From Oscillospiraceae bacterium (lineage in GTDB: Bacteria > Bacillota > Clostridia > Oscillospirales > Oscillospiraceae): 51,992 bases of DNA. This document shows, one piece after another, positions 1-51,992 of the stretch; position 1 is the stretch's first letter, and the number at the start of each line of letters is the position of its first letter. The notes beneath the pieces are model-generated. The model saw only the letters and a list, made by a program, of their open reading frames with translations. It did not search any database and was not told the origin of the DNA. The DNA lies in contig JAFSCD010000012.1 in NCBI GenBank assembly GCA_017436955.1, positions 1 to 51,992 on the forward strand, written 5' to 3'. Both the position numbers and the translations under genes were made by a program.

Positions 1-259
1 ACCATAGTGATAAAATGGTTTTGAACGGTCCCTTTTCCGCTTAACTGCACAAAAAATTCCCGAAATGCGTCAGCATTCCGGGAATTTTGTTATTTGTTAA
101 TCAAAAAAGTTACCACTTCAAAACTGCTTCGCACCTAAAAAAGGATGGGGGTTTTCTCGAGATAAGACAAAAGATCGCAGAAATCCTGGGTGGATTTCAA
201 GGGCTTTTGGTGTAATATCGAGGAAATCCACGCCTTTTTAGGCAATTTATCACTATGGT
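1..259. mobile_element. Possible MITE-like element with inverted ends
   Basis: A perfect 14-bp inverted repeat lies at 1-14 (accatagtgataaa) and 246-259 (tttatcactatggt). Allowing one mismatch the match extends to about 17 bp. Between the ends there is no convincing gene. The interior holds a terminator-like hairpin (53-87) and a smaller stem, gtggatttc at 190-198 with gaaatccac at 223-231. Inverted ends, small size and no coding capacity fit a miniature non-autonomous element, but the left end coincides with the window edge, so the true boundary and any target duplication cannot be seen. Confidence 0.4.
53..87 (+). terminator. Hairpin terminator near the left edge
   Basis: aaattcccgaaatgc, a 4-nt loop, then gcattccgggaattt pair with one mismatch, followed by a T-rich run on the plus strand. 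It could end a gene lying left of the window, or be part of the inverted-repeat element around it. Confidence 0.5.
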
Positions 260-285
260 GCACTGCCCAACCACGGGCTTTTATT

Positions 286-756
286 TTATCGAATTTTCTT
301 ACCATCCAGGATGGCTTCCGCCAATCTGTCGCCGTCATAGCGCAGCGTCAGCAGGAAGAAGGGCGCATCACGCCAGATCAGATCCAGGAATATCTGGTCG
401 CCTTCCCATTTGGGAAGCTGATCCAAAAAGTCCCGGCTGACCCACTGAAGATCACCTTCGTCGCACTCCTTCAGGTCGCCCTCAAAGCCGTCGGCGGTGA
501 ACAGGTACATATACTCTCCCTGGCTGGGATCGCCGGTCAGGAAGGTGATGACGCCCCGGCAGCGCCAGGAGGTCAGGGTCAGACCGGTTTCTTCCCGGGC
601 TTCCCGAAGCAGACATTCCTCTGGCGCTTCGCAGCCCTCGAATTTGCCGCCGATGCCAATCCATTTGTCCTGATTGATGTCATTCTTCTTTTTTGTCCGA
701 TGGAGCATCAATACCTGGTCTCCCCGGGTGATGTAGCAAAGTGTTGTGTTGAACAT
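286..756 (-). CDS. Nudix hydrolase (MutT/8-oxo-dGTP diphosphatase type)
   Basis: This 156-aa protein carries a complete Nudix box, G-x5-E-x7-RE-x2-EE-x-G-L, in the stretch GKFEG..REAREETGL at residues about 37-60, which coordinates Mg2+ for hydrolysis of nucleoside diphosphate derivatives. Length and the N-terminal strand (MFNTTLCYI) fit small MutT-like proteins of Firmicutes, often annotated as 8-oxo-dGTP diphosphatases that clean the nucleotide pool. The substrate cannot be read from sequence. The ATG at 756 has AAGGAGT just upstream. The first 77 bp overlap the 3' end of the diacylglycerol-kinase-like gene in another frame, so the two are probably translationally coupled and share the promoter near 1670-1697. 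Confidence 0.93.
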   Translation of the reverse strand: MFNTTLCYITRGDQVLMLHRTKKKNDINQDKWIGIGGKFEGCEAPEECLLREAREETGLTLTSWRCRGVITFLTGDPSQGEYMYLFTADGFEGDLKECDEGDLQWVSRDFLDQLPKWEGDQIFLDLIWRDAPFFLLTLRYDGDRLAEAILDGKKIR

Positions 757-1645
757 GGTTACTCCTTGTGATCACGCGGATGGCGTGCTGAAGATTTGAG
801 ACGGTGATCTCTTTGGCGCCGGCAGCCTGCTCGCCGTCCAGCGTCCAGGACATTTCCGGGTCGGATACGATCCGCAGCCCGGCGGCGCTCAAAAATGTCA
901 CCATGGCGCAGTTGTATTTTTTGCTCTGCAGGGCGCTGATACATTCGGATATTTCCAGAATATCCTTGGGCGCCCGCACCAGCAGCAGCTCGAATTTGCC
1001 GTCTGCCATATCCACCTGATTGGGGTCAAGGGTCAAAATGCCGCCGACGGAGGTGGAGTTGCAGATGGCGCCGAACAGAAAATCGTCATCAATGATCTGA
1101 TCGTCGGTTTCGATACGGACGTGCTCCTTGTGAAGCTGGGACAGCTCCTGAATACCGCCCAGCAGATAGGCGGCGTGACCCAGGGCGTTCTTGATGTTCT
1201 GCGGCGTGGCGTAGGATGCCCGGGTAAAGGCACCGAAGGATGCCACATAGGTAAAGTACCGCGACCCGAACTGACCCACGTCGTAGCGCATGGGCTGACC
1301 TTCCGCAATATCCCGGGCAGCCTGCAGGGGATCCTTGGAAAGCCCCAGCGCATTGGCAAAATCGTTGGTGGAGCCGCAGGGAATATAGCCTACGGGAATG
1401 TCCAGCCCAAGCTGCAGCAGGCCGTTGACCATTTCGCTGAAGGTGCCGTCACCGCCGGCGCAGGCGAGGACGTCCATACCCTCTGCCATTTCCCGGGTTA
1501 CCCGTTCACAATCGCCGGGTCCGGCGGTCATATGGACAGTCACGGCGAAATCGGCGCGATTGAACACGGTAAGAATATCGGTTAAGTGCTTATTTGCCCT
1601 GCGCGTGCCTGCGTAGGGATTCATAATAAACAGCATCTTCTTCAA
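680..1645 (-). CDS. Diacylglycerol kinase-like lipid kinase (YegS/DgkB family)
   Basis: The DAGK catalytic fold is shown by the N-terminal MNPYAG strand and the nucleotide-binding GGDGTFSEMVNGL motif, followed by CGSTNDFAN. Enzymes of this family phosphorylate diacylglycerol or related lipids at the membrane and recycle the DAG made during lipoteichoic acid synthesis. The chosen start is a TTG at 1645 with AAAGGGGCG upstream; an ATG at 1636 is an alternative. A start further upstream would fall inside the promoter. The C-terminus is odd: after the usual last strand (TVSNLQHAIRVI) about 30 extra residues run through the start of the Nudix gene. In another frame a TGA lies at that point, so an ancestral frameshift may have lengthened the protein. 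Confidence 0.92.
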   Translation of the reverse strand: MKKMLFIMNPYAGTRRANKHLTDILTVFNRADFAVTVHMTAGPGDCERVTREMAEGMDVLACAGGDGTFSEMVNGLLQLGLDIPVGYIPCGSTNDFANALGLSKDPLQAARDIAEGQPMRYDVGQFGSRYFTYVASFGAFTRASYATPQNIKNALGHAAYLLGGIQELSQLHKEHVRIETDDQIIDDDFLFGAICNSTSVGGILTLDPNQVDMADGKFELLLVRAPKDILEISECISALQSKKYNCAMVTFLSAAGLRIVSDPEMSWTLDGEQAAGAKEITVSNLQHAIRVITRSNHVQHNTLLHHPGRPGIDAPSDKKEE

Positions 1646-1669
1646 AGCAATCGCCCCTTTCCATGTAAT

Positions 1670-1697
1670 ATTATACCATTCGGTGTGGCGTTTACAA
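1670..1697 (-). promoter_or_regulatory. Sigma-A-type promoter of the DAGK-Nudix operon
   Basis: On the minus strand TTGTAA (1692-1697), a 16-bp spacer and TATAAT (1670-1675). Transcription would start around 1663, only about 18 nt before the proposed TTG start. Confidence 0.7.
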
Positions 1698-1751
1698 TAC
1701 TTCACCAGAAAAGTTCATAGTAAATTAAGAATCTGCAGTTAAGCGGTCATT

Positions 1752-1829
1752 CCGATGACCTTCAGGTACGGGGGACCCCCCAAGCCTTCGGGGATAGCCA
1801 CGTCGGGCTTCGCCCTCCTCACAATGATA
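1752..1829. repeat. Degenerate dispersed repeat (GTCATTC type)
   Basis: The stretch begins gtcattccgatgac, continues through several GC-rich palindromic pieces and ends cctcacaatgat. It resembles a decayed copy of the TGTCATT...AATGACA element at 9471-9558. It fills most of the gap between two minus-strand genes. Confidence 0.45.
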
Positions 1830-1831
1830 TA

Positions 1832-2695
1832 CTAACCGCATGTCATTACAGCGCTGACATCCATTTTGCTTTCCAGCGTCAGCTTTTCACCGGTGATGGG
1901 GTGGATGAAATCCAACCGCCTGGCGCAAAGCTGCTGATAGGGGAGATCCCTTGAAAAAGAGAGGGAAGCGGCGCTGCCGTACTGGGGATCACCCAGAATG
2001 GGGAAGCCCATCCAGGCGCAGTGTACACGCAGCTGATGGGTGCGACCGGTAACGGGCTGCAGCGCCAGCTTGCTGACGATGCCCCGTTGCAGCACCCGGA
2101 ATTTGGTGATGCTTTCCTTGCCGTCGGGATGCACCTGCCGCAGCAGGCTGGGCAGAGGCAAGCGCTGAATGGGCGCGTCAATGGTGCCTTCATTTGCTTC
2201 CGGGCAGCCGTAGGTCAGGGCGTGGTAGGTCTTTTGGATCGGCGTTGCCTGCAGCAGAGCGTGGGCGTAGGCGCTTTTTGCCAGCAGAACGATGCCGAAG
2301 GTATCCCGATCCAGCCGGGTCACGGGATGAAACGCACCGCTATGCCCGATCTTCTGATAATAGCCGATCACAAGATTTGCCAGCGTGCCGGTATCCCGGC
2401 TGCGGGAAGGGTGGATCAGTATCCCTGCCGGCTTATCCACCGCAAGGATGTGGTCGTCCTCATAAAGGATCGTCAGTTCGCCGGCTTCTGCTGGATATTG
2501 AGGCTCCGGCTCGTCCATCAGTACGGTGATCGTGTCGCCCGCTTTGACGGAGAAATCCGTATGCCGGGGCTGACCGTTGACCAGAATCCGGTCTTGCCAC
2601 TTGAGCTTGTTCATCAGCCCGGCAGACAGCTTCATATCTTCCCGTAAAATGGCGGAAAGCCGCCCATCCCGGTTGGCGATGTGGTGTAGCTGCAA
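1832..2695 (-). CDS. RluA-family RNA pseudouridine synthase
   Basis: Converts uridine to pseudouridine in rRNA or tRNA. The N-terminal 60 residues look like the S4-like RNA-binding module. The catalytic domain follows from about residue 75, with VDKPAGI and HPVTRLDRDTFG, whose RLD aspartate (about D129) is the expected nucleophile, and later GRTHQLRVH. Length (287 aa) fits RluD/YlyB-like enzymes, but the exact target position cannot be assigned. The start chosen is TTG at 2695, 9 nt after AAAGGAG. The TTG at 2704 abuts that ribosome site and is unlikely. It appears to be monocistronic, with repeats on both sides. Confidence 0.93.
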   Translation of the reverse strand: MQLHHIANRDGRLSAILREDMKLSAGLMNKLKWQDRILVNGQPRHTDFSVKAGDTITVLMDEPEPQYPAEAGELTILYEDDHILAVDKPAGILIHPSRSRDTGTLANLVIGYYQKIGHSGAFHPVTRLDRDTFGIVLLAKSAYAHALLQATPIQKTYHALTYGCPEANEGTIDAPIQRLPLPSLLRQVHPDGKESITKFRVLQRGIVSKLALQPVTGRTHQLRVHCAWMGFPILGDPQYGSAASLSFSRDLPYQQLCARRLDFIHPITGEKLTLESKMDVSAVMTCG

Positions 2696-2722
2696 TTCGG
2701 TCAACTCCTTTCATTGAGAAAA

Positions 2723-2837
2723 AGGCCCCCCTTGTGTAAAGGGGGCTGGCAAAAATCTCTGATTTTTGCCTGGGGGATTGTTACAATCCCTCCGTCACGG
2801 CTTCGCCGCGCCACCTCTCTTTACACAAGGGAGGCAT
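2723..2837. repeat. Palindromic intergenic repeat, CCTCCCTT family, copy 1
   Basis: The outer arms are cccccttgtgtaaagggg and ctctttacacaagggagg. The interior has tggcaaaaatctctgatttttgcc followed by a GGGATTGTTACAATCCC palindrome. The same modules recur at 19145-19218 and, in altered form, at 51352-51481. It lies between the pseudouridine synthase and rplT. Confidence 0.75.
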
Positions 2838-2850
2838 TTATGTAACGAAA

Positions 2851-2872
2851 AGCCCTGCCGAATGGGCAGGGC
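2851..2872 (-). terminator. Terminator of infC-rpmI-rplT
   Basis: agccctgcc/gggcagggct stem with a 4-nt loop, directly after the rplT stop and followed on the minus strand by TTTTCGTT. Confidence 0.85.
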
Positions 2873-2881
2873 TTTCAGCTA

Positions 2882-3238
2882 TTAGTTCAGAGCAGCCTTT
2901 GCCTTCTCAACCAGAGCGGCGAAAGCGGTAGCGTCCTGGATAGCCATCTCGGACAGGCTCTTGCGGTTCAGCTCGATGCCGGCCTTCTTCACACCGTTCA
3001 TAAAGGTGGAGTAGTTCAGACCGTAGGGAGCAACAGCAGCGCTGATGCGGGTGATCCACAGTCTGCGATAGTCGCGCTTCTTCAGCTTACGGCCAACGTA
3101 AGCGTAGTTGCCGGACTTCATGACCTGCTGCTTGGCCATCTTGAAGTGCTTGGACTTGGAACCCCAATAGCCCTTAGCCAGCTTCAGGGTAGCATTTCTT
3201 CTCTTGCGCGTCATCAGCGCGCCCTTAATTCTTGCCAT
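2882..3238 (-). CDS. rplT: 50S ribosomal protein L20
   Basis: The 118-aa product matches L20 over its full length: [31 protein letters not shown] at the basic N-terminus, then the [18 protein letters not shown] core that contacts 23S rRNA. L20 is needed for early 50S assembly and in Firmicutes is also the repressor of its own operon. It is the third gene of infC-rpmI-rplT, 21 bp after rpmI, with AGGAGGATACAGAA before the ATG. A strong terminator follows. Confidence 0.98.
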
Positions 3239-3259
3239 TTCTGTATCCTCCTATTCGCC

Positions 3260-3457
3260 TTATTTGTACGGAATCATCTTCTTGATTGCCTCGACGTTGG
3301 TTACGTCAGCATAGGCAGTCGTGCGAAGGCGACGGGTACGCTTGGTGGTCTTCTTGGTGAGGATGTGGCTCTTGTAAGCGTGGGCTCTCTTAACCTTACC
3401 GGTCTTGGTCAGGTTGAATCTCTTTTTTGCACCACTATGGGTCTTAAGCTTGGGCAT
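3260..3457 (-). CDS. rpmI: 50S ribosomal protein L35
   Basis: A 65-aa basic protein with the typical [14 protein letters not shown] start and [15 protein letters not shown] segment. L35 is a small 50S protein. The gene sits between infC and rplT in the universal order and has GAAGGAG upstream of its ATG. The length is normal. Confidence 0.97.
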
Positions 3458-3485
3458 AGTAGGTTCTCCTTCCGTATCTTTCGTG

Positions 3486-4004
3486 TTATTTGGTGTTCTT
3501 GGGGGTTAAAAACATTGCCATGAAGCGACCTTCCAGCTTGGGATTCTTCTCCATAGTTGCGATCTCAGCGCAGGCTTCGGCAAAATCCATCAGCAGCTTC
3601 TCGCCCAGGTTGGTATGTGCCATCTCACGACCGCGGAAGCGGACGCTGACCTTGACACGGTTGCCGTCTGCCAGGAATTTCATGGCAGCTTTTACCTTGG
3701 TGTTGAAGTCGTTGGTGTCAATGCTGGGGCTCATGCGGATCTCCTTCACTTCCACCACCTTCTGATTTTTCTTGGCTTCCTTTTCCCGCTTCTTCTGGTC
3801 GAAGCAGAATTTGGAATAGTCCATGATCTTACAGACGGGGGGGACAGCGTTGGGAGAGATCTTGACCAGATCGAGACCTTGCTCTTCCGCCATGGCGTTG
3901 GCTTCAGCAGCGGACATAATACCCAGCTGGGTACCGTCGGCACCGATCAGACGAATCTCCTTGTCCTGGATCTCCTCATTGAGCTGATGATCTAACTTAG
4001 CGAT
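3486..4004 (-). CDS. infC: Translation initiation factor IF-3 with an AUC start codon
   Basis: IF3 binds the 30S subunit, keeps subunits apart and checks the start codon. The 172-aa product has the N-domain ([21 protein letters not shown]), a linker, and the C-domain with [18 protein letters not shown] and the late MFLTPK. The first family-typical residues ([12 protein letters not shown]) are preceded by GGAGGTGCTTACC and the only codon with correct spacing is ATC at 4004-4002. The open frame continues upstream to an ATG at 4061, but that would put start and leader hairpin inside the protein. A non-canonical AUU/AUC-type start is known for infC elsewhere and serves autoregulation, because IF3 rejects such codons. 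Confidence 0.94.
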
Positions 4005-4140
4005 GGTAAGCACCTCCAAAAACAAATAAAAGCGGATGCCAAAGCATCCGCATACTCGCACTTTATCCCCGTGGGGAAGGTGGAATATTAACCGTTTTGC
4101 GTTTGCGAACGGTGAGGCGGATGTTCAGCCTTCTTTATTA
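4005..4140 (-). promoter_or_regulatory. infC leader with attenuator (L20-leader type)
   Basis: About 135 nt separate the promoter from the infC start. The leader ends in an intrinsic terminator (4032-4051) before the ribosome site. Upstream, minus-strand CATCCGC (4117-4123) is complementary to GCGGATG, the 5' arm of that terminator, giving a mutually exclusive antiterminator. A second stem, ACCGTTCGC with GCAAAACGGT, spans 4091-4113. This matches the logic of L20-controlled leaders of infC-rpmI-rplT in Bacillus. Control by L20 is inferred. Confidence 0.75.
4032..4051 (-). terminator. Leader attenuator before infC
   Basis: Perfect stem gcggatgc/gcatccgc with a 4-nt loop, followed on the minus strand by TTTTATTTGTTTTT. 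It lies only 28 nt before the infC start, so it must be conditionally bypassed. Confidence 0.85.
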
Positions 4141-4147
4141 CGGAGGT

Positions 4148-4176
4148 ATTTTAGCATAGGGAAAGACCTTTGTCAA
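4148..4176 (-). promoter_or_regulatory. Promoter of infC-rpmI-rplT
   Basis: Minus strand TTGACA (4171-4176), 17-bp spacer, TAAAAT (4148-4153). It is close to the sigma-A consensus. Confidence 0.85.
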
Positions 4177-4246
4177 GGATTATTTTTTGAAACTTAAGAA
4201 AGACCACCTCTGACGAGGGCGGCTTAGAAAGACGCAAAACATATAA

Positions 4247-4278
4247 AAATACCGCTGTGGGTTTCCACAGCGGTATTT
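4247..4278 (-). terminator. Terminator after the P-loop protein gene
   Basis: Perfect stem aaataccgctgtgg/ccacagcggtattt with a gttt loop; minus-strand read-out ends in a T-containing run. It lies 14 bp past the stop codon. Confidence 0.8.
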
Positions 4279-4292
4279 CGGTAACTTATGTC

Positions 4293-4700
4293 TTACAGAT
4301 AGGGCTTGATGACGTCGGAAGCCAGAGCGGGATCGTCGGAAATGGTGATGGTGATCTCCATGTTGTTGGTCTGTGCAAAAGCAGCACACCAGGCGACGAA
4401 TTCTTCTGCTGCGGCGCGGTCATCGCCGATGGTCTTGTACAGGTTGTCGATGTACACGTTGGTAATATCGAAGTTGCCTGCGTGCAGACCGCTGAGCAGA
4501 CCCTTCAGCATATCGCTGTTCTTGATACCGTACTCCTTGGAATCCACCAGACGGACACGGTAGTTAAGTTCATAAGTCAGGTTTTTGCCATACTCAATGC
4601 AGACTACGTCGCCGCTGGCGGTTGCCAGAGCAGCCTCGATGGAGTCGCGCATTTTCTTGGTCTTGCCGGAGCCCTTCAGGCCCATAATAAGATGAATCAT
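4293..4700 (-). CDS. Small P-loop ATP-binding protein of unknown function
   Basis: A 135-aa protein that starts MIHLIMGLKGSGKTKKM, a Walker A motif (GxxGSGKT) within the first 15 residues. A hydrophobic strand with a possible Walker B-like acidic end (NVYIDNLY) lies near residue 85. It is far too short for a PilT or a nucleotide kinase, although such proteins are sometimes annotated as twitching-motility ATPases. The C-terminal half (EEFVAWCAAFAQTNNMEITITIS) looks like an alternating helix/strand NTPase core. It is monocistronic, with its own promoter (4743-4771) and terminator. The role is not known. Confidence 0.85.
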   Translation of the reverse strand: MIHLIMGLKGSGKTKKMRDSIEAALATASGDVVCIEYGKNLTYELNYRVRLVDSKEYGIKNSDMLKGLLSGLHAGNFDITNVYIDNLYKTIGDDRAAAEEFVAWCAAFAQTNNMEITITISDDPALASDVIKPYL

Positions 4701-4742
4701 CGGAATAGTCCTCCTTCGCTTGCCATAAATGGCTATATACTA

Positions 4743-4771
4743 ATTCTAACAGCTATGGAGCGATTTTGCAA
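4743..4771 (-). promoter_or_regulatory. Promoter of the P-loop protein gene
   Basis: Minus strand TTGCAA (4766-4771), 17-bp spacer, TAGAAT (4743-4748), about 43 bp before the ATG, which has GAAGGAGG upstream. Confidence 0.75.
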
Positions 4772-4789
4772 TAGCTTTTTATGAAAAAT

Positions 4790-6097
4790 TTACACCTCAT
4801 AGCCGGGCTTGCCCAAAAGCTGGAACATATTGCGCTTGTAGAATTCCACACCGGGCTGGTTGAAGGGGTTCACGCCCAGAATGTAGGCGGAAACGCCGCA
4901 GCACAGCTCGAAGAAATAGAACATTTCGCCCAGCTTCTCGTCGTTCAGCTCGCCCATGTCCATGGTGATAACGGGAACGCCGCCGTCCACGTGGGCTGCC
5001 AGGGTGCCCAGGAAAGCCTTCTCGTCTACGAAGTCCAGGGTCTTGCCGGACAGATAGTTCAGTCCGTCCAGATTCTTGGCATCGGAGCCGATGACCATTT
5101 TCTGCTGGGGCGCGTCAAAGCGGATCATAGTCTCAAAAATATTCCGCTCACCCTGCTGGATCATCTGACCCAGAGAGTGCAGATCGGCGGTAAACTCGGC
5201 GGTGACGGGGAAAATGCCCTTGCCGTCCTTGCCTTCGGATTCGCCGAACAGCTGCTGCCACCAGCCGCCCATCATCTTGAAGCCGGGCTCAAAGGACTCC
5301 AGGATCTCGATGCACTTGCCGCTGCGGTACAGAAGATTGCGGATGCCGGTGTACAGCCACACGGGATTTTCCAGAGAACGCAGATTGTCATAGGTCTGCT
5401 TGGCTTCGTATGCGCCGGCCATTACCTTGCGGATGTCAATGCCGGCAACTGCCATGGGCAGCAGACCGACAGCGGTCAGTACGCTGTAGCGACCGCCTGC
5501 GTCGGGCGGGATCACAAAGGTCTCCCAGCCTTCTTCGGTAGCCATCTGCCGCAGAGCGCCCTTGCAGGGGTCGGTGATGGCATAAATACGCTTCTTGGCG
5601 CCATCGGTGCCGTACTTGCGCTCCAGCATCCACTTAAGACCCCGGAAAGCGATGGCAGGCTCGGTGGTGGTGCCGGACTTGGAGATGACAGCCAGGGAGA
5701 AATCCTTGCCCTCCAGCAGCCGCATCAGCTCGTTCCAGCCGCGGGTGGACAGACCGTTGCCGGCAAAGAAGATCTGGGGATTGCCCTTGCCCTTGCCGAT
5801 ATTGTGGTTGCAGCCCTGCATCAGCTCGATGGCGGCACGGGGACCCAGGTAGCTGCCGCCGATACCCACGACAACAAATACATCGGAGTTCTGGCGGATA
5901 TGTTCAGCAGCGGCGCGGATGCGCAGCATTTCGGGGGTTTCTTTTTCTACGGGCAGCTTCAGCCAGCCCAGGAAATCGTTGCCCTCGCCGGTACCTTTTG
6001 CCAGCGTTTCGTGGGCAGCGGCGATCTCACCTTCGATAGCCAGCAGATCCGGCAGGGACAGCTGACCCCATACGTTGGAAATGTCAACCTTGATCAT
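4790..6097 (-). CDS. pgi: Glucose-6-phosphate isomerase
   Basis: Interconverts glucose-6-phosphate and fructose-6-phosphate in glycolysis and gluconeogenesis. The 435-aa length is that of the short Firmicutes form. Visible SIS-fold motifs are VVGIGGSYLGPRAAIE (about 76-91), the phosphate-binding SKSGTTTEPAIAFR (about 139-152) and, near the C-terminus, NPFNQPGVEFYK with the catalytic-region glutamine and lysine. The ATG at 6097 follows AGGAGGCATTTACAGA. A promoter lies just upstream and the gene is monocistronic. An ORF of similar length on the opposite strand is a shadow. Confidence 0.97.
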   Translation of the reverse strand: MIKVDISNVWGQLSLPDLLAIEGEIAAAHETLAKGTGEGNDFLGWLKLPVEKETPEMLRIRAAAEHIRQNSDVFVVVGIGGSYLGPRAAIELMQGCNHNIGKGKGNPQIFFAGNGLSTRGWNELMRLLEGKDFSLAVISKSGTTTEPAIAFRGLKWMLERKYGTDGAKKRIYAITDPCKGALRQMATEEGWETFVIPPDAGGRYSVLTAVGLLPMAVAGIDIRKVMAGAYEAKQTYDNLRSLENPVWLYTGIRNLLYRSGKCIEILESFEPGFKMMGGWWQQLFGESEGKDGKGIFPVTAEFTADLHSLGQMIQQGERNIFETMIRFDAPQQKMVIGSDAKNLDGLNYLSGKTLDFVDEKAFLGTLAAHVDGGVPVITMDMGELNDEKLGEMFYFFELCCGVSAYILGVNPFNQPGVEFYKRNMFQLLGKPGYEV

Positions 6098-6130
6098 TCT
6101 GTAAATGCCTCCTAAAAAATATCTGCCTAT

Positions 6131-6159
6131 ATGTTACCGCAAATGCGCCCCAAACGCAA
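6131..6159 (-). promoter_or_regulatory. Promoter of pgi
   Basis: Minus strand TTGCGT (6154-6159), 17-bp spacer, TAACAT (6131-6136). Confidence 0.65.
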
Positions 6160-6200
6160 GGGCTAATGAAAAAAGTTTCAAAAGATTTTAAAGTTTTTGC

Positions 6201-6362
6201 GCCACCCCTCTCCCGGGGAGAGGGTGCCCCGCAGGGGCGGGTGTGGAACGGCGTGCACCAAAGTGCTGCATAAGTCTTAAAACTTTAATTGATCTAAGAT
6301 TACCGCCCACATTCCACATCCGACCTCGCTGTCGCGAGGCCACCTTCTCCTCGGGAGAAGGT
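6201..6362. mobile_element. Palindromic 160-bp intergenic element, copy 1
   Basis: Bounded by the palindromes cctctcccggggagagg (left) and ccttctcctcgggagaagg (right). Inside are gggtgtggaacgg near the left and cgcccacattccacatccg near the right, around a variable AT-rich centre. Two further copies lie at 29013-29180 (reverse orientation) and 37847-38007. No ORF. It fits a MITE-like or REP-type element between pgi and rqcH. Confidence 0.75.
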
Positions 6363-6393
6363 ATTACAGTCCCCTCGTACGAGGGGACTGGGA

Positions 6394-8148
6394 TTAGCAT
6401 TCTTCCTTTTTCTCCGCGTTCAGCGCATCCACCACGATATCCGGGTAGGGGTTGGCGTATACGGTGCGGTAGGTGTGGTAGATCACCATGCCCGGCTTGC
6501 CGTTTGCCGGCTTTTTTACCTGCTTGACAGGCGTTACATCCACGGCGATGTTTTGACCGCCTTTGGCTTCGGAATAATATACCGCCAGCTGGGCTGCCTG
6601 GGTGACCGTATCGTCGGGAACCGGCTTTCCGGCGCAGGCGATGATGACGTGGCTGCCGTGAACCTTCTGGGCGTGGAGCCAGATATCGTCCTTGCGGGCA
6701 GAGCGGAAGGTCAGCTCGTCATTCTGTCGGTTGTTGCGACCCACATAGATGGCAAAGCCGTCGGTGGATTCAAAGCGCATAGGCGGCAGCTTCTGCTGCT
6801 TCATTTTCTTCCTGCCGCTGTCGGGCTTCACATAGCCGCCGGCCTGCAGCTCCTGCCGGATCTCGTCCAATTCCGCCTCGGAGCCGGCACGGTCAAGCTC
6901 ATCCAGCACACTGTGCAGATACTGCAGCTCCGTTGTACCCAGCTCGATCTGCCGGGTCAGCTCTTTTTCGGCGTTTTTCATACGAGAGTAGTCTTTGTAG
7001 AATTTTGCCGCATTTTGCTGGGGCGAGAGGATGGGGGAGATGGGGATGTCGATGAGCGGCATATTTTCATCGTAAAAATCCTCCGCCTGCAGTACGGTCT
7101 GCCCCTTGACGATACGACCCAAATTGGCGGTGACGATATCGCCAAGCTGACGAAGCCGCTCCCGGTCATAGGTCTGCTCCAGCTCCACTTCCTGGATCGC
7201 CAGCTTTTTCGTCAGCCGGGCGCAGAGATTCTGCACGGTCTTGCGCAGACCCTGACCCTTTTGCCGAATGGCGTCCCGTCGGTCCCGGACGGTGTAGAAA
7301 AGATCCAAAAGGGCGGAGAAACCCTCGCCGGACTTACATTCGCTGTACTGGCGGATGGGGCAGAAGGCAAATTGCCTGGGCGTGCCGTCAGCGGCGCAGG
7401 TGTAGTGGGGAGCAGGATGGGCGAGGTTTTCAGAAAACCACAGCGCCAGTTTTTCCGCCAGCGCCGGCAGCTCCTGCCCCTCCAGACGCGCATCCACGCA
7501 TCCGGCGGCAAACAGTGCAGCCTCCCGGCAGATCAGCGGAGAAAGACCGCCCAGATTGTCCATCAGCCGGTCACAGAGCAGGTCCGCGCCCGGTTTACAT
7601 AACATCTCCAAGAAATCGGAAGCGGATAATTTTTTGGGGTCTTGCTTTCCGATGGCTTCCGGGGGCTGGTAGTATAGCCCCGGCAGCGCCTGCCGCTTGG
7701 CGGATTCGTCCAGACCCACCCGGCGCAGACAGTCGATGATCCGAGCCTCCGGGGACAGCAGATACAGATTGCAGGTGCGACCCATCAGCTCTGCCACCAG
7801 CTTTTTGCGCACCGGATCACCCAGCTCGTCAAAGCATTCAAAGGTAAAAACAGCCGCGCGCTCCATAGGAAGCTGCTGGATATCCGTCAGCCTTGCGCCG
7901 GATAAATGCTTGCGCAGCAGCATACAGAACATGGGCGGCTGGGCAGGATTCTCAAAGCCGGTGGCGGTGATGTGCAGCCGGGGCGCAGCGGGATTGGCGG
8001 CCAGCAGCAATTTTGCCCGACCGTCCCGATGCTTCAGGGAAAGGATCACGGTGTCCCGGCTGGGCTGGTGGATCTTTTCCACCCGGCTGTCCTGAAAGGC
8101 GCGCAGCTCTTCCAGCACGCAGGACATATAAAAAGCGTCAAATGCCAT
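6394..8148 (-). CDS. rqcH: RqcH (NFACT family ribosome quality-control factor)
   Basis: RqcH binds 50S subunits carrying stalled nascent chains and recruits tRNA-Ala to add C-terminal alanine tails that mark them for proteolysis. It is historically annotated as a fibronectin-binding protein. The 584-aa product has NFACT-N (MAFDAFYMSCVLEEL, then ELMGRTCNLYLL at about 123-134), a long helical coiled-coil middle (about 270-440) and NFACT-R (DGFAIYVGRNNRQNDELTF..DIWLHAQKVHGSHVII). The gene directly abuts mrnC: the mrnC TAA is followed immediately by the rqcH ATG, so translation is probably coupled. Confidence 0.95.
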   Translation of the reverse strand: MAFDAFYMSCVLEELRAFQDSRVEKIHQPSRDTVILSLKHRDGRAKLLLAANPAAPRLHITATGFENPAQPPMFCMLLRKHLSGARLTDIQQLPMERAAVFTFECFDELGDPVRKKLVAELMGRTCNLYLLSPEARIIDCLRRVGLDESAKRQALPGLYYQPPEAIGKQDPKKLSASDFLEMLCKPGADLLCDRLMDNLGGLSPLICREAALFAAGCVDARLEGQELPALAEKLALWFSENLAHPAPHYTCAADGTPRQFAFCPIRQYSECKSGEGFSALLDLFYTVRDRRDAIRQKGQGLRKTVQNLCARLTKKLAIQEVELEQTYDRERLRQLGDIVTANLGRIVKGQTVLQAEDFYDENMPLIDIPISPILSPQQNAAKFYKDYSRMKNAEKELTRQIELGTTELQYLHSVLDELDRAGSEAELDEIRQELQAGGYVKPDSGRKKMKQQKLPPMRFESTDGFAIYVGRNNRQNDELTFRSARKDDIWLHAQKVHGSHVIIACAGKPVPDDTVTQAAQLAVYYSEAKGGQNIAVDVTPVKQVKKPANGKPGMVIYHTYRTVYANPYPDIVVDALNAEKKEEC

Positions 8149-8550
8149 TTAAGCCTCCATCATCATTTGAAAGAGTTCATTGAGCCGGTCGGTCTGCCCG
8201 GCGAGATACAGCGCGCCGAATAAGGTCTCCAGACCGGTCGCCATCGCATACTCCTGGGGCGTGGCGGATTTGGGCGCCGCGTGGGAGTGGGCGTTTTTGC
8301 CCCGGCGGTAATAGGCGGCTTCTTCCTCGGTCAGGTGGGGCAGGATCTTTTGCACCAGCGTAGCCTGCTTCGGCGCGGTAACCAGACTAACCGCATCCTT
8401 GTGCAGCCGCTTGACGGTATGCTCGCCCCTGGTACACAGATAGGTGCGGCACAGCAGCTCGTAAACGCCGTCACCCAGATGGGCAAGACCCAAATTGGAA
8501 AACGCGTCGATCTCCTGCTTTGTCATTTTAATGTGGAAGTAGTCTTTCAT
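8149..8550 (-). CDS. mrnC: Mini-ribonuclease III
   Basis: Mini-III is an RNase III-like nuclease without a double-stranded-RNA-binding domain that matures 23S rRNA ends in Firmicutes. The 133-aa length is typical. The catalytic loop is visible as LGLAHLGDGVYELLCRTYL, with the aspartate near residue 27, and the second acidic segment falls in GLETLFGALYLAGQ near residue 115. It is first in a two-gene unit with rqcH and has its own promoter (8581-8609). The usual neighbour cysS is absent. Confidence 0.93.
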   Translation of the reverse strand: MKDYFHIKMTKQEIDAFSNLGLAHLGDGVYELLCRTYLCTRGEHTVKRLHKDAVSLVTAPKQATLVQKILPHLTEEEAAYYRRGKNAHSHAAPKSATPQEYAMATGLETLFGALYLAGQTDRLNELFQMMMEA

Positions 8551-8580
8551 AGCGCACGCCCCGATTTTTCTTGATACTTT

Positions 8581-8609
8581 ACATTACCACGAAATCAGGA
8601 ATTAGTCAA
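8581..8609 (-). promoter_or_regulatory. Promoter of mrnC-rqcH
   Basis: Minus strand TTGACT (8604-8609), 17-bp spacer, TAATGT (8581-8586). It is back to back with the promoter of the PHP gene. Confidence 0.7.
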
Positions 8610-8616
8610 ATGCCGT

Positions 8617-8645
8617 TTGACACCCTTTCGGGCTTGTGATACCAT
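8617..8645 (+). promoter_or_regulatory. Promoter of the PHP-domain gene
   Basis: Plus strand TTGACA (8617-8622), 17-bp spacer, TACCAT (8640-8645), about 20 bp before the start codon. Confidence 0.6.
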
Positions 8646-8665
8646 AATGAAAAGGAGGCGAGGAT

Positions 8666-9418
8666 ATGATTTCCAATTATCATACCCATACTGTGCGCTG
8701 TCGGCACGCCGTTGGCGAGGACGAGGCGTTTGTCCTGGCGGCGCTGGACAGAGGCTTGCGGATTCTGGGTTTTTCCGACCACAGCCCATATATATTCGAT
8801 GGCGATTATTATTCCACCTTCCGGATGCCCATGAGCGAGCTGGAGGACTACGTGGCTTCCGTTCTTTCCCTGCGAAAGAAATATGCGGATCAGATCGACA
8901 TCAAGCTGGGTCTGGAGCTGGAGTACTATCCTGCGCATTTTGCCAAGACCGTGGCGGCACTTAAGCAGTATCCCTTCGATTATTTTCTGCTGGGTCAGCA
9001 CGCGCTGGGGGATGAGGAGGATGATTTCTACACCGGCTGGCCCACCGACGACGAGGAAATTTTGAACCGGTACGTCTGCCAATGCCGCGAAGCGCTGCAC
9101 ACCGGGGTGTTCAGCTGCTTTGCCCACCCGGATATCATCAATTTTGACGGCGATCCGGAGATCTACAAGACCTATATGCGCACCCTGATACGGGAGGCAA
9201 AAGCGCTGGATGTGCCGCTGGAGTTCAACCTGCTGGGTCTGCTGGCAAAGCGGAACTATCCCAACCGGCTGTTCTGGGAAATGGTGGCGGAGGAAGGCGC
9301 AAAGGCGATCATCGGCTTCGACGCCCATCAGCCTGCCGTGCTGCGGGATGAGGATCTGGATGGTATGATCGCCGACTGGCTGGGCGACCTGCAGATCAAC
9401 TGGATCGAAAAACTGTAA
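8666..9418 (+). CDS. PHP-domain phosphatase, histidinol-phosphatase (HisJ/HisK) family
   Basis: The 250-aa protein has the PHP metal-binding pattern: NYHTHT at residues 4-9, SDHSPY near 39, E in the GLELEYY strand, H in FAHPDII, and a late FDAHQP. PHP enzymes of this size dephosphorylate L-histidinol phosphate in histidine synthesis, but relatives act on other phosphoesters. No his genes are nearby, so the substrate is open. AAAAGGAGGCGAGGAT precedes the ATG. A terminator follows at 9424-9453. It is one of the few plus-strand genes in this half of the window. Confidence 0.9.
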   Translation: MISNYHTHTVRCRHAVGEDEAFVLAALDRGLRILGFSDHSPYIFDGDYYSTFRMPMSELEDYVASVLSLRKKYADQIDIKLGLELEYYPAHFAKTVAALKQYPFDYFLLGQHALGDEEDDFYTGWPTDDEEILNRYVCQCREALHTGVFSCFAHPDIINFDGDPEIYKTYMRTLIREAKALDVPLEFNLLGLLAKRNYPNRLFWEMVAEEGAKAIIGFDAHQPAVLRDEDLDGMIADWLGDLQINWIEKL

Positions 9419-9423
9419 ACGAA

Positions 9424-9453
9424 AAGAGCGTGTTGCTGCTGCAGCACGCTCTT
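9424..9453 (+). terminator. Terminator after the PHP gene
   Basis: agagcgtg ... cacgctct stem 5 bp past the stop codon, followed by cttgta; moderately T-rich. Confidence 0.7.
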
Positions 9454-9470
9454 CTTGTATAAAAGGCATC

Positions 9471-9558
9471 TGTCATTGCGAACCCGTGCGCACACCGGTG
9501 TGGCAATCCCTTGGCTATTTAGGGGATTCCCACGGACCTGGCGGTCCTCGGAATGACA
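9471..9558. repeat. TGTCATT...AATGACA dispersed repeat
   Basis: Starts tgtcattgcga and ends ggaatgaca, so the termini are inverted repeats. The interior holds cacaccggtgtg and ggacctggcggtcc palindromes. Related partial copies are at 1752-1829, 48191-48236 and around 50490-50550. Confidence 0.7.
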
Positions 9559-9570
9559 TTTCTTTTTTTG

Positions 9571-10374
9571 TTAGGGAAGAAAGCCCTCGAAAATGGGGAT
9601 CTGTCCATCCTCTGTGGCGAGGTCAAATTCCTCCCCGGACTTCAGTGTCCAGGTGATGGTGGGGATGCGCCACAGCCTGCGGCAAAGCCATAGGCTGAAC
9701 ATCCTGCGGTCGGCGAATTTATATGCCACAAAGTCGGGGCTGGTGAGAAAATTCGGCAGCAGCAGCGCCATCGCCAGCTTCATCGGCAGGGACAGCGGAG
9801 TTTCCGGCGATTTCAGAAAATTCTCGGAAAGCTGCCCCCGAATGACCTGGGGGTGGTGCTTCTTGAGCTGCCGTACACACCGGGGATCAAAGCTCTCCAT
9901 GCACCAGATACCGCCGTAGCCTTCCATGGCAGCCACCGCCGCATCTGTCAGCGCGGCAAAGTTTTCCACGGTGGATTTCAGCTCGATGATCAGTGGTACC
10001 TGCCCGGCAAACAATGCCAAAACATCGCGAAACAGCGGGATCGGCTCGCCGTTGGCAAGACGGAAATTGGGAAGCTCCGCTGCGGTTAAGTCCTCGATCT
10101 TCCCATCCGTACCCGTAGTGCGCAGCAGGGAATAGTCGTGGATCACCGCCAGCGTGCCGTCTTTCAGCAGATGCACATCCAGCTCAACACCGTAGCCGGC
10201 ATCCCGGGCAGCACGAAAGGCAGCCATACTGTTCTCCGGCGCGCTTTCACCGTGCAGACCCCGGTGGGCGTAGGAAAATTTGCGGAGCCTGCGCATCCGG
10301 CTGTGTCCCATTCGCCCGTGGAGCGCGAAGAGGTAAAACAGCGTCAGCGCAAAAATTACGATAATAAACCACAT
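9571..10374 (-). CDS. Membrane-anchored glycerophosphodiester phosphodiesterase
   Basis: Hydrolyses glycerophosphodiesters to glycerol-3-phosphate and an alcohol. The first 20 residues (MWFIIVIFALTLFYLFALHG) form a single membrane anchor. The GDPD barrel follows, with FSYAHRGLHGESAPENS (HRG and the E..N signature), ELDVHLLKDGTLAVIHD (metal ligands E, D and the catalytic HD) and LIIELKS. The 267-aa length fits GlpQ/UgpQ enzymes. It starts 3 bp after the MFS transporter stop, so the two form an operon, and the transporter may carry a related substrate. That link is inference. Confidence 0.93.
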   Translation of the reverse strand: MWFIIVIFALTLFYLFALHGRMGHSRMRRLRKFSYAHRGLHGESAPENSMAAFRAARDAGYGVELDVHLLKDGTLAVIHDYSLLRTTGTDGKIEDLTAAELPNFRLANGEPIPLFRDVLALFAGQVPLIIELKSTVENFAALTDAAVAAMEGYGGIWCMESFDPRCVRQLKKHHPQVIRGQLSENFLKSPETPLSLPMKLAMALLLPNFLTSPDFVAYKFADRRMFSLWLCRRLWRIPTITWTLKSGEEFDLATEDGQIPIFEGFLP

Positions 10375-10377
10375 AGA

Positions 10378-11919
10378 TCAAGCGGCCTCGGGCTTGGCGT
10401 CGCCGTGCTTGACGAACAGCATCGTCACGAAGGAGCCTGCCACGAAAATGGCGGCATAGGGGAACAGCACGCCCATACCCAGCTTGTCCATCATATAGCC
10501 GGACAGCATAGGCGTCAGGGTCTGGGCAGCCATGGAAGCGGTGTAGTAGTAGCCGGTGTATTTGCCCACGTCGCCTTCGGAGCACATCTGCACCACCATG
10601 GGGAAGGAGTTGACGTTGATGGTGGCCCAGGCGATGCCTGCCAGTACGAAGATGGCGTAGATCAGAATGTCGGAGCTGGTGGGACCTACGAAGATGGCGG
10701 AGCAGAAGGCGGCAGCCAGCAGAGCAACGCCGATGAGGATGGCCTTCTTTCTGCCGATCCTGGAGGAAAGGATGCCAACGGGAACGAAGGAAACGATGGC
10801 GGCGGCGGTGCCGATGGTCAGGGTCAGGTTGAAGTCCTTGCTCAAAATGTTGGTGGCGTAGACGCTGTACTTGGAGGAGATGGCGTTGTAGCCGAAGTAC
10901 CACAGCACCACCGATGCCAGCACCAGCAGCAAGGAGCGCTTCTCGGCGCCGGTCAGCTTCCGCTTTGCGCCGGTTTCGGTTTCTTCCTCCTCGGAAAGAC
11001 CCAGGCGGACGCTTTCCTCGTGCATTTCGGCAACCCACTTGGGCTCACGGACGGTGCAAAGGAATACGATCAAAGCTACCAGCATCAAACCTGCCACAGC
11101 GCAGAAATAGCCGGTATAGCTCATCATATAGTTCTCCTCGGCACCGGTGGCGAAGATCATACCCAGCACCATCACGCAGATGCCGCCAACATAGCCCATC
11201 AGGTTGATGATGGCGTTTGCCTTACTGCGCAGCGGCTTGAGGGTCACATCCGGCATCAGCGCAACCGCAGGAGAGCGGAAGGTAGCCATGGATACCAGAA
11301 GCAGCAGCAAAATGCCGATAAACAGGATCAGCGGCTGGGGAGATTGCGCGGTTTTCTGCCATACGTAAGCCTGGCGCGCAGGCACAACGTAGTTTACATA
11401 ATCCGGATTGGACACTTCCTTGCCGTCTTGTTCCACGGTGCTGCGGATGGCAATAAAGTCCTCACGGGAGATCTCCTCGGAGAGGATGAACTTTTCCTCG
11501 GACAAGGTAGCCTTGGTCTTGTTGGGGCGTACCAGCTCCTGATTTGCCTGGGAGTCATAGATCAGCTCCAGCGCGGCAGGGTCATCCACCACGGAGACCT
11601 CGTGGATCTGCTTAAGCTGTGCAGCGTCCGCGAAGGTCAGCGCCACCAGCAGGATCACAGCGGCGATGGTGCCGAAGCGGATAAAGGGGGTGCGGCGACC
11701 GGACTTGCTCTTGTGCTTGTCGGACAGCGTGCCGAACAGCGGCAGCAGGAACAGCGCCAGAATATTATCCAGCGCCATGATCACGCCGGACCAGAACTGG
11801 GACATACCGAATTTGTTGGTCAAAATCAGCGGAACGATGGTATCGTAAGCCTGCCAGAATGCGAGGATCAGGAAGAAGGCAAAGCCTACCAGAATCGTGC
11901 GTTTGTTGTTGAGCTTCAT
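10378..11919 (-). CDS. MFS transporter, SLC45/GPH-like, with a large TM3-TM4 loop
   Basis: A 513-aa polytopic transporter with about 12 membrane helices. The first is LVGFAFFLILAFWQAYDTIVPLIL, and the A-motif-like loop GTLSDKHKSKSGRRTPFI follows TM2 near residues 63-80. This resembles the SLC45/glycoside-pentoside-hexuronide branch, which suggests a sugar or similar solute in symport. Between TM3 and TM4 lies a hydrophilic insert of about 100 residues (roughly 99-196), unusual for the family. The ATG at 11919 follows CGGAGGGC; the longer reading frame upstream overlaps the promoter and is rejected. Cotranscribed with the downstream glycerophosphodiesterase. Confidence 0.9.
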   Translation of the reverse strand: MKLNNKRTILVGFAFFLILAFWQAYDTIVPLILTNKFGMSQFWSGVIMALDNILALFLLPLFGTLSDKHKSKSGRRTPFIRFGTIAAVILLVALTFADAAQLKQIHEVSVVDDPAALELIYDSQANQELVRPNKTKATLSEEKFILSEEISREDFIAIRSTVEQDGKEVSNPDYVNYVVPARQAYVWQKTAQSPQPLILFIGILLLLLVSMATFRSPAVALMPDVTLKPLRSKANAIINLMGYVGGICVMVLGMIFATGAEENYMMSYTGYFCAVAGLMLVALIVFLCTVREPKWVAEMHEESVRLGLSEEEETETGAKRKLTGAEKRSLLLVLASVVLWYFGYNAISSKYSVYATNILSKDFNLTLTIGTAAAIVSFVPVGILSSRIGRKKAILIGVALLAAAFCSAIFVGPTSSDILIYAIFVLAGIAWATINVNSFPMVVQMCSEGDVGKYTGYYYTASMAAQTLTPMLSGYMMDKLGMGVLFPYAAIFVAGSFVTMLFVKHGDAKPEAA

Positions 11920-11964
11920 ATGTAAGCCCTCCGATCGGGTTTTTCCGGCGGATGCCGTATGGTC

Positions 11965-11993
11965 ATTATATAATTTTTTCACCACAATGTCCA
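11965..11993 (-). promoter_or_regulatory. Promoter of the MFS-GDPD operon
   Basis: Minus strand TGGACA (11988-11993), 17-bp spacer, TATAAT (11965-11970). Confidence 0.7.
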
Positions 11994-12009
11994 GCATTTA
12001 TGCAAAAAC

Positions 12010-12027
12010 CGCCGGATTTCTCCGGCG
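12010..12027 (-). terminator. Terminator after the 65-aa protein gene
   Basis: cgccgga/tccggcg stem with a 4-nt loop, followed on the minus strand by GTTTTTGC. It lies about 85 bp past the stop, beyond a small repeat at 12083-12118. Confidence 0.65.
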
Positions 12028-12082
12028 ATTTAAGATGAAATTAAGGATTTATGGCTTCCCCTGCGGAAGCACCGAAGGCTTG

Positions 12083-12118
12083 AATGTAGGGGCGGATGCC
12101 CACATCCGCCCGCTAGGG
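12083..12118. repeat. GTAGGGGCGG-type short palindromic repeat
   Basis: tgtaggggcggatgcccacatccgcc: ggcggatg pairs with catccgcc. Similar GTAGGG(G)CGG units occur at 12640-12806 and 50566-50633. Confidence 0.55.
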
Positions 12119-12310
12119 ATTGTTTTTGAGGCTTTCCAGAAAACGGATCGTTCTTTCAATTTGCGCATCTTCATCCGTATCTTTTTGCACCGAGAAAACA
12201 TTAAGCTCCCATTCAGGGTACAGTACCGCATATCGCCGGATGACCGCATCCAGTATATCTTCGATTATTGCCGCATCTGCTTGTGCAATCTCCTGAAATA
12301 AATCCAACAT
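12113..12310 (-). CDS. 65-aa acidic protein, divergent partner of an RHH protein
   Basis: MLDLFQEIAQADAAIIEDIL then a region rich in aromatic and acidic residues (YAVLYPEWELNVFS). The protein is predicted mainly alpha-helical, with no signal peptide or membrane segment. The start at 12310 has GGGGAGGTGGTAAA upstream and is preferred over the ATG ten codons earlier, which lies in the promoter. I recognise the general look of short conserved Firmicutes hypotheticals, but no function is known to me. It is divergent from a ribbon-helix-helix gene 95 bp away and the promoter overlaps a shared inverted repeat, so regulation by that protein is likely. Confidence 0.75.
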   Translation of the reverse strand: MLDLFQEIAQADAAIIEDILDAVIRRYAVLYPEWELNVFSVQKDTDEDAQIERTIRFLESLKNNP

Positions 12311-12327
12311 TTTACCACCTCCCCAAC

Positions 12328-12388
12328 AATATGATAACACTTTGTTTGTATAAATTCAAGGATTGTGTTGTTATACTGTTATCATATT
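12328..12388. promoter_or_regulatory. Shared operator: 11-bp inverted repeat between divergent small genes
   Basis: aatatgataac at 12328-12338 and gttatcatatt at 12378-12388 are perfect inverted copies with a 39-bp gap. The left copy covers the -10 of the minus-strand promoter and the right copy lies just before the RHH ribosome site. This is the layout expected for an RHH repressor operator. Confidence 0.65.
12331..12359 (-). promoter_or_regulatory. Promoter of the 65-aa protein gene
   Basis: Minus strand TTGAAT (12354-12359), 17-bp spacer, TATCAT (12331-12336). The -10 is embedded in the operator half-site. A plus-strand -10-like TATACT (12372-12377) may serve the RHH gene, without a clear -35. 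Confidence 0.6.
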
Positions 12389-12405
12389 ATTAGCGAGGTG
12401 TTAGT

Positions 12406-12597
12406 ATGGCAACGAACAAAATTCAAACGGGTATCCGTTTTGAGCCGGAGCTTCTATACAAGATTGCGTATGTTGCCAAGTGCAATAAGCGTTCTTTGAA
12501 TGCGCAGTTGGAGTACCTTGCCCAGCTCTGCGTCAAAGAATACGAGGAAGCAAACGGAGAGATTCCGGTGACGGACGAAGATATTTACAAGAAATAA
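12406..12597 (+). CDS. Ribbon-helix-helix (Arc-like) DNA-binding protein
   Basis: A 63-aa protein whose N-terminal part fits the RHH fold: a short beta strand (IQTGIRFEPELL), then two helices (LYKIAYVAKCNKRSLNAQLEYLAQLCVKEYEEA). RHH proteins bind DNA as dimers through the paired strands and are common as toxin-antitoxin autorepressors and phage or plasmid regulators. The acidic tail (EIPVTDEDIYKK) could be a partner-binding region. The ribosome site is gcgaggtg before ATG. A terminator follows at once, so there is no cotranscribed partner on this strand. The divergent 65-aa gene is the obvious candidate partner or target. Confidence 0.85.
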   Translation: MATNKIQTGIRFEPELLYKIAYVAKCNKRSLNAQLEYLAQLCVKEYEEANGEIPVTDEDIYKK

Positions 12598-12601
12598 TCA
12601 A

Positions 12602-12626
12602 AAGCCTGCACTTTTTGTGCAGGCTT
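12602..12626 (+). terminator. Terminator after the RHH gene
   Basis: aagcctgca/tgcaggctt stem followed by ctttatg, directly downstream of the stop codon. Confidence 0.8.
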
Positions 12627-12639
12627 CTTTATGTTCCCG

Positions 12640-12806
12640 GGCGATTCGTGAATCGCCCCTACGGAAGTGCAGAGAGGTTATTGTAGGGGCGGATTTCCAA
12701 TCCGCCTGTTTTTGCGGCGGGACCAAGGCCCCACCTTACGGCAACCGGGGAGCATCACTGTAGGGCGGGGGTTTACTCCCGCCGTGCTTACGGTCGCCCC
12801 TACGAT
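12640..12806. repeat. Cluster of GTAGGGGCG-type short repeats
   Basis: Successive palindromic units: gggcgattcgtgaatcgccc, tgtaggggcggatttccaatccgcc, a ggtgggg-type unit, and gtagggcgggggtttactcccgcc. These are GC-rich hairpins without coding potential, filling the 215-bp gap between the RHH gene and the GNAT gene. Confidence 0.65.
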
Positions 12807-12812
12807 AAAACC

Positions 12813-13541
12813 TTAATCAAACGCCAGGCCGAAATAGGTGGGGGCGGCGTTATCGTCCAGCGCCAGGTACATGGCGAAGGGAATGTCACCGCCGGGGCAG
12901 CGGAACAAGCCGCTGTCTTTGCCCAAAGCGGCAAGAATGCCCGGCGCGGCATTGGTATCGCCCAAAAGCTCCGCATCGTCGGCGTAGAGGAAGCCGTCGC
13001 CGGCATACAGATCGGTAATGGCGGCAAGAAACCGCAGATTTTCCCCTTCCTGCCGGACACCGCCGGATGGCAGAAGCTGCCGGCGCAGAGCGGCGTATTC
13101 GCCGGCGTCTATTTTTCGTATGGCTACGGGTCGGTCACTGCGGCGGCAGGTAAATTCCTGCACGTAGCTGCACACCGCGTAGCCCATACTTTCGTACATA
13201 CCGATCAGGTGCATTTCCGGCACCAGCAGAATACCGCTGTAGCCCAGCTGCGAAAGCAGCGCCCGGGTATCGTCCATCAGCAAGCGGCACAGACCCCTTT
13301 TGCGAAAGGTCTTTCCCGTTGCTACGGCGTAAATATATGCCAGCGGTCTGCCCTCAAACCGGCAATCAAACCAGTAAAGGGCAGCGGCAACCTGCCCGTC
13401 AACGGTTACGCATCGGCAGCGATCCGGGGAAAAGGCGGTGTCCCGGAAGATATCGAGAAACGCATCCGTATCCCCAAACGCCTCTTTCCACAAGCTACGC
13501 AGACCGTCAAGCTGCTCCGGCAGCGGATAATCAATCCTCAT
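12813..13541 (-). CDS. GNAT family N-acetyltransferase
   Basis: A 242-aa protein with an N-terminal GNAT fold: the IYAVATGKTFRKRGLCRLLM segment (about 69-88) has the Q/RxxGxG/A-type acetyl-CoA loop, here RKRGLCRLL, and LVPEMHLIGMYESMGY is the typical last helix and strand. The C-terminal 100 residues resemble the second lobe of Eis-type two-domain acetyltransferases. The substrate is unknown. GGGAGGACGACG precedes the ATG at 13541. The gene overlaps the upstream DUF2156 gene by 11 bp, which implies translational coupling. Confidence 0.9.
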   Translation of the reverse strand: MRIDYPLPEQLDGLRSLWKEAFGDTDAFLDIFRDTAFSPDRCRCVTVDGQVAAALYWFDCRFEGRPLAYIYAVATGKTFRKRGLCRLLMDDTRALLSQLGYSGILLVPEMHLIGMYESMGYAVCSYVQEFTCRRSDRPVAIRKIDAGEYAALRRQLLPSGGVRQEGENLRFLAAITDLYAGDGFLYADDAELLGDTNAAPGILAALGKDSGLFRCPGGDIPFAMYLALDDNAAPTYFGLAFD

Positions 13542-14442
13542 CGTCGTCCTCCCACAGCCGTGCCCAGAATTTTACCACCAGATGGTGGGGGCAATAACTG
13601 AGCTTGGATTGCCGCAGACCCAGGATGCCCATATCGTCCTCCCGGTTCAAAAAGCGCAGCTCCGGATGGGCGCTCCGCAGATGGGCGGCAAATGCCTGGG
13701 CGATGGCAGGATACGCGCCGTCGGCGTAGTCCATCGCCTTTTCAAAATGGATGTCGAAGGTATCTGCCGACAGAGCAGAGCCCATGGTCATGGCCAGAAT
13801 ATTGCCGTCCTCCACCAGCACCAAGCCCTCCAGACCCAGCTCGTCCATACGGCTGAAGGCACGCTGCAGCGCCTTTCTCTCCAGGTGATAGTCGTTGTTG
13901 GGGTCGGCGGCCATTTTGCCGGCGTACCAGGCTTCCACCATTGCCTCCACCGCCGGCAGATTTTCGGCGGTAATGGGCAGGGAGGTGCAGTTGGGGTGGC
14001 TTTGCCAGAAGCGGTTGCTGTGGTTGCGCTTTTTCTGATATTTGCGACCCTTCAGGTCGGCAAGATCGTTGATATCGTATACATAGTCGCAGTAATCCCG
14101 GTCGGGATGGAAGCGGAACTGACCCGGATAAAGCTCCTCCAGCAGCATTGTATCCCCGGGCGTCAAGCCGGAAAGCCGGCAGACGATGCCCCGTTCCCGT
14201 GCGTCCTGAATAATGGCGTCCAGCACCGGGCGGATATCGCCGCTGCCTACGGGGAAGGGGTAGATGCTCAAGCGCTCAAACTGGGAAAACAGCACGTAAA
14301 AGCCGTCCACAACAGCCACGCGCTGCCGTCCCCAAAGATTCAGGTTGGCGTAGGAATATTCACAGCCCCGTTCACCGGAGGCAGCAAGCGCCTGCAGATA
14401 GCCTGCTTTTGTCTGGGGGTCGAATTTCTGGAAGTTGATCAC
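13531..14442 (-). CDS. DUF2156 protein (phosphatidylglycerol lysyltransferase C-domain-like)
   Basis: A 303-aa cytoplasmic protein with the tandem-GNAT architecture of DUF2156. It has an early Y/W-rich strand (YANLNLWGRQRVAVVDGFYV), the central RKYQKKRNHSNRF basic motif typical of aminoacyl-transferring relatives of MprF and FemX, and late INFxKA-like (DIHFEKAMDYADGAYPAI) and FLNREDDMGILGLRQSKLSY motifs. The full-length lysyltransferase has a membrane half that is missing here, as is common in Clostridia. The start is GTG at 14442 with AAAGGA upstream. In an operon with the following GNAT gene; the acceptor is not known. Confidence 0.88.
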   Translation of the reverse strand: MINFQKFDPQTKAGYLQALAASGERGCEYSYANLNLWGRQRVAVVDGFYVLFSQFERLSIYPFPVGSGDIRPVLDAIIQDARERGIVCRLSGLTPGDTMLLEELYPGQFRFHPDRDYCDYVYDINDLADLKGRKYQKKRNHSNRFWQSHPNCTSLPITAENLPAVEAMVEAWYAGKMAADPNNDYHLERKALQRAFSRMDELGLEGLVLVEDGNILAMTMGSALSADTFDIHFEKAMDYADGAYPAIAQAFAAHLRSAHPELRFLNREDDMGILGLRQSKLSYCPHHLVVKFWARLWEDDDED

Positions 14443-14487
14443 GGTCTCACATCCTTTTGGAATAGTATGCCACGGTTGATGCCGGTT

Positions 14488-14994
14488 TTATTTTAAGAAT
14501 TTTTCGTCCAGCCGGCGGTTTTTCAGAGTGTAGTACAGCGCACTGCCCAGCGTCAGCAGCACAGCAGCCTCGCCGATCGCCACATAAAGGGCGTTGAGCC
14601 AAAAGCCGCCGCCTACGTAGACCGACAGCTCCCAGCCCACCAAAACGGCGTTTGCGATCGCCGGCAGCAGCAGACCCGGCAGGGGGAAGCCCCGGATGGT
14701 CCATTTGCGGCTCATCCACATACCGGCGGTAGCCAATGCGGTGGCGGCACTGCCTACCGCAAAATCCAGCGGCAGCGCGCCGGCGAAGGAAATGTTAAAC
14801 AGCAGGCAGCCCACGGTCAGTCCCGGAATGGCTGCCGGCGTAAAAAATGCCAGCACGCACAGCGCTTCCGATACCCGGAACTGGATCGCCATAGATGCGG
14901 AGCCGGGCACGAGCAGATTTTGCAGATAGGTCAGCGCCACATACAGTGCTGCCAGCAGGGCGCCCTGGGTCAAAATACGGATTCTCTGATTCAT
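14488..14994 (-). CDS. queT: QueT queuosine-precursor transporter
   Basis: QueT is the substrate-binding membrane component of an ECF-type transporter for queuosine precursors such as preQ1. The 168-aa product starts MNQRIRILTQGALLAALYVALTYL and has five to six membrane helices, with the family-typical IQFRVSEALCVLAFFTPAAIPGLTVGC and NAVLVGWEL. The start is uncertain: the ATG at 14994 fits the family but has no Shine-Dalgarno, while the in-frame ATG at 15024 lies 5 nt after AGGG and would add ten residues encoded by the terminator hairpin. The gene is preceded by a promoter and a preQ1-I riboswitch, which independently supports the call. Confidence 0.94.
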   Translation of the reverse strand: MNQRIRILTQGALLAALYVALTYLQNLLVPGSASMAIQFRVSEALCVLAFFTPAAIPGLTVGCLLFNISFAGALPLDFAVGSAATALATAGMWMSRKWTIRGFPLPGLLLPAIANAVLVGWELSVYVGGGFWLNALYVAIGEAAVLLTLGSALYYTLKNRRLDEKFLK

Positions 14995-15006
14995 AAGACA
15001 AAAAAA

Positions 15007-15021
15007 GGGCGCACAGCGCCC
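15007..15021 (-). terminator. Intrinsic terminator of the preQ1 riboswitch
   Basis: GGGCGC-TGT-GCGCCC stem followed by seven T on the minus strand, just before the ATG at 14994. It overlaps the coding region if the ATG at 15024 is the start. Confidence 0.75.
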
Positions 15022-15025
15022 CATA

Positions 15026-15069
15026 CCTTCCCTAGTTTTGTTTATCGACAGGATGGTTGCGAACTGTCG
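15026..15069 (-). promoter_or_regulatory. preQ1-I riboswitch upstream of queT
   Basis: On the minus strand the P1 arms CGACAG (15064-15069) and CTGTCG (15046-15051) enclose a 12-nt loop TTCGCAACCATC. They are followed by an A-rich tail, GATAAACAAAACTAGGGAAGG. Loop length, the UUC/UCGCA start, the C at the position that reads preQ1, and the AACAAAAC.AGG tail match class I preQ1 aptamers, especially the translational Thermoanaerobacter type where the tail runs into the ribosome site. Here the tail also runs into AGGGAAGG, and a terminator follows, so the mode of control may be dual. Confidence 0.82.
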
Positions 15070-15084
15070 TATTTGGTTTTTGTT

Positions 15085-15113
15085 ATTATATCGGTGTTGG
15101 CGGGAAAAGTCAA
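15085..15113 (-). promoter_or_regulatory. Promoter of queT
   Basis: Minus strand TTGACT (15108-15113), 17-bp spacer, TATAAT (15085-15090), ending about 16 bp before the aptamer. Confidence 0.85.
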
Positions 15114-15120
15114 TATAGAA

Positions 15121-15147
15121 AGGTCCGCTGCAAAATGCAGCGGACCT
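15121..15147 (-). terminator. Terminator of the two-component operon
   Basis: Perfect aggtccgctgc/gcagcggacct stem followed by TTCTAT on the minus strand. It lies about 130 bp after the histidine kinase stop; the gap between shows no gene. Confidence 0.75.
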
Positions 15148-15277
15148 CCCCAAAAGGGTTAGAAAGAAGAGAGAGAAAAAACTCACGGGGAAAGTAAGCG
15201 GCTTGCGGCTTCCGCCTGCTTTCTGAAAATATCATACAATACACTTTTGAACAGAAAATGACGAAATTGTAAATTTT

Positions 15278-17317
15278 TCAGGGAATTTTGGGGAAAATCA
15301 GGGTGATTTTGAAAAGATCGCCGTCCAGCTGCAGCTGCAGAGAGCCGTTTTGCAGCTCCATCAGGCTCTTGGCGATGTTCAGGCCAAGACCGCTGCCTTC
15401 GCTGTTGCGTGCCACGTCACCCCGGACAAACCGCTCCAGCAATTCCTCGGAGCTGATGTCCAGAGGCTCCCGGGAGATGTTCTTCAGGGAAAGGTGGACC
15501 TGATCCTCCGTCTGCGTCAGGTCGATATACAGCCGGGTGCCGGGCAGGGCATACTTGACGGCGTTGCTCATCAGGTTGCTCAGCACACGCCATACAAGCC
15601 GACCGTCTGCCAGCATAAATACCGGCGTCTGAGGGGGCTGGAATACCGGCTCCAGCTGCGCGGCTTCGAATTTGTCGGAAAATTCGCCCAGCGCCTGATT
15701 GACACTTTCGGTGGCGTCCAGCCGGGTGATGTGGGCGGTGATGTTGCCGGAATTGGCACGGCTCAACTCCATCAGATCCTCGATCAGCTTCTTCATCCGG
15801 GCAGATTGCCGGGAAAGCACCTGCAGATATTCTGCCTGCACCTGCTCGTTGGGGGCGTTTTTCAGCAGATCCACAAAGTTGATGATGGAGGTCAGCGGCG
15901 TTTTGATGTCGTGGGAAATGTTGGTGATCAGTTCGGACTTCATCCGCTCGGAGCGCATCTGGTTTTCCGCGGCAATCATCGCCGTTTCGGAAAGGGAATT
16001 CAGATGCTGCGCCAGGGTCAGGAAGCTGCCGTGGAGATACCGGGTGGAGATCTTGCACTGCAGATCGCCGCTTACCATCTGCTCCATGCCCTTGATCAGG
16101 CTGCCGATGGCATAGCCGCAATAGCACAAAAATCCGATGCAGGCGGCAATATCCGCGATCAGCAGCACGGTGAAAACACCCTGGAAGCGATCGGCAAGAA
16201 ATCCGAAAACACCGGCGCTGACGGTGAGCAAAACGGCAGTAACCAGCCATTTCCACATCACCGGCATCAGGGAGATCACCTTGGCGGCGCCATCTGCCAA
16301 AAACCGCAGGAAGCGCCACAGCAGCATCAGCAGCCGCCCCAGCAGCGAATGTTTCCACCAGAAACCGTCCTTCATCTTCACCTGCGCGGCAAAGCACAGG
16401 ATCAGTGCCAGCGCCAACACGCTGATGCCAACCAGAACAGCACCTATCAGGCTCAGATTGCCCAGATGGGGACCGGCGTTGTTGATCCAGACGGAAAGCC
16501 GGGTGAACAGCATATAAAGACCGGCAATGGCAGCGCCCACCAGCACCGTGTAAATATCCAGCGGCAGCCGGTTCAGACCGCCGGGCTGGACGGTGCCGTC
16601 CTCGGTGCGGCCGGCGTGGATACACAGATAGGAAAGACCGGCAGCGAACAGGATCAGACTCACGGCAAAAATGCTGATAAATGCGTAGCGGTAGGGGAAC
16701 ATATCCGTCAGCAGCTGCAGCTTGGAGTTGATCAGAACGTTGGGCTGCAGGGATACGGTGACGGTGTATTCCGGCGCTTCATAGTAATAGAGGGTATAGC
16801 TGGAAAGACCGCCGTTTTCCCATATCGTCTCGGTTTCCCGATACAGATAGTCAGTTGGAGAGGTGTCCGGCTCGGTGGGCGCGGTGGGATCCTGGACCTC
16901 CTGCTCGTCGTCCTCCTGGGGGATGTGGATGATGGGGTACAGCGGCTGGATGGTATAGGTTTTGGAAAATGCCGCGTTTCCGCCGGAGGTGCCGGCATTG
17001 GCAAGGGGCGTTTCGCCCTCTGACAGCGTTACATACCAGTGATCCGCATCGCTTCGCTCCTGGGGATCGTTAAAAAGACTGCGCTCCAGAAGATAGGGAA
17101 GATTGCCGAAGGTTTCCACGGCATACAGCTCCGCGTAATCCTGGGCGATGGTCTTGGCGATGGATTCATACTCCAGATCCTGCAGCTTGCTCACGTCATC
17201 TACATAGAGATTGGCGTTCTCCATGGCGATGATGCTGACACCGCCGGCAAGGGCGGAAACGACGGACAGCGCCGTCAGCAGGATCACGATGAATTTAACG
17301 GTCAGACTATGCTTCAT
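15278..17317 (-). CDS. Sensor histidine kinase with a multi-TM sensor region
   Basis: The kinase core is complete: H-box ITNISHDIKTPLTSI with His about 469, N-box LSNLMSNAVKYA, a loose D/F-box and the G-box SEGSGLGLNIAKSL. TM1 (about 8-30) is followed by an extracellular region of about 170 residues with a Pro/Thr/Asp-rich stretch (about 138-158), and then by some five or six more membrane helices (about 205-405) before the dimerisation helix. That is more membrane helices than usual for an OmpR-partner kinase. It overlaps the response regulator gene by 11 bp. The signal is unknown; envelope stress is a reasonable guess. Confidence 0.93.
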   Translation of the reverse strand: MKHSLTVKFIVILLTALSVVSALAGGVSIIAMENANLYVDDVSKLQDLEYESIAKTIAQDYAELYAVETFGNLPYLLERSLFNDPQERSDADHWYVTLSEGETPLANAGTSGGNAAFSKTYTIQPLYPIIHIPQEDDEQEVQDPTAPTEPDTSPTDYLYRETETIWENGGLSSYTLYYYEAPEYTVTVSLQPNVLINSKLQLLTDMFPYRYAFISIFAVSLILFAAGLSYLCIHAGRTEDGTVQPGGLNRLPLDIYTVLVGAAIAGLYMLFTRLSVWINNAGPHLGNLSLIGAVLVGISVLALALILCFAAQVKMKDGFWWKHSLLGRLLMLLWRFLRFLADGAAKVISLMPVMWKWLVTAVLLTVSAGVFGFLADRFQGVFTVLLIADIAACIGFLCYCGYAIGSLIKGMEQMVSGDLQCKISTRYLHGSFLTLAQHLNSLSETAMIAAENQMRSERMKSELITNISHDIKTPLTSIINFVDLLKNAPNEQVQAEYLQVLSRQSARMKKLIEDLMELSRANSGNITAHITRLDATESVNQALGEFSDKFEAAQLEPVFQPPQTPVFMLADGRLVWRVLSNLMSNAVKYALPGTRLYIDLTQTEDQVHLSLKNISREPLDISSEELLERFVRGDVARNSEGSGLGLNIAKSLMELQNGSLQLQLDGDLFKITLIFPKIP

Positions 17318-18017
17318 AGGCGTGCCGACCTCCTTCGATCTTGTAGCCCTGACCCCAGACTACCTTCAGGTAACGGGGATCAGAAGGGTCGATCTCGATT
17401 TTCTCCCGCAGGTGGCGGATATGTACGGCTACCGAGCCTTCGTTGCCCAGCGCGGTCTCCTGCCAGACGGCTTCGTACAGCGCTTTGGTAGAGAAAACCT
17501 CACCCGGATGGGTCATCAGCAGGTGCAAAATGCTGTATTCGGTGGGGGTCAGACTCACCGGCTCGCCTTCCACCGTTACGCTCTTGGTGCGGTCGTTCAG
17601 AGAAATGCCGCCAATGGCAATCAGCGAAGGATTTTCCTCCGTGCGGCTGCCAAGCTGCGCGTAGCGGCGCAGGTGGGAGCGGACTCTTGCCAGCACCTCC
17701 ACCGGCTCGAAGGGCTTGGTGATATAGTCATCCGCACCCACGTTCAGACCCAGCACCTTGTCCTCCACTTCGGACTTGGCGGTGAGCATAATAATGGGCA
17801 CGTTGGAAAATTCCCGGATCGCTTCGGTGGCGGCAACGCCGTCCATCTGGGGCATCATCACGTCCATCAGGATCAGGTGGATATCCTCCCGGCGGGCAAT
17901 TTCCAAGGCCTGCAGACCGGTATTTGCTTCAAAAAAATGATAACCCTCCTGGGTCAGGTAGATCCGCAGGGCGCTGACAATATCCGGCTGATCATCGCAA
18001 ATCAGAATGTTGTACAT
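17307..18017 (-). CDS. OmpR/PhoB-family response regulator
   Basis: The receiver domain has acidic pocket residues D8/D9, phosphoacceptor D52 in LILMDVMMPQMDG, the T in IIMLTAKS and the conserved lysine in DDYITKPFEPVEV. The C-terminal winged helix (about 135-230) has LTPTEYSILHLLMTHPGEVFS and the VHIRHLREKIE recognition region. Length 236 aa is standard. CAGGAGGTTTCCC precedes the ATG. It is first in the operon with the kinase. A -10-like TATAAT at 18053-18058 probably drives it, with no convincing -35. Confidence 0.96.
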   Translation of the reverse strand: MYNILICDDQPDIVSALRIYLTQEGYHFFEANTGLQALEIARREDIHLILMDVMMPQMDGVAATEAIREFSNVPIIMLTAKSEVEDKVLGLNVGADDYITKPFEPVEVLARVRSHLRRYAQLGSRTEENPSLIAIGGISLNDRTKSVTVEGEPVSLTPTEYSILHLLMTHPGEVFSTKALYEAVWQETALGNEGSVAVHIRHLREKIEIDPSDPRYLKVVWGQGYKIEGGRHAYEA

Positions 18018-18101
18018 GGGAAACCTCCTGCTGCATCGCGTTTTGTGCCTATATTATAGCAGAACTTTATGAAATAGAAAAGAGAAACTTTTTATGAGCG
18101 G

Positions 18102-18130
18102 TTGATTCCGGGCAAAAAAGCTGTTATAAT
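18102..18130 (+). promoter_or_regulatory. Promoter of the MscS gene
   Basis: Plus strand TTGATT (18102-18107), 17-bp spacer, TATAAT (18125-18130). Confidence 0.8.
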
Positions 18131-18163
18131 GCAAATAACACATAATAAAAAGGAGGACTTTCT

Positions 18164-18970
18164 ATGTTGGAAGAACTGAAAATCTGGCTCGCAACCAGTG
18201 GCGCATCCCTGCTGGCAGTGGTGCTGAAGGCGGTTATTATCACAGTGGTGGGTCTGCTGCTGATCCGCCTGGCGAACAATCTGCTGGATAAGCTGCTGCA
18301 GAAATCCAAGCTGGAAAAGGCTGCCCACAGCCTGCTGAAGGGCCTGCTGAAGACAGTGCTGTTTGTGCTGCTGGCACTGATCGTTGCATCCTCTCTGGGT
18401 GTGGACGTGACGGGTATCGTGGCACTGGCATCGGTGCTGACACTGGCGGTTTCCCTGGCGCTGCAGAATATGCTTGCCAATGTGATCGGCGGCTTTACAC
18501 TGCTGTACACCCATCCCTTCGGCTCCGGTGACTTTGTGGAGATCGCAGGTCAGTCCGGCGCTGTGCAGGAGGTCGGTATTGCGTATACCAAGCTGACCAC
18601 CGCGGATAACAAGTTGGTATCTATCCCCAACAGCGCTGTTGTGGCTGCGCAGATCGTCAACTATACCGCAACCGGCTGCCGCCGTGTGGATATTGACGTT
18701 TCCGCGTCTTACGATACACCGACACAGCTGGTGATCGACACCCTGGTGGGTACTGCTGACGCATCCTTCGTACTGGAAGCACCGGAGAAGCCCTATGCTG
18801 TGCTGGTCAGCTACGGCGAAAGCTGCATCAACTACACGCTGCGCTTCTGGGTAAAGACCGAGGATTACTGGGCAGCGCTGTTTGCGGTGAATCAGAAGAT
18901 CAAGGCCGATTTCGACGCCGCCGGCGTGCAGATGAGCTATCCGCACCTGAACGTGCATATCGAAAAATAA
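18164..18970 (+). CDS. Small-conductance mechanosensitive channel (MscS family)
   Basis: The 268-aa protein has three N-terminal membrane helices. The third is the Gly/Ala-rich pore helix (VTGIVALASVLTLAVSLALQNMLANVIGG, about 85-113), followed by the beta domain (FGSGDFVEIAGQSGAVQEVGIAYTKLTTADNKLVSIPNS) and the alpha/beta vestibule domain. MscS releases solutes during hypo-osmotic shock. Length is close to E. coli MscS. AAGGAGGACTTTCT precedes the ATG. It is monocistronic and divergent from the two-component operon. No clear terminator follows; 18971-19140 holds only a weak ggcggat/atccgcc hairpin. Confidence 0.95.
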   Translation: MLEELKIWLATSGASLLAVVLKAVIITVVGLLLIRLANNLLDKLLQKSKLEKAAHSLLKGLLKTVLFVLLALIVASSLGVDVTGIVALASVLTLAVSLALQNMLANVIGGFTLLYTHPFGSGDFVEIAGQSGAVQEVGIAYTKLTTADNKLVSIPNSAVVAAQIVNYTATGCRRVDIDVSASYDTPTQLVIDTLVGTADASFVLEAPEKPYAVLVSYGESCINYTLRFWVKTEDYWAALFAVNQKIKADFDAAGVQMSYPHLNVHIEK

Positions 18971-19144
18971 TTTTGCATAGCTTTTGCGCCGTGGGGCATA
19001 CTAGGTTTGGACAGAAAAGGACAGCGCGGAATCTGTGACGACAGAGGAAATCCTGTACATTTTCTGTCAAGTGTATCACCGAATAGCGCAGCGGTCTGAT
19101 GCGAAAAGGCGGATAAGGAACGATCCGCCATACATACAATAAAA

Positions 19145-19218
19145 AAGCCTCCCTTGTGCAAAGGGAGGTGGCAAAAATCTTTGATTTTTGACGGAGGGAT
19201 TGTTACTTCCCTCCGTCT
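19145..19218. repeat. Palindromic intergenic repeat, CCTCCCTT family, copy 2
   Basis: cctcccttgtgcaaagggagg, then tggcaaaaatctttgatttttgacgg and gggattgttacttccc. It shares its interior with the copy at 2723-2837. Confidence 0.75.
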
Positions 19219-19223
19219 TTTGT

Positions 19224-19919
19224 TTACAATTCGTACAGCGGCTGCACAGGGTCATAGCCCTGGGGCTTGTATGTAACCGAGCCGATGGGCTTGCCGGCAA
19301 TGCCATACTTGGGATTGTAGCCAAAAAGGTTTACATAACACATCAGGTCGTCCCGTTCCGCTTCCATTTCCCGCATCACCGCCACGGTTGCCAGCACATC
19401 GTCCACCGCCCGGTGGGAGTTGACCACCTCGCCCTCCAGCCCGTAGACCTGGATGGCGTTACACAGCTTGTGGGGATAGCTGTGGCGGTCTTTGTAAACC
19501 GTTAAAAGATCCAGCTTGTCCTTGCCCTTGAGGATGGTGGGATCGCCATTGCGCAGCAGCAGGTAGAAAAGAAAGCTCAGGTCGAAATGGGCGTTATACG
19601 CCAAAAGCAGGGTGTTTCCGGCGATCATTTCGGCAATATCGGCACACAGCCGCGCCTTGGGGATGCCCCGGTCCAGAATGTCCTGGGTAGAAATACCGGT
19701 CAGATCTTCGATCACCGGCGGAACGGTGTTGCCGGGGGTCAGGGTGATCAGCTCGTCATATTCACGCACCACGGTGGCGCTGCCGTTCCGACATTCCACC
19801 ACAACGGCGGCAAATTCAATGATCTCATCCCGGCTGAAGGACAAGCCGGTGGTTTCGGTGTCAAACAGCACCAGCCGGTCATATTTTGCGAATAAGGTGT
19901 CAAAATTACCCACAGTCAT
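19224..19919 (-). CDS. DnaQ-like 3'-5' exonuclease
   Basis: The 231-aa protein carries the DEDDh exonuclease motifs. ExoI is LVLFDTETTGLSFSRDEIIEFAAV (about 16-39), ExoII is around NTLLLAYNAHFDLSFL with the aspartate, and ExoIII is the late HRAVDDVLATVAVM with catalytic His and Asp. It resembles the epsilon-type proofreading domain of PolC and is probably a stand-alone DNA repair or degradation nuclease. No polymerase domain is attached. Its ATG overlaps the CYTH stop by 4 bp (ATGA type), so the two are translationally coupled. Confidence 0.9.
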   Translation of the reverse strand: MTVGNFDTLFAKYDRLVLFDTETTGLSFSRDEIIEFAAVVVECRNGSATVVREYDELITLTPGNTVPPVIEDLTGISTQDILDRGIPKARLCADIAEMIAGNTLLLAYNAHFDLSFLFYLLLRNGDPTILKGKDKLDLLTVYKDRHSYPHKLCNAIQVYGLEGEVVNSHRAVDDVLATVAVMREMEAERDDLMCYVNLFGYNPKYGIAGKPIGSVTYKPQGYDPVQPLYEL

Positions 19920-20494
19920 TCTCCTTTCGCCAATTTCTGCGCCCGGGCGAATTTACTTTTTTCTTCCGGCTGCAGGTGGTACATAGCCGCCAGCGCCTGC
20001 GCGAATGCCACCGCAACTGCCTGGTCGCCGGCTTTCAGCTCTACCTCCACTTCCCGAAGGGGAAGCTCCCGACCGCCGCCCAGCAGTACGCCTTCATCCA
20101 GCGCGATCTCCACGGTGCAGCCATCCAGCGTCAGCAATTTTGCCCGTCGGGTAAAACGGGCGCCGCAGGAGATCACCAGACCTTCTCGGGTCAGCGCCAG
20201 CAGCGATTCCGGCGCGCCAAGTTTACATAACATCGGAACAGCGGCTTTGATATTTTCACATTCCAGCTCCCATTCCCCACGACCGCAGCCGCCGTCGGGC
20301 GTTTTGACGGTGCATACGGAAACGCCGTTTTCCATACGCCGCCGCAGGGTGATGTGCCGCCGGGAAAGGTCGCCGGCAGGTGTGTCAAAATAGGTGGTCT
20401 CCATAGAAATCACCGTAAGATCCTCCCATTTTGCGCCCAAAGCCGCAAAGGACTCGGCATCGGCGGAAAATTTTAGCTCAAATTCTCTTCCCAA
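19916..20494 (-). CDS. CYTH-domain protein (triphosphate tunnel family)
   Basis: The N-terminal EFELKF is the ExExK signature of CYTH triphosphate-tunnel enzymes, which hydrolyse or cyclise triphosphate compounds (ThTPase, tripolyphosphatase, CyaB-like adenylate cyclase). Further charged strands such as ITLRRRMENGVSVCTVKTP and WELECENIKAA line the tunnel in this family. Length (192 aa) is normal for the minimal domain, so the activity cannot be assigned. The start is taken as TTG at 20494 because GGAGGTGG lies 8 nt upstream; the TTG five codons earlier would overlap that site. First gene of a two-gene unit with the exonuclease. Confidence 0.85.
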   Translation of the reverse strand: MGREFELKFSADAESFAALGAKWEDLTVISMETTYFDTPAGDLSRRHITLRRRMENGVSVCTVKTPDGGCGRGEWELECENIKAAVPMLCKLGAPESLLALTREGLVISCGARFTRRAKLLTLDGCTVEIALDEGVLLGGGRELPLREVEVELKAGDQAVAVAFAQALAAMYHLQPEEKSKFARAQKLAKGE

Positions 20495-20625
20495 AATCGC
20501 CACCTCCAATTTACCATATTATACACCCTGCCATGGTGTGATGCAAGAATCTTTTTCTCCAGCCGGATTCCGACAAAATATTCCCCTTCGCCGTGATAGG
20601 ATTTAGATATCGAAGGGAAAGGATC

Positions 20626-22557
20626 GTGGTACAAATGATGGTAGCCTTGGGAATCTACGTCCGGCGGTGGCAGCGGACGCTGCGGCGGTGGATACGAAAT
20701 CCCCGTGTTCACGCAATCGCCCAAACGGCGGCATACATACTCTCGGGATTTTTCTTAAGTGCCGCCAGCCTGGGAAATATGGCACAGCCTCTGACCTTGG
20801 GGCTTTTGTGCGCCGTGTCCGGCTGGCCGGCTGTGCTGATCGCTGCCGGCGGTATGGCTGGCTATATACTGTTCTGGGGCAGCGCCGGTACGCAGGGCGT
20901 ACTGTGGCTGTGTCTGGGGCTGTCGGCGGCGGTGCTGCTGGGCGGTCGGCAGTTTTTGCGGACGATGCCCGTATTGCTGCCGGCGCTGGCAGGCGTCACC
21001 GTGGCGGTATCGGGTGTGATATTTCAGCTGCTGTTTCAGGAGACCGCACCCATACTGATGTACTTTCTGCGTATCGCGCTGGCGGTTTTCGGAACGCTTT
21101 TGTTCACGGCGATCTTTGAGCGCCGGGATCCGGTAATCGAATGGCTGGTCTGCGGTGTGGGCGTTTTGGCGCTGGCGCAGGTGATGCCGGTACCCTATCT
21201 GGGCTTTGGCTATATCGCTGCCGGGGTTTTGGCGGTCACCGGGGCGTTTCCGGCGGCAGCGCTGGCAGGGCTTGCGCTGGATCTGGCGCAGATCACGCCC
21301 ACGCCCATGACCGCCGTTCTGTGCCTTGCCTATATGGTGCGGCTGATCCCGGGGCTGAAAAAAGGCGCCGTTTGCCTTGCCGGCGGTGTGGTTTACGTAG
21401 CGATCATGCTGCTCTGCGGCTATTTTGATCTGCAGCCGCTGCCGGGGCTGCTGCTGGGCGGCGTGATCTCCTACTGGATCCCTGGAAAGGCCGGGCTGTC
21501 CCATCGCCGGGGTGAAACCGGCTTTGCCCAGGTGCGACTGGAGATGGCGTCCTCGGTGCTGCACGAGACCCAGCGGCTTTTGCTGGACGTGGAGGAGTAT
21601 CCCATTGACGAGGAGACCATCATAGCCAAGGCGGTGGAGCGTGCCTGCAACGGCTGCCCCTTCCGCAACAAATGTAAAAATCAGGGTCAGAAATTGCCGG
21701 TGGAATTGCTGCACAGACCCTTGGGCAACGGCGCTGGCTTGCCCACCGGCTGCCGCAAAGCCGGCAGGCTTCTGCAGGAGCTGCGCCGCGCCCAGGAGCA
21801 GCTGCGCACTATCCGTGCCGACCGTGACCGGCGTGAGGAATATCGGGCTGCGGTGACCCAGCAGTACCGCTTTTTGTCGGAATATCTGCAGGATCTGTCC
21901 GATACCCTGGCGCAGCGCCGTGACCCACCCAAGCAGTTTTATCAGCCGGAAATGGCGGTCTGCTCCGCTGCCAAGGAGGGGATGAACGGGGATCGCTGCC
22001 TGGTGTTCGCCGGCGTGGAGTGCAGATACTATATTCTGCTGTGCGACGGTATGGGCACCGGCGCGGAGGCTGCCCGGGATGGGAAAATCATGGGGAATAT
22101 GCTGAAGAAGCTGCTGTGCGCCGGCTATCCGCCGGAGTTTGCGCTGCGCAGCGTCAACAGCCTTTGCGCGCTTTTGGACAGAGCCGGAGCGGCAACCATC
22201 GACCTGGCGGAGCTGCGGCTGGATACCGGCAAGGCGACCTTGTATAAGTGGGGCGCAGCGCCGTCTTATCTGATGTCCAAAGGCGCGGCAATAAAAATCG
22301 GGACAGCCACACCACCGCCCGGGCTGTCGGTAACGGATTGCCGGGAAACGGTGGAGCAACTGTCCCTGCGCAGAGGGGAGATGCTGGTGCTTTTGAGCGA
22401 CGGAGCAGAGGGAGAGGAATCTCTGCTCCGCTGCCTGGAGGATGCTGCACAGCCGCCCGGGGAACTGGCGGCGAAGCTGCTGGCTTGCAGCGAAGGCAGG
22501 ACGGACGACGCCACTGTCGCTGTGGTGCGCCTGAATTCTCTGCCGACGCCGACATAA
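20626..22557 (+). CDS. spoIIE: Stage II sporulation protein E, PP2C-type phosphatase
   Basis: SpoIIE dephosphorylates SpoIIAA at the asymmetric septum and so activates sigma-F in the forespore. The N-terminal 300 residues form about ten membrane helices. A middle region with a cysteine cluster, CNGCPFRNKC, and a helical stretch (RRAQEQLRTIRADRDRREEYR) follow. The PP2C domain shows GDRC, the LLCDGMGTG metal site, LSDGAEGEE and the late TDDATVAV aspartates. At 643 aa it is clearly shorter than the roughly 830-aa Bacillus protein, mostly in the middle region. GTG at 20626 is chosen because AAGGG lies 8 nt upstream; ATG at 20635 is the alternative. Confidence 0.92.
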   Translation: MVQMMVALGIYVRRWQRTLRRWIRNPRVHAIAQTAAYILSGFFLSAASLGNMAQPLTLGLLCAVSGWPAVLIAAGGMAGYILFWGSAGTQGVLWLCLGLSAAVLLGGRQFLRTMPVLLPALAGVTVAVSGVIFQLLFQETAPILMYFLRIALAVFGTLLFTAIFERRDPVIEWLVCGVGVLALAQVMPVPYLGFGYIAAGVLAVTGAFPAAALAGLALDLAQITPTPMTAVLCLAYMVRLIPGLKKGAVCLAGGVVYVAIMLLCGYFDLQPLPGLLLGGVISYWIPGKAGLSHRRGETGFAQVRLEMASSVLHETQRLLLDVEEYPIDEETIIAKAVERACNGCPFRNKCKNQGQKLPVELLHRPLGNGAGLPTGCRKAGRLLQELRRAQEQLRTIRADRDRREEYRAAVTQQYRFLSEYLQDLSDTLAQRRDPPKQFYQPEMAVCSAAKEGMNGDRCLVFAGVECRYYILLCDGMGTGAEAARDGKIMGNMLKKLLCAGYPPEFALRSVNSLCALLDRAGAATIDLAELRLDTGKATLYKWGAAPSYLMSKGAAIKIGTATPPPGLSVTDCRETVEQLSLRRGEMLVLLSDGAEGEESLLRCLEDAAQPPGELAAKLLACSEGRTDDATVAVVRLNSLPTPT

Positions 22558-22639
22558 TACCACATATTATTTGCAAAATTTGTCGAAACACAAGATGTGG
22601 GAGAAAATTTTGTAAAATAGCACAAGATTTTGGAAAAAG

Positions 22640-22660
22640 TCCCCTTGTGTAAAGGGAGGC
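22640..22660. repeat. Short CCCTTGTGTAAAGGG repeat unit
   Basis: tccccttgtgtaaagggaggc is a single outer arm of the CCTCCCTT family, between spoIIE and the shared terminator. Confidence 0.55.
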
Positions 22661-22669
22661 TGATACTGT

Positions 22670-22702
22670 AAAAGCCGACACGCTTTTCGCGTGTCGGCTT
22701 TT
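22670..22702. terminator. Bidirectional terminator between spoIIE and pnp
   Basis: aaaagccgacacgc/gcgtgtcggctttt with a short loop; A-run on one side and T-run on the other, so it can stop both convergent transcripts. Confidence 0.85.
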
Positions 22703-22711
22703 CTTATTAAA

Positions 22712-24835
22712 TTACTCGGCGTCGGCCATTTCCTTCAGGGCGTCCTTGCGGCTGAAGTTTGCACGGCCCTTCTCGTCGAAGCCCATGAACTTGACCCAGG
22801 TCATATCGCCCAGATTCAGAACGTCCTCGACCTTCTCAACGCGGCGGTTCTCCAGCTTGGAGATGTGCACCATACCGTCGTGACCGGGAGCGATCTCGAC
22901 GAATGCGCCGATGGGCAGGATGCGGACGACCTTGCCGTAGTACAGCTTGCCAACCTCGGGAACGAAGCAGATGTCGTCCACCATCTTCTTGGCGGCGTAA
23001 GCGGCAGCGGAGTCAACAGCGGAGATGAACACGGAGCCATCGTCCTCAATGTCGACCTTGGCACCGGTGTCAGCGCAGATCTTCTGGATGGTCTTGCCGC
23101 CGGAGCCGATGACCTCGCGGATCTTGTCCACGGGGATCTTCATGCTGATCATCTTGGGAGCAAACTCGCTGACCTCGGGACGAGGCTCGGGGATGCAGGG
23201 GATCATGATCTCATTCAGGATCTCCAGACGGGCAACACGGCAGCGCTCCAGAGCATCGGCGATGATCTCCATAGTCAAACCCTTGTTCTTCAGGTCCATC
23301 TGGATGGCGGTAACACCTTCGGTGGTACCGGCAACCTTGAAGTCCATTTCGCCGTGGAAGTCCTCAACGCCCTGAATGTCGGTGAAGGTTCTCCACTCGC
23401 CGGTCTCCTGGTCGGAGATCAGACCGCAGGAGATACCTGCAACGGGACGGCGGATGGGAACACCGGCGTCCATCAGTGCCAGGGTAGAGCCGCAGATGGA
23501 GCCCTGGGAGGTGGAACCGTTGGAGGAAAGCACCTCGGACACCACACGGATGGAGTAGGGGAACTCCTCAACGGAGGGGATCACGGGCAGCAGAGCCTTC
23601 TCTGCCAGAGCACCGTGACCGATCTCACGACGGGAGGTGGAACGGGCAGCACGGGCTTCGCCGGTGGAGAAAGCGGGGAAGTTGTAGTGGTGGATATAGC
23701 GCTTGGTCTCTTCCTGATAGATGGTGTCCAGCTTCTGTGCAGCGGACAGGGTGTTCAGGGTGCAGATAGACAGCACCTGGGTCTGACCGCGGGTGAACAG
23801 ACCGGAGCCGTGAACTCTGGGCAGAACGCCGACCTCGGCAGCCAGCGCGCGGATATCATCCATACCGCGACCGTCAACACGCTTGCCGGCCAGCAGCCAC
23901 TTCTTGACTACCTTCTTCTGCATCTTGTACAGGCAGACCTCGATATGGGTCTCAAAGTCCTCGTACTTTTCGCCGAACTTGTCCTGGAAGTCCAGACGGG
24001 CAGCGGTCAGCCGCTCCTCACGGACGTTCTTGTCATCGGTGTCCAGCGCGTACTCGATCTGACCCAGACCGTACGCCATCAGGTCGTCCAGCAGGTCATG
24101 GTTAACGGCAGCCTTCTCGAAGGTGAACTTGGGCTTGCCGATCTCGGCAACGATGGTGTTGATAAACTTCACGATCTCCATATTGGTCTCGTGAGCGATG
24201 CGGATGCACTCGTAAACGATGCTCTCGGGAGCCTCGTTGGCCTCGGTCTCGATCATGACCACCTTCTCGAAGGTGGAAGCGATGCACACGAAGCAGTCGC
24301 AGGCCTCGCGCTCGTCAGCGGAGGGATTGATGACATAGCGGTCGCCGATGTGGGCAACGTTGGTGGTGGCAACGGGACCGTTCCAGGGTACATCGGAAGA
24401 AGCGATGGCGATGGAAGCGCCCAGAGAAGCCACGATCTCAACGGGGTTCTCGTAATCGTTTGCCATAACGGTGCAGGTGACCACGGTGTCGTTGCGCAGC
24501 TCTTCATCGAACAGAGGTCTCATAGGACGGTCGATGATACGGCTGTTCAGGATGCCGCGCTCGGAGGGCTTGCCCTCGCGGCGGTTGAAGGAGCCGGGGA
24601 TGCGGCCTACGGCGTACATTCTCTCTTCAAACTCGATGGTCAGAGGGAAGTAGTCGATACCGGCCTTGGGGATGGGGTTGCAGGTGCAGGTAACCAGCAC
24701 CACGGTGTCGCCGTAGCGGCAGATGCACTCGGCGTTGGCCAGCTCGGCCACCTTACCGGTCTCTACGGTAAAGGTGCGGCCGCCGATCTCGGTCTCAAAA
24801 ATCTTGTGATTGGGGAACTGTTTGCGAGTAACCAT
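22712..24835 (-). CDS. pnp: Polynucleotide phosphorylase
   Basis: PNPase degrades RNA 3'-5' by phosphorolysis and is a central RNA-turnover enzyme. The 707-aa product has the two RNase PH-like domains: the N-terminal GRTFTVETGKVAELANAECICRYGDTVVLV and the second core with GLFTRGQTQVLSI and SNGSTSQGSICGSTLALMDAG. After an alpha linker come a KH domain (KIPVDKIREVIGSGGKTIQKI, about 553-573) and an S1 domain (GKVVRILPIGAFVEIAPGHDGMVHISKL, about 622-649). It follows rpsO, the classic order, but with a terminator between them and a long leader stem. TACAGGAGGTAAAACAA precedes the ATG. Confidence 0.98.
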   Translation of the reverse strand: MVTRKQFPNHKIFETEIGGRTFTVETGKVAELANAECICRYGDTVVLVTCTCNPIPKAGIDYFPLTIEFEERMYAVGRIPGSFNRREGKPSERGILNSRIIDRPMRPLFDEELRNDTVVTCTVMANDYENPVEIVASLGASIAIASSDVPWNGPVATTNVAHIGDRYVINPSADEREACDCFVCIASTFEKVVMIETEANEAPESIVYECIRIAHETNMEIVKFINTIVAEIGKPKFTFEKAAVNHDLLDDLMAYGLGQIEYALDTDDKNVREERLTAARLDFQDKFGEKYEDFETHIEVCLYKMQKKVVKKWLLAGKRVDGRGMDDIRALAAEVGVLPRVHGSGLFTRGQTQVLSICTLNTLSAAQKLDTIYQEETKRYIHHYNFPAFSTGEARAARSTSRREIGHGALAEKALLPVIPSVEEFPYSIRVVSEVLSSNGSTSQGSICGSTLALMDAGVPIRRPVAGISCGLISDQETGEWRTFTDIQGVEDFHGEMDFKVAGTTEGVTAIQMDLKNKGLTMEIIADALERCRVARLEILNEIMIPCIPEPRPEVSEFAPKMISMKIPVDKIREVIGSGGKTIQKICADTGAKVDIEDDGSVFISAVDSAAAYAAKKMVDDICFVPEVGKLYYGKVVRILPIGAFVEIAPGHDGMVHISKLENRRVEKVEDVLNLGDMTWVKFMGFDEKGRANFSRKDALKEMADAE

Positions 24836-24865
24836 TTGTTTTACCTCCTGTATATTTGTAATTGT

Positions 24866-24934
24866 TCGGGAGGTTTAGCACTTGAAACTAGCGCCGATTG
24901 TCAGCACCACTTTCAACTGCTAAGCCGCTCCCGA
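24866..24934 (-). promoter_or_regulatory. Long stem-loop in the pnp leader
   Basis: In the rpsO-pnp gap, on the minus strand, TCGGGA (24929-24934) and GGCTTAGCA (24918-24926) pair with TGCTAAACC (24872-24880) and TCCCGA (24866-24871), with an internal mismatch. Further in, TTGAAAG faces TTTCAAG. The stem ends about 16 nt before the ribosome site. In enteric bacteria a pnp leader duplex cut by RNase III mediates PNPase autocontrol; the same role here is inference. Confidence 0.65.
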
Positions 24935-24953
24935 GAGTTCCTTGCTTCTTGAA

Positions 24954-24980
24954 AAAGGGCGACGGTTGCCGTCGCCCTTT
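24954..24980 (-). terminator. Terminator of rpsO
   Basis: Perfect aaagggcgacgg/ccgtcgcccttt stem 10 bp after the rpsO stop. On the minus strand a TTTTTC run follows. Some read-through into pnp is expected. Confidence 0.8.
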
Positions 24981-24989
24981 CCAAAAAAC

Positions 24990-25256
24990 TTACTTACGGA
25001 TGCCCAGCTTGGCGATGATGGCACGATAACGGTTGATGTCCTTCTTTGCCAGATAGTCCAGCATCTTGCGGCGCTTACCAACCATCATCAGCAGACCACG
25101 ACGGGAGTGGTTGTCGTGCTTGTGCACGCGCAGGTGATCGGTCAGCTCGTTGATGCGGGCAGTGAGGATAGCGATCTGGACTTCAGCGGAGCCGGTATCG
25201 CCCTCGTGGGTTGCGTTGTCCAGGATAACCTGGGTCTTCTTTTCCTTCAGGATCAT
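24990..25256 (-). CDS. rpsO: 30S ribosomal protein S15
   Basis: The 88-aa product matches S15 throughout: [35 protein letters not shown], the RNA-contacting [22 protein letters not shown], and [14 protein letters not shown]15 nucleates the central domain of 16S rRNA. A longer reading frame starts 99 nt upstream but those residues do not belong to S15. The chosen ATG has AAAGGTGG before it. A 108-nt leader separates it from the promoter. S15 often represses its own translation through leader structures. Confidence 0.98.
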
Positions 25257-25370
25257 AGTTTTTTCCACCTTTACATAGTATTTCCCGACAGCCAAGTTGA
25301 GGCCGGTGAAAAGGTCCTGCAACTGAGCAGTGGGCATAAAAATATCGTCCGGCACCAGGCCAGCCTGTGT

Positions 25371-25399
25371 ATCGTATCATAAGTTTTCCCAAATGTAAA
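25371..25399 (-). promoter_or_regulatory. Promoter of rpsO(-pnp)
   Basis: Minus strand TTTACA (25394-25399), 17-bp spacer, TACGAT (25371-25376). The following leader (about 25257-25364) contains GGCTGGCCTGGTGCCGG and a later CCGGCC that can pair; a role in S15 autoregulation is possible. Confidence 0.7.
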
Positions 25400-25417
25400 G
25401 AAAAACTTTCACTTTTT

Positions 25418-26314
25418 TCACATTTTTGCCGTAGAATCCTTGAAAAATGCCCGGGTTTGCTCTGCGTTGCGGTGAATTTCCGCCCGTAAGGCATCCAGAG
25501 AATCAAATTTTTGCTCCGGGCGCAGGAAATAGTGGAACGAAAGCTCCACGGTCTTGCCGTACAGATCGCCGTCAAAATCCAGGATCCAGGGCTCAACGGT
25601 AACGCCCTGACCTTCCACCGTGGGTCGGGTGCCCACATTGGTGACCGCCATAAATTCTCCCCGGTCGGTGGTGATCCTGCAGGCGTATACGCCGAATCTC
25701 GGCACTACCTGCTCTTTGGAGAAAAGAAGGTTGGCGGTGGGTGTGCCTAAAGTGCGACCCAGGCTGACCCCTTTTTGCACCGTGCCGGTAAGAATGTAGG
25801 GATGCCCCAGAAACTTCACCGCCGTTGCCATATCGCCCTGCTCCAGCAGGCTGCGGATATAGGTGGAGGAGATGCGTCTGCCGTCAACAAGCTGCTCCGG
25901 CACGATCACGCAGGGAAAGCCCCGTTCCGCGCAGAAGGCACGCAGCTTTTCCGCGTCGCCTTCGCCTTTATTGCCAAAGCGGAAATCATCGCCGCAGACG
26001 AAGCCGGAGGCGCCTTTTTCGATCAGCCCCAGCAGGAAATCCTGCCACGGGGTTGACATAACATCCTTGACGACCGGAAGGAAAAGCACTTCTTCCATCC
26101 CGTAGCGGCGCAGCAGCGTATCCCGGTCGGCTGCCGAGCTGATCAGCAGCGGCGGCGTGGGCGTAAAAAGGGACATGGGATGCCTGTCAAAGCTGATGGC
26201 GCAGGGCTTTCTGTTCAATTCCCGGGCAAGACGGCAGCATTCGCGCAAAAGCGCCTGATGCCCCAGATGGACACCGTCAAAAAAACCCAGGGCATAGATG
26301 GATTTTTCTTTCAT
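25418..26314 (-). CDS. ribF: Bifunctional riboflavin kinase/FAD synthetase
   Basis: Phosphorylates riboflavin to FMN and adenylates FMN to FAD. The 298-aa protein has the N-terminal FMN adenylyltransferase domain with YALGFFDGVHLGHQALL (about 7-23) and VCGDDFRFGNKGEG, and the C-terminal flavokinase domain with GRTLGTPTANL (about 184-194) and a late strand around VELSFHYFLRPEQKF. Standard bifunctional length. It follows truB closely, the common truB-ribF order, with DUF2207 upstream on the same strand. TTGGAGC lies before the ATG. Confidence 0.97.
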   Translation of the reverse strand: MKEKSIYALGFFDGVHLGHQALLRECCRLARELNRKPCAISFDRHPMSLFTPTPPLLISSAADRDTLLRRYGMEEVLFLPVVKDVMSTPWQDFLLGLIEKGASGFVCGDDFRFGNKGEGDAEKLRAFCAERGFPCVIVPEQLVDGRRISSTYIRSLLEQGDMATAVKFLGHPYILTGTVQKGVSLGRTLGTPTANLLFSKEQVVPRFGVYACRITTDRGEFMAVTNVGTRPTVEGQGVTVEPWILDFDGDLYGKTVELSFHYFLRPEQKFDSLDALRAEIHRNAEQTRAFFKDSTAKM

Positions 26315-26376
26315 ATTTTTGCTCCAAGGAAAAGATATCTTCTTGGCTCTCCCAGAGGGAGAGCCACGGGATGCGG

Positions 26377-27237
26377 TTAGACCTCAAAAAAGCTCTTAAT
26401 GGTTGACATAACGTCGGACTCAACTTGGGAGAGCGCCAGGAATTCGCCGCTTTGGCTATAGACCCGGTAGCGACCGTCGGGCAAATTCAGAGTGAAGCTG
26501 CCGCCGTTGCGACAGCGCTGCTCCTGCTTTTCCGTCAGAGTAACGGCAGGATAGTGAGAAAACAGCGTGTCCACGTTTTGCAGGTACTTTCCCGGATCTT
26601 CCGCATCCAGCAATTCCTGCAGCGGAACAGCGGCTTCCATGCCGTATTCTCCGGCACTGACCCGGCGCAGGGCAGCCATACAGCCGCCGCAGCCCAAAGC
26701 AGCGCCGATATCCTTGCAAAGCGTGCGGATATAGGTACCCTTGGAGCAGCGCACCCGAAGACGGGCGGTATCGCCGGAAAAATCCAGACAGGTCAACTCG
26801 AAAATGGTGATGGGACGGGGCTGCCGCACTACCTCCCTGCCTTTTCTGGCAAGGTCGCACAGCTTTTGCCCGTTTACTTTCAGCGCCGAGTACATCGGAG
26901 GAATTTGCATGATCTCGCCCCGAAACCGGTCTAAAACCGCCAGGAATTCTGCGTGGGTAACGGCAACGGCATGCGCTTCCAGCACGGTGCCGGTGATATC
27001 CTCGGTGTCGGTGGCAAGACCCAGACGAAGGGTGGCTTCGTAGGTCTTTTCGGCGTGTTCAAAAAATTCAACACCCCTGGTCGCCCGACCCACGAACACC
27101 GGCAGAACGCCGGTTGCCATCGGATCCAGCGTGCCGCCGTGACCGATCCTGCGTGTGCCGAATACCCGGCGCAGCCGTGCGGTCACATCCTGGCTGGTCC
27201 AGCCCTGCGGCTTGTCCACGATTACGATTCCGTTCAT
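26377..27237 (-). CDS. truB: tRNA pseudouridine-55 synthase
   Basis: TruB makes pseudouridine 55 in the T loop of tRNAs. The 286-aa protein starts MNGIVIVDKPQGWTSQDV and has the catalytic motif GHGGTLDPMATGVLPV with Asp about 38, then RGEIMQIPPMYSALKVNGQKLC and the late RCSKGTYIRTLCKDIGAALG. A C-terminal PUA-like tail is present (RCRNGGSFTLNLPDGRYRVYS). The reading frame extends 21 codons upstream into the DUF2207 gene; the ATG at 27237 with GAGGTGGCT is preferred. The stop-to-start gap to DUF2207 is only 7 bp. Confidence 0.97.
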   Translation of the reverse strand: MNGIVIVDKPQGWTSQDVTARLRRVFGTRRIGHGGTLDPMATGVLPVFVGRATRGVEFFEHAEKTYEATLRLGLATDTEDITGTVLEAHAVAVTHAEFLAVLDRFRGEIMQIPPMYSALKVNGQKLCDLARKGREVVRQPRPITIFELTCLDFSGDTARLRVRCSKGTYIRTLCKDIGAALGCGGCMAALRRVSAGEYGMEAAVPLQELLDAEDPGKYLQNVDTLFSHYPAVTLTEKQEQRCRNGGSFTLNLPDGRYRVYSQSGEFLALSQVESDVMSTIKSFFEV

Positions 27238-27244
27238 AGCCACC

Positions 27245-28921
27245 TCATCTTCCCAGCAGGCGGTCGATGGGCAAGCGCCGCTGCAGCGCGTCCATGGCAT
27301 CGGCGGTGTCCCGCAGAAGCTGCGCCCATTCCTTCACCGTCAGCTGTTCATCTGTGCCGATGGTCAGATACGGACATTCCGGCAGCGGCGTATTGCCAAA
27401 CCGGCGCGCAAAGGCCCGATCCGCATCCAGCGCCAGCGCATAGGGCGCCAGATCGTAGAAATAGTGGGGGTTGGCGTCCAGGATCCGCTGCAGCTCTTCA
27501 GGCTTTGCGCTGCGCATAAATTTGCGCAGACCCAGAATCTCGGACATGGTCTGCTGACCGCTGTCGGTCTTGCGACCGCCAAATGCGGCGGCCAAGGCAG
27601 CGAGCCATTGGGTAAGCACCACGAAAAGACCGGTGTGCCATTCGCCGGCCAGCAAGCTCAACAAAAACCAAAGCAGGCTGCAGCCCAGACCGATCAGCAG
27701 GGGCAGCTTGTAGCGATGGAAAATGCCCTTGACCGCAGACTGCATCTGCCAGGCGGCGATGGTGCCGAGGATGCCCAGGAAAATGGCCAAGACCACCTTC
27801 CAGGCGGTATCGTGAACAAATGCCATACCCATAGAAACGCCGCCCAATGTGCCGATCAGCACCGTCAGCACCTGCACCACCCGGGAATTGCCGCTGCCGG
27901 GCTTATAGGTCAAAGCGGTGCCGGCGCGGAAGCCCATGGCCTTGCGGCAAAGCTGGGCATAGCGATAGCCGGTGGCGTCCGCAGTATCTTTCTGGGCGAA
28001 CAGCTTGCGAAACAGCTTGTTTTCCAAAGCGCTGCGCTCGTTGCCCATATCCATCCGCTTGCGCAGCCGTACACGTCCGTGGCTGTCGGTTTGGATGAGA
28101 ATATAGCCCATCTGCGCCCAGGAAAGCACAGCCAGGGTCAGGTCCATACCCTGACCGGACAGCCGGCAGGGGATCTCGCCGGCATTCAGACCCGGCGTCG
28201 GCAGCGCTCTGCGGTTGCGCCGCGGCGGCAGACACCGCATGGTGATCAGCCAGTACGCCAGCGCCAGCAGGAAAGTAATGGCCATCAGCATATCCACCGT
28301 ATCCATAGACCAGCGACCGGTGGACACCAGCGGGAACATATCCTTGGTGACTTGCAGCGTCATGGTCAGGGACTCCCGGTCCTGCAGGCGCTGATCGATC
28401 ACACCGGCGATCACGTTGCTCTGGGAAGGCAGAATGTCGATAATGGACTCGGCGGTCTCCAGATAGTAGGTGCTGCTGAAAGCCGGGCGGTATTCCAATG
28501 CGCCGGGCAGCTCGATGGAGAAATCCAGATGCTCGATGGGCAGACCGAAGCCGCAGGTCAGCGGAATCGTCAGGAACAAATTACCCTTTTCGTCGGCGGT
28601 GACCGCATCGGTCAGGGTGTAGTGGAAGGTCAAGGTGTGAGAGCCTGCGCCCAGGCTGGAAAGATCCACATTCCGGTAGCCACCGCTGCGTGTGATACTG
28701 GCGTGGGGAATACTGACGGAGATGTCGCTGGCGTTTTCCGGCAGCGGAAATGCCGGCGCGGAGGAACCGGAGCCTAGCTGCAGCGTAGCGGTGATGGATA
28801 CCCGGCAGGAGCCATCGGTACTGACTACGGTCTGGCTCTGGGCAGAGGTAATGCCGTCAAAAGCCAATGCCGGCACAGCCATTATCAGGATACAAAGAAA
28901 AAGACAAATCAGCTTGCGCAT
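27245..28921 (-). CDS. DUF2207-like exported membrane protein
   Basis: A signal peptide (MRKLICLFLCILIMAVPALA) is followed by a beta-rich extracellular domain of about 180 residues (TVVSTDGSCRVSITATLQLG..). A membrane helix near 206-228, a cytoplasmic segment with an RLSGQGMDLTLAVLSWAQMGYILI element and several more helices (about 345-440) come next. The C-terminus has the NPHYFYDLAPYALALDADRAFARRF signature seen in DUF2207 proteins. The function of the family is not established; a surface or envelope role is inferred from topology. AAGGAGGGTTGGGCAG precedes the ATG. It heads the DUF2207-truB-ribF run. Confidence 0.85.
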   Translation of the reverse strand: MRKLICLFLCILIMAVPALAFDGITSAQSQTVVSTDGSCRVSITATLQLGSGSSAPAFPLPENASDISVSIPHASITRSGGYRNVDLSSLGAGSHTLTFHYTLTDAVTADEKGNLFLTIPLTCGFGLPIEHLDFSIELPGALEYRPAFSSTYYLETAESIIDILPSQSNVIAGVIDQRLQDRESLTMTLQVTKDMFPLVSTGRWSMDTVDMLMAITFLLALAYWLITMRCLPPRRNRRALPTPGLNAGEIPCRLSGQGMDLTLAVLSWAQMGYILIQTDSHGRVRLRKRMDMGNERSALENKLFRKLFAQKDTADATGYRYAQLCRKAMGFRAGTALTYKPGSGNSRVVQVLTVLIGTLGGVSMGMAFVHDTAWKVVLAIFLGILGTIAAWQMQSAVKGIFHRYKLPLLIGLGCSLLWFLLSLLAGEWHTGLFVVLTQWLAALAAAFGGRKTDSGQQTMSEILGLRKFMRSAKPEELQRILDANPHYFYDLAPYALALDADRAFARRFGNTPLPECPYLTIGTDEQLTVKEWAQLLRDTADAMDALQRRLPIDRLLGR

Positions 28922-29012
28922 CTGCCCAACCCTCCTTCATTACAAAATATCTTATTTATTTTACCACGGCTACAACCAAAATGCAAGGAATTTACTCGGT
29001 TTCCCGCACACG

Positions 29013-29180
29013 ACCTTCTCCCGGGGAGAAGGTGGCGCGGCGTAAGCCGTGCCGGATGTGGAATGCGGGCAGAAAACTTAGATTAAGTGCGTTGTGAAGA
29101 CCTATACCGTATTTAAGTGCACGCCGTTCCACACCCGTCTTTTTGCTTCGCAAAAATCCACCCTCTCCCCGGGAGAGGGG
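29013..29180. mobile_element. Palindromic 160-bp intergenic element, copy 2
   Basis: Reverse orientation relative to copies 1 and 3. It begins accttctcccggggagaaggt, contains ccggatgtggaatgcggg and later cgttccacacccgtc, and ends ccctctccccgggagaggg. It occupies most of the 323-bp gap between the DUF2207 gene and trxB; the rest is the trxB terminator. Confidence 0.75.
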
Positions 29181-29217
29181 ATATTGGGCGGCCGCGAGGG
29201 TCGCCCTTGCAAGAAAA

Positions 29218-29238
29218 AGCCCCCTCTGGGAGGGGGCT
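29218..29238 (-). terminator. Terminator of trxB
   Basis: agccccctc/gagggggct stem followed on the minus strand by TTTTTCTT, 7 bp after the stop codon. Confidence 0.75.
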
Positions 29239-29244
29239 GAAGTG

Positions 29245-30159
29245 TTATACATTATCCAGGTAATGGCAGGCGGCCATGGCGGCGATGGCACCGTCGGCAG
29301 AAGCGGTCACCACCTGGCGGATCCGCTTGCTGCGGCAGTCGCCGGCAACGAACAGACCGGGGGTCTGGGTGCAGCAATCCTCCGCAGAGTCAAAATAGCC
29401 CCAGGCGTTCAGCTTTGCCAGGTCGGCAAAGGCGTCATTTTCGGGAACGAGACCGACAGCGAGGAAGGCGCCGTCCACGTCGATCTGGCTGTCCTCGCCG
29501 GTGGCGTCGTTGTGCAGCTTAAGACCGGTGAGCTGACCGTCCTTCCAGATGTATTCGGAGACCACGGTGCTGAACAGGGCGGTGACGTTTTCCTTCTCCA
29601 GCAGGGCATCCGCCAGCTTTCTTTCACCGGTGAAATCCGCCAGATTCTGCACCACGGTGACCTTGTTGCACACCTCGCTCAGCAGCAGCGCTTCCTGCAG
29701 CGCGGAGTTACCGCCGCCGATCATAGCCACGTTCTGTCCGGCGTAGAAGGCACCGTCACAAACCGCGCAGAAGGAAATGCCGTTGCCCACCAACTCGGTC
29801 TCACCGGGCAGCCCCAGCATTCGGTGCTTCACGCCCACAGCAAGGATCACGGCACCGCCTTCGTAGGTGCTGCCTTCCTCGGTGGTGACGGTGAAGCTGC
29901 CGCCGGTCTTTTCCACGTGTGTGACGGTCTCCAACTCCACATCCGCGCCCAGATTCAGCACCTGCTCGGTGAGCTGCTCGGCAAACTGGGTGCCGCTGAT
30001 CTGGATGGTGCCGGGAATATTCTCCACCTTGGGGGAATAGGCGATCTGACCGCCAAAGCCGTTCTTTTCGATCACAAGAACGGTCTTGCCGGCGCGCAGG
30101 GCATAAACGGCAGCGGTAAGTCCTGCAGGACCGCCGCCAACAACAACGATATCATACAT
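29245..30159 (-). CDS. trxB: Thioredoxin reductase
   Basis: An NADPH- and FAD-dependent reductase for thioredoxin-like proteins. The 304-aa product has the N-terminal FAD site VVVGGGPAGLTAAVYALRAG, the redox-active CAVC (C131/C134) within FCAVCDGAFYAGQ, the NADPH-binding MIGGGNSALQEALLLSE and the late GLFVAGDCRSKRIRQVVTASADGAIAA. It lies directly downstream of nrdD, whose C-terminus carries a redox domain, so TrxB may recycle that domain. That functional link is inference. AGGAAGGAC lies before the ATG. Confidence 0.95.
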   Translation of the reverse strand: MYDIVVVGGGPAGLTAAVYALRAGKTVLVIEKNGFGGQIAYSPKVENIPGTIQISGTQFAEQLTEQVLNLGADVELETVTHVEKTGGSFTVTTEEGSTYEGGAVILAVGVKHRMLGLPGETELVGNGISFCAVCDGAFYAGQNVAMIGGGNSALQEALLLSEVCNKVTVVQNLADFTGERKLADALLEKENVTALFSTVVSEYIWKDGQLTGLKLHNDATGEDSQIDVDGAFLAVGLVPENDAFADLAKLNAWGYFDSAEDCCTQTPGLFVAGDCRSKRIRQVVTASADGAIAAMAACHYLDNV

Positions 30160-30179
30160 AACACATCGTCCTTCCTATA

Positions 30180-30250
30180 AATGGACAATGGATAATGGAC
30201 AATTATGGTCGGAAACACCAAAATTATCAATTATCAATTGTCAATTCAAA
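30180..30250. repeat. AT-rich repeat: ATGGACAATGGATAATGGACAATT
   Basis: Direct short repeats (atggacaatggataatggacaatt) are followed by aattatcaattatcaattgtcaatt, which is a near-inverted counterpart. Simple AT-rich repeats of this kind are frequent in intergenic DNA of gut Firmicutes. Confidence 0.55.
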
Positions 30251-30264
30251 TTGTTTGCGCATGT

Positions 30265-30291
30265 AAAAGGGTCGGGAGACCCGACCCTTTT
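30265..30291 (-). terminator. Terminator of nrdD
   Basis: aaaagggtcggg-aga-cccgaccctttt perfect stem 12 bp after the nrdD stop. It also works on the plus strand. Confidence 0.85.
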
Positions 30292-30303
30292 GATTGTAGT
30301 GCA

Positions 30304-32682
30304 TTACAGGCTTGCCAGATACTTCTTGATCTCGGGGACACTGTAGAAGCTCTGGAAATTCTCGCCGTCGGTGATGATCAGGGTGGGAGCGCCCTTGACA
30401 CCGTACTCACGGCACATATCCAGATTTTCCTCTGCGATGCGCTTCTCGTACGCAACGCCGGCCTTGGTCAGCAGGCTTTCCGCGACACGGCAGTTGGGGC
30501 AGGTGACACGGGAGATCAGAATGACCTTGCCGGTAACGGGGGCAGGTGTTGCTTCACAAGTGCAGGTCTCTGCAGTTGCTGCCGTTTCCTCTGTGTTGCG
30601 CAGGGGCAGCACGGAATGCTCGATATCGTAAACTCTGCGGTCCTTGTACTCCTGGCTCTTGCCATCATTCCAGTTCTGGACGGGACGGTAGTAACCGGTG
30701 ATACGGCTGTAGACCTCGGTGGTCTTGCCGCACAGGGGGCACTTGTAATGCTCGCCGGTCAGGTAGCCGTGGTCGGCACAGACGGAATAGGTGGGAGACA
30801 TGGTGTAGTAAGGCAGCTTGAAGTTCTCCGCGATCTTGCGCACCAGAGCGGCGGCAGCCTTCCAATCCGGCAGCTTCTCGCCCAGGAAGGCGTGGAAAAC
30901 AGTACCGGAGGTGTAACGGGTCTGCAGATCGTCCTGGATCTCCAGAGCGGTGAAGATATCCTCGGTGTAGCCAACGGGCAGGTGAGAGGAGTTGGTGTAG
31001 TAGGGGGTGCCGTTCTCGTTGGCGGTGATGATATCGGGATACTTTGCCTTGTCGTGCTTGGCAAAGCGGTAGGTGGTGGACTCGGCAGGGGTAGCTTCCA
31101 GATTGTACAGATCGCCGTACTTTTCCTGGTAGTCAGACAGACGCTCACGCATATGATCCAGAACCTGCTTTGCGAATTCCTGGGTCTTCTTGTGGGTCAG
31201 GTCAGCCCGGAGCCAGCGTGCATTCAGACCGACCTCGTTCATACCGATCAGACCGATGGTGGAGAAGTGGTTGGCGAAGGTGCCAAGATACCGCTTGGTG
31301 TAGGGATACAGACCGTTTTCCATCAGCTGGGTGATGACGGTGCGCTTGGTCTTCAGGCTGCGGGCAGCGATGTCCATCAGCTTGTCCAGCCGTGCGTAGA
31401 AATCCTTTTCATCCACAGCCAGGTAAGCGATACGGGGCAGATTGATGGTAACCACGCCGATGGAGCCGGTGGATTCGCCGGAGCCGAAGAAGCCGCCGGA
31501 CTTCTTGCGCAGCTCACGCAGATCCAGACGCAGACGGCAGCACATAGAGCGGACGTCGGAGGGCTCCATATCGGAGTTGATGTAGTTGGAGAAATAGGGG
31601 GTGCCGTACTTGGCGGTCATTTCGAACAGCAGCTTGTTGTTCTCTGTCTCGCTCCAGTCAAAGTCACGGGTGATGGAGTAGGTGGGGATGGGGTACTGGA
31701 AGCCACGGCCGTTGGCGTCGCCTTCGATCATAATTTCGATGAAGGCCTTGTTGACCATGTCCATTTCGCGCTTACAATCGCCGTAAGTGAAGTCCATCTC
31801 CTTGCCGCCAACGATGGCAGGCTGATCCTTCAGGTCAGCAGGCACGGTCCAGTCCAGCGTGATGTTGGAGAAGGGCGCCTGGGTGCCCCAACGGGAGGGG
31901 GTGTTGACGCCGTAGATGAAGGACTGCACGCACTGCTTGACTTCCTTCTGGCTCAGGTTGTCGACCTTGACGAAGGGAGCAAGATAGGTGTCGAAGGAGG
32001 AGAATGCCTGGGCACCTGCCCATTCGTTCTGCATAATGCCCAGGAAATTGACCATCTGGTTACACAAAGTAGACAGGTGGCCGGCAGGGGACGAGGTGAT
32101 CTTACCGGGAACGCCGCCCAGACCTTCCTGGATCAGCTGCTTCAGGCTCCAGCCTGCGCAGTAGCCGGTGAGCATACTCAGGTCGTGCAGATGCAGCGCG
32201 GCGCTGCGATGTGCTTCGGCAACCTCTTCGTCGTAGATCTCGGACAGCCAGTAGTTGGCGGTGATGGCGCCGGAGTTGGAAAGGATCAGACCGCCCACGG
32301 AATATGTAACGGTGGAGTTTTCCTTCACGCGCCAGTCAGCGATCTGCAGATAATTGTCCACCAGATCCTTATAGTTCAGCAGAGCGGCGTTGACGTTGCG
32401 GATCTTCTCGCGCTGCTTACGGTAGAGGATGTAAGCCTTGGCAACGTCGGCGTAGCCGGCGTCGGACAGAACGCGCTCCACGCTGTCCTGAATGTCCTCA
32501 ACGGAGATGACACCGTTCTGGATCTTGGGCTCAAAATCGGATGCGACCTGCAGCGCCAGCAGATTGATCACACTGGGGTGGTACTGACGGTCCTGGGCGT
32601 CGAACGCCTTGGTCATGGCAGCAGAAATCTTGGCGATATCAAAATCGACAAAGCCGCCGTCTCTCTTCTGTACACGATACAT
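30304..32682 (-). CDS. nrdD: Anaerobic (class III) ribonucleoside-triphosphate reductase with fused C-terminal redox domain
   Basis: Makes dNTPs from NTPs without oxygen by a glycyl radical. The 792-aa protein starts with an ATP-cone (YRVQKRDGGFVDFDIAKISAAM), then the barrel with CCRLRLDLRELRKKSGGFFGSGESTGSIGVVTINLPR. The zinc site is CADH..CPLC (C635, H638, C648, C651), and the radical glycine is about G663 in RITGYYRPVQNW. After a Thr/Ala-rich linker comes an extra domain of about 75 residues with a CPNC redox pair (C728/C731) and APTLIITDG, a glutaredoxin/thioredoxin-like fold. It has its own promoter with NrdR-like boxes. The fused domain suggests thiol-based rather than formate-based reduction. 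Confidence 0.97.
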   Translation of the reverse strand: MYRVQKRDGGFVDFDIAKISAAMTKAFDAQDRQYHPSVINLLALQVASDFEPKIQNGVISVEDIQDSVERVLSDAGYADVAKAYILYRKQREKIRNVNAALLNYKDLVDNYLQIADWRVKENSTVTYSVGGLILSNSGAITANYWLSEIYDEEVAEAHRSAALHLHDLSMLTGYCAGWSLKQLIQEGLGGVPGKITSSPAGHLSTLCNQMVNFLGIMQNEWAGAQAFSSFDTYLAPFVKVDNLSQKEVKQCVQSFIYGVNTPSRWGTQAPFSNITLDWTVPADLKDQPAIVGGKEMDFTYGDCKREMDMVNKAFIEIMIEGDANGRGFQYPIPTYSITRDFDWSETENNKLLFEMTAKYGTPYFSNYINSDMEPSDVRSMCCRLRLDLRELRKKSGGFFGSGESTGSIGVVTINLPRIAYLAVDEKDFYARLDKLMDIAARSLKTKRTVITQLMENGLYPYTKRYLGTFANHFSTIGLIGMNEVGLNARWLRADLTHKKTQEFAKQVLDHMRERLSDYQEKYGDLYNLEATPAESTTYRFAKHDKAKYPDIITANENGTPYYTNSSHLPVGYTEDIFTALEIQDDLQTRYTSGTVFHAFLGEKLPDWKAAAALVRKIAENFKLPYYTMSPTYSVCADHGYLTGEHYKCPLCGKTTEVYSRITGYYRPVQNWNDGKSQEYKDRRVYDIEHSVLPLRNTEETAATAETCTCEATPAPVTGKVILISRVTCPNCRVAESLLTKAGVAYEKRIAEENLDMCREYGVKGAPTLIITDGENFQSFYSVPEIKKYLASL

Positions 32683-32741
32683 AATCTTACCTCCATTAAA
32701 ATAGAAATACAGGCAATGCCTGAAAAGTCGACAGTGCCTGT

Positions 32742-32770
32742 ATTATACCTACATATTGTGTTGTTGTCAA
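32742..32770 (-). promoter_or_regulatory. Promoter of nrdD
   Basis: Minus strand TTGACA (32765-32770), 17-bp spacer, TATAAT (32742-32747), a consensus sigma-A promoter. An NrdR-like box lies inside the spacer. Confidence 0.88.
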
Positions 32771-32826
32771 TAGAGAAATTCAATATATTGTGTAAAATTT
32801 TCCTGCAAGAAACAATATCTTGTGGT
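32747..32826 (-). promoter_or_regulatory. Three NrdR-like boxes at 32-bp spacing before nrdD
   Basis: Plus-strand sequences acctacatattgtgtt (32747-32762), ttcaatatattgtgta (32779-32794) and aacaatatcttgtggt (32811-32826) align in the same register at exactly 32-bp steps. The NrdR consensus is ACACwATATwTwGTGT, and paired boxes about 31-32 bp apart are the established arrangement. The first box overlaps the promoter spacer, so NrdR would repress nrdD when dATP is ample. The third box is weaker. Confidence 0.78.
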
Positions 32827-33525
32827 TTAGTCTGCACCACGAATCTCGACAAATTCCGCGTAAGGCGCCAGAGCTGCCTTAAAACGGCTTAATTTTTCGG
32901 CAGTGGGCGTGCTCAGGCCACGTGCCAAAACGCTGTCTCGGTCAGCGTAGGGCTGCAGGAACAGCCTTTTTGGACGACCCATCCGCGCAAGCCATTGACC
33001 CATCGCCAAAATATTTTCCTCTGTGTGGAATTCTTCCACCACCGTGGTACGAAATTCGTAGTCCACCGCATCCGTTAGCAAAAATGCGATGCTTTCTTCG
33101 ATGCCGGCGCTCATTTGGGGCAGGCCGGTGGTCTCACCGTAGCGATCGGGACAGTTTTTGACGTCCATTGCCACGTAGTCCACGAGGTTTTCTTCCACCA
33201 GCGCTTTGAGCATAGTGGGGTTGCTGCCGTTGGTATCCAGTTTAATATGGTAGCCCAGCGCCTTGATCTGCCGCAGAAGCGCCGGAAGATCGCTTTGCAG
33301 AGTAGGCTCGCCGCCGGTGATGCACACGCCGTCCAGGATACCGGTGCGCTTGCGCAGGAAGGAAAGGAGCTCTTCCACCGGGATGGTCTCGTCCTGCGCG
33401 GCGCCCAAAAGACCGCTGTTGTGGCAGAAGGGGCAACGGAAATTGCAGCCCTGCAGGAACACTGTGCAGGCCACCCGACCGGGATAGTCCAATAATGTCA
33501 TTTTTTGCAATCCGGAAATGATCAT
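32827..33525 (-). CDS. nrdG: Anaerobic ribonucleotide reductase activating protein
   Basis: A radical SAM activase that installs the glycyl radical in NrdD. The 232-aa protein has GCNFRCPFCHN with the CX3CX2C cluster at C27/C31/C34, GGEPTLQSDLPALL for SAM binding, and an N-terminal LLDYPGRVACTVFLQG typical of the activase family. It is longer than the E. coli enzyme (154 aa) but usual for Firmicutes. It lies upstream of nrdD and about 16 bp after a DMT transporter gene. TTAGGAGGATTTT precedes the ATG. nrdD has its own promoter, so the two may be partly uncoupled. Confidence 0.96.
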   Translation of the reverse strand: MIISGLQKMTLLDYPGRVACTVFLQGCNFRCPFCHNSGLLGAAQDETIPVEELLSFLRKRTGILDGVCITGGEPTLQSDLPALLRQIKALGYHIKLDTNGSNPTMLKALVEENLVDYVAMDVKNCPDRYGETTGLPQMSAGIEESIAFLLTDAVDYEFRTTVVEEFHTEENILAMGQWLARMGRPKRLFLQPYADRDSVLARGLSTPTAEKLSRFKAALAPYAEFVEIRGAD

Positions 33526-33541
33526 AAAATCCTCCTAAAAA

Positions 33542-34417
33542 TCAAAGAAACAGGCAGGTGCCGAGGAAACACAGCGCAACGCCGATTTTTTGATGAAGCG
33601 TGGGTTTTTCGTGAAACAGCACTCTGGCGGCAAAGGTGGAGAAAATAATACTGCCGCCGGAAACAATGGGATACAGCACCGTGGCCGGCAGATGAACCGC
33701 GCCAAGGAGTTCTAGCACGAAGAAAGTACCATTGACGATAGCTGCGCATACGATGAGCGGAAAAACTTTCAGGAAAGGAACGGTTTGCTGAGCCTGGTCA
33801 TCGCTTTTCTTGGTAAACAGCAGGGTAATGCTGCAAAGGACAAAACGGATCAGACCGGTCAGGCAAGCAAAAACCGTGGGGGAGACAACGCCGTAGGGGT
33901 TGGGGGTCTGACTCAGTTTGGAAGATACGCTGCAGCCACCGTTGAGGAAGAAAATAATGCAGCACAGCAGCAGAATTTTTAAGTTGGTGCGCTTGTCCGC
34001 TAGATTGGACAGCACAATGGCAGCGATCATTACGAAAAGGCCTAGCATACGCAAAACGCTAAAGGTCTCATCCAGGAAAGCAAGTCCCCAAACGTAAGGG
34101 ACGGCCATGCCGCCGGTCATTAAAAACATGGTATAAAGCGCCATATTGCCGGCTTTCATAACCCGGAAGCCCAGCAGCGTATAGCCAACCAGGCAAAAAC
34201 TCATTATCAGCGCCATAAGTACCGCAAACAGCGGCGCATCCAGGCGGAAGCCGTTGGCCGCAAAAAAGATCAATCCGCTGACCAAACCGCTGATGGCGTT
34301 AAAGGTCAGGCCGGCTCTCGGGCTGGTGCCGCACCGCTTTTGGTACAATTTTTGTAGAGAAAACTCCACAGCCAGCAGCGCGGTGGCGAAAATCATCATA
34401 ATATAATATTTTGTCAT
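33542..34417 (-). CDS. DMT superfamily (EamA-like) transporter
   Basis: A 291-aa protein with about ten membrane helices in two inverted repeats, from MTKYYIMMIFATALLAVEFSLQKLY through LPATVLYPIVSGGSIIFSTFAARVLFHEKPTLHQKIGVALCFLGT. The last part is the typical EamA end. The substrate is not known; relatives export amino acids, sugars or small metabolites. The frame stays open far upstream over the divergent methyltransferase gene, but only the ATG at 34417 has membrane-type sequence after it and GGGAG before it. It lies directly before nrdG and may be cotranscribed with it. Confidence 0.9.
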   Translation of the reverse strand: MTKYYIMMIFATALLAVEFSLQKLYQKRCGTSPRAGLTFNAISGLVSGLIFFAANGFRLDAPLFAVLMALIMSFCLVGYTLLGFRVMKAGNMALYTMFLMTGGMAVPYVWGLAFLDETFSVLRMLGLFVMIAAIVLSNLADKRTNLKILLLCCIIFFLNGGCSVSSKLSQTPNPYGVVSPTVFACLTGLIRFVLCSITLLFTKKSDDQAQQTVPFLKVFPLIVCAAIVNGTFFVLELLGAVHLPATVLYPIVSGGSIIFSTFAARVLFHEKPTLHQKIGVALCFLGTCLFL

Positions 34418-34447
34418 AACATTCGTCTCCCAAAAGAGGTTTTTTCT

Positions 34448-34477
34448 ATTGTACAATCCCGGTGTGGATGTTGTCAA
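34448..34477 (-). promoter_or_regulatory. Promoter of the DMT-nrdG unit
   Basis: Minus strand TTGACA (34472-34477), 18-bp spacer, TACAAT (34448-34453). Confidence 0.75.
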
Positions 34478-34480
34478 TCC

Positions 34481-34509
34481 TTGCATTTGCTGCGCAGGGG
34501 TGATACAAT
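34481..34509 (+). promoter_or_regulatory. Promoter of the methyltransferase operon
   Basis: Plus strand TTGCAT (34481-34486), 17-bp spacer, TACAAT (34504-34509). Back to back with the DMT promoter. Confidence 0.75.
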
Positions 34510-34558
34510 GATCCTGTAAGAACTGTATGGATGATCCGTCTGAAAAGGAACTGTAACT

Positions 34559-35305
34559 ATGGACTATCAAAAAATCAACGCCGAGACCATCAGCAGATGG
34601 TGTCACGAGGGCTGGGAGTGGGGTATCCCCATCACCCACGAGGAATTTGAAAAGGCGAAAAATGGGGAATGGGGCGTGTACCTGACCCCCACGAAGACCG
34701 TTCCCAGGCATTGGTTTGGCGACCTGAAGGGCAAAAAGTTGCTGGGTCTTGCCAGCGGCGGCGGTCAGCAGATGCCCATTTTCACCGCCCTGGGGGCAGA
34801 GTGTACGGTGCTGGATTATGCTGACGCCCAGTGCGAAAGCGAGCGGTTGGTGGCGCTGCGAGAGGGCTACCACATCCACATCGTGCAGGCGGATATGACG
34901 AAGCCCCTGCCCTTTGCGGATGGCAGCTTCGATATCATCTTCCACCCGGTCTCCAACTGCTACGTGGAGAAAGTGGAGCCCATTTTCCGGGAGTGCTACC
35001 GGGTGCTGAAAAAGGGCGGCATCTTCCTGGGCGGTTATGACACCGGCATCAATTATCTCTTTGACGAGGATGAAACGCAGGTGAAATACGCGCTGCCCTT
35101 CAATCCGCTGAAGGATAAGAAAAAGTATGAAATGATGATGCGAAATGATTGCGGCATCCAGTTTTCCCACACCCTGGAGGAGCAGCTCGGCGGTCAGCTG
35201 AAGGCTGGCTTCACCCTGACGGATCTTTACGAGGACACCAACGGCGAGGGGCATCTGCACGCGCTGAACGTGCCGTCATTCATCGCCACCCGCTGCATCA
35301 AATAA
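34559..35305 (+). CDS. Class I SAM-dependent methyltransferase
   Basis: A 248-aa protein with the Rossmann methyltransferase motifs: KKLLGLASGGGQQMPIFTALGAECTVLDYAD (motif I with GxGxG-like LASGGGQQ and the acidic end of beta-2), ADMTKPLPFADGSFDIIFHPVSNCYV (post-I and IV) and ECYRVLKKGGIFLGGYD (motif V/VI). The N-terminal RWCHEGWEWGIPI segment is common in small-molecule methyltransferases of Clostridia. The substrate is unknown. AAAAGGAACTGTAACT precedes the ATG. First of three tightly spaced plus-strand genes. Confidence 0.92.
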   Translation: MDYQKINAETISRWCHEGWEWGIPITHEEFEKAKNGEWGVYLTPTKTVPRHWFGDLKGKKLLGLASGGGQQMPIFTALGAECTVLDYADAQCESERLVALREGYHIHIVQADMTKPLPFADGSFDIIFHPVSNCYVEKVEPIFRECYRVLKKGGIFLGGYDTGINYLFDEDETQVKYALPFNPLKDKKKYEMMMRNDCGIQFSHTLEEQLGGQLKAGFTLTDLYEDTNGEGHLHALNVPSFIATRCIK

Positions 35306-35317
35306 ATGGAGGTTACT

Positions 35318-35512
35318 ATGAAAAAGGACAAGCGGTTTGTAAGAGTTTACAGCCAAAGTATGGGAACAATGGAGATCTGGATGGATAAAGAGACCGGCGT
35401 GCATTATCTGTACCGCAGCGGCGGCTATGGCGGCGGTCTGGCGGTTTTGCTGGATGAAAACGGCAAGCCGGTGGTCGCACCGAAGGAAACCGAGCAAGCG
35501 GGGGAAATGTGA
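35318..35512 (+). CDS. Small DUF6440-like protein
   Basis: A 64-aa protein: MKKDKRFVRVYSQSMGTMEI, then WMDKETGVHYLYRSGGYGGGLAVLLDENGKPV. The D-K-E-T-G-V-x-Y and GYGGGLxVLxDxxGKP pattern is that of the DUF6440 family, small beta-rich proteins of unknown function in Firmicutes. The start chosen has GGAGGTTACT 12 bp after the methyltransferase stop. Its TGA overlaps the ATG of the next gene by one base. Confidence 0.85.
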   Translation: MKKDKRFVRVYSQSMGTMEIWMDKETGVHYLYRSGGYGGGLAVLLDENGKPVVAPKETEQAGEM

Positions 35513-36318
35513 TGTACACTTACCGGGCTTTGGAAGGTGTAAATCTCCCGCAGTTGGCGCAGTGCCTGAATTTGGCGTTTTCGGATTACGAGCAGCCCAT
35601 CTCCTTCACGCCGGAATCACTGCAGTATTATCTGACGGCCAGCGCAGTGGATTTGTCGCTGTCTTTCGGCGCATTTTGCGGTGAGGAATTGGTGGCGGTC
35701 ATTCTCAATTCCGGCGGCGTATATAAAAATGAAAATGTGGTATTCGATGCCGGCACCGGCGTGATTCCCGACCATCGGGGCAAAAAGGTGTTCTCGGCGC
35801 TGTTTGATTACACCTGCGCCCGGCTTCAGAGTCGTGGCATCGCAAAATACTATCTGGAAGCGCTGCAATCCAACCATCATGCGGTGTCCATTTACAGCAA
35901 GAAGGGCTTTTGCGTCAGCCGGGAATATTCCGTGCTGGTGGCATCGGGTGCCGGTGAGGGAAGCGACCGTGTGGCGGTTGCGCCTTATCTGGAATTTTTG
36001 GCGTTTGAAACCCGGTATTCGGTGGCGCCGTCCTTTGAGCATACCGCCCATACCATTGGAAGAAATCCCCGGCTTTACGAGGTGCGGTATCTGCAGGATA
36101 AAGCGTATTGCATCTATGCAAAGCGGCATGGAGCCATTGTGCAGCTGCACTATAATGATCTGGAGGCGCTCAAGGAGGTTGTCTCGGCGTTGGTAGCCCA
36201 ATATCCCACTTTAATGGCGAAAAATGTGGATTGCGGTTGCGAAGCTGTGATTCAAATGCTGCTGTCCCTGGGCTTTGCCGAGGTCACAAAGCAGTACGAA
36301 ATGGTAAGAGAAATTTAA
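35512..36318 (+). CDS. GNAT family N-acetyltransferase with C-terminal lobe
   Basis: A 268-aa protein with a GNAT domain in the first 145 residues: GTGVIPDHRGKKVFSALFDY is the acetyl-CoA-binding V-x-P-x-x-RGxxV/I-type motif, followed by YYLEALQSNHHAVSIYSKKGFCVSREY. The remaining 120 residues form a second, less conserved lobe. The substrate is unknown. The ATG at 35512 has GGGGG 7 nt upstream; a GTG one codon earlier is possible. The one-base overlap with the DUF6440 gene indicates translational coupling. A terminator follows. Confidence 0.9.
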   Translation: MYTYRALEGVNLPQLAQCLNLAFSDYEQPISFTPESLQYYLTASAVDLSLSFGAFCGEELVAVILNSGGVYKNENVVFDAGTGVIPDHRGKKVFSALFDYTCARLQSRGIAKYYLEALQSNHHAVSIYSKKGFCVSREYSVLVASGAGEGSDRVAVAPYLEFLAFETRYSVAPSFEHTAHTIGRNPRLYEVRYLQDKAYCIYAKRHGAIVQLHYNDLEALKEVVSALVAQYPTLMAKNVDCGCEAVIQMLLSLGFAEVTKQYEMVREI

Positions 36319-36327
36319 GATGAAAAA

Positions 36328-36354
36328 AGCCGGCAGCGCACAATGCTGCCGGCT
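36328..36354. terminator. Bidirectional terminator
   Basis: agccggcagc/gctgccggct stem flanked by an A-run on the left and ctcttaaa on the right, between the convergent GNAT and anti-sigma genes. Confidence 0.8.
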
Positions 36355-36364
36355 CTTAAATTGT

Positions 36365-37231
36365 TCAGAAAACAAAGGCTTCCAGGATACGGATCAGTGT
36401 ATCCTTCGTCCAGGCATCCCGGACAGCGTCATAGGAATGGATCGTGATGTTGTAGGATGCGCCGTTGGCAAAGAAGGCAGCTTCATACTGGGTGGGCCTG
36501 TTGCCGTTGCGCTCGGCTGTGACAATGGTTGCCGTAATGCCGTTGGCGGCAGTGTATTGCTCCTGGGAGATCTGCGCTACATCCTGCGATTCGTAAAGGA
36601 CACCGGACCAGTGCATCTCATACTCCTGCTCTTTGGAGATCGCCGGGTGGCTGCAGGTGACGGTGGATTGGAGCGTGATGGCAGTCCCTTGATACAGATA
36701 AGCTGCCGTTACGGTGGCGCGGTATAATTGACCGTCTTTTCCGTTGTATCGGGTAAAGCAGTGGACGCGCTCTCCGATTCCATCGTATCTTAAATTGTAG
36801 GCAGTCGATTTTATCATATGGGGAGAGGAAAAAAGCTCGTTGTTGACCAGCGTAAAGCCCAGCTCTGCTTCTGCCGCCTGCCAGGAGTTGAATGTAACGG
36901 TCTTGTTGCCGTCCAGAGTCTGCAGTTCTTCGGGGAAATCCGACAGAGGACGGGCGGTTGCGGTGGGGTAGTTCACCTCATAGCCGATGCCGGGTCTGCC
37001 GTTCAGCATTTTTCCCGTAATGGTATCCACGACGCTGATGCCGAAAATGTTTTCCACAGCCAGCGCTGTGATCGGGATCATCAGCAGAATACACGCCGCG
37101 ACGATCGCAGCCTTAAGCGGAAAACGCCGGACTTTTTTTGCATCAGAACAGGACAAAGAACTGTAAAAATCCTGCTTCGCCTGCTCTGACAGGCATTTTT
37201 GTTCCATTAGATTGCGGTAAGGATTATTCAT
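36365..37231 (-). CDS. Putative membrane-bound anti-sigma factor
   Basis: A 288-aa protein with a short cytoplasmic N-terminus (about 38 residues, starting MNNPYRNLMEQKCLSEQAKQ), one membrane helix (AAIVAACILLMIPITALAV, about 41-60) and an extracellular domain of about 225 residues. It directly follows an ECF sigma factor gene with an 8-bp overlap, the usual place for the cognate anti-sigma factor. No zinc-binding HXXXCXXC motif is visible, so the sigma-binding part is not of the ZAS type. The extracellular part has no motif I recognise and may sense an envelope signal. Confidence 0.75.
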   Translation of the reverse strand: MNNPYRNLMEQKCLSEQAKQDFYSSLSCSDAKKVRRFPLKAAIVAACILLMIPITALAVENIFGISVVDTITGKMLNGRPGIGYEVNYPTATARPLSDFPEELQTLDGNKTVTFNSWQAAEAELGFTLVNNELFSSPHMIKSTAYNLRYDGIGERVHCFTRYNGKDGQLYRATVTAAYLYQGTAITLQSTVTCSHPAISKEQEYEMHWSGVLYESQDVAQISQEQYTAANGITATIVTAERNGNRPTQYEAAFFANGASYNITIHSYDAVRDAWTKDTLIRILEAFVF

Positions 37232-37685
37232 ATTTACTCAGCACCTCCTTCAGCTGATTGCGGGCACGGCTCATACGGGTCTGTACAGCCGTGCGGGATA
37301 TGTGCAGTATTTGCGCGATCTCATCTTGTGTATAGCCTTCATAGTAGTATAGATGGACCACAGCCCGGTATTTGGGAGCCAGGGAATTGACAGTTTCCCA
37401 CAGCGTTTTGTCGGTGTCGCTGGAGAATTCCATCGTGTCATCCAATTCTACTACGTGCTTGCGCCAAAAGGATTTCAGATGGTCCTTGCAGGCGTTGGCG
37501 GTGCAGGTCAGCAGCCAGGCTTTTTCTTTGCCGGCTTTCAGCGGCTGGGGATAGTGCATTAGCTTCAAAAATACGGATTGACATACATCCTCCGCGTCCT
37601 GCCGGTTGCGCAAAAAGCTCAGCGCAAGCCGGAAAACATCATCGGAATAAGCTTCAAACAAGCGGATGATTTCGCTGTTCTCCAA
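37224..37685 (-). CDS. ECF-subfamily RNA polymerase sigma factor
   Basis: The 153-aa product has region 2 (IIRLFEAYSDDVFRLALSFLRNRQDAEDVCQSVFLKLM) and region 4 (LAPKYRAVVHLYYYEGYTQDEIAQILHISRTAVQTRMSRARNQLKEVL), the typical two-domain ECF layout. The start is TTG at 37685, with AAGGAGG 7 nt upstream; the longer frame adds residues foreign to the family and crosses a terminator. It overlaps the anti-sigma gene by 8 bp. Target promoters are unknown. A CGTC-TATAT-GACG palindrome lies upstream, but no matching -35 was found. Confidence 0.93.
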   Translation of the reverse strand: MENSEIIRLFEAYSDDVFRLALSFLRNRQDAEDVCQSVFLKLMHYPQPLKAGKEKAWLLTCTANACKDHLKSFWRKHVVELDDTMEFSSDTDKTLWETVNSLAPKYRAVVHLYYYEGYTQDEIAQILHISRTAVQTRMSRARNQLKEVLSKYE

Positions 37686-37771
37686 GCGACCACCTCCTTC
37701 TGCGGTTTTGAGATCTCGTCTATATGACGATCCAAAGTGGGAATATATCACAAAATAGATCAAAAAAAACG

Positions 37772-37797
37772 AATCCGGCAGCATCCGCTGCCGGATT
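37772..37797 (-). terminator. Terminator upstream of the sigma factor gene
   Basis: Perfect aatccggcagc/gctgccggatt stem followed by CGTTTTTTTT on the minus strand. It probably ends transcription from the GNAT-rlmD-ASCH operon and insulates the sigma gene. Confidence 0.8.
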
Positions 37798-37846
37798 TCA
37801 ATAGGATCTGAAGTCTGTAGGGGCTTTTTGTTGCTCGTCTGCAATA

Positions 37847-38007
37847 CCCTCTCCTGGGGAGAGGGTGGATTTTGCGAAGCAAAAGACGGGTGTGGAACGG
37901 CACAATCTTCGACACCACAAAAGTCTTTAGTTGCTGCTGATTTTAAGATAACCGCCCGCATTCCACATCCGCTTCGCTCTGCTCAGCACCTTCTCCCCGG
38001 GAGAAGG
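37847..38007. mobile_element. Palindromic 160-bp intergenic element, copy 3
   Basis: Same orientation as copy 1: ccctctcctggggagaggg, gattttgcgaagcaaaagacgggtgtggaacgg, a variable centre, cgcccgcattccacatccg and ccttctccccgggagaagg. It lies between the sigma factor and the ASCH gene. Confidence 0.78.
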
Positions 38008-38071
38008 CATTGGTGCGTCTGCGGGTCTGGGCAAGCCCGTCCCCTACGGCAGCCCTTATGAGCGCGGCATA

Positions 38072-38740
38072 TTACGATAAGGTAAGCTCGATGCCCACTA
38101 CGCCGTATTTTTGCTGATCTTCTTCGGAATAGTAGGCCTGCATATCGTCGGGGTGTGCGGAAGCCACATCCGCGTCGGTGTAGCCACATTTGAGCAGGGG
38201 AAGATTTTGATACAATTCCCCGAACGATGCAAATCGGTGCAGCTTTTGCACCTCGGCGGTCAGCTTTTCGCCGGTGGCGGTGCAGGTGAAGACGATGAGA
38301 TCGCCTTCCCTGATCTGCTGCCGCTTTTCGTCAAAAAGCCGCAGCTCAATGGTCTTTGCGCCGCTTTTGATCATCGCAAAGGGCTCTGCGTGGAGCTTCA
38401 TATTGTGAATCGCTGCAATGGGTTCTGGTGTTGTTCTGGGCAGGTGCAGAATCGTACCCTCCATAAAGTGAACAACATACGCAAGGGCTTGATCATTGTC
38501 ATAGGGATGCCAATGATCGCCGGAAGAGCCACATTCACTATCATAATCCAGAACGGCATCCACGCCGTTAAAGTAGAGATAAAACCGACCCAACGGGCTT
38601 TCTCCTGTCAGCACATCCCGATCCCAGCCGAAGCCTGCATTTAAGGCGAGTGCCGAGGTCAACTCCAGGGAATATTGTTCTTTGAGCTTGTTATAGATGC
38701 CGTGTAAGTCCAGCCAGTTTTCAAAGGTGATTGATTCCAT
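38072..38740 (-). CDS. ASCH domain-containing protein
   Basis: A 222-aa protein. The C-terminal 110 residues are an ASCH domain (MKLHAEPFAMIKSGAKTIELRLFDEKRQQIREGDLIVFT), a PUA-like fold linked to RNA binding or, in some members, amidohydrolase activity. The N-terminal half (MESITFENWLDLHGIYNKLKEQY...) has no motif I recognise. The GAKTIELRL and late YYSEEDQQKYGVVGIEL segments are family-typical. It starts 4 bp after rlmD and is cotranscribed with it, which favours an RNA-related role. TTAAGGAGTGAAATT precedes the ATG. Confidence 0.88.
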   Translation of the reverse strand: MESITFENWLDLHGIYNKLKEQYSLELTSALALNAGFGWDRDVLTGESPLGRFYLYFNGVDAVLDYDSECGSSGDHWHPYDNDQALAYVVHFMEGTILHLPRTTPEPIAAIHNMKLHAEPFAMIKSGAKTIELRLFDEKRQQIREGDLIVFTCTATGEKLTAEVQKLHRFASFGELYQNLPLLKCGYTDADVASAHPDDMQAYYSEEDQQKYGVVGIELTLS

Positions 38741-38744
38741 AATT

Positions 38745-40100
38745 TCACTCCTTAATCATTGCAACAATGGATTCTACATGTGCGCACCGGGGGAACAAAT
38801 CGGCGGCCATTGCCTTTTGCAGGGCGTAACCGCGCGCTTTGAAGAGTGCAACATCTCTTGCCAGCGTTGCCGGGTCGCAGGATACATACACGATCCGCCG
38901 GGGCGCGATTTGCGCCAGCGCTTCGATGGCATCGGCATTCAAGCCCTTTCTGGGGGGATCGACGATGGCCACATCAATGTGGATACCCTCTTTCGCCAGC
39001 GCCAGCGCCGCTTCACCGGCATCGCCGCAGAAAAATTCTGCATTTTCAATGCCGTTGCGCCTGGCATTGTCTTTGGCATCCGCTACCGCCTGGGGGATCA
39101 CCTCCACGCCGATGACCTTGCCGGCAGCGGCTGCCATAGACAAAGTGATGGTGCCGACACCGCAGTAAAGATCCAGAACGGTGTCATCCTTCGTGATGCC
39201 TGCCAGCTCGATGGCGGCTTGGTACAACCGCTGGGCCTGATGATGATTCACCTGATAGAACGACCGGGGCGACAGCCGGAATTTTAAGCCGCAGAGGGTG
39301 TCCTCGATATAGCCTGGGCCATAGAGGGTGATAAATTCGTCACCCAGAATGAGGTTGGTGTCCTTGGTGTTGACGCTGATTACCAGTGTGGTAAAGCCGG
39401 GGATCTGCTTCAGCCGGTCGATGAGATCGGGTACGTGGGGCAGCTTTCGACCGTTGACCGCAAGGCATACCAGGATCTGCCCGGAAACCTCGCCCTTACG
39501 GACAAAAATATGCCGCAGCAGACCCTTTTGGGTGGCTTCGTCGTAGACGGTGACACGATATTGGTTTACATAATCCAGAACGGCGTCCTTGACCTTGTCG
39601 GTAATTTCCGGCAGGATCAGGCAGCGGCCGCTTTCCACCACGCTGTGGGTGCCGGCGCGATAAAAGCCGGTGTAGGCTCTGCCTTTTTTTGCGGCGACAG
39701 GGTACTGCGCCTTGTTGCGGTAGCCGTAGCAGGTGGGTGCGGAGAGAATGGGCAGTTCCGTCAAATTTTCGCCGCCGATGCGGTTGAGCGCAGCTTTTAC
39801 CCGGTCGGCTTTCAGCCGGGATTCTTCTTCGTAATCCATATGCCAGAAATCGCAGCCGCCGCACAGCTTGGCAACGGGGCATTCCCGGTTCACCCGATGG
39901 GGGGATTTTTCCAGAAGCTCCACGATCTTACCGGCAGCCCAGGTTTTTTGCGCCTTCTCGATGCGCACCGTGCATTTTTCACCCACGATGGCGTTGGGAA
40001 TGAACACGGCGCAACCCTCGATTTTGGCGACGCCCTGACCTTCCGCGGTATAGTCCACGATGGTGGCTTCGTAAATTTGATTTTTGATCAGCATTTTCAT
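38745..40100 (-). CDS. 23S rRNA (uracil-5-)-methyltransferase, RlmD/RlmCD family
   Basis: Methylates C5 of uridine in 23S rRNA (U1939-type sites). The 451-aa protein starts with a TRAM domain (YEATIVDYTAEGQGVAKIEGCAVFIPN). The Fe-S cluster cysteines follow in CPVAKLCGGCDFWH. The SAM domain has LDLYCGVGTITLSMA, DPPRKGLNADAIEAL and the catalytic cysteine in IVYVSCDPATLARDV. Firmicutes have two or more paralogues with RlmD/RlmCD or TrmFO-replacing roles, so the exact uridine is open. Its ATG overlaps the upstream GNAT stop by 4 bp. Confidence 0.94.
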   Translation of the reverse strand: MKMLIKNQIYEATIVDYTAEGQGVAKIEGCAVFIPNAIVGEKCTVRIEKAQKTWAAGKIVELLEKSPHRVNRECPVAKLCGGCDFWHMDYEEESRLKADRVKAALNRIGGENLTELPILSAPTCYGYRNKAQYPVAAKKGRAYTGFYRAGTHSVVESGRCLILPEITDKVKDAVLDYVNQYRVTVYDEATQKGLLRHIFVRKGEVSGQILVCLAVNGRKLPHVPDLIDRLKQIPGFTTLVISVNTKDTNLILGDEFITLYGPGYIEDTLCGLKFRLSPRSFYQVNHHQAQRLYQAAIELAGITKDDTVLDLYCGVGTITLSMAAAAGKVIGVEVIPQAVADAKDNARRNGIENAEFFCGDAGEAALALAKEGIHIDVAIVDPPRKGLNADAIEALAQIAPRRIVYVSCDPATLARDVALFKARGYALQKAMAADLFPRCAHVESIVAMIKE

Positions 40101-40570
40101 TCCTCCAGGGGAACTTCCAGCATAATGTTGCGCGGACGCATACCCATCTGCTGGTAAAAGCGCATTGCGCCATCGTTACCGCACCAGACATTCAGATTCA
40201 GGGCGGTGCAGCCCAGGGATTTGGCGTAGGCAAGCGCGTGGTGGTAGAGCGCCTTTGCCAGCCCCATACGGCGGTGATTTTCGTCCACGCACAGATCGTC
40301 GATGTACAGCTCCTGCCGACCGACGGACACAGAGGTATCCCCGATCACCTTGTGCACGCAGAAGCAGTAGCCGGCAACCTCCCCATCCAGCTCAGCGATA
40401 AATATAGGACGGCTGGTATCTTTCAGCAGCTGCAGCAGCGCCGCTTCGTCATATTTCAGCGTGCCTGCAGGGAAGATGTCGGGACGAAGATCGCTGTGTA
40501 CCTTGCCCACCTGCTTCAGCAGATGCAGGATGCCGGGAATGTCGTTTTTGGTTGCGTTGCGGATCTGCAT
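40097..40570 (-). CDS. GNAT family N-acetyltransferase
   Basis: A 157-aa single-domain acetyltransferase: MQIRNATKNDIPGILHLLKQ at the start, LYIDDLCVDENHRRMGLAKALYHHALAYAK as the acetyl-CoA motif (RRMGLA) and LNVWCGNDGAMRFYQQMGMRPRNIMLEV at the end. It resembles protein or small-amine acetyltransferases; the substrate is unknown. The start at 40570 follows AGAGGTGTTTTCT. Overlap of 4 bp with rlmD, so GNAT-rlmD-ASCH form a coupled operon. Confidence 0.92.
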   Translation of the reverse strand: MQIRNATKNDIPGILHLLKQVGKVHSDLRPDIFPAGTLKYDEAALLQLLKDTSRPIFIAELDGEVAGYCFCVHKVIGDTSVSVGRQELYIDDLCVDENHRRMGLAKALYHHALAYAKSLGCTALNLNVWCGNDGAMRFYQQMGMRPRNIMLEVPLEE

Positions 40571-40676
40571 AGAAAACACCTCTTTCTTTTTTGTATCATA
40601 GCACAAAAATGCGCCGGGGTAAAGCTTGAGAATTGAGAAAAAGGGTGCTACAATAACAAAAAAGGAGGTGGGCGCT

Positions 40677-41534
40677 GTGGATTACACAAGCTGCAGTTTA
40701 TGTCCCCGGCAGTGCGGTGTGGACCGCACCAAGGGCGAAGCCGGCTTTTGCGGCGGCAGTGATACGGCTTTGGTGGCAAAAGTGATGCTCCACAAGTGGG
40801 AGGAGCCGGCGCTGGCAGGCGATGGCGGCAGCGGCGCAATTTTCTTTGGCGGTTGTACACTGGGCTGCAAATACTGTCAAAACCGGGCGATCTCCGGAAA
40901 GCCCGTGGGCGCGCCGGTGGACAGCGCCCGGCTGCGCGCGATGATGGAAGAGCTGATCGCGCAGGGCGCGGAGAATATTGATCTTGTGACGCCTACCCAT
41001 TATCTGCCCACGATCCTGCCGGCGCTGGAAGAAAAATTGCCCGTGCCGGTGGTGTATAACTGCGGCGGCTATGAGAGGGTGGAGACCCTCCGGAGGCTGG
41101 CCGAAAAGGTGGATATCTATCTGCCGGATCTGAAATACGCGGATGGCGCTTTGGCGGCCCGGCTTTCCGGGGCGAAGGATTATTTCCCGGTGGCAACGGC
41201 AGCCATTTTGGAGATGGTGCGGCAGGTTGGCGCGGTACGATGGCAGGGGGATAAGGTGAAAAGAGGTGTCATCATTCGCCATTTGATCCTGCCGGGCTGT
41301 GTGGACAATTCCCTGAAGGTGCTGGACTGGATCGGCGAGAATTTCGCCCCCGGAGAGGTTTTGGTCAGCCTGATGCGGCAGTATACGCCCATGGGTGGCC
41401 TGGACGCGCCCTTTGACCGCCGGGTCAGCGATGAAGAGTACGATGCGGTTTTGAGCTGGATGTACCTGAACGGTCTGGAGGGTTTTACGCAGGAAGCCGA
41501 CTCCGCAACGCAGAGTTTCGTCCCGGATTTTTAG
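40677..41534 (+). CDS. Radical SAM protein, PflA-like, with extra N-terminal cysteines
   Basis: A 285-aa protein with GCTLGCKYCQN, the CX3CX2C radical SAM cluster at about C60/C64/C67, and downstream strands (ENIDLVTPTHYLPTILPAL, VDIYLPDLKYADGALA, IIRHLILPGCVDNSLKVLDW) of the pyruvate-formate-lyase-activase type. Before it lies a second cysteine set, C6-X2-C9-X3-C13-X11-C25, compatible with another Fe-S cluster. The substrate is unknown and no glycyl radical enzyme lies beside it. The start is GTG at 40677, with AAGGAGGTG 6 nt upstream; the longer frame lacks support. Confidence 0.9.
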   Translation: MDYTSCSLCPRQCGVDRTKGEAGFCGGSDTALVAKVMLHKWEEPALAGDGGSGAIFFGGCTLGCKYCQNRAISGKPVGAPVDSARLRAMMEELIAQGAENIDLVTPTHYLPTILPALEEKLPVPVVYNCGGYERVETLRRLAEKVDIYLPDLKYADGALAARLSGAKDYFPVATAAILEMVRQVGAVRWQGDKVKRGVIIRHLILPGCVDNSLKVLDWIGENFAPGEVLVSLMRQYTPMGGLDAPFDRRVSDEEYDAVLSWMYLNGLEGFTQEADSATQSFVPDF

Positions 41535-41548
41535 CGGATGCACCGAAT

Positions 41549-41590
41549 GGGTATCGTAGGGACACCCGTCCTCGGGCGTCCGCAAATTGA
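41549..41590. repeat. Short GTAGGGACACCCG...CGGGCGTCC hairpin repeat
   Basis: gtagggacacccgtcctcgggcgtccgc can fold on itself and resembles the GTAGGGG-type units elsewhere in the window. Confidence 0.4.
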
Positions 41591-41599
41591 GCATAAAAA

Positions 41600-41620
41600 A
41601 CGCACCCCGGTGGGGTGCGT
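41600..41620. terminator. Bidirectional terminator
   Basis: acgcacccc/ggggtgcgt stem with AAAAAA on the left and TTTTTG on the right, between the convergent radical SAM and membrane protein genes. Confidence 0.85.
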
Positions 41621-41633
41621 TTTTGTGTGTAAA

Positions 41634-42875
41634 TTATACCGTTTCAGCGGTTTCTCCGTCGGAGGTCTCCGCTTCGGCAACTTCATCAGCGGCTTCTTCA
41701 TCCGCCGCGGCAGCTTCCTCTGCTTCTTCGGCGGCTTCTTCAACGGGGAATTCCACCGCAGGCAGGGGTGCTGCGTCCATCACGGCTTCCTCCAGCTGTG
41801 CAAGGGTCTGCGCTTTCTTGCGCCTGGATCTTACAACGCAGTAGGTCACAATGCCGGCGATCAGCAGCGCAAGACCCAGCGCAAACACGCCGAAGCAGAT
41901 GATGTAGTTGATGCCCACCAGGGCATTGACAGCGATTTCAGTAATGGCAGGCAGCGCAAACAGCCCAGCCCAGCCGGCAGGAATGACCCAAACAGCCACG
42001 GTCAGCGCAACAAAGGGCAGCGCAGCCAGCATCAGTGTAATACCGATCTTGTTCATACCCACCCAGATCTGCTTCATATTGGTCAGCAGGATCAGCGCGA
42101 TCAGCAGCAGAATACTGACAGCACAGGCAATCACGGTGGTGACGGAAAGCACCTGCCGACCGGTATCCAGCGCCTGCTGAAGCATCTGCTGGTCGGCATT
42201 GTTGGGATTTTCTTCACCGTCGGGGTAGCTGTTGCCGTCGGGATTCATCAGGACATTGACGATGCCCTCTTCTTCCAGCCGGGCAACATACTCGTTATCT
42301 TCAATGATGGTGGTCACATCCTCCACCACCTGCATATCCACGGCGATGCCGAAATATTCCTCGATCAGGTCGGCGTTTTCTTCAATTTTTGCCTTGATCT
42401 CATCCGCACCCAGGGTAACGGTGCTTTCACCGGTGAACACGTCGCTGATGAGCCCGGCACCCTTTTCCACCAGATAATCGTCCAGGGTGGAGCGCTCTAC
42501 GAATTCTTTCACGGTGTCCAGATCCACCTGCAGCTCATCACCGAAATCCTCGGACAGAGCGTCATAGACCCACTCCACGATGGAGGTGGCATCGCTGGGC
42601 TCGGCCAGACGGATATCCGCAGGGGAAAGCGTTCTTACGGGCGCTTTTCGCAGCGCAGGGGCGCTGCCGAGAGGCGCGTTCCGGGTGGAAGCCGGTCGCA
42701 GCATATCCACAAACAGCACCTGCCGCAGCAGATTCTCCAGATTATCCTGGGAAGATACGATCTGCACCACGTTTGCTACAAGAATACCTGCCACGGTGGC
42801 GAAAAACAGCGCAACGCACAGTATGAACGTAACAAGACCAAGGAGGAATCTGACACCGGGAGATAACCGTTTCAT
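41634..42875 (-). CDS. Membrane protein with extracellular domain and acidic tail
   Basis: A 413-aa protein of unknown function. TM1 (about 8-35, FLLGLVTFILCVALFFATVAGILV) is followed by an extracytoplasmic region of about 200 residues with acidic helices. Some four membrane helices (about 243-355) precede a cytoplasmic tail of about 50 residues made almost entirely of Glu, Ala, Asp and Val. The tail could be a disordered protein-binding segment. No family is recognised. It is monocistronic with a good promoter (42908-42936) and CAAAGGAG before the ATG. Confidence 0.85.
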   Translation of the reverse strand: MKRLSPGVRFLLGLVTFILCVALFFATVAGILVANVVQIVSSQDNLENLLRQVLFVDMLRPASTRNAPLGSAPALRKAPVRTLSPADIRLAEPSDATSIVEWVYDALSEDFGDELQVDLDTVKEFVERSTLDDYLVEKGAGLISDVFTGESTVTLGADEIKAKIEENADLIEEYFGIAVDMQVVEDVTTIIEDNEYVARLEEEGIVNVLMNPDGNSYPDGEENPNNADQQMLQQALDTGRQVLSVTTVIACAVSILLLIALILLTNMKQIWVGMNKIGITLMLAALPFVALTVAVWVIPAGWAGLFALPAITEIAVNALVGINYIICFGVFALGLALLIAGIVTYCVVRSRRKKAQTLAQLEEAVMDAAPLPAVEFPVEEAAEEAEEAAAADEEAADEVAEAETSDGETAETV

Positions 42876-42907
42876 AACAAAAACTCCTTTGCATTTATAA
42901 TGTATTT

Positions 42908-42936
42908 ATTATAAATGCAAATGTTGGATATGTCAA
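42908..42936 (-). promoter_or_regulatory. Promoter of the acidic-tail membrane protein gene
   Basis: Minus strand TTGACA (42931-42936), 17-bp spacer, TATAAT (42908-42913), a consensus promoter. Confidence 0.88.
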
Positions 42937-42949
42937 TGAATAATGGGTC

Positions 42950-42978
42950 TTGTGTTATTCCCCTAAATGGTGTAAGAT
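42950..42978 (+). promoter_or_regulatory. Possible promoter of the CapA-like gene
   Basis: Plus strand TTGTGT (42950-42955), 17-bp spacer, TAAGAT (42973-42978). The -35 is weak. Confidence 0.5.
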
Positions 42979-43007
42979 AGAAACGAAAAAACCGCGGAGG
43001 GAAGATT

Positions 43008-44201
43008 ATGGCGCTTTTTGGCAGAAAACTGAATAACAACCGGCTTTCTGCCGGCGCAAAGATCGGTATTGCGGTTGCCGCGCTGGCGGTGGTGGCCGGT
43101 ATCGTGCTGGCGATCGTTTTCCGACCTGCCGATGCGCAGACGCCGGGTGACGGCGCTTCCGGCACCGGAACGGACACGGTGATCCATTTCGTAGCCGGCG
43201 GCGATGTAAATGTGACGGATAAGGTGGTGGCTGCCGGCGGCAGCAACTATGACTATGCCGACGTGTTCCTGGATCTGATGCCGGTTCTCTCCGGCGGCGA
43301 CCTGACCACACTGAATTTTGAGGGCAACCTTTACGAGGAGCCCTACGGCTCCAAGCACAATTCCGCTCCGGTGGAGCTGGTGCAGGCGATGCGAAATGCC
43401 GGCGTGGATATTCTGCAGACCGCCAATTCCAAATCCATCACCAACGGCATTTTGGGCTTATCCTCTACGCTGGAGGGCATCCGCAGCACCGGTATGCAAA
43501 GCGTCGGCACATACGCCACCCAGGAACAGTTCCAGCGGTATCAGGGCTTCCTGATCCGGGAGGTAAACGGTATTCGGATCGCCATCACAGCTTTTACCAA
43601 GGGTATGGATGGCAGAGGTCTGCCCAGTGGCAGCGAGCATTGTGTCAATCTGCTGTACGAGGATTACAACAGCTCCTACCAGAAGGTGGACGAGGAAGGT
43701 ATCCAATCGGTTTTGACAGCCATTGAAAAGCAGAAGCCGGACATTACCATAGCGCTGCTGCACTGGGGCAGCGAATTTAACGATCAGATCAGCAAGACCC
43801 AGGAAAAGATCGTGAAAATTATGGCAGAAGGCGGCGTGGATGCCATCGTGGGCACCCATCCCCATTACGTGCAGAAGATCGGCTTCGACGAGGAGACCGG
43901 CATCTTCGTTGCGTATTCTCTGGGCGATCTGCTGGGCGACGGCGATAAGGCCGGCACCAATTACTCGGTGATCCTGGATATGGAGATCACCCGAAGCGGT
44001 GCCACCGGAGAGGTGTCCGTCACCGGCTTTGACTACGTGCCGGTGTACCATTATGAAAACGAAGCCGGGCAGATCAGGCTGCTGCGGATCCGGGAGTCCA
44101 TAGAGGCGTATGAAAATTACAGCATTGATACCGTGACGGCAGAAGATTACGCAGCCATGAAAAGCGCGTTGACGAAAATTGAAAACCGCGTAAACGGATA
44201 A
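43008..44201 (+). CDS. CapA family (poly-gamma-glutamate synthesis-like) protein
   Basis: A 397-aa protein with an N-terminal anchor (AKIGIAVAALAVVAGIVLAIVF) and a calcineurin-like CapA domain facing outside: IHFVAGGDVNVTD (metal-binding Asp), LTTLNFEGNLYEE, ITIALLHWGSEFND and DAIVGTHPHYVQKIGF with the late histidines, then VAYSLGDLLGD. CapA proteins take part in poly-gamma-glutamate capsule assembly, but no capBCE genes are present, and many Clostridia have stand-alone CapA-like proteins of unclear role. GCGGAGGGAAGATT precedes the ATG. Monocistronic with a strong terminator. Confidence 0.92.
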   Translation: MALFGRKLNNNRLSAGAKIGIAVAALAVVAGIVLAIVFRPADAQTPGDGASGTGTDTVIHFVAGGDVNVTDKVVAAGGSNYDYADVFLDLMPVLSGGDLTTLNFEGNLYEEPYGSKHNSAPVELVQAMRNAGVDILQTANSKSITNGILGLSSTLEGIRSTGMQSVGTYATQEQFQRYQGFLIREVNGIRIAITAFTKGMDGRGLPSGSEHCVNLLYEDYNSSYQKVDEEGIQSVLTAIEKQKPDITIALLHWGSEFNDQISKTQEKIVKIMAEGGVDAIVGTHPHYVQKIGFDEETGIFVAYSLGDLLGDGDKAGTNYSVILDMEITRSGATGEVSVTGFDYVPVYHYENEAGQIRLLRIRESIEAYENYSIDTVTAEDYAAMKSALTKIENRVNG

Positions 44202-44204
44202 AGA

Positions 44205-44235
44205 AACCCCCGGGGTGTATGACACTCCGGGGGGT
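44205..44235 (+). terminator. Terminator of the CapA-like gene
   Basis: acccccggggtgt/acactccggggggt stem followed by attttttg on the plus strand. Confidence 0.8.
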
Positions 44236-44270
44236 ATTTTTTGTCTCCCCCTTTGGGAGAGCCAAGGGGG

Positions 44271-45470
44271 TTACTGCCCGTTATTCTGCTTGGGCTTATG
44301 GTGATGGCGGTGGCGGCGGTGATGGTTGTGCTTTTTGGGCTTTTCGCCACCCTCGGCGGCAGGCTCTGCGGCAGGAGCAGCGGTCTGCGCGGCAGGCTTT
44401 TTGCCTCTGTTTCTGCGGCTGCGGCGGCTGTGGCTCTTGCTTTCGGCTGCCGGCGCTTCCTCCTGGGGCTCCTCCGGCAGAACGGGCGCTTCCTCCACGG
44501 TGCCGTCGTTATAGCGCACCTGATAGGACTCGAACTTGGGATATTCCTCCTCGGGCGTTTCTTTGCGGCGGCGCTTGCCCGAGCCGGAAATGGGCGCCAG
44601 GTCATCGGGAATGGGAGGATCGTTCTTCTTGGCCTTGCCGCTGCGCAGAATGGCGATGTCGGCATTGGCAAAGGTGGAGATCACCTCCGGCTGATTTTCC
44701 ATACGTACCTTGACCCGCTGGCGCAGCAGATCCACCTCCACCACCGTGCCGCGACCCTCGGGGGTGTCCACGAAGGACTCTGCCTTGGGCGCGGTGCGCA
44801 GCAGATCCTCATAGGCCTCCTGCTCGTATTTCAGGCAGCACATCAGCCGTCCGCAGGTGCCGGAGATCTTGGTGGGATTCAGGCTTAAGTTCTGGGTCTT
44901 TGCCATTTTGATGGATACGGGCTGGAAATCATCCAGAAAGCTGGCGCAGCAGAAGGGTCTGCCGCAGATGCCCAGACCGCCAACCATTTTGGCCTTGTCC
45001 CGGACGCCGATCTGCCGCAGCTCAATGCGGGTGTGGAAGGCAGATGCCAGATTCTTCACCAGCTCGCGGAAATCCACCCGCTCGTCGGCGGTGAAGAAAA
45101 AGATGATCTTGCTGCCGTCAAAGGCACATTCGGCGCTGACAAGCTGCATATCCAGACCCTGCTCCTCGATCATTTTCTGGCAGGTGTTGAAGGATTCCTC
45201 TTCCTTTTTGCGGTTTTCCTCCATGGTGGCTTCGTCCTGCTTTGTGGCGATGCGCAGCACGCAGCGCAGGGGAGAGACGATGTCCTTTTCGGGAATGCGG
45301 TGGTTACCGCCGGTGCAGATGCCGTATTCAGGACCCCGGGCGGTATCGATAATAACGTGATCGCCGGCACGCAGGGTCAGCCCTGCCGGACCGAAATAGT
45401 ATACCTTCTGACCGGGGCGGAACTGAATGTCCACCACCTCTACGCCGGAGGTCGTGATTTGTTCTTCCAT
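44271..45470 (-). CDS. ricT: RicT (YaaT), PSP1-domain Fe-S protein with basic tail
   Basis: RicT works with RicA and RicF in a complex bearing Fe-S clusters that supports RNase Y-dependent mRNA maturation and sporulation phosphorelay in Bacillus. The PSP1 domain shows GICGRPFCCASFL (C169/C174/C175) and GTCGRLMCCLKYE (C206/C211/C212). The product is 399 aa, against about 275 in Bacillus. The extra C-terminus (about 280-399) is Pro/Ala/Glu-rich, then very basic and His-rich at the end (KPKKHNHHRRHRHHHKP). The ATG at 45470 has AAAGGAGTTACAC upstream. It directly follows holB, the usual order. Confidence 0.93.
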   Translation of the reverse strand: MEEQITTSGVEVVDIQFRPGQKVYYFGPAGLTLRAGDHVIIDTARGPEYGICTGGNHRIPEKDIVSPLRCVLRIATKQDEATMEENRKKEEESFNTCQKMIEEQGLDMQLVSAECAFDGSKIIFFFTADERVDFRELVKNLASAFHTRIELRQIGVRDKAKMVGGLGICGRPFCCASFLDDFQPVSIKMAKTQNLSLNPTKISGTCGRLMCCLKYEQEAYEDLLRTAPKAESFVDTPEGRGTVVEVDLLRQRVKVRMENQPEVISTFANADIAILRSGKAKKNDPPIPDDLAPISGSGKRRRKETPEEEYPKFESYQVRYNDGTVEEAPVLPEEPQEEAPAAESKSHSRRSRRNRGKKPAAQTAAPAAEPAAEGGEKPKKHNHHRRHRHHHKPKQNNGQ

Positions 45471-45540
45471 GTGTAACTCCTTTATCTCTGCCCAATGGGC
45501 AGTACAATTTCCAGTTATTCTGCTGGCGCGGTAGCGCCTA

Positions 45541-45566
45541 AGGCTCCCTTTGCACAAGGGAGGCTT
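45541..45566. repeat. CCTCCCTT-family repeat unit, short copy
   Basis: aggctccctttgcacaagggaggctttttt. The outer palindrome of the family only; on the plus strand it also looks like a terminator. Confidence 0.6.
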
Positions 45567-45569
45567 TTT

Positions 45570-46517
45570 TTAGCGCAAGGTCCAGGAAAGATAGCCGCAA
45601 ACGGCGGCGATGGAGACGTTTCCCTGGGCATATTCAATGGCCTTTTGCAGGCAGGAAATGGCCTGCATCAGGTCTTGAGAGCTGCGGTTTGCGCTTAAGG
45701 TGCGTGACAGCGGATCCACGCCCGGCATACCTGCCCGGCAGGAAAGCGCGCCTTCCAAAAGCTCCAGCCAATGCTGCAGCGTGGGGATCATCTGATCCCG
45801 CTTCCACTTTTCCATCGGGACCAGGGTCTGCACAAGCAGCAGCGGATCTCTCTGGGAAAAGCTTTTGACAAAATTCTCGGTTTGGGGCGCAACGGCAACG
45901 CTGCCGTCCAGCAGCTTTTTCGCCTGCCCCAGGAAGCCGCAGCTTCGTACAGCGGCGGCACGCAGATCGTCTCCGGTCGCGTTGGGAAATTCGCTTTGCA
46001 GCGCCTGCAGCAGCGTTTTCTCCGGAAGAGGCTGCAGCTGCAGCGGCGTACACCGGGAGCGCACAGTCGGCAGCAGGCTCTCTGCGTTATCGGTGATCAG
46101 GATGAACACACCGTATTTCGGCGGCTCTTCCAGCACCTTCAGCAGGGCGTTTTGCCCTTCCGTCCGCATCTCCTGGTCGATCATATAGATCTTATGGGCT
46201 GCCTCGTTGGGACGGATGAACAGATCCTCACGCATATCCCGAAGCATATCCACGGGGATGGTCTTGTGGGTGGGGTCATTGACGGTGATAAAATCCGGAT
46301 GGGTGTCCGCCATCACCTTGCGGCAGGTGCTGCAGCCCATACAGGGCTTTTGCTGACCCGGGCAGAGGATCGCCGCAGCCAGCAGCCGGGCAAGGGTATG
46401 CCGACCGGAGCCTGCCGGTCCGCTGATGAGATAAAAATGGGAAATATGGCCGCTGTGCAGGGCGTTTGTCAGATTCTGTTTCAGCTGGTCGTTTCCCAGC
46501 AAGCGGCGAAAACCCAT
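45570..46517 (-). CDS. holB: DNA polymerase III subunit delta'
   Basis: A clamp-loader AAA+ subunit. The 315-aa protein starts LLGNDQLKQNLTNALHSGHISHFYLISGPAG, has the zinc module C52..C59-X2-C62-X2-C65, DQEMRTEGQNALLKVLEEP (Walker B/sensor region) and ILITDNAESLLPTVRSRC (SRC motif). Its Walker A reads GPAGSGRHT: the invariant lysine is replaced by arginine (R39), so ATP binding is probably lost, as in some delta' subunits that are structural only. It precedes ricT. AAAGGAGAGCACT lies before the ATG. Confidence 0.94.
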   Translation of the reverse strand: MGFRRLLGNDQLKQNLTNALHSGHISHFYLISGPAGSGRHTLARLLAAAILCPGQQKPCMGCSTCRKVMADTHPDFITVNDPTHKTIPVDMLRDMREDLFIRPNEAAHKIYMIDQEMRTEGQNALLKVLEEPPKYGVFILITDNAESLLPTVRSRCTPLQLQPLPEKTLLQALQSEFPNATGDDLRAAAVRSCGFLGQAKKLLDGSVAVAPQTENFVKSFSQRDPLLLVQTLVPMEKWKRDQMIPTLQHWLELLEGALSCRAGMPGVDPLSRTLSANRSSQDLMQAISCLQKAIEYAQGNVSIAAVCGYLSWTLR

Positions 46518-46542
46518 AGTGCTCTCCTTTGAAAATTTGTCT

Positions 46543-48156
46543 TTAGCCCCACAGCGCCGACAGCATGGGGATGATCTGCTTTTTCCGGCTCATGATCCGG
46601 GGCAGGAACACGGTATTGTCCTTGGGCTCGATGCTGAATGCCTGCTCGATGATCTCGTCGCTGCCCAGATAGATCAGCTGTGTGCCTTCCATCAGCACAT
46701 CGGTCAGCATCAGGATCACCATGGAGAAATTCTTCTGCGCCTTCATCTGGCGCATCAGGGCAAGGAACTCTTCCTTGCGCTCCAGGATCCTGGGGCTGTC
46801 CACGCAGGTGATCTGCGCCACCGCCAGACCGTGACCGGCGATGTGGAACTCCTTGTAATCGGCGCGCAGCAGTTCTTCGGCAGACTTGCCCTCCACGGAG
46901 GAGGAGAAGATCTCCCGTCCCAGCTCATCCAAAGAAACGTTGGCGATGCGTGCCATCCGCTCTGCGGTGCGGATATCCCGCTCGGTGCAGGTGGGGGATT
47001 TGAACATAACGGTGTCCGACAAAATGGCGGCGGCCATCATTCCGGCCAGCCTGGGCGAGGGCATCAGACCCCGATCCTGGAACATACCGGCGATAATGGT
47101 GTTGGTAGAGCCCACCGGCTCGTTGCGGACATAGATGGGATTGGTGGTCTGAATATCTGCCAGGCGGTGGTGATCGATGATCTCCAGAATATCCGCCTCC
47201 TCCAGACCGGGAACGGACTGGCTGAACTCGTTGTGATCCACCAGAACGATCCGCTTTCTGCGGGGTCGCAGCAGGTGATACCGGCTCAAAACGCCAACCA
47301 CTTTTTCCTCACTGTCCAAAATGGGATAGCAGGAATAGCGGTGCTTCAGCATCTGCTCGCGGACATCGTCCACCCGATCCTCCAGATGGAAGCAGATCAG
47401 ACCCTTGGTGTTACAGATGCGGCTGATGGGCGTGGACTGGAAGATGAGCCGTGCTGTGCGGTAAGCATCGTAGGGGGTGGAAATAATGCAGGTGCTGGTG
47501 GGAAGATCGCGCAGCTCCTCGCTGAGCTCTGCCTGGCACAGTACAAGGCAGTTGACGTTCATTTCCAAAGCTCTGCGGATCATTTCCGGCTGGTGGCCGC
47601 ACAAAACGATGGAGTCGGGGGAATTGAACAGCAACGTTTCCTGCTGCTGGGGAAGGGCGATGCATACCTCGCCGGAGATGGCGTCGGTGCGGTCGCCGGC
47701 GGCGTTGAGCACCTTGCCCTCCAGAATGGAGAGGACGTTGAAAAGCGGCACAGATTCCAGCTTGCCGGCAGTGGCAAGGCTCATATTGTAGTGCGCCACA
47801 TTTTCCCGCGACAGCATACCGAACAGCGTGCCGTCATCGTTGGCAACAGGAATGGCGGCAATACCGCTGACACTGCCCAGAGTTTCCCAGGCTCTGCCCA
47901 TAGTCACGGCAGCGGAAAGCACCGGCGGCGTATCAAATTCCAGATCCTTCACCTGGGTGTGGACGTTGCGCAGAAGCTGGGGCGGCTGAAAGCCGAAGCG
48001 ATCCAAAACGATCTGCGTTTCGTCGGAAACACGCCCCAGGCAGGCGGCGACGTATTCCCGGTCGCCCAAAGCGTTGCGAAGCGCGGCATACGCCATAGCG
48101 GCAACGATGGAATCCGTATCCGGATTGCGGTGACCGGTTACATAAATGGTGTCCAT
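46543..48156 (-). CDS. ppaC: Manganese-dependent inorganic pyrophosphatase with CBS and DRTGG domains
   Basis: Family II PPase hydrolysing pyrophosphate. The DHH domain begins YVTGHRNPDTDSIVAAMAY (H, D, D metal ligands at about 9-15) and resumes later with IVLVDHNEFSQS and ILEIIDHHRLADI. DHHA2 follows with GSTNTIIAGMF and a C-terminal SRKKQIIP. Between them sit two CBS halves flanking a DRTGG-type domain (about 75-295), explaining the 537-aa length against 309 in Bacillus PpaC. CBS-DRTGG PPases of Clostridia are regulated by adenine nucleotides, including inhibition by AMP/ADP and activation by diadenosine polyphosphates. GGAGGTTTTCT precedes the ATG. Confidence 0.93.
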   Translation of the reverse strand: MDTIYVTGHRNPDTDSIVAAMAYAALRNALGDREYVAACLGRVSDETQIVLDRFGFQPPQLLRNVHTQVKDLEFDTPPVLSAAVTMGRAWETLGSVSGIAAIPVANDDGTLFGMLSRENVAHYNMSLATAGKLESVPLFNVLSILEGKVLNAAGDRTDAISGEVCIALPQQQETLLFNSPDSIVLCGHQPEMIRRALEMNVNCLVLCQAELSEELRDLPTSTCIISTPYDAYRTARLIFQSTPISRICNTKGLICFHLEDRVDDVREQMLKHRYSCYPILDSEEKVVGVLSRYHLLRPRRKRIVLVDHNEFSQSVPGLEEADILEIIDHHRLADIQTTNPIYVRNEPVGSTNTIIAGMFQDRGLMPSPRLAGMMAAAILSDTVMFKSPTCTERDIRTAERMARIANVSLDELGREIFSSSVEGKSAEELLRADYKEFHIAGHGLAVAQITCVDSPRILERKEEFLALMRQMKAQKNFSMVILMLTDVLMEGTQLIYLGSDEIIEQAFSIEPKDNTVFLPRIMSRKKQIIPMLSALWG

Positions 48157-48190
48157 AGAAAACCTCCTATCCGGGGAAATGGCAGAAGAA

Positions 48191-48236
48191 TTTAGGGGAT
48201 TCCCACGCCGGCGTGCCCGCCGGCGCGGAATGACAG
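48191..48236. repeat. Partial TGTCATT-type repeat
   Basis: tttaggggattcccac, a GC-rich palindrome (gccggcgtgcccgccggc) and ggaatgacag; it matches the right half of the 9471-9558 element. Confidence 0.65.
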
Positions 48237-48244
48237 AAAACTTG

Positions 48245-49243
48245 TTAAGCTTGCGTGATCTCTCCTGCCAGGCTACGGGAGAACAGACGGGAGATCTCCT
48301 GGGGCTGCATTCCCTGACCGATGGCCCACATCAGCTTCGTCATAGCAGCCTCCGAGGTCATATCCCGACCCTGAATGATGCCAAGCTGCAGCAGCTTGTT
48401 GCCTACCTGGTAGACCTTCAGGTCGGAGCTGTCGTACAGGCATTGGGTGATGATCACCACGCTGATACCGGCTTCCACGGCACGCTGAATACCGCTTAAG
48501 CCCTTGCGAAGCACCTGAACACCGCCCAGACCGAAGGCCTCGATGACGATGCCTTTATAGCCCATGCCTGCCAGCATATCGAAGATGGCAGGATTCAGAC
48601 CGGGGGTCAGCTTCAAAAGAAAGACCTCGGTGCTGATCCCGGTAGCCAGCGCAGGCGCGCCGGTATACTTGGGAAGCACCCGGGGATCCAGCACCAGACC
48701 CTGGTTACTGACCTGACCTGCATACCGGGCGTTGATGCTTTCAAAAGCGGAGAAGCCGGAGGCTCTCACCTTCACAGCCCGACAGCCCAGCATAATTTTC
48801 CGGTCAAAGGCCAGAAATACGCCGCTTTGGCCGGAGGCTGCCATAGCAAAGGCTGTCCGCAGATTGTCCGGTCCGTCGGAAAGGAAATCCGACAGCGGAA
48901 GCTGGGAGCCGGTAAATACCACGGGAACGTCGATGTTCGGCAGCATAAAGGTGACTGCGGAAGCGGTGTATGCCATGGTATCCGTGCCGTGGGAGACCAC
49001 CACACCGTCAAAATCACTGCGGCGCCGGAAAATGTGCTGCGCAATGGTCTGCCATTGTTCCGGCTGGATGTTGGAGGAATCCAGACACATCACATCCTCC
49101 ACGGTGATATCATAGTAAGTGCGAAGCTGATTCAGTTCCCGCTCCATCACGTCGGAGCGGCGGGGCTCAAGACCCTCTCCTGCGTCAACGGAGGCAATGG
49201 TGCCGCCGGTCGTCAGCAGCAGGATGCGTTTTTTTGTAGGCAT
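48245..49243 (-). CDS. ansA: L-asparaginase, type I (cytoplasmic)
   Basis: Hydrolyses asparagine to aspartate and ammonia. The 332-aa protein has LLTTGGTIASVDAGEGL with the first catalytic threonine (about T15), VVSHGTDTMAYTASAV with the second Thr-Asp pair, and NLRTAFAMAASG. No signal peptide, which fits the cytoplasmic form. GAGGGGATTGCTTT precedes the ATG. A consensus promoter is upstream (49313-49341), and the pyrophosphatase gene 88 bp downstream may be read through. Confidence 0.94.
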   Translation of the reverse strand: MPTKKRILLLTTGGTIASVDAGEGLEPRRSDVMERELNQLRTYYDITVEDVMCLDSSNIQPEQWQTIAQHIFRRRSDFDGVVVSHGTDTMAYTASAVTFMLPNIDVPVVFTGSQLPLSDFLSDGPDNLRTAFAMAASGQSGVFLAFDRKIMLGCRAVKVRASGFSAFESINARYAGQVSNQGLVLDPRVLPKYTGAPALATGISTEVFLLKLTPGLNPAIFDMLAGMGYKGIVIEAFGLGGVQVLRKGLSGIQRAVEAGISVVIITQCLYDSSDLKVYQVGNKLLQLGIIQGRDMTSEAAMTKLMWAIGQGMQPQEISRLFSRSLAGEITQA

Positions 49244-49312
49244 AAAGCAATCCCCTCACATACGGGACAATATCCGGCACATTGTGCCAATGCGTATAAT
49301 TCCACTAACTAC

Positions 49313-49341
49313 ATTATACCTGCATTATCGAAAAATAGCAA
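49313..49341 (-). promoter_or_regulatory. Promoter of the asparaginase gene
   Basis: Minus strand TTGCTA (49336-49341), 17-bp spacer, TATAAT (49313-49318). A small ggcacattgtgcc palindrome lies in the leader. Confidence 0.75.
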
Positions 49342-49371
49342 GATAAAATAGGGAATGATACCTGCCTATGC

Positions 49372-49400
49372 TTGCTTTTTTTATTCTGCTGCAGTAAAAT
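49372..49400 (+). promoter_or_regulatory. Promoter of galE
   Basis: Plus strand TTGCTT (49372-49377), 17-bp spacer, TAAAAT (49395-49400), 32 bp before the start codon. Confidence 0.7.
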
Positions 49401-49431
49401 AATAAAAAATACCGATCGGAGGGTAATATTT

Positions 49432-50448
49432 ATGAAGGTTTTGGTTACCGGCGGTGCCGGCTATATCGGCTCCCATACCTGCGTTGAGCTGCTGAATGAA
49501 GGCTACGAGGTAGTAGTTGTTGACAATCTGTGCAACTCCAATCCCGAAAGCCTGAAGCGTGTGCAGGAGCTGACCGGAAAGACCCTGAAATTCTATGAGG
49601 GCGACGTCCGTGATGAAGCGCTGCTGAAGCAGATCTTTGCGGAAAATGAGATCTCCTGCGTGATCCACTTTGCCGGTCTGAAGGCCGTTGGCGAAAGTGT
49701 TGCCATGCCCTGGGAGTACTATGATAACAACCTGAATTCCACCCTGGTGCTGACCAAGGTGATGAAGGAAGTGGGCATGAAGAATCTGATCTTCTCCTCC
49801 TCCGCCACCGTCTACACCGCTGACAATGAGATGCCTCTGAAGGAAACCAGCCGCACTGGTCACTGCACCAATCCCTACGGCTGGACCAAGTATATGACCG
49901 AGCAGATCCTTTCCGGCATGAGCCACGCCGACAAGGAGTGGAGCATCGTGCTGCTGCGCTACTTTAACCCCATCGGCGCGCACCACAGCGGCCGCATCGG
50001 TGAGGATCCCCGTGGCATCCCCAATAACCTGATGCCCTATATCACCCAGGTGGCGGTGGGTCGCCGTGAGCAGCTGAACGTATTTGGTAATGACTACGAT
50101 ACGCCTGACGGCACCGGCGTCCGGGACTATATCCACGTTGTGGATCTGGCCAGAGGTCACGTGGCGGCTGTGAAGTATGCCACCGAAAATGCAGGCTGCG
50201 AGGTGTTCAATCTGGGCACCGGCACCGGTTACAGCGTGCTGGATATGGTACACACCTTTATTGATGTAAACCGTGTCGCGGTTCCCTATAAGATCGTAGA
50301 GCGCCGCCCCGGCGATATCGGCACCTGCTATGCCGATCCTGCCAAGAGCGCTGAAAAGCTGCACTGGAAGGCAGAAAAGACCCTGGCGGATATGTGCCGG
50401 GATTCCTGGCTGTGGCAGAGCACCAACCCCATGGGCTACGGCGAATAA
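49432..50448 (+). CDS. galE: UDP-glucose 4-epimerase
   Basis: Interconverts UDP-glucose and UDP-galactose for galactose use and cell-surface sugars. The 338-aa protein is full length: VTGGAGYIGSHTCVELLNEGY (NAD site), FSSSATVYTADNEMPL with catalytic Ser about 124, and PYGWTKYMTEQIL with Tyr149/Lys153. The late GTGVRDYIHVVDLARGHVAA and RRPGDIGTCYADPAKS are typical. The ATG at 49432 has CGGAGGGTAATATTT upstream; the longer frame begins in the promoter. Monocistronic; no other Leloir gene lies nearby. Confidence 0.97.
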   Translation: MKVLVTGGAGYIGSHTCVELLNEGYEVVVVDNLCNSNPESLKRVQELTGKTLKFYEGDVRDEALLKQIFAENEISCVIHFAGLKAVGESVAMPWEYYDNNLNSTLVLTKVMKEVGMKNLIFSSSATVYTADNEMPLKETSRTGHCTNPYGWTKYMTEQILSGMSHADKEWSIVLLRYFNPIGAHHSGRIGEDPRGIPNNLMPYITQVAVGRREQLNVFGNDYDTPDGTGVRDYIHVVDLARGHVAAVKYATENAGCEVFNLGTGTGYSVLDMVHTFIDVNRVAVPYKIVERRPGDIGTCYADPAKSAEKLHWKAEKTLADMCRDSWLWQSTNPMGYGE

Positions 50449-50458
50449 AATACATACC

Positions 50459-50480
50459 GGCGCACCGAAAGGTGCGCCGA
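50459..50480 (+). terminator. Terminator of galE
   Basis: cggcgcacc/ggtgcgccg stem with a gaaa loop, followed by atgtttgttg; a moderately T-rich tail. Confidence 0.7.
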
Positions 50481-50489
50481 TGTTTGTTG

Positions 50490-50640
50490 CGCCTGCATCG
50501 TGCCAAGGAAGGTGCTGCGCCTTCGTTCAGAATGACGGACGCAGCGAGTGACACAGGTTGCGGCGGGAGTAAACCCCCGCCCTACGTACACGTCTGGAGA
50601 TGATATGTAGGGCGGTGCCTTGGTGCCGCCGCACCGACGG
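50490..50640. repeat. Mosaic of degenerate intergenic repeats
   Basis: This gap between galE and mntP holds a partial TGTCATT-type unit (ctgcatcgtgccaaggaagg ... cagaatgacgg) and two GTAGGGCGG-type hairpins (gcgggagtaaacccccgccctac; tgtagggcggtgccttggtgccgcc). No gene is seen in 50449-50760. Confidence 0.55.
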
Positions 50641-50700
50641 ACGCATTGATTGGTGCGCACCGTTCCGCACCTGCCTTTCGCAAGGGGCCTTTGACGCATA

Positions 50701-50729
50701 TTGACAATTTTTATGCCGTATGATAAGGT
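50701..50729 (+). promoter_or_regulatory. Possible promoter of mntP
   Basis: Plus strand TTGACA (50701-50706), 17-bp spacer, TAAGGT (50724-50729), 32 bp before the ATG. The -10 is weak. Confidence 0.5.
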
Positions 50730-50760
50730 AAGCGGGAAAATTACGGACGGAGGGTCAGCG

Positions 50761-51345
50761 ATGCCCACAGAGTTTATGTTCTATTTTACAAACCTGATGC
50801 TGGGCATCGGTCTGGCGATGGATGCGTTTTCCGTGTCCCTGGCAAACGGCCTGAATGAATCTTATATGCGCCTGCGGAAAATGGTGATGATCGCCGGCAT
50901 TTTCGGCGTGTTTCAGGGTTTGATGCCTATGCTGGGCTGGGTGTGCCTGCATTACCTGGTGCAGGTATTCGGCGTGCTGGAGGAGCTGATCCCCTGGATC
51001 GCCCTGGGACTTTTGAGCTATATCGGCGCCAAGATGATCCTGGACAGCATAAAGTGTGAAAACAAGGGGATCTGTAATATTACGCTGACCCTTTCGGCAC
51101 TGCTGCTGCAGGGAATTGCCACCTCCATTGACGCGCTGTCGGTGGGCTTTGCCATTGTGGAATACAGCCTGACGGAGGCGCTGCTGGCAGCAGCCCTGAT
51201 CGCGGCGGTGACCTTTGTCATCTGCTTTGCCGGCATTGTCATCGGCAAGAAGGTGGGCACCAAACTGGCAGGCAAGGCCGGTATCTTCGGCGGTGTGATC
51301 TTGATTCTGATCGGTATTGAGATTTTTGTTACCAGCTTTTTCTAA
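50761..51345 (+). CDS. mntP: MntP-type manganese efflux pump
   Basis: A 194-aa membrane protein made of two repeats of three helices. Each repeat opens with a conserved acidic motif: LGIGLAMDAFSVSLANGL (about 14-31) and LLQGIATSIDALSVGFAI (about 117-134). The aspartates in MDAFSVS and IDALSVG are the metal-binding pair of the MntP/YtaF family, which exports Mn2+. CGGAGGGTCAGCG precedes the ATG at 50761; twenty extra codons upstream lie in the promoter. No manganese riboswitch was recognised in the leader, though it is the common partner of mntP. Confidence 0.93.
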   Translation: MPTEFMFYFTNLMLGIGLAMDAFSVSLANGLNESYMRLRKMVMIAGIFGVFQGLMPMLGWVCLHYLVQVFGVLEELIPWIALGLLSYIGAKMILDSIKCENKGICNITLTLSALLLQGIATSIDALSVGFAIVEYSLTEALLAAALIAAVTFVICFAGIVIGKKVGTKLAGKAGIFGGVILILIGIEIFVTSFF

Positions 51346-51351
51346 AACTAT

Positions 51352-51481
51352 ACCTTGCCTCCCTCTTTGAGGGAGGTGGCTTTTGCGAAGCAAAAGTCGG
51401 AGGGAGTGTCGTTGATGTTATAGGACACTCCCCCAGACAGAAATCAGAGATTTCTGCCAGCCCCCTCAGGGAGGGGGCCGA
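51352..51481. repeat. Palindromic intergenic repeat, CCTCCCTT family, copy 3
   Basis: cctccctctttgagggaggtggcttttgcgaagcaaaagtcggagggagtgtc, then gacactcccccagacagaaatcagagatttctgccagccccctcagggaggggg. A longer version of the family with two nested stems and a gcgaagc loop module also found in the 160-bp elements. Confidence 0.7.
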
Positions 51482-51504
51482 GGCAAAACCCATACATAAA
51501 AATT

Positions 51505-51528
51505 CCCCGGTAGGTTTTCCTACCGGGG
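51505..51528 (-). terminator. Terminator of the CofE-like gene
   Basis: ccccggtagg/cctaccgggg stem flanked by aaaaatt; on the minus strand it is followed by AATTTTTATG. Confidence 0.8.
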
Positions 51529-51536
51529 TTTGCTTT

Positions 51537-51992
51537 TTAGTTCGTATAATTATCGAAGTAGCCCTGCACCAGGATGATGGGCGTGCCCTTGTCGCCGGAG
51601 CCGGAGGTCAGATCGCACAGAGAGCCGATCAGATCTGTCAGCCGGCGGGGCGTGGTGCCCTGGGATGCCATAGAGCCGGCAAGATCACCCTTCTCCCGGA
51701 TGCGCTGCTCAATGGCAGACTTCAGCGCGTCGCCGGAGAGGTCGGCAAAATCATTGTCTGCCAGATATTTCAGCTTCAGCTCGTTGGGCGTACCCTCCAG
51801 ACCCGGGGTGTTGGCAACGCTGACGCTGGGGTCAGCCAGCTCCCAGATCTTGCCTACGGGGTCTTTGAAGGCGCCGTCGCCGTAGACCATAACCTCAATA
51901 TGCTTGCCGGTGCGCTCCAAAAATCTCTTTTGGATGTCCAGCACCAGATCGCCACATTCCTTGGGGAACAGCTTGATCTTATCCTCGGTGGA
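51537..51992 (-). CDS. Coenzyme F420-0:L-glutamate ligase-like protein, 5' part missing
   Basis: The last 151 residues of a longer protein; the frame is open to the window edge. Visible segments are TGKHIEVMVYGDGAFKDPVGKIWELADP, TPGLEGTPNELKLKYLADN, GSMASQGTTPRRLTDLIGSLCDLTSGSGDKGTPIILVQGYFDNY. I recognise this C-terminal pattern from Clostridial proteins annotated as F420-0:gamma-glutamyl ligases. Clostridia do not generally make F420, so the real substrate may be another glutamylated molecule. The N-terminal catalytic part is outside the window. Confidence 0.75.
   Translation of the reverse strand, partial: STEDKIKLFPKECGDLVLDIQKRFLERTGKHIEVMVYGDGAFKDPVGKIWELADPSVSVANTPGLEGTPNELKLKYLADNDFADLSGDALKSAIEQRIREKGDLAGSMASQGTTPRRLTDLIGSLCDLTSGSGDKGTPIILVQGYFDNYTN

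Follow-up and report, generated by a model that had tools for sequence, protein, structure and literature searches.

Very short genes facing away from each other across a common spacer raise the question of whether they constitute a regulatory unit and, if so, which member regulates and which is regulated. Such an arrangement is found in an Oscillospiraceae bacterium (assembly GCA_017436955.1, contig JAFSCD010000012.1), in a stretch of 51,992 nucleotides hereafter called the window. Its minus strand carries at 12113..12310 the gene of a 65-aa acidic protein, with GGAGGT 6 nt 5′ of the ATG, and its plus strand at 12406..12597 the gene of a 63-aa protein, RHH1, regarded as an Arc-like ribbon-helix-helix (RHH) protein from weak Arc matches. 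An earlier note on this DNA described two divergent genes of 63 and 65 codons separated by 95 bp, the partner of the RHH gene being acidic; both ORFs were borne out together with ribosome-binding sites, and a pI of 4.15 agrees with the latter statement. The same note assigned each gene its own terminator, which holds for the RHH gene (intrinsic terminator at 12602..12626 on the plus strand, found by terminator scan, with the hairpin kept in the syntenic relative L037) but not for its counterpart: a scan of 12000-12720 gave no minus-strand terminator-like site 3′ of the 65-aa stop codon, and the hairpin read there from the sequence is a GTAGGGG-type repeat devoid of a T run. The proposal that the two genes form a regulatory or addiction pair, bounded by repeats like an inserted cassette, is partly supported by the data presented below.

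The 63-aa protein is weakly like Arc, and its RHH identity is predicted from sub-threshold profile matches. Pfam PF03869 (Arc) was matched with E 0.047 and 14 bits, under the curated cut-off of 20.4, the PHROG Arc-like repressor with 0.0012, the best match in PDB was an Arc construct (E 0.036), and NCBIfam gave no match. Relatives at E 0.001 occur in 96 of 200 family genomes, most of them being remote, and 57 loci with 47-86% identity were collected from genome_contigs, all belonging to MAGs of Oscillospiraceae, Clostridia, Eubacteriales and a few others. Single-sequence search of viral contigs found none, and a remote relative with 38-40% identity is present in 8 phage records, 6 of which are Brevibacillus phages. 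The protein is subject to purifying selection, with median dN/dS of 0.07 (17 sequences, 16 pairs with dS 0.1-2).

The spacer contains the perfect 11-bp inverted repeat described previously, aatatgataac (left arm, 12328..12338) and gttatcatatt (right arm, 12378..12388), which are fully complementary and extendable to 32 nt at 81%; none of 30 dinucleotide shuffles of the spacer matched its strongest inverted repeat (15 nt, 1 mismatch). The left arm overlaps the distal half-site TGATAACA (12332-12339) and the -10 element of the 65-aa gene promoter TTGAAT-17-TATCAT (12331..12359, minus strand), which the promoter scan recovered in agreement with the earlier proposal and whose TTTGTTTGTATA..TCAA is conserved across partner types. 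The right arm overlaps the proximal half-site TGTTATCA (12377-12384), located 45 bp (about four turns) from the distal one. Just 5′ of this arm the extended -10 element of the RHH gene, TGTTATACT (12369..12377, plus strand), was read from the sequence; its TATA core is conserved, no good or recognisable -35 element accompanies it, and the scan of 12000-12720 gave no plus-strand promoter-like site. A degenerate third half-site, TGTTAGTA, with 2 mismatches, lies at 12399..12406 between the ribosome site and the start codon of the RHH gene.

Conservation of the repeat was evaluated in 58 distinct upstream regions, comprising the window and RHH relatives with at least 55% identity (those below 55% being left aside), superimposed at the RHH start codon. 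Of the 58, 44 retain the distal and the proximal half-site, allowing up to 1 mismatch, compared to an average of 0.02 in 200 mononucleotide shuffles, the motif having been picked after viewing the sequences and the shuffles ignoring common descent; one or both half-sites are missing in the other 14. At the third position TGTTATCA with at most 1 mismatch is present in 40 of 58 regions, the window not being among them. Repeated half-sites thus occupy the own promoter of the RHH gene in 44/58 regions and follow 11-bp registers in the relatives: the spacing of same-orientation pairs is a multiple of 11 bp in 48 of 62 cases, 32 of these 48 representing one and the same 22-bp spacing. For the 34 regions having exactly the half-site spacing of the window, and hence selected for half-sites, information content is 0.26 bits at -90 to -81 and 1.23 bits at -80 to -71, demarcating a conserved block from about -75 to the RHH start codon and low conservation upstream of -81. 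The consensus is closely similar whatever partner lies opposite (65-aa gene including remnants in 17 regions, HTH in 6, AbrB in 6, other in 5), and for every partner type conservation ends at the outer edge of the distal half-site. It follows that the divergent promoter is part of the RHH block and that partners change beyond the operator edge.

Given this layout, the 63-aa protein would act as an Arc-type RHH repressor whose dimers bind the TGATAACA/TGTTATCA half-sites; since these overlap the divergent -10 element and the start region of the repressor’s own promoter, both genes would be repressed. The 45-bp distance between half-sites and the 11-bp-step copies in several relatives would suit cooperative binding to one face of DNA. 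DNA binding, repression of both promoters and cooperativity are thus all predicted from the sequence.

The partner protein is less easily placed. We designate 65-aa proteins of this type the PDWE family, after the RYxxLFPDWE part of the consensus RYAVLFPDWExSTISLxK obtained by alignment of 16 copies. The protein itself has no match above noise in Pfam, NCBIfam, PHROGs or PADLOC, and scanning of 26 family members against PADLOC yielded two marginal matches. Of 136 genomes of the window’s genus, 33 contain the family, at 35 places in total. Acidity is frequent, with pI below 5.5 in 41 of 51 entries (duplicates included), and some members are basic, for instance L070 with pI 9.0, whose two proteins are identical to those of genome G673 of the genus. 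The 65-aa protein changes faster than RHH (mean difference 0.54 versus 0.20, n 15) and is under purifying selection, as judged from median dN/dS of 0.31 (15 sequences without L038 and L047, 17 pairs, those with dS outside 0.1-2 being left out).

Outside the genus, single-sequence search of 200 family genomes returned, besides the window, one match in G021, which covers part of a 150-aa frame and was considered a chance similarity; nothing besides the window’s own copy was found in 295 order genomes, and nothing in genome_contigs, viral contigs or plasmids. Profile A1 matched 6 of 400 family genomes, three within the genus and three weakly (E 3e-4 to 4e-3); of the weak ones, that in G021 is again the 150-aa frame, that in G132 gave no match on profile rescan, and that in G600 (L095) was rejected as a different 83-aa protein with short similarity. 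Profile A3 matched 3 of 300 family genomes, the only one outside the genus having 4e-4 in a frame with a stop, and 3 of 187 order genomes, the two outside the genus lying in frames 259 and 271 residues long (about 5e-4). In the genomes searched, the family was therefore seen as confined to the genus, which does not amount to proof.

Whether the divergent pairing is maintained can be judged from either side. From the side of the 65-aa gene, counting by geometry, with profiles built from these same partners, places a small DNA-binding ORF head-to-head and no more than 250 bp away in all but one of the 35 genus places. The 34 regulators comprise 18 RHH proteins, 1 remote RHH relative, 6 proteins of a second RHH-like type and 9 HTH proteins. 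All 17 close 65-aa copies of the genus, window included, face RHH, confirming the divergent co-occurrence of the pair. For the 18 remote places the picture is different: RHH appears once (L113) and a remote RHH relative once (L122, Arc just above the Pfam cut-off), and a gene or frame of the second RHH-like or HTH type stands at 16 of 18, namely the second RHH-like type at L093, L112, L116, L117, L119 and L183, HTH at L115, L118, L120, L121, L123 and L184-L187 (the HTH start in L186 being unclear), and at L114, the 35th place, an HTH-like frame with a stop opposite an intact 65-aa gene. The last is a counter-case to the assumption that a regulator always guards the 65-aa gene. Independent Pfam scanning assigned HTH_26 to 7 of 9 scanned HTH partners, HTH_31 to that of L115 and, below the cut-off, HTH_3 to that of L121, while the second RHH-like type had sub-threshold ParD/TacA/HicB matches only. 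Inverted repeats at 16 of these loci, besides the window and L035, beat 30 of 30 shuffles in L093, L115, L121, L183 and L184, are no better than shuffles in L116, L118, L119 and L120, and are intermediate at the remaining ones. Seven further regulator ORFs are found in 65-aa loci. At three loci, L118, L121 and L187, such an ORF belongs to the second RHH-like type and follows the HTH gene, which gives a three-gene version with the 65-aa gene divergent from the HTH gene.

From the side of the RHH gene the pairing is not exclusive, as RHH also faces HTH or AbrB/MazE-like genes. Sorting by eye with Pfam support revealed opposite the 57 RHH genes 16 intact and 3 truncated 65-aa genes (L037, L039 and L040), 14 HTH genes, 9 AbrB/MazE-like genes and 8 other ORFs, 7 loci being without clear ORF (for L081 251 bases upstream are available only). 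At E 0.01, Pfam found HTH_3 in 13 and MazE_antitoxin in 9 of the 23 HTH and AbrB partners. The 26 close copies of the genus (E below 1e-25) comprise 18 with the 65-aa gene, 3 with its remnant, 2 with HTH (the one in G741 recognised by eye only) and 3 without clear partner. The three truncated remnants demonstrate that the RHH gene can lose its 65-aa partner and persist. Mapped on the RHH tree, with remnants counted as 65-aa and the class “other” left out, the three partner labels change 6 times; only 6 of 54 inner branches are well supported, so that repeated partner swapping is suggested rather than shown.

The copies without clear partner (3 of 26) indicate that RHH may serve other purposes, and together with the 15 of 57 loci having miscellaneous ORFs (8) or none (7) they are what might be expected of a local autorepressor residing by chance beside an unimportant small gene. 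This explanation is already disfavoured and appears hardly probable at all, in view of the 17 of 17 close copies facing RHH, the DNA-binding ORF opposite the 65-aa gene at 34 of 35 places and the dN/dS of 0.31. The partner spectrum of 14 HTH and 9 AbrB/MazE-like genes next to 16 intact 65-aa genes may alternatively point to a switch composed of two regulators, whose second slot often holds another DNA-binding protein and is here filled by a non-DNA-binding counterpart, for instance an antirepressor. We regard it as rather unlikely: opposite the remote 65-aa relatives stand HTH proteins or another RHH-like type, a diversity that a single specific antirepressor contact would hardly explain.

Some relatives of RHH occur in other surroundings. 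At ten loci (L010, L011, L013, L014, L019, L022, L024, L025, L028 and L029) remote ones are located directly upstream of a phosphoribosyltransferase ORF, which we take to be ComF-like, with a few-base overlap and GTGCAAATGCAC-type palindromes before several of the RHH genes. At L021, L027 and L031 a remote RHH type stands head-to-head with a conserved protein of ~100 aa and GTACTTAA-type repeats lie in between, that is, the same architecture with a different partner family. L049 (same as L103) has a tandem duplicate of RHH, the second copy with its own conserved operator and no clear divergent partner; L006 contains two RHH genes in tandem, and at L055 the gene opposite RHH looks by eye like a second, different RHH protein.

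The explanation that we prefer, and consider rather probable, is an Arc-type autorepressor with a portable bidirectional promoter-operator, the 65-aa gene being a regulated output which exchanges its regulators. As sequence comparison brings out, the operator and the divergent pairing are conserved and the partners on both sides differ; according to this scheme, repressor, operator and both core promoters would travel as one conserved block, the divergent slot would be exchangeable, and the slot in the window would be occupied by the 65-aa acidic protein. The pair would in this sense be an autorepressed small module with exchangeable partners. Distance matrices of RHH and the 65-aa protein correlate (r 0.66, p 0.0005, n 15), which may reflect shared species history alone. 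As for the product itself, it may be an effector that acts on its regulator, or one whose expression is costly unless regulated. The regulator kept at 34 of 35 places and RHH persisting beside 65-aa remnants fit a product costly when unregulated.

The same asymmetry may be read as a divergent pair of toxin-antitoxin type, with a toxic 65-aa protein and RHH (or HTH) as both repressor and neutraliser. Loss is one-sided (RHH stands three times beside a truncated 65-aa gene, and the regulator ORF is open at 34/35 places), the distribution over 33/136 genus genomes is patchy, and the pair is surrounded by the kinds of DNA-binding domain known from type II antitoxins (HTH, RHH and SpoVT/AbrB), as listed in the parts of PMC4803016 consulted. 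Nevertheless we doubt this possibility. The two genes run in opposite directions, the 65-aa protein matched neither a toxin family nor a PADLOC entry above noise, and L114 combines an intact 65-aa gene with a broken regulator frame. Besides, the slot is occupied as well by HTH and AbrB/MazE-like genes and therefore looks regulatory. The identity of the RHH tail is 0.64 with 65-aa partners, equally 0.64 with AbrB and 0.48 with HTH; this equality, along with the diversity of regulator families, argues against one conserved contact. The tail motif IPV is more uniform beside 65-aa partners than beside others, which could hint at contact and is the sole hint in that direction.

The earlier note suggested that GTAGGGG repeats flank the pair like the ends of a cassette. 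They do flank it: GTAGGGGCGG has only two copies in the window, both intergenic, at 12086-12095 and 12683-12692, with 0.15 expected. The reading as cassette ends, or as a repeat-bounded insertion, found no support, for the 13-mer TGTAGGGGCGGAT has 8 exact copies in the genome, 6 of them away from the pair (0 for the reversed control), and L037 retains the RHH gene with its operator and lacks the repeats. The window and L037 have common neighbours on both sides, presumably MFS, GNAT and DUF2156-like proteins (labels given by eye or recall). In L037 RHH and operator are kept, most of the 65-aa gene is lost, and an ABC-transporter-like ORF adjoins; at the same site in genome G698 (L155) that ORF directly adjoins the GNAT gene, and searches there gave neither an RHH nor a 65-aa match. 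Flanking ORFs at other loci were scanned for 69 of 70 selected ORFs, those longer than 420 aa and some loci being left out; among the 25 of 65 families listed they belong mainly to metabolic and transport families, HTH_3 being represented by three members and a transposase family by one. Thus the comparison of the window, L037 and L155, together with the mainly metabolic flanks, indicates gain and loss of the unit at chromosomal sites, with no obvious mobile element involved. By the same comparative approach, purifying selection acts on both proteins, and the unit is present or absent at one site.

Several known systems share features with this arrangement. In the way regulators are exchanged around a small protein, it comes closest to acr-aca modules, in which a small protein gene is likewise kept beside small autorepressors of several families and inverted repeats lie in the core promoter; homologs of AcrIF17, for instance, are found with Aca5, Aca9 and Aca10 (passages of PMC9410906). 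Unlike the divergent genes described here, acr-aca are co-directional operons in phages and integrated mobile elements; the flanks here are mainly metabolic among the 25 of 65 families listed, and the likeness concerns the exchange of regulators, not anti-CRISPR activity. By sequence, Arc of phage P22 is the nearest solved relative of RHH, albeit a weak one. In P22, Arc and Mnt (immunity I) control the antirepressor gene ant, and the subsites of the Arc operator are 11 bp apart; no ant gene was seen in the locus described here. Autoregulation by Arc is cited in a passage of PMC2629481. Type II toxin-antitoxin systems likewise consist of a pair of small genes with a patchy distribution, a putative RHH or HTH domain being encoded by one of the two; they are unlike it in being co-directional operons, whereas the genes here diverge and matched no known toxin family. 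Repressors at divergent genes are also described for conjugation: according to the passages seen of PMC6540685, the RHH repressor ArtA of plasmid pSK41 is encoded divergently from conjugation genes, and Rco of pLS20 acts at divergent promoters, joining two operators by a DNA loop; both control conjugation operons, whereas here one short gene lies on each side.

Abstract beginnings and some passages covered by a literature search contained nothing recognisable as the 65-aa/RHH pair. A comparative survey of toxin-antitoxin systems, to judge from its part consulted, gathered co-directed neighbours (PMC2701414), a step that divergent pairs would escape. One may tentatively, and with low expectation, go further and imagine a new class of mosaic two-gene unit, combining a portable switch block with an exchangeable slot and a regulator-guarded 65-aa effector, possibly a toxin of a divergent toxin-antitoxin system missed by surveys of co-directed pairs. 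What can be stated for this genus is that a protein family absent from the annotation libraries searched is tied head-to-head to more than one family of DNA-binding proteins. If the 65-aa protein is active, it would offer a testable case of recombination between repressor and cargo at the operator, and would represent a class of gene pairs invisible to operon-based searches for toxin-antitoxin or anti-CRISPR systems.
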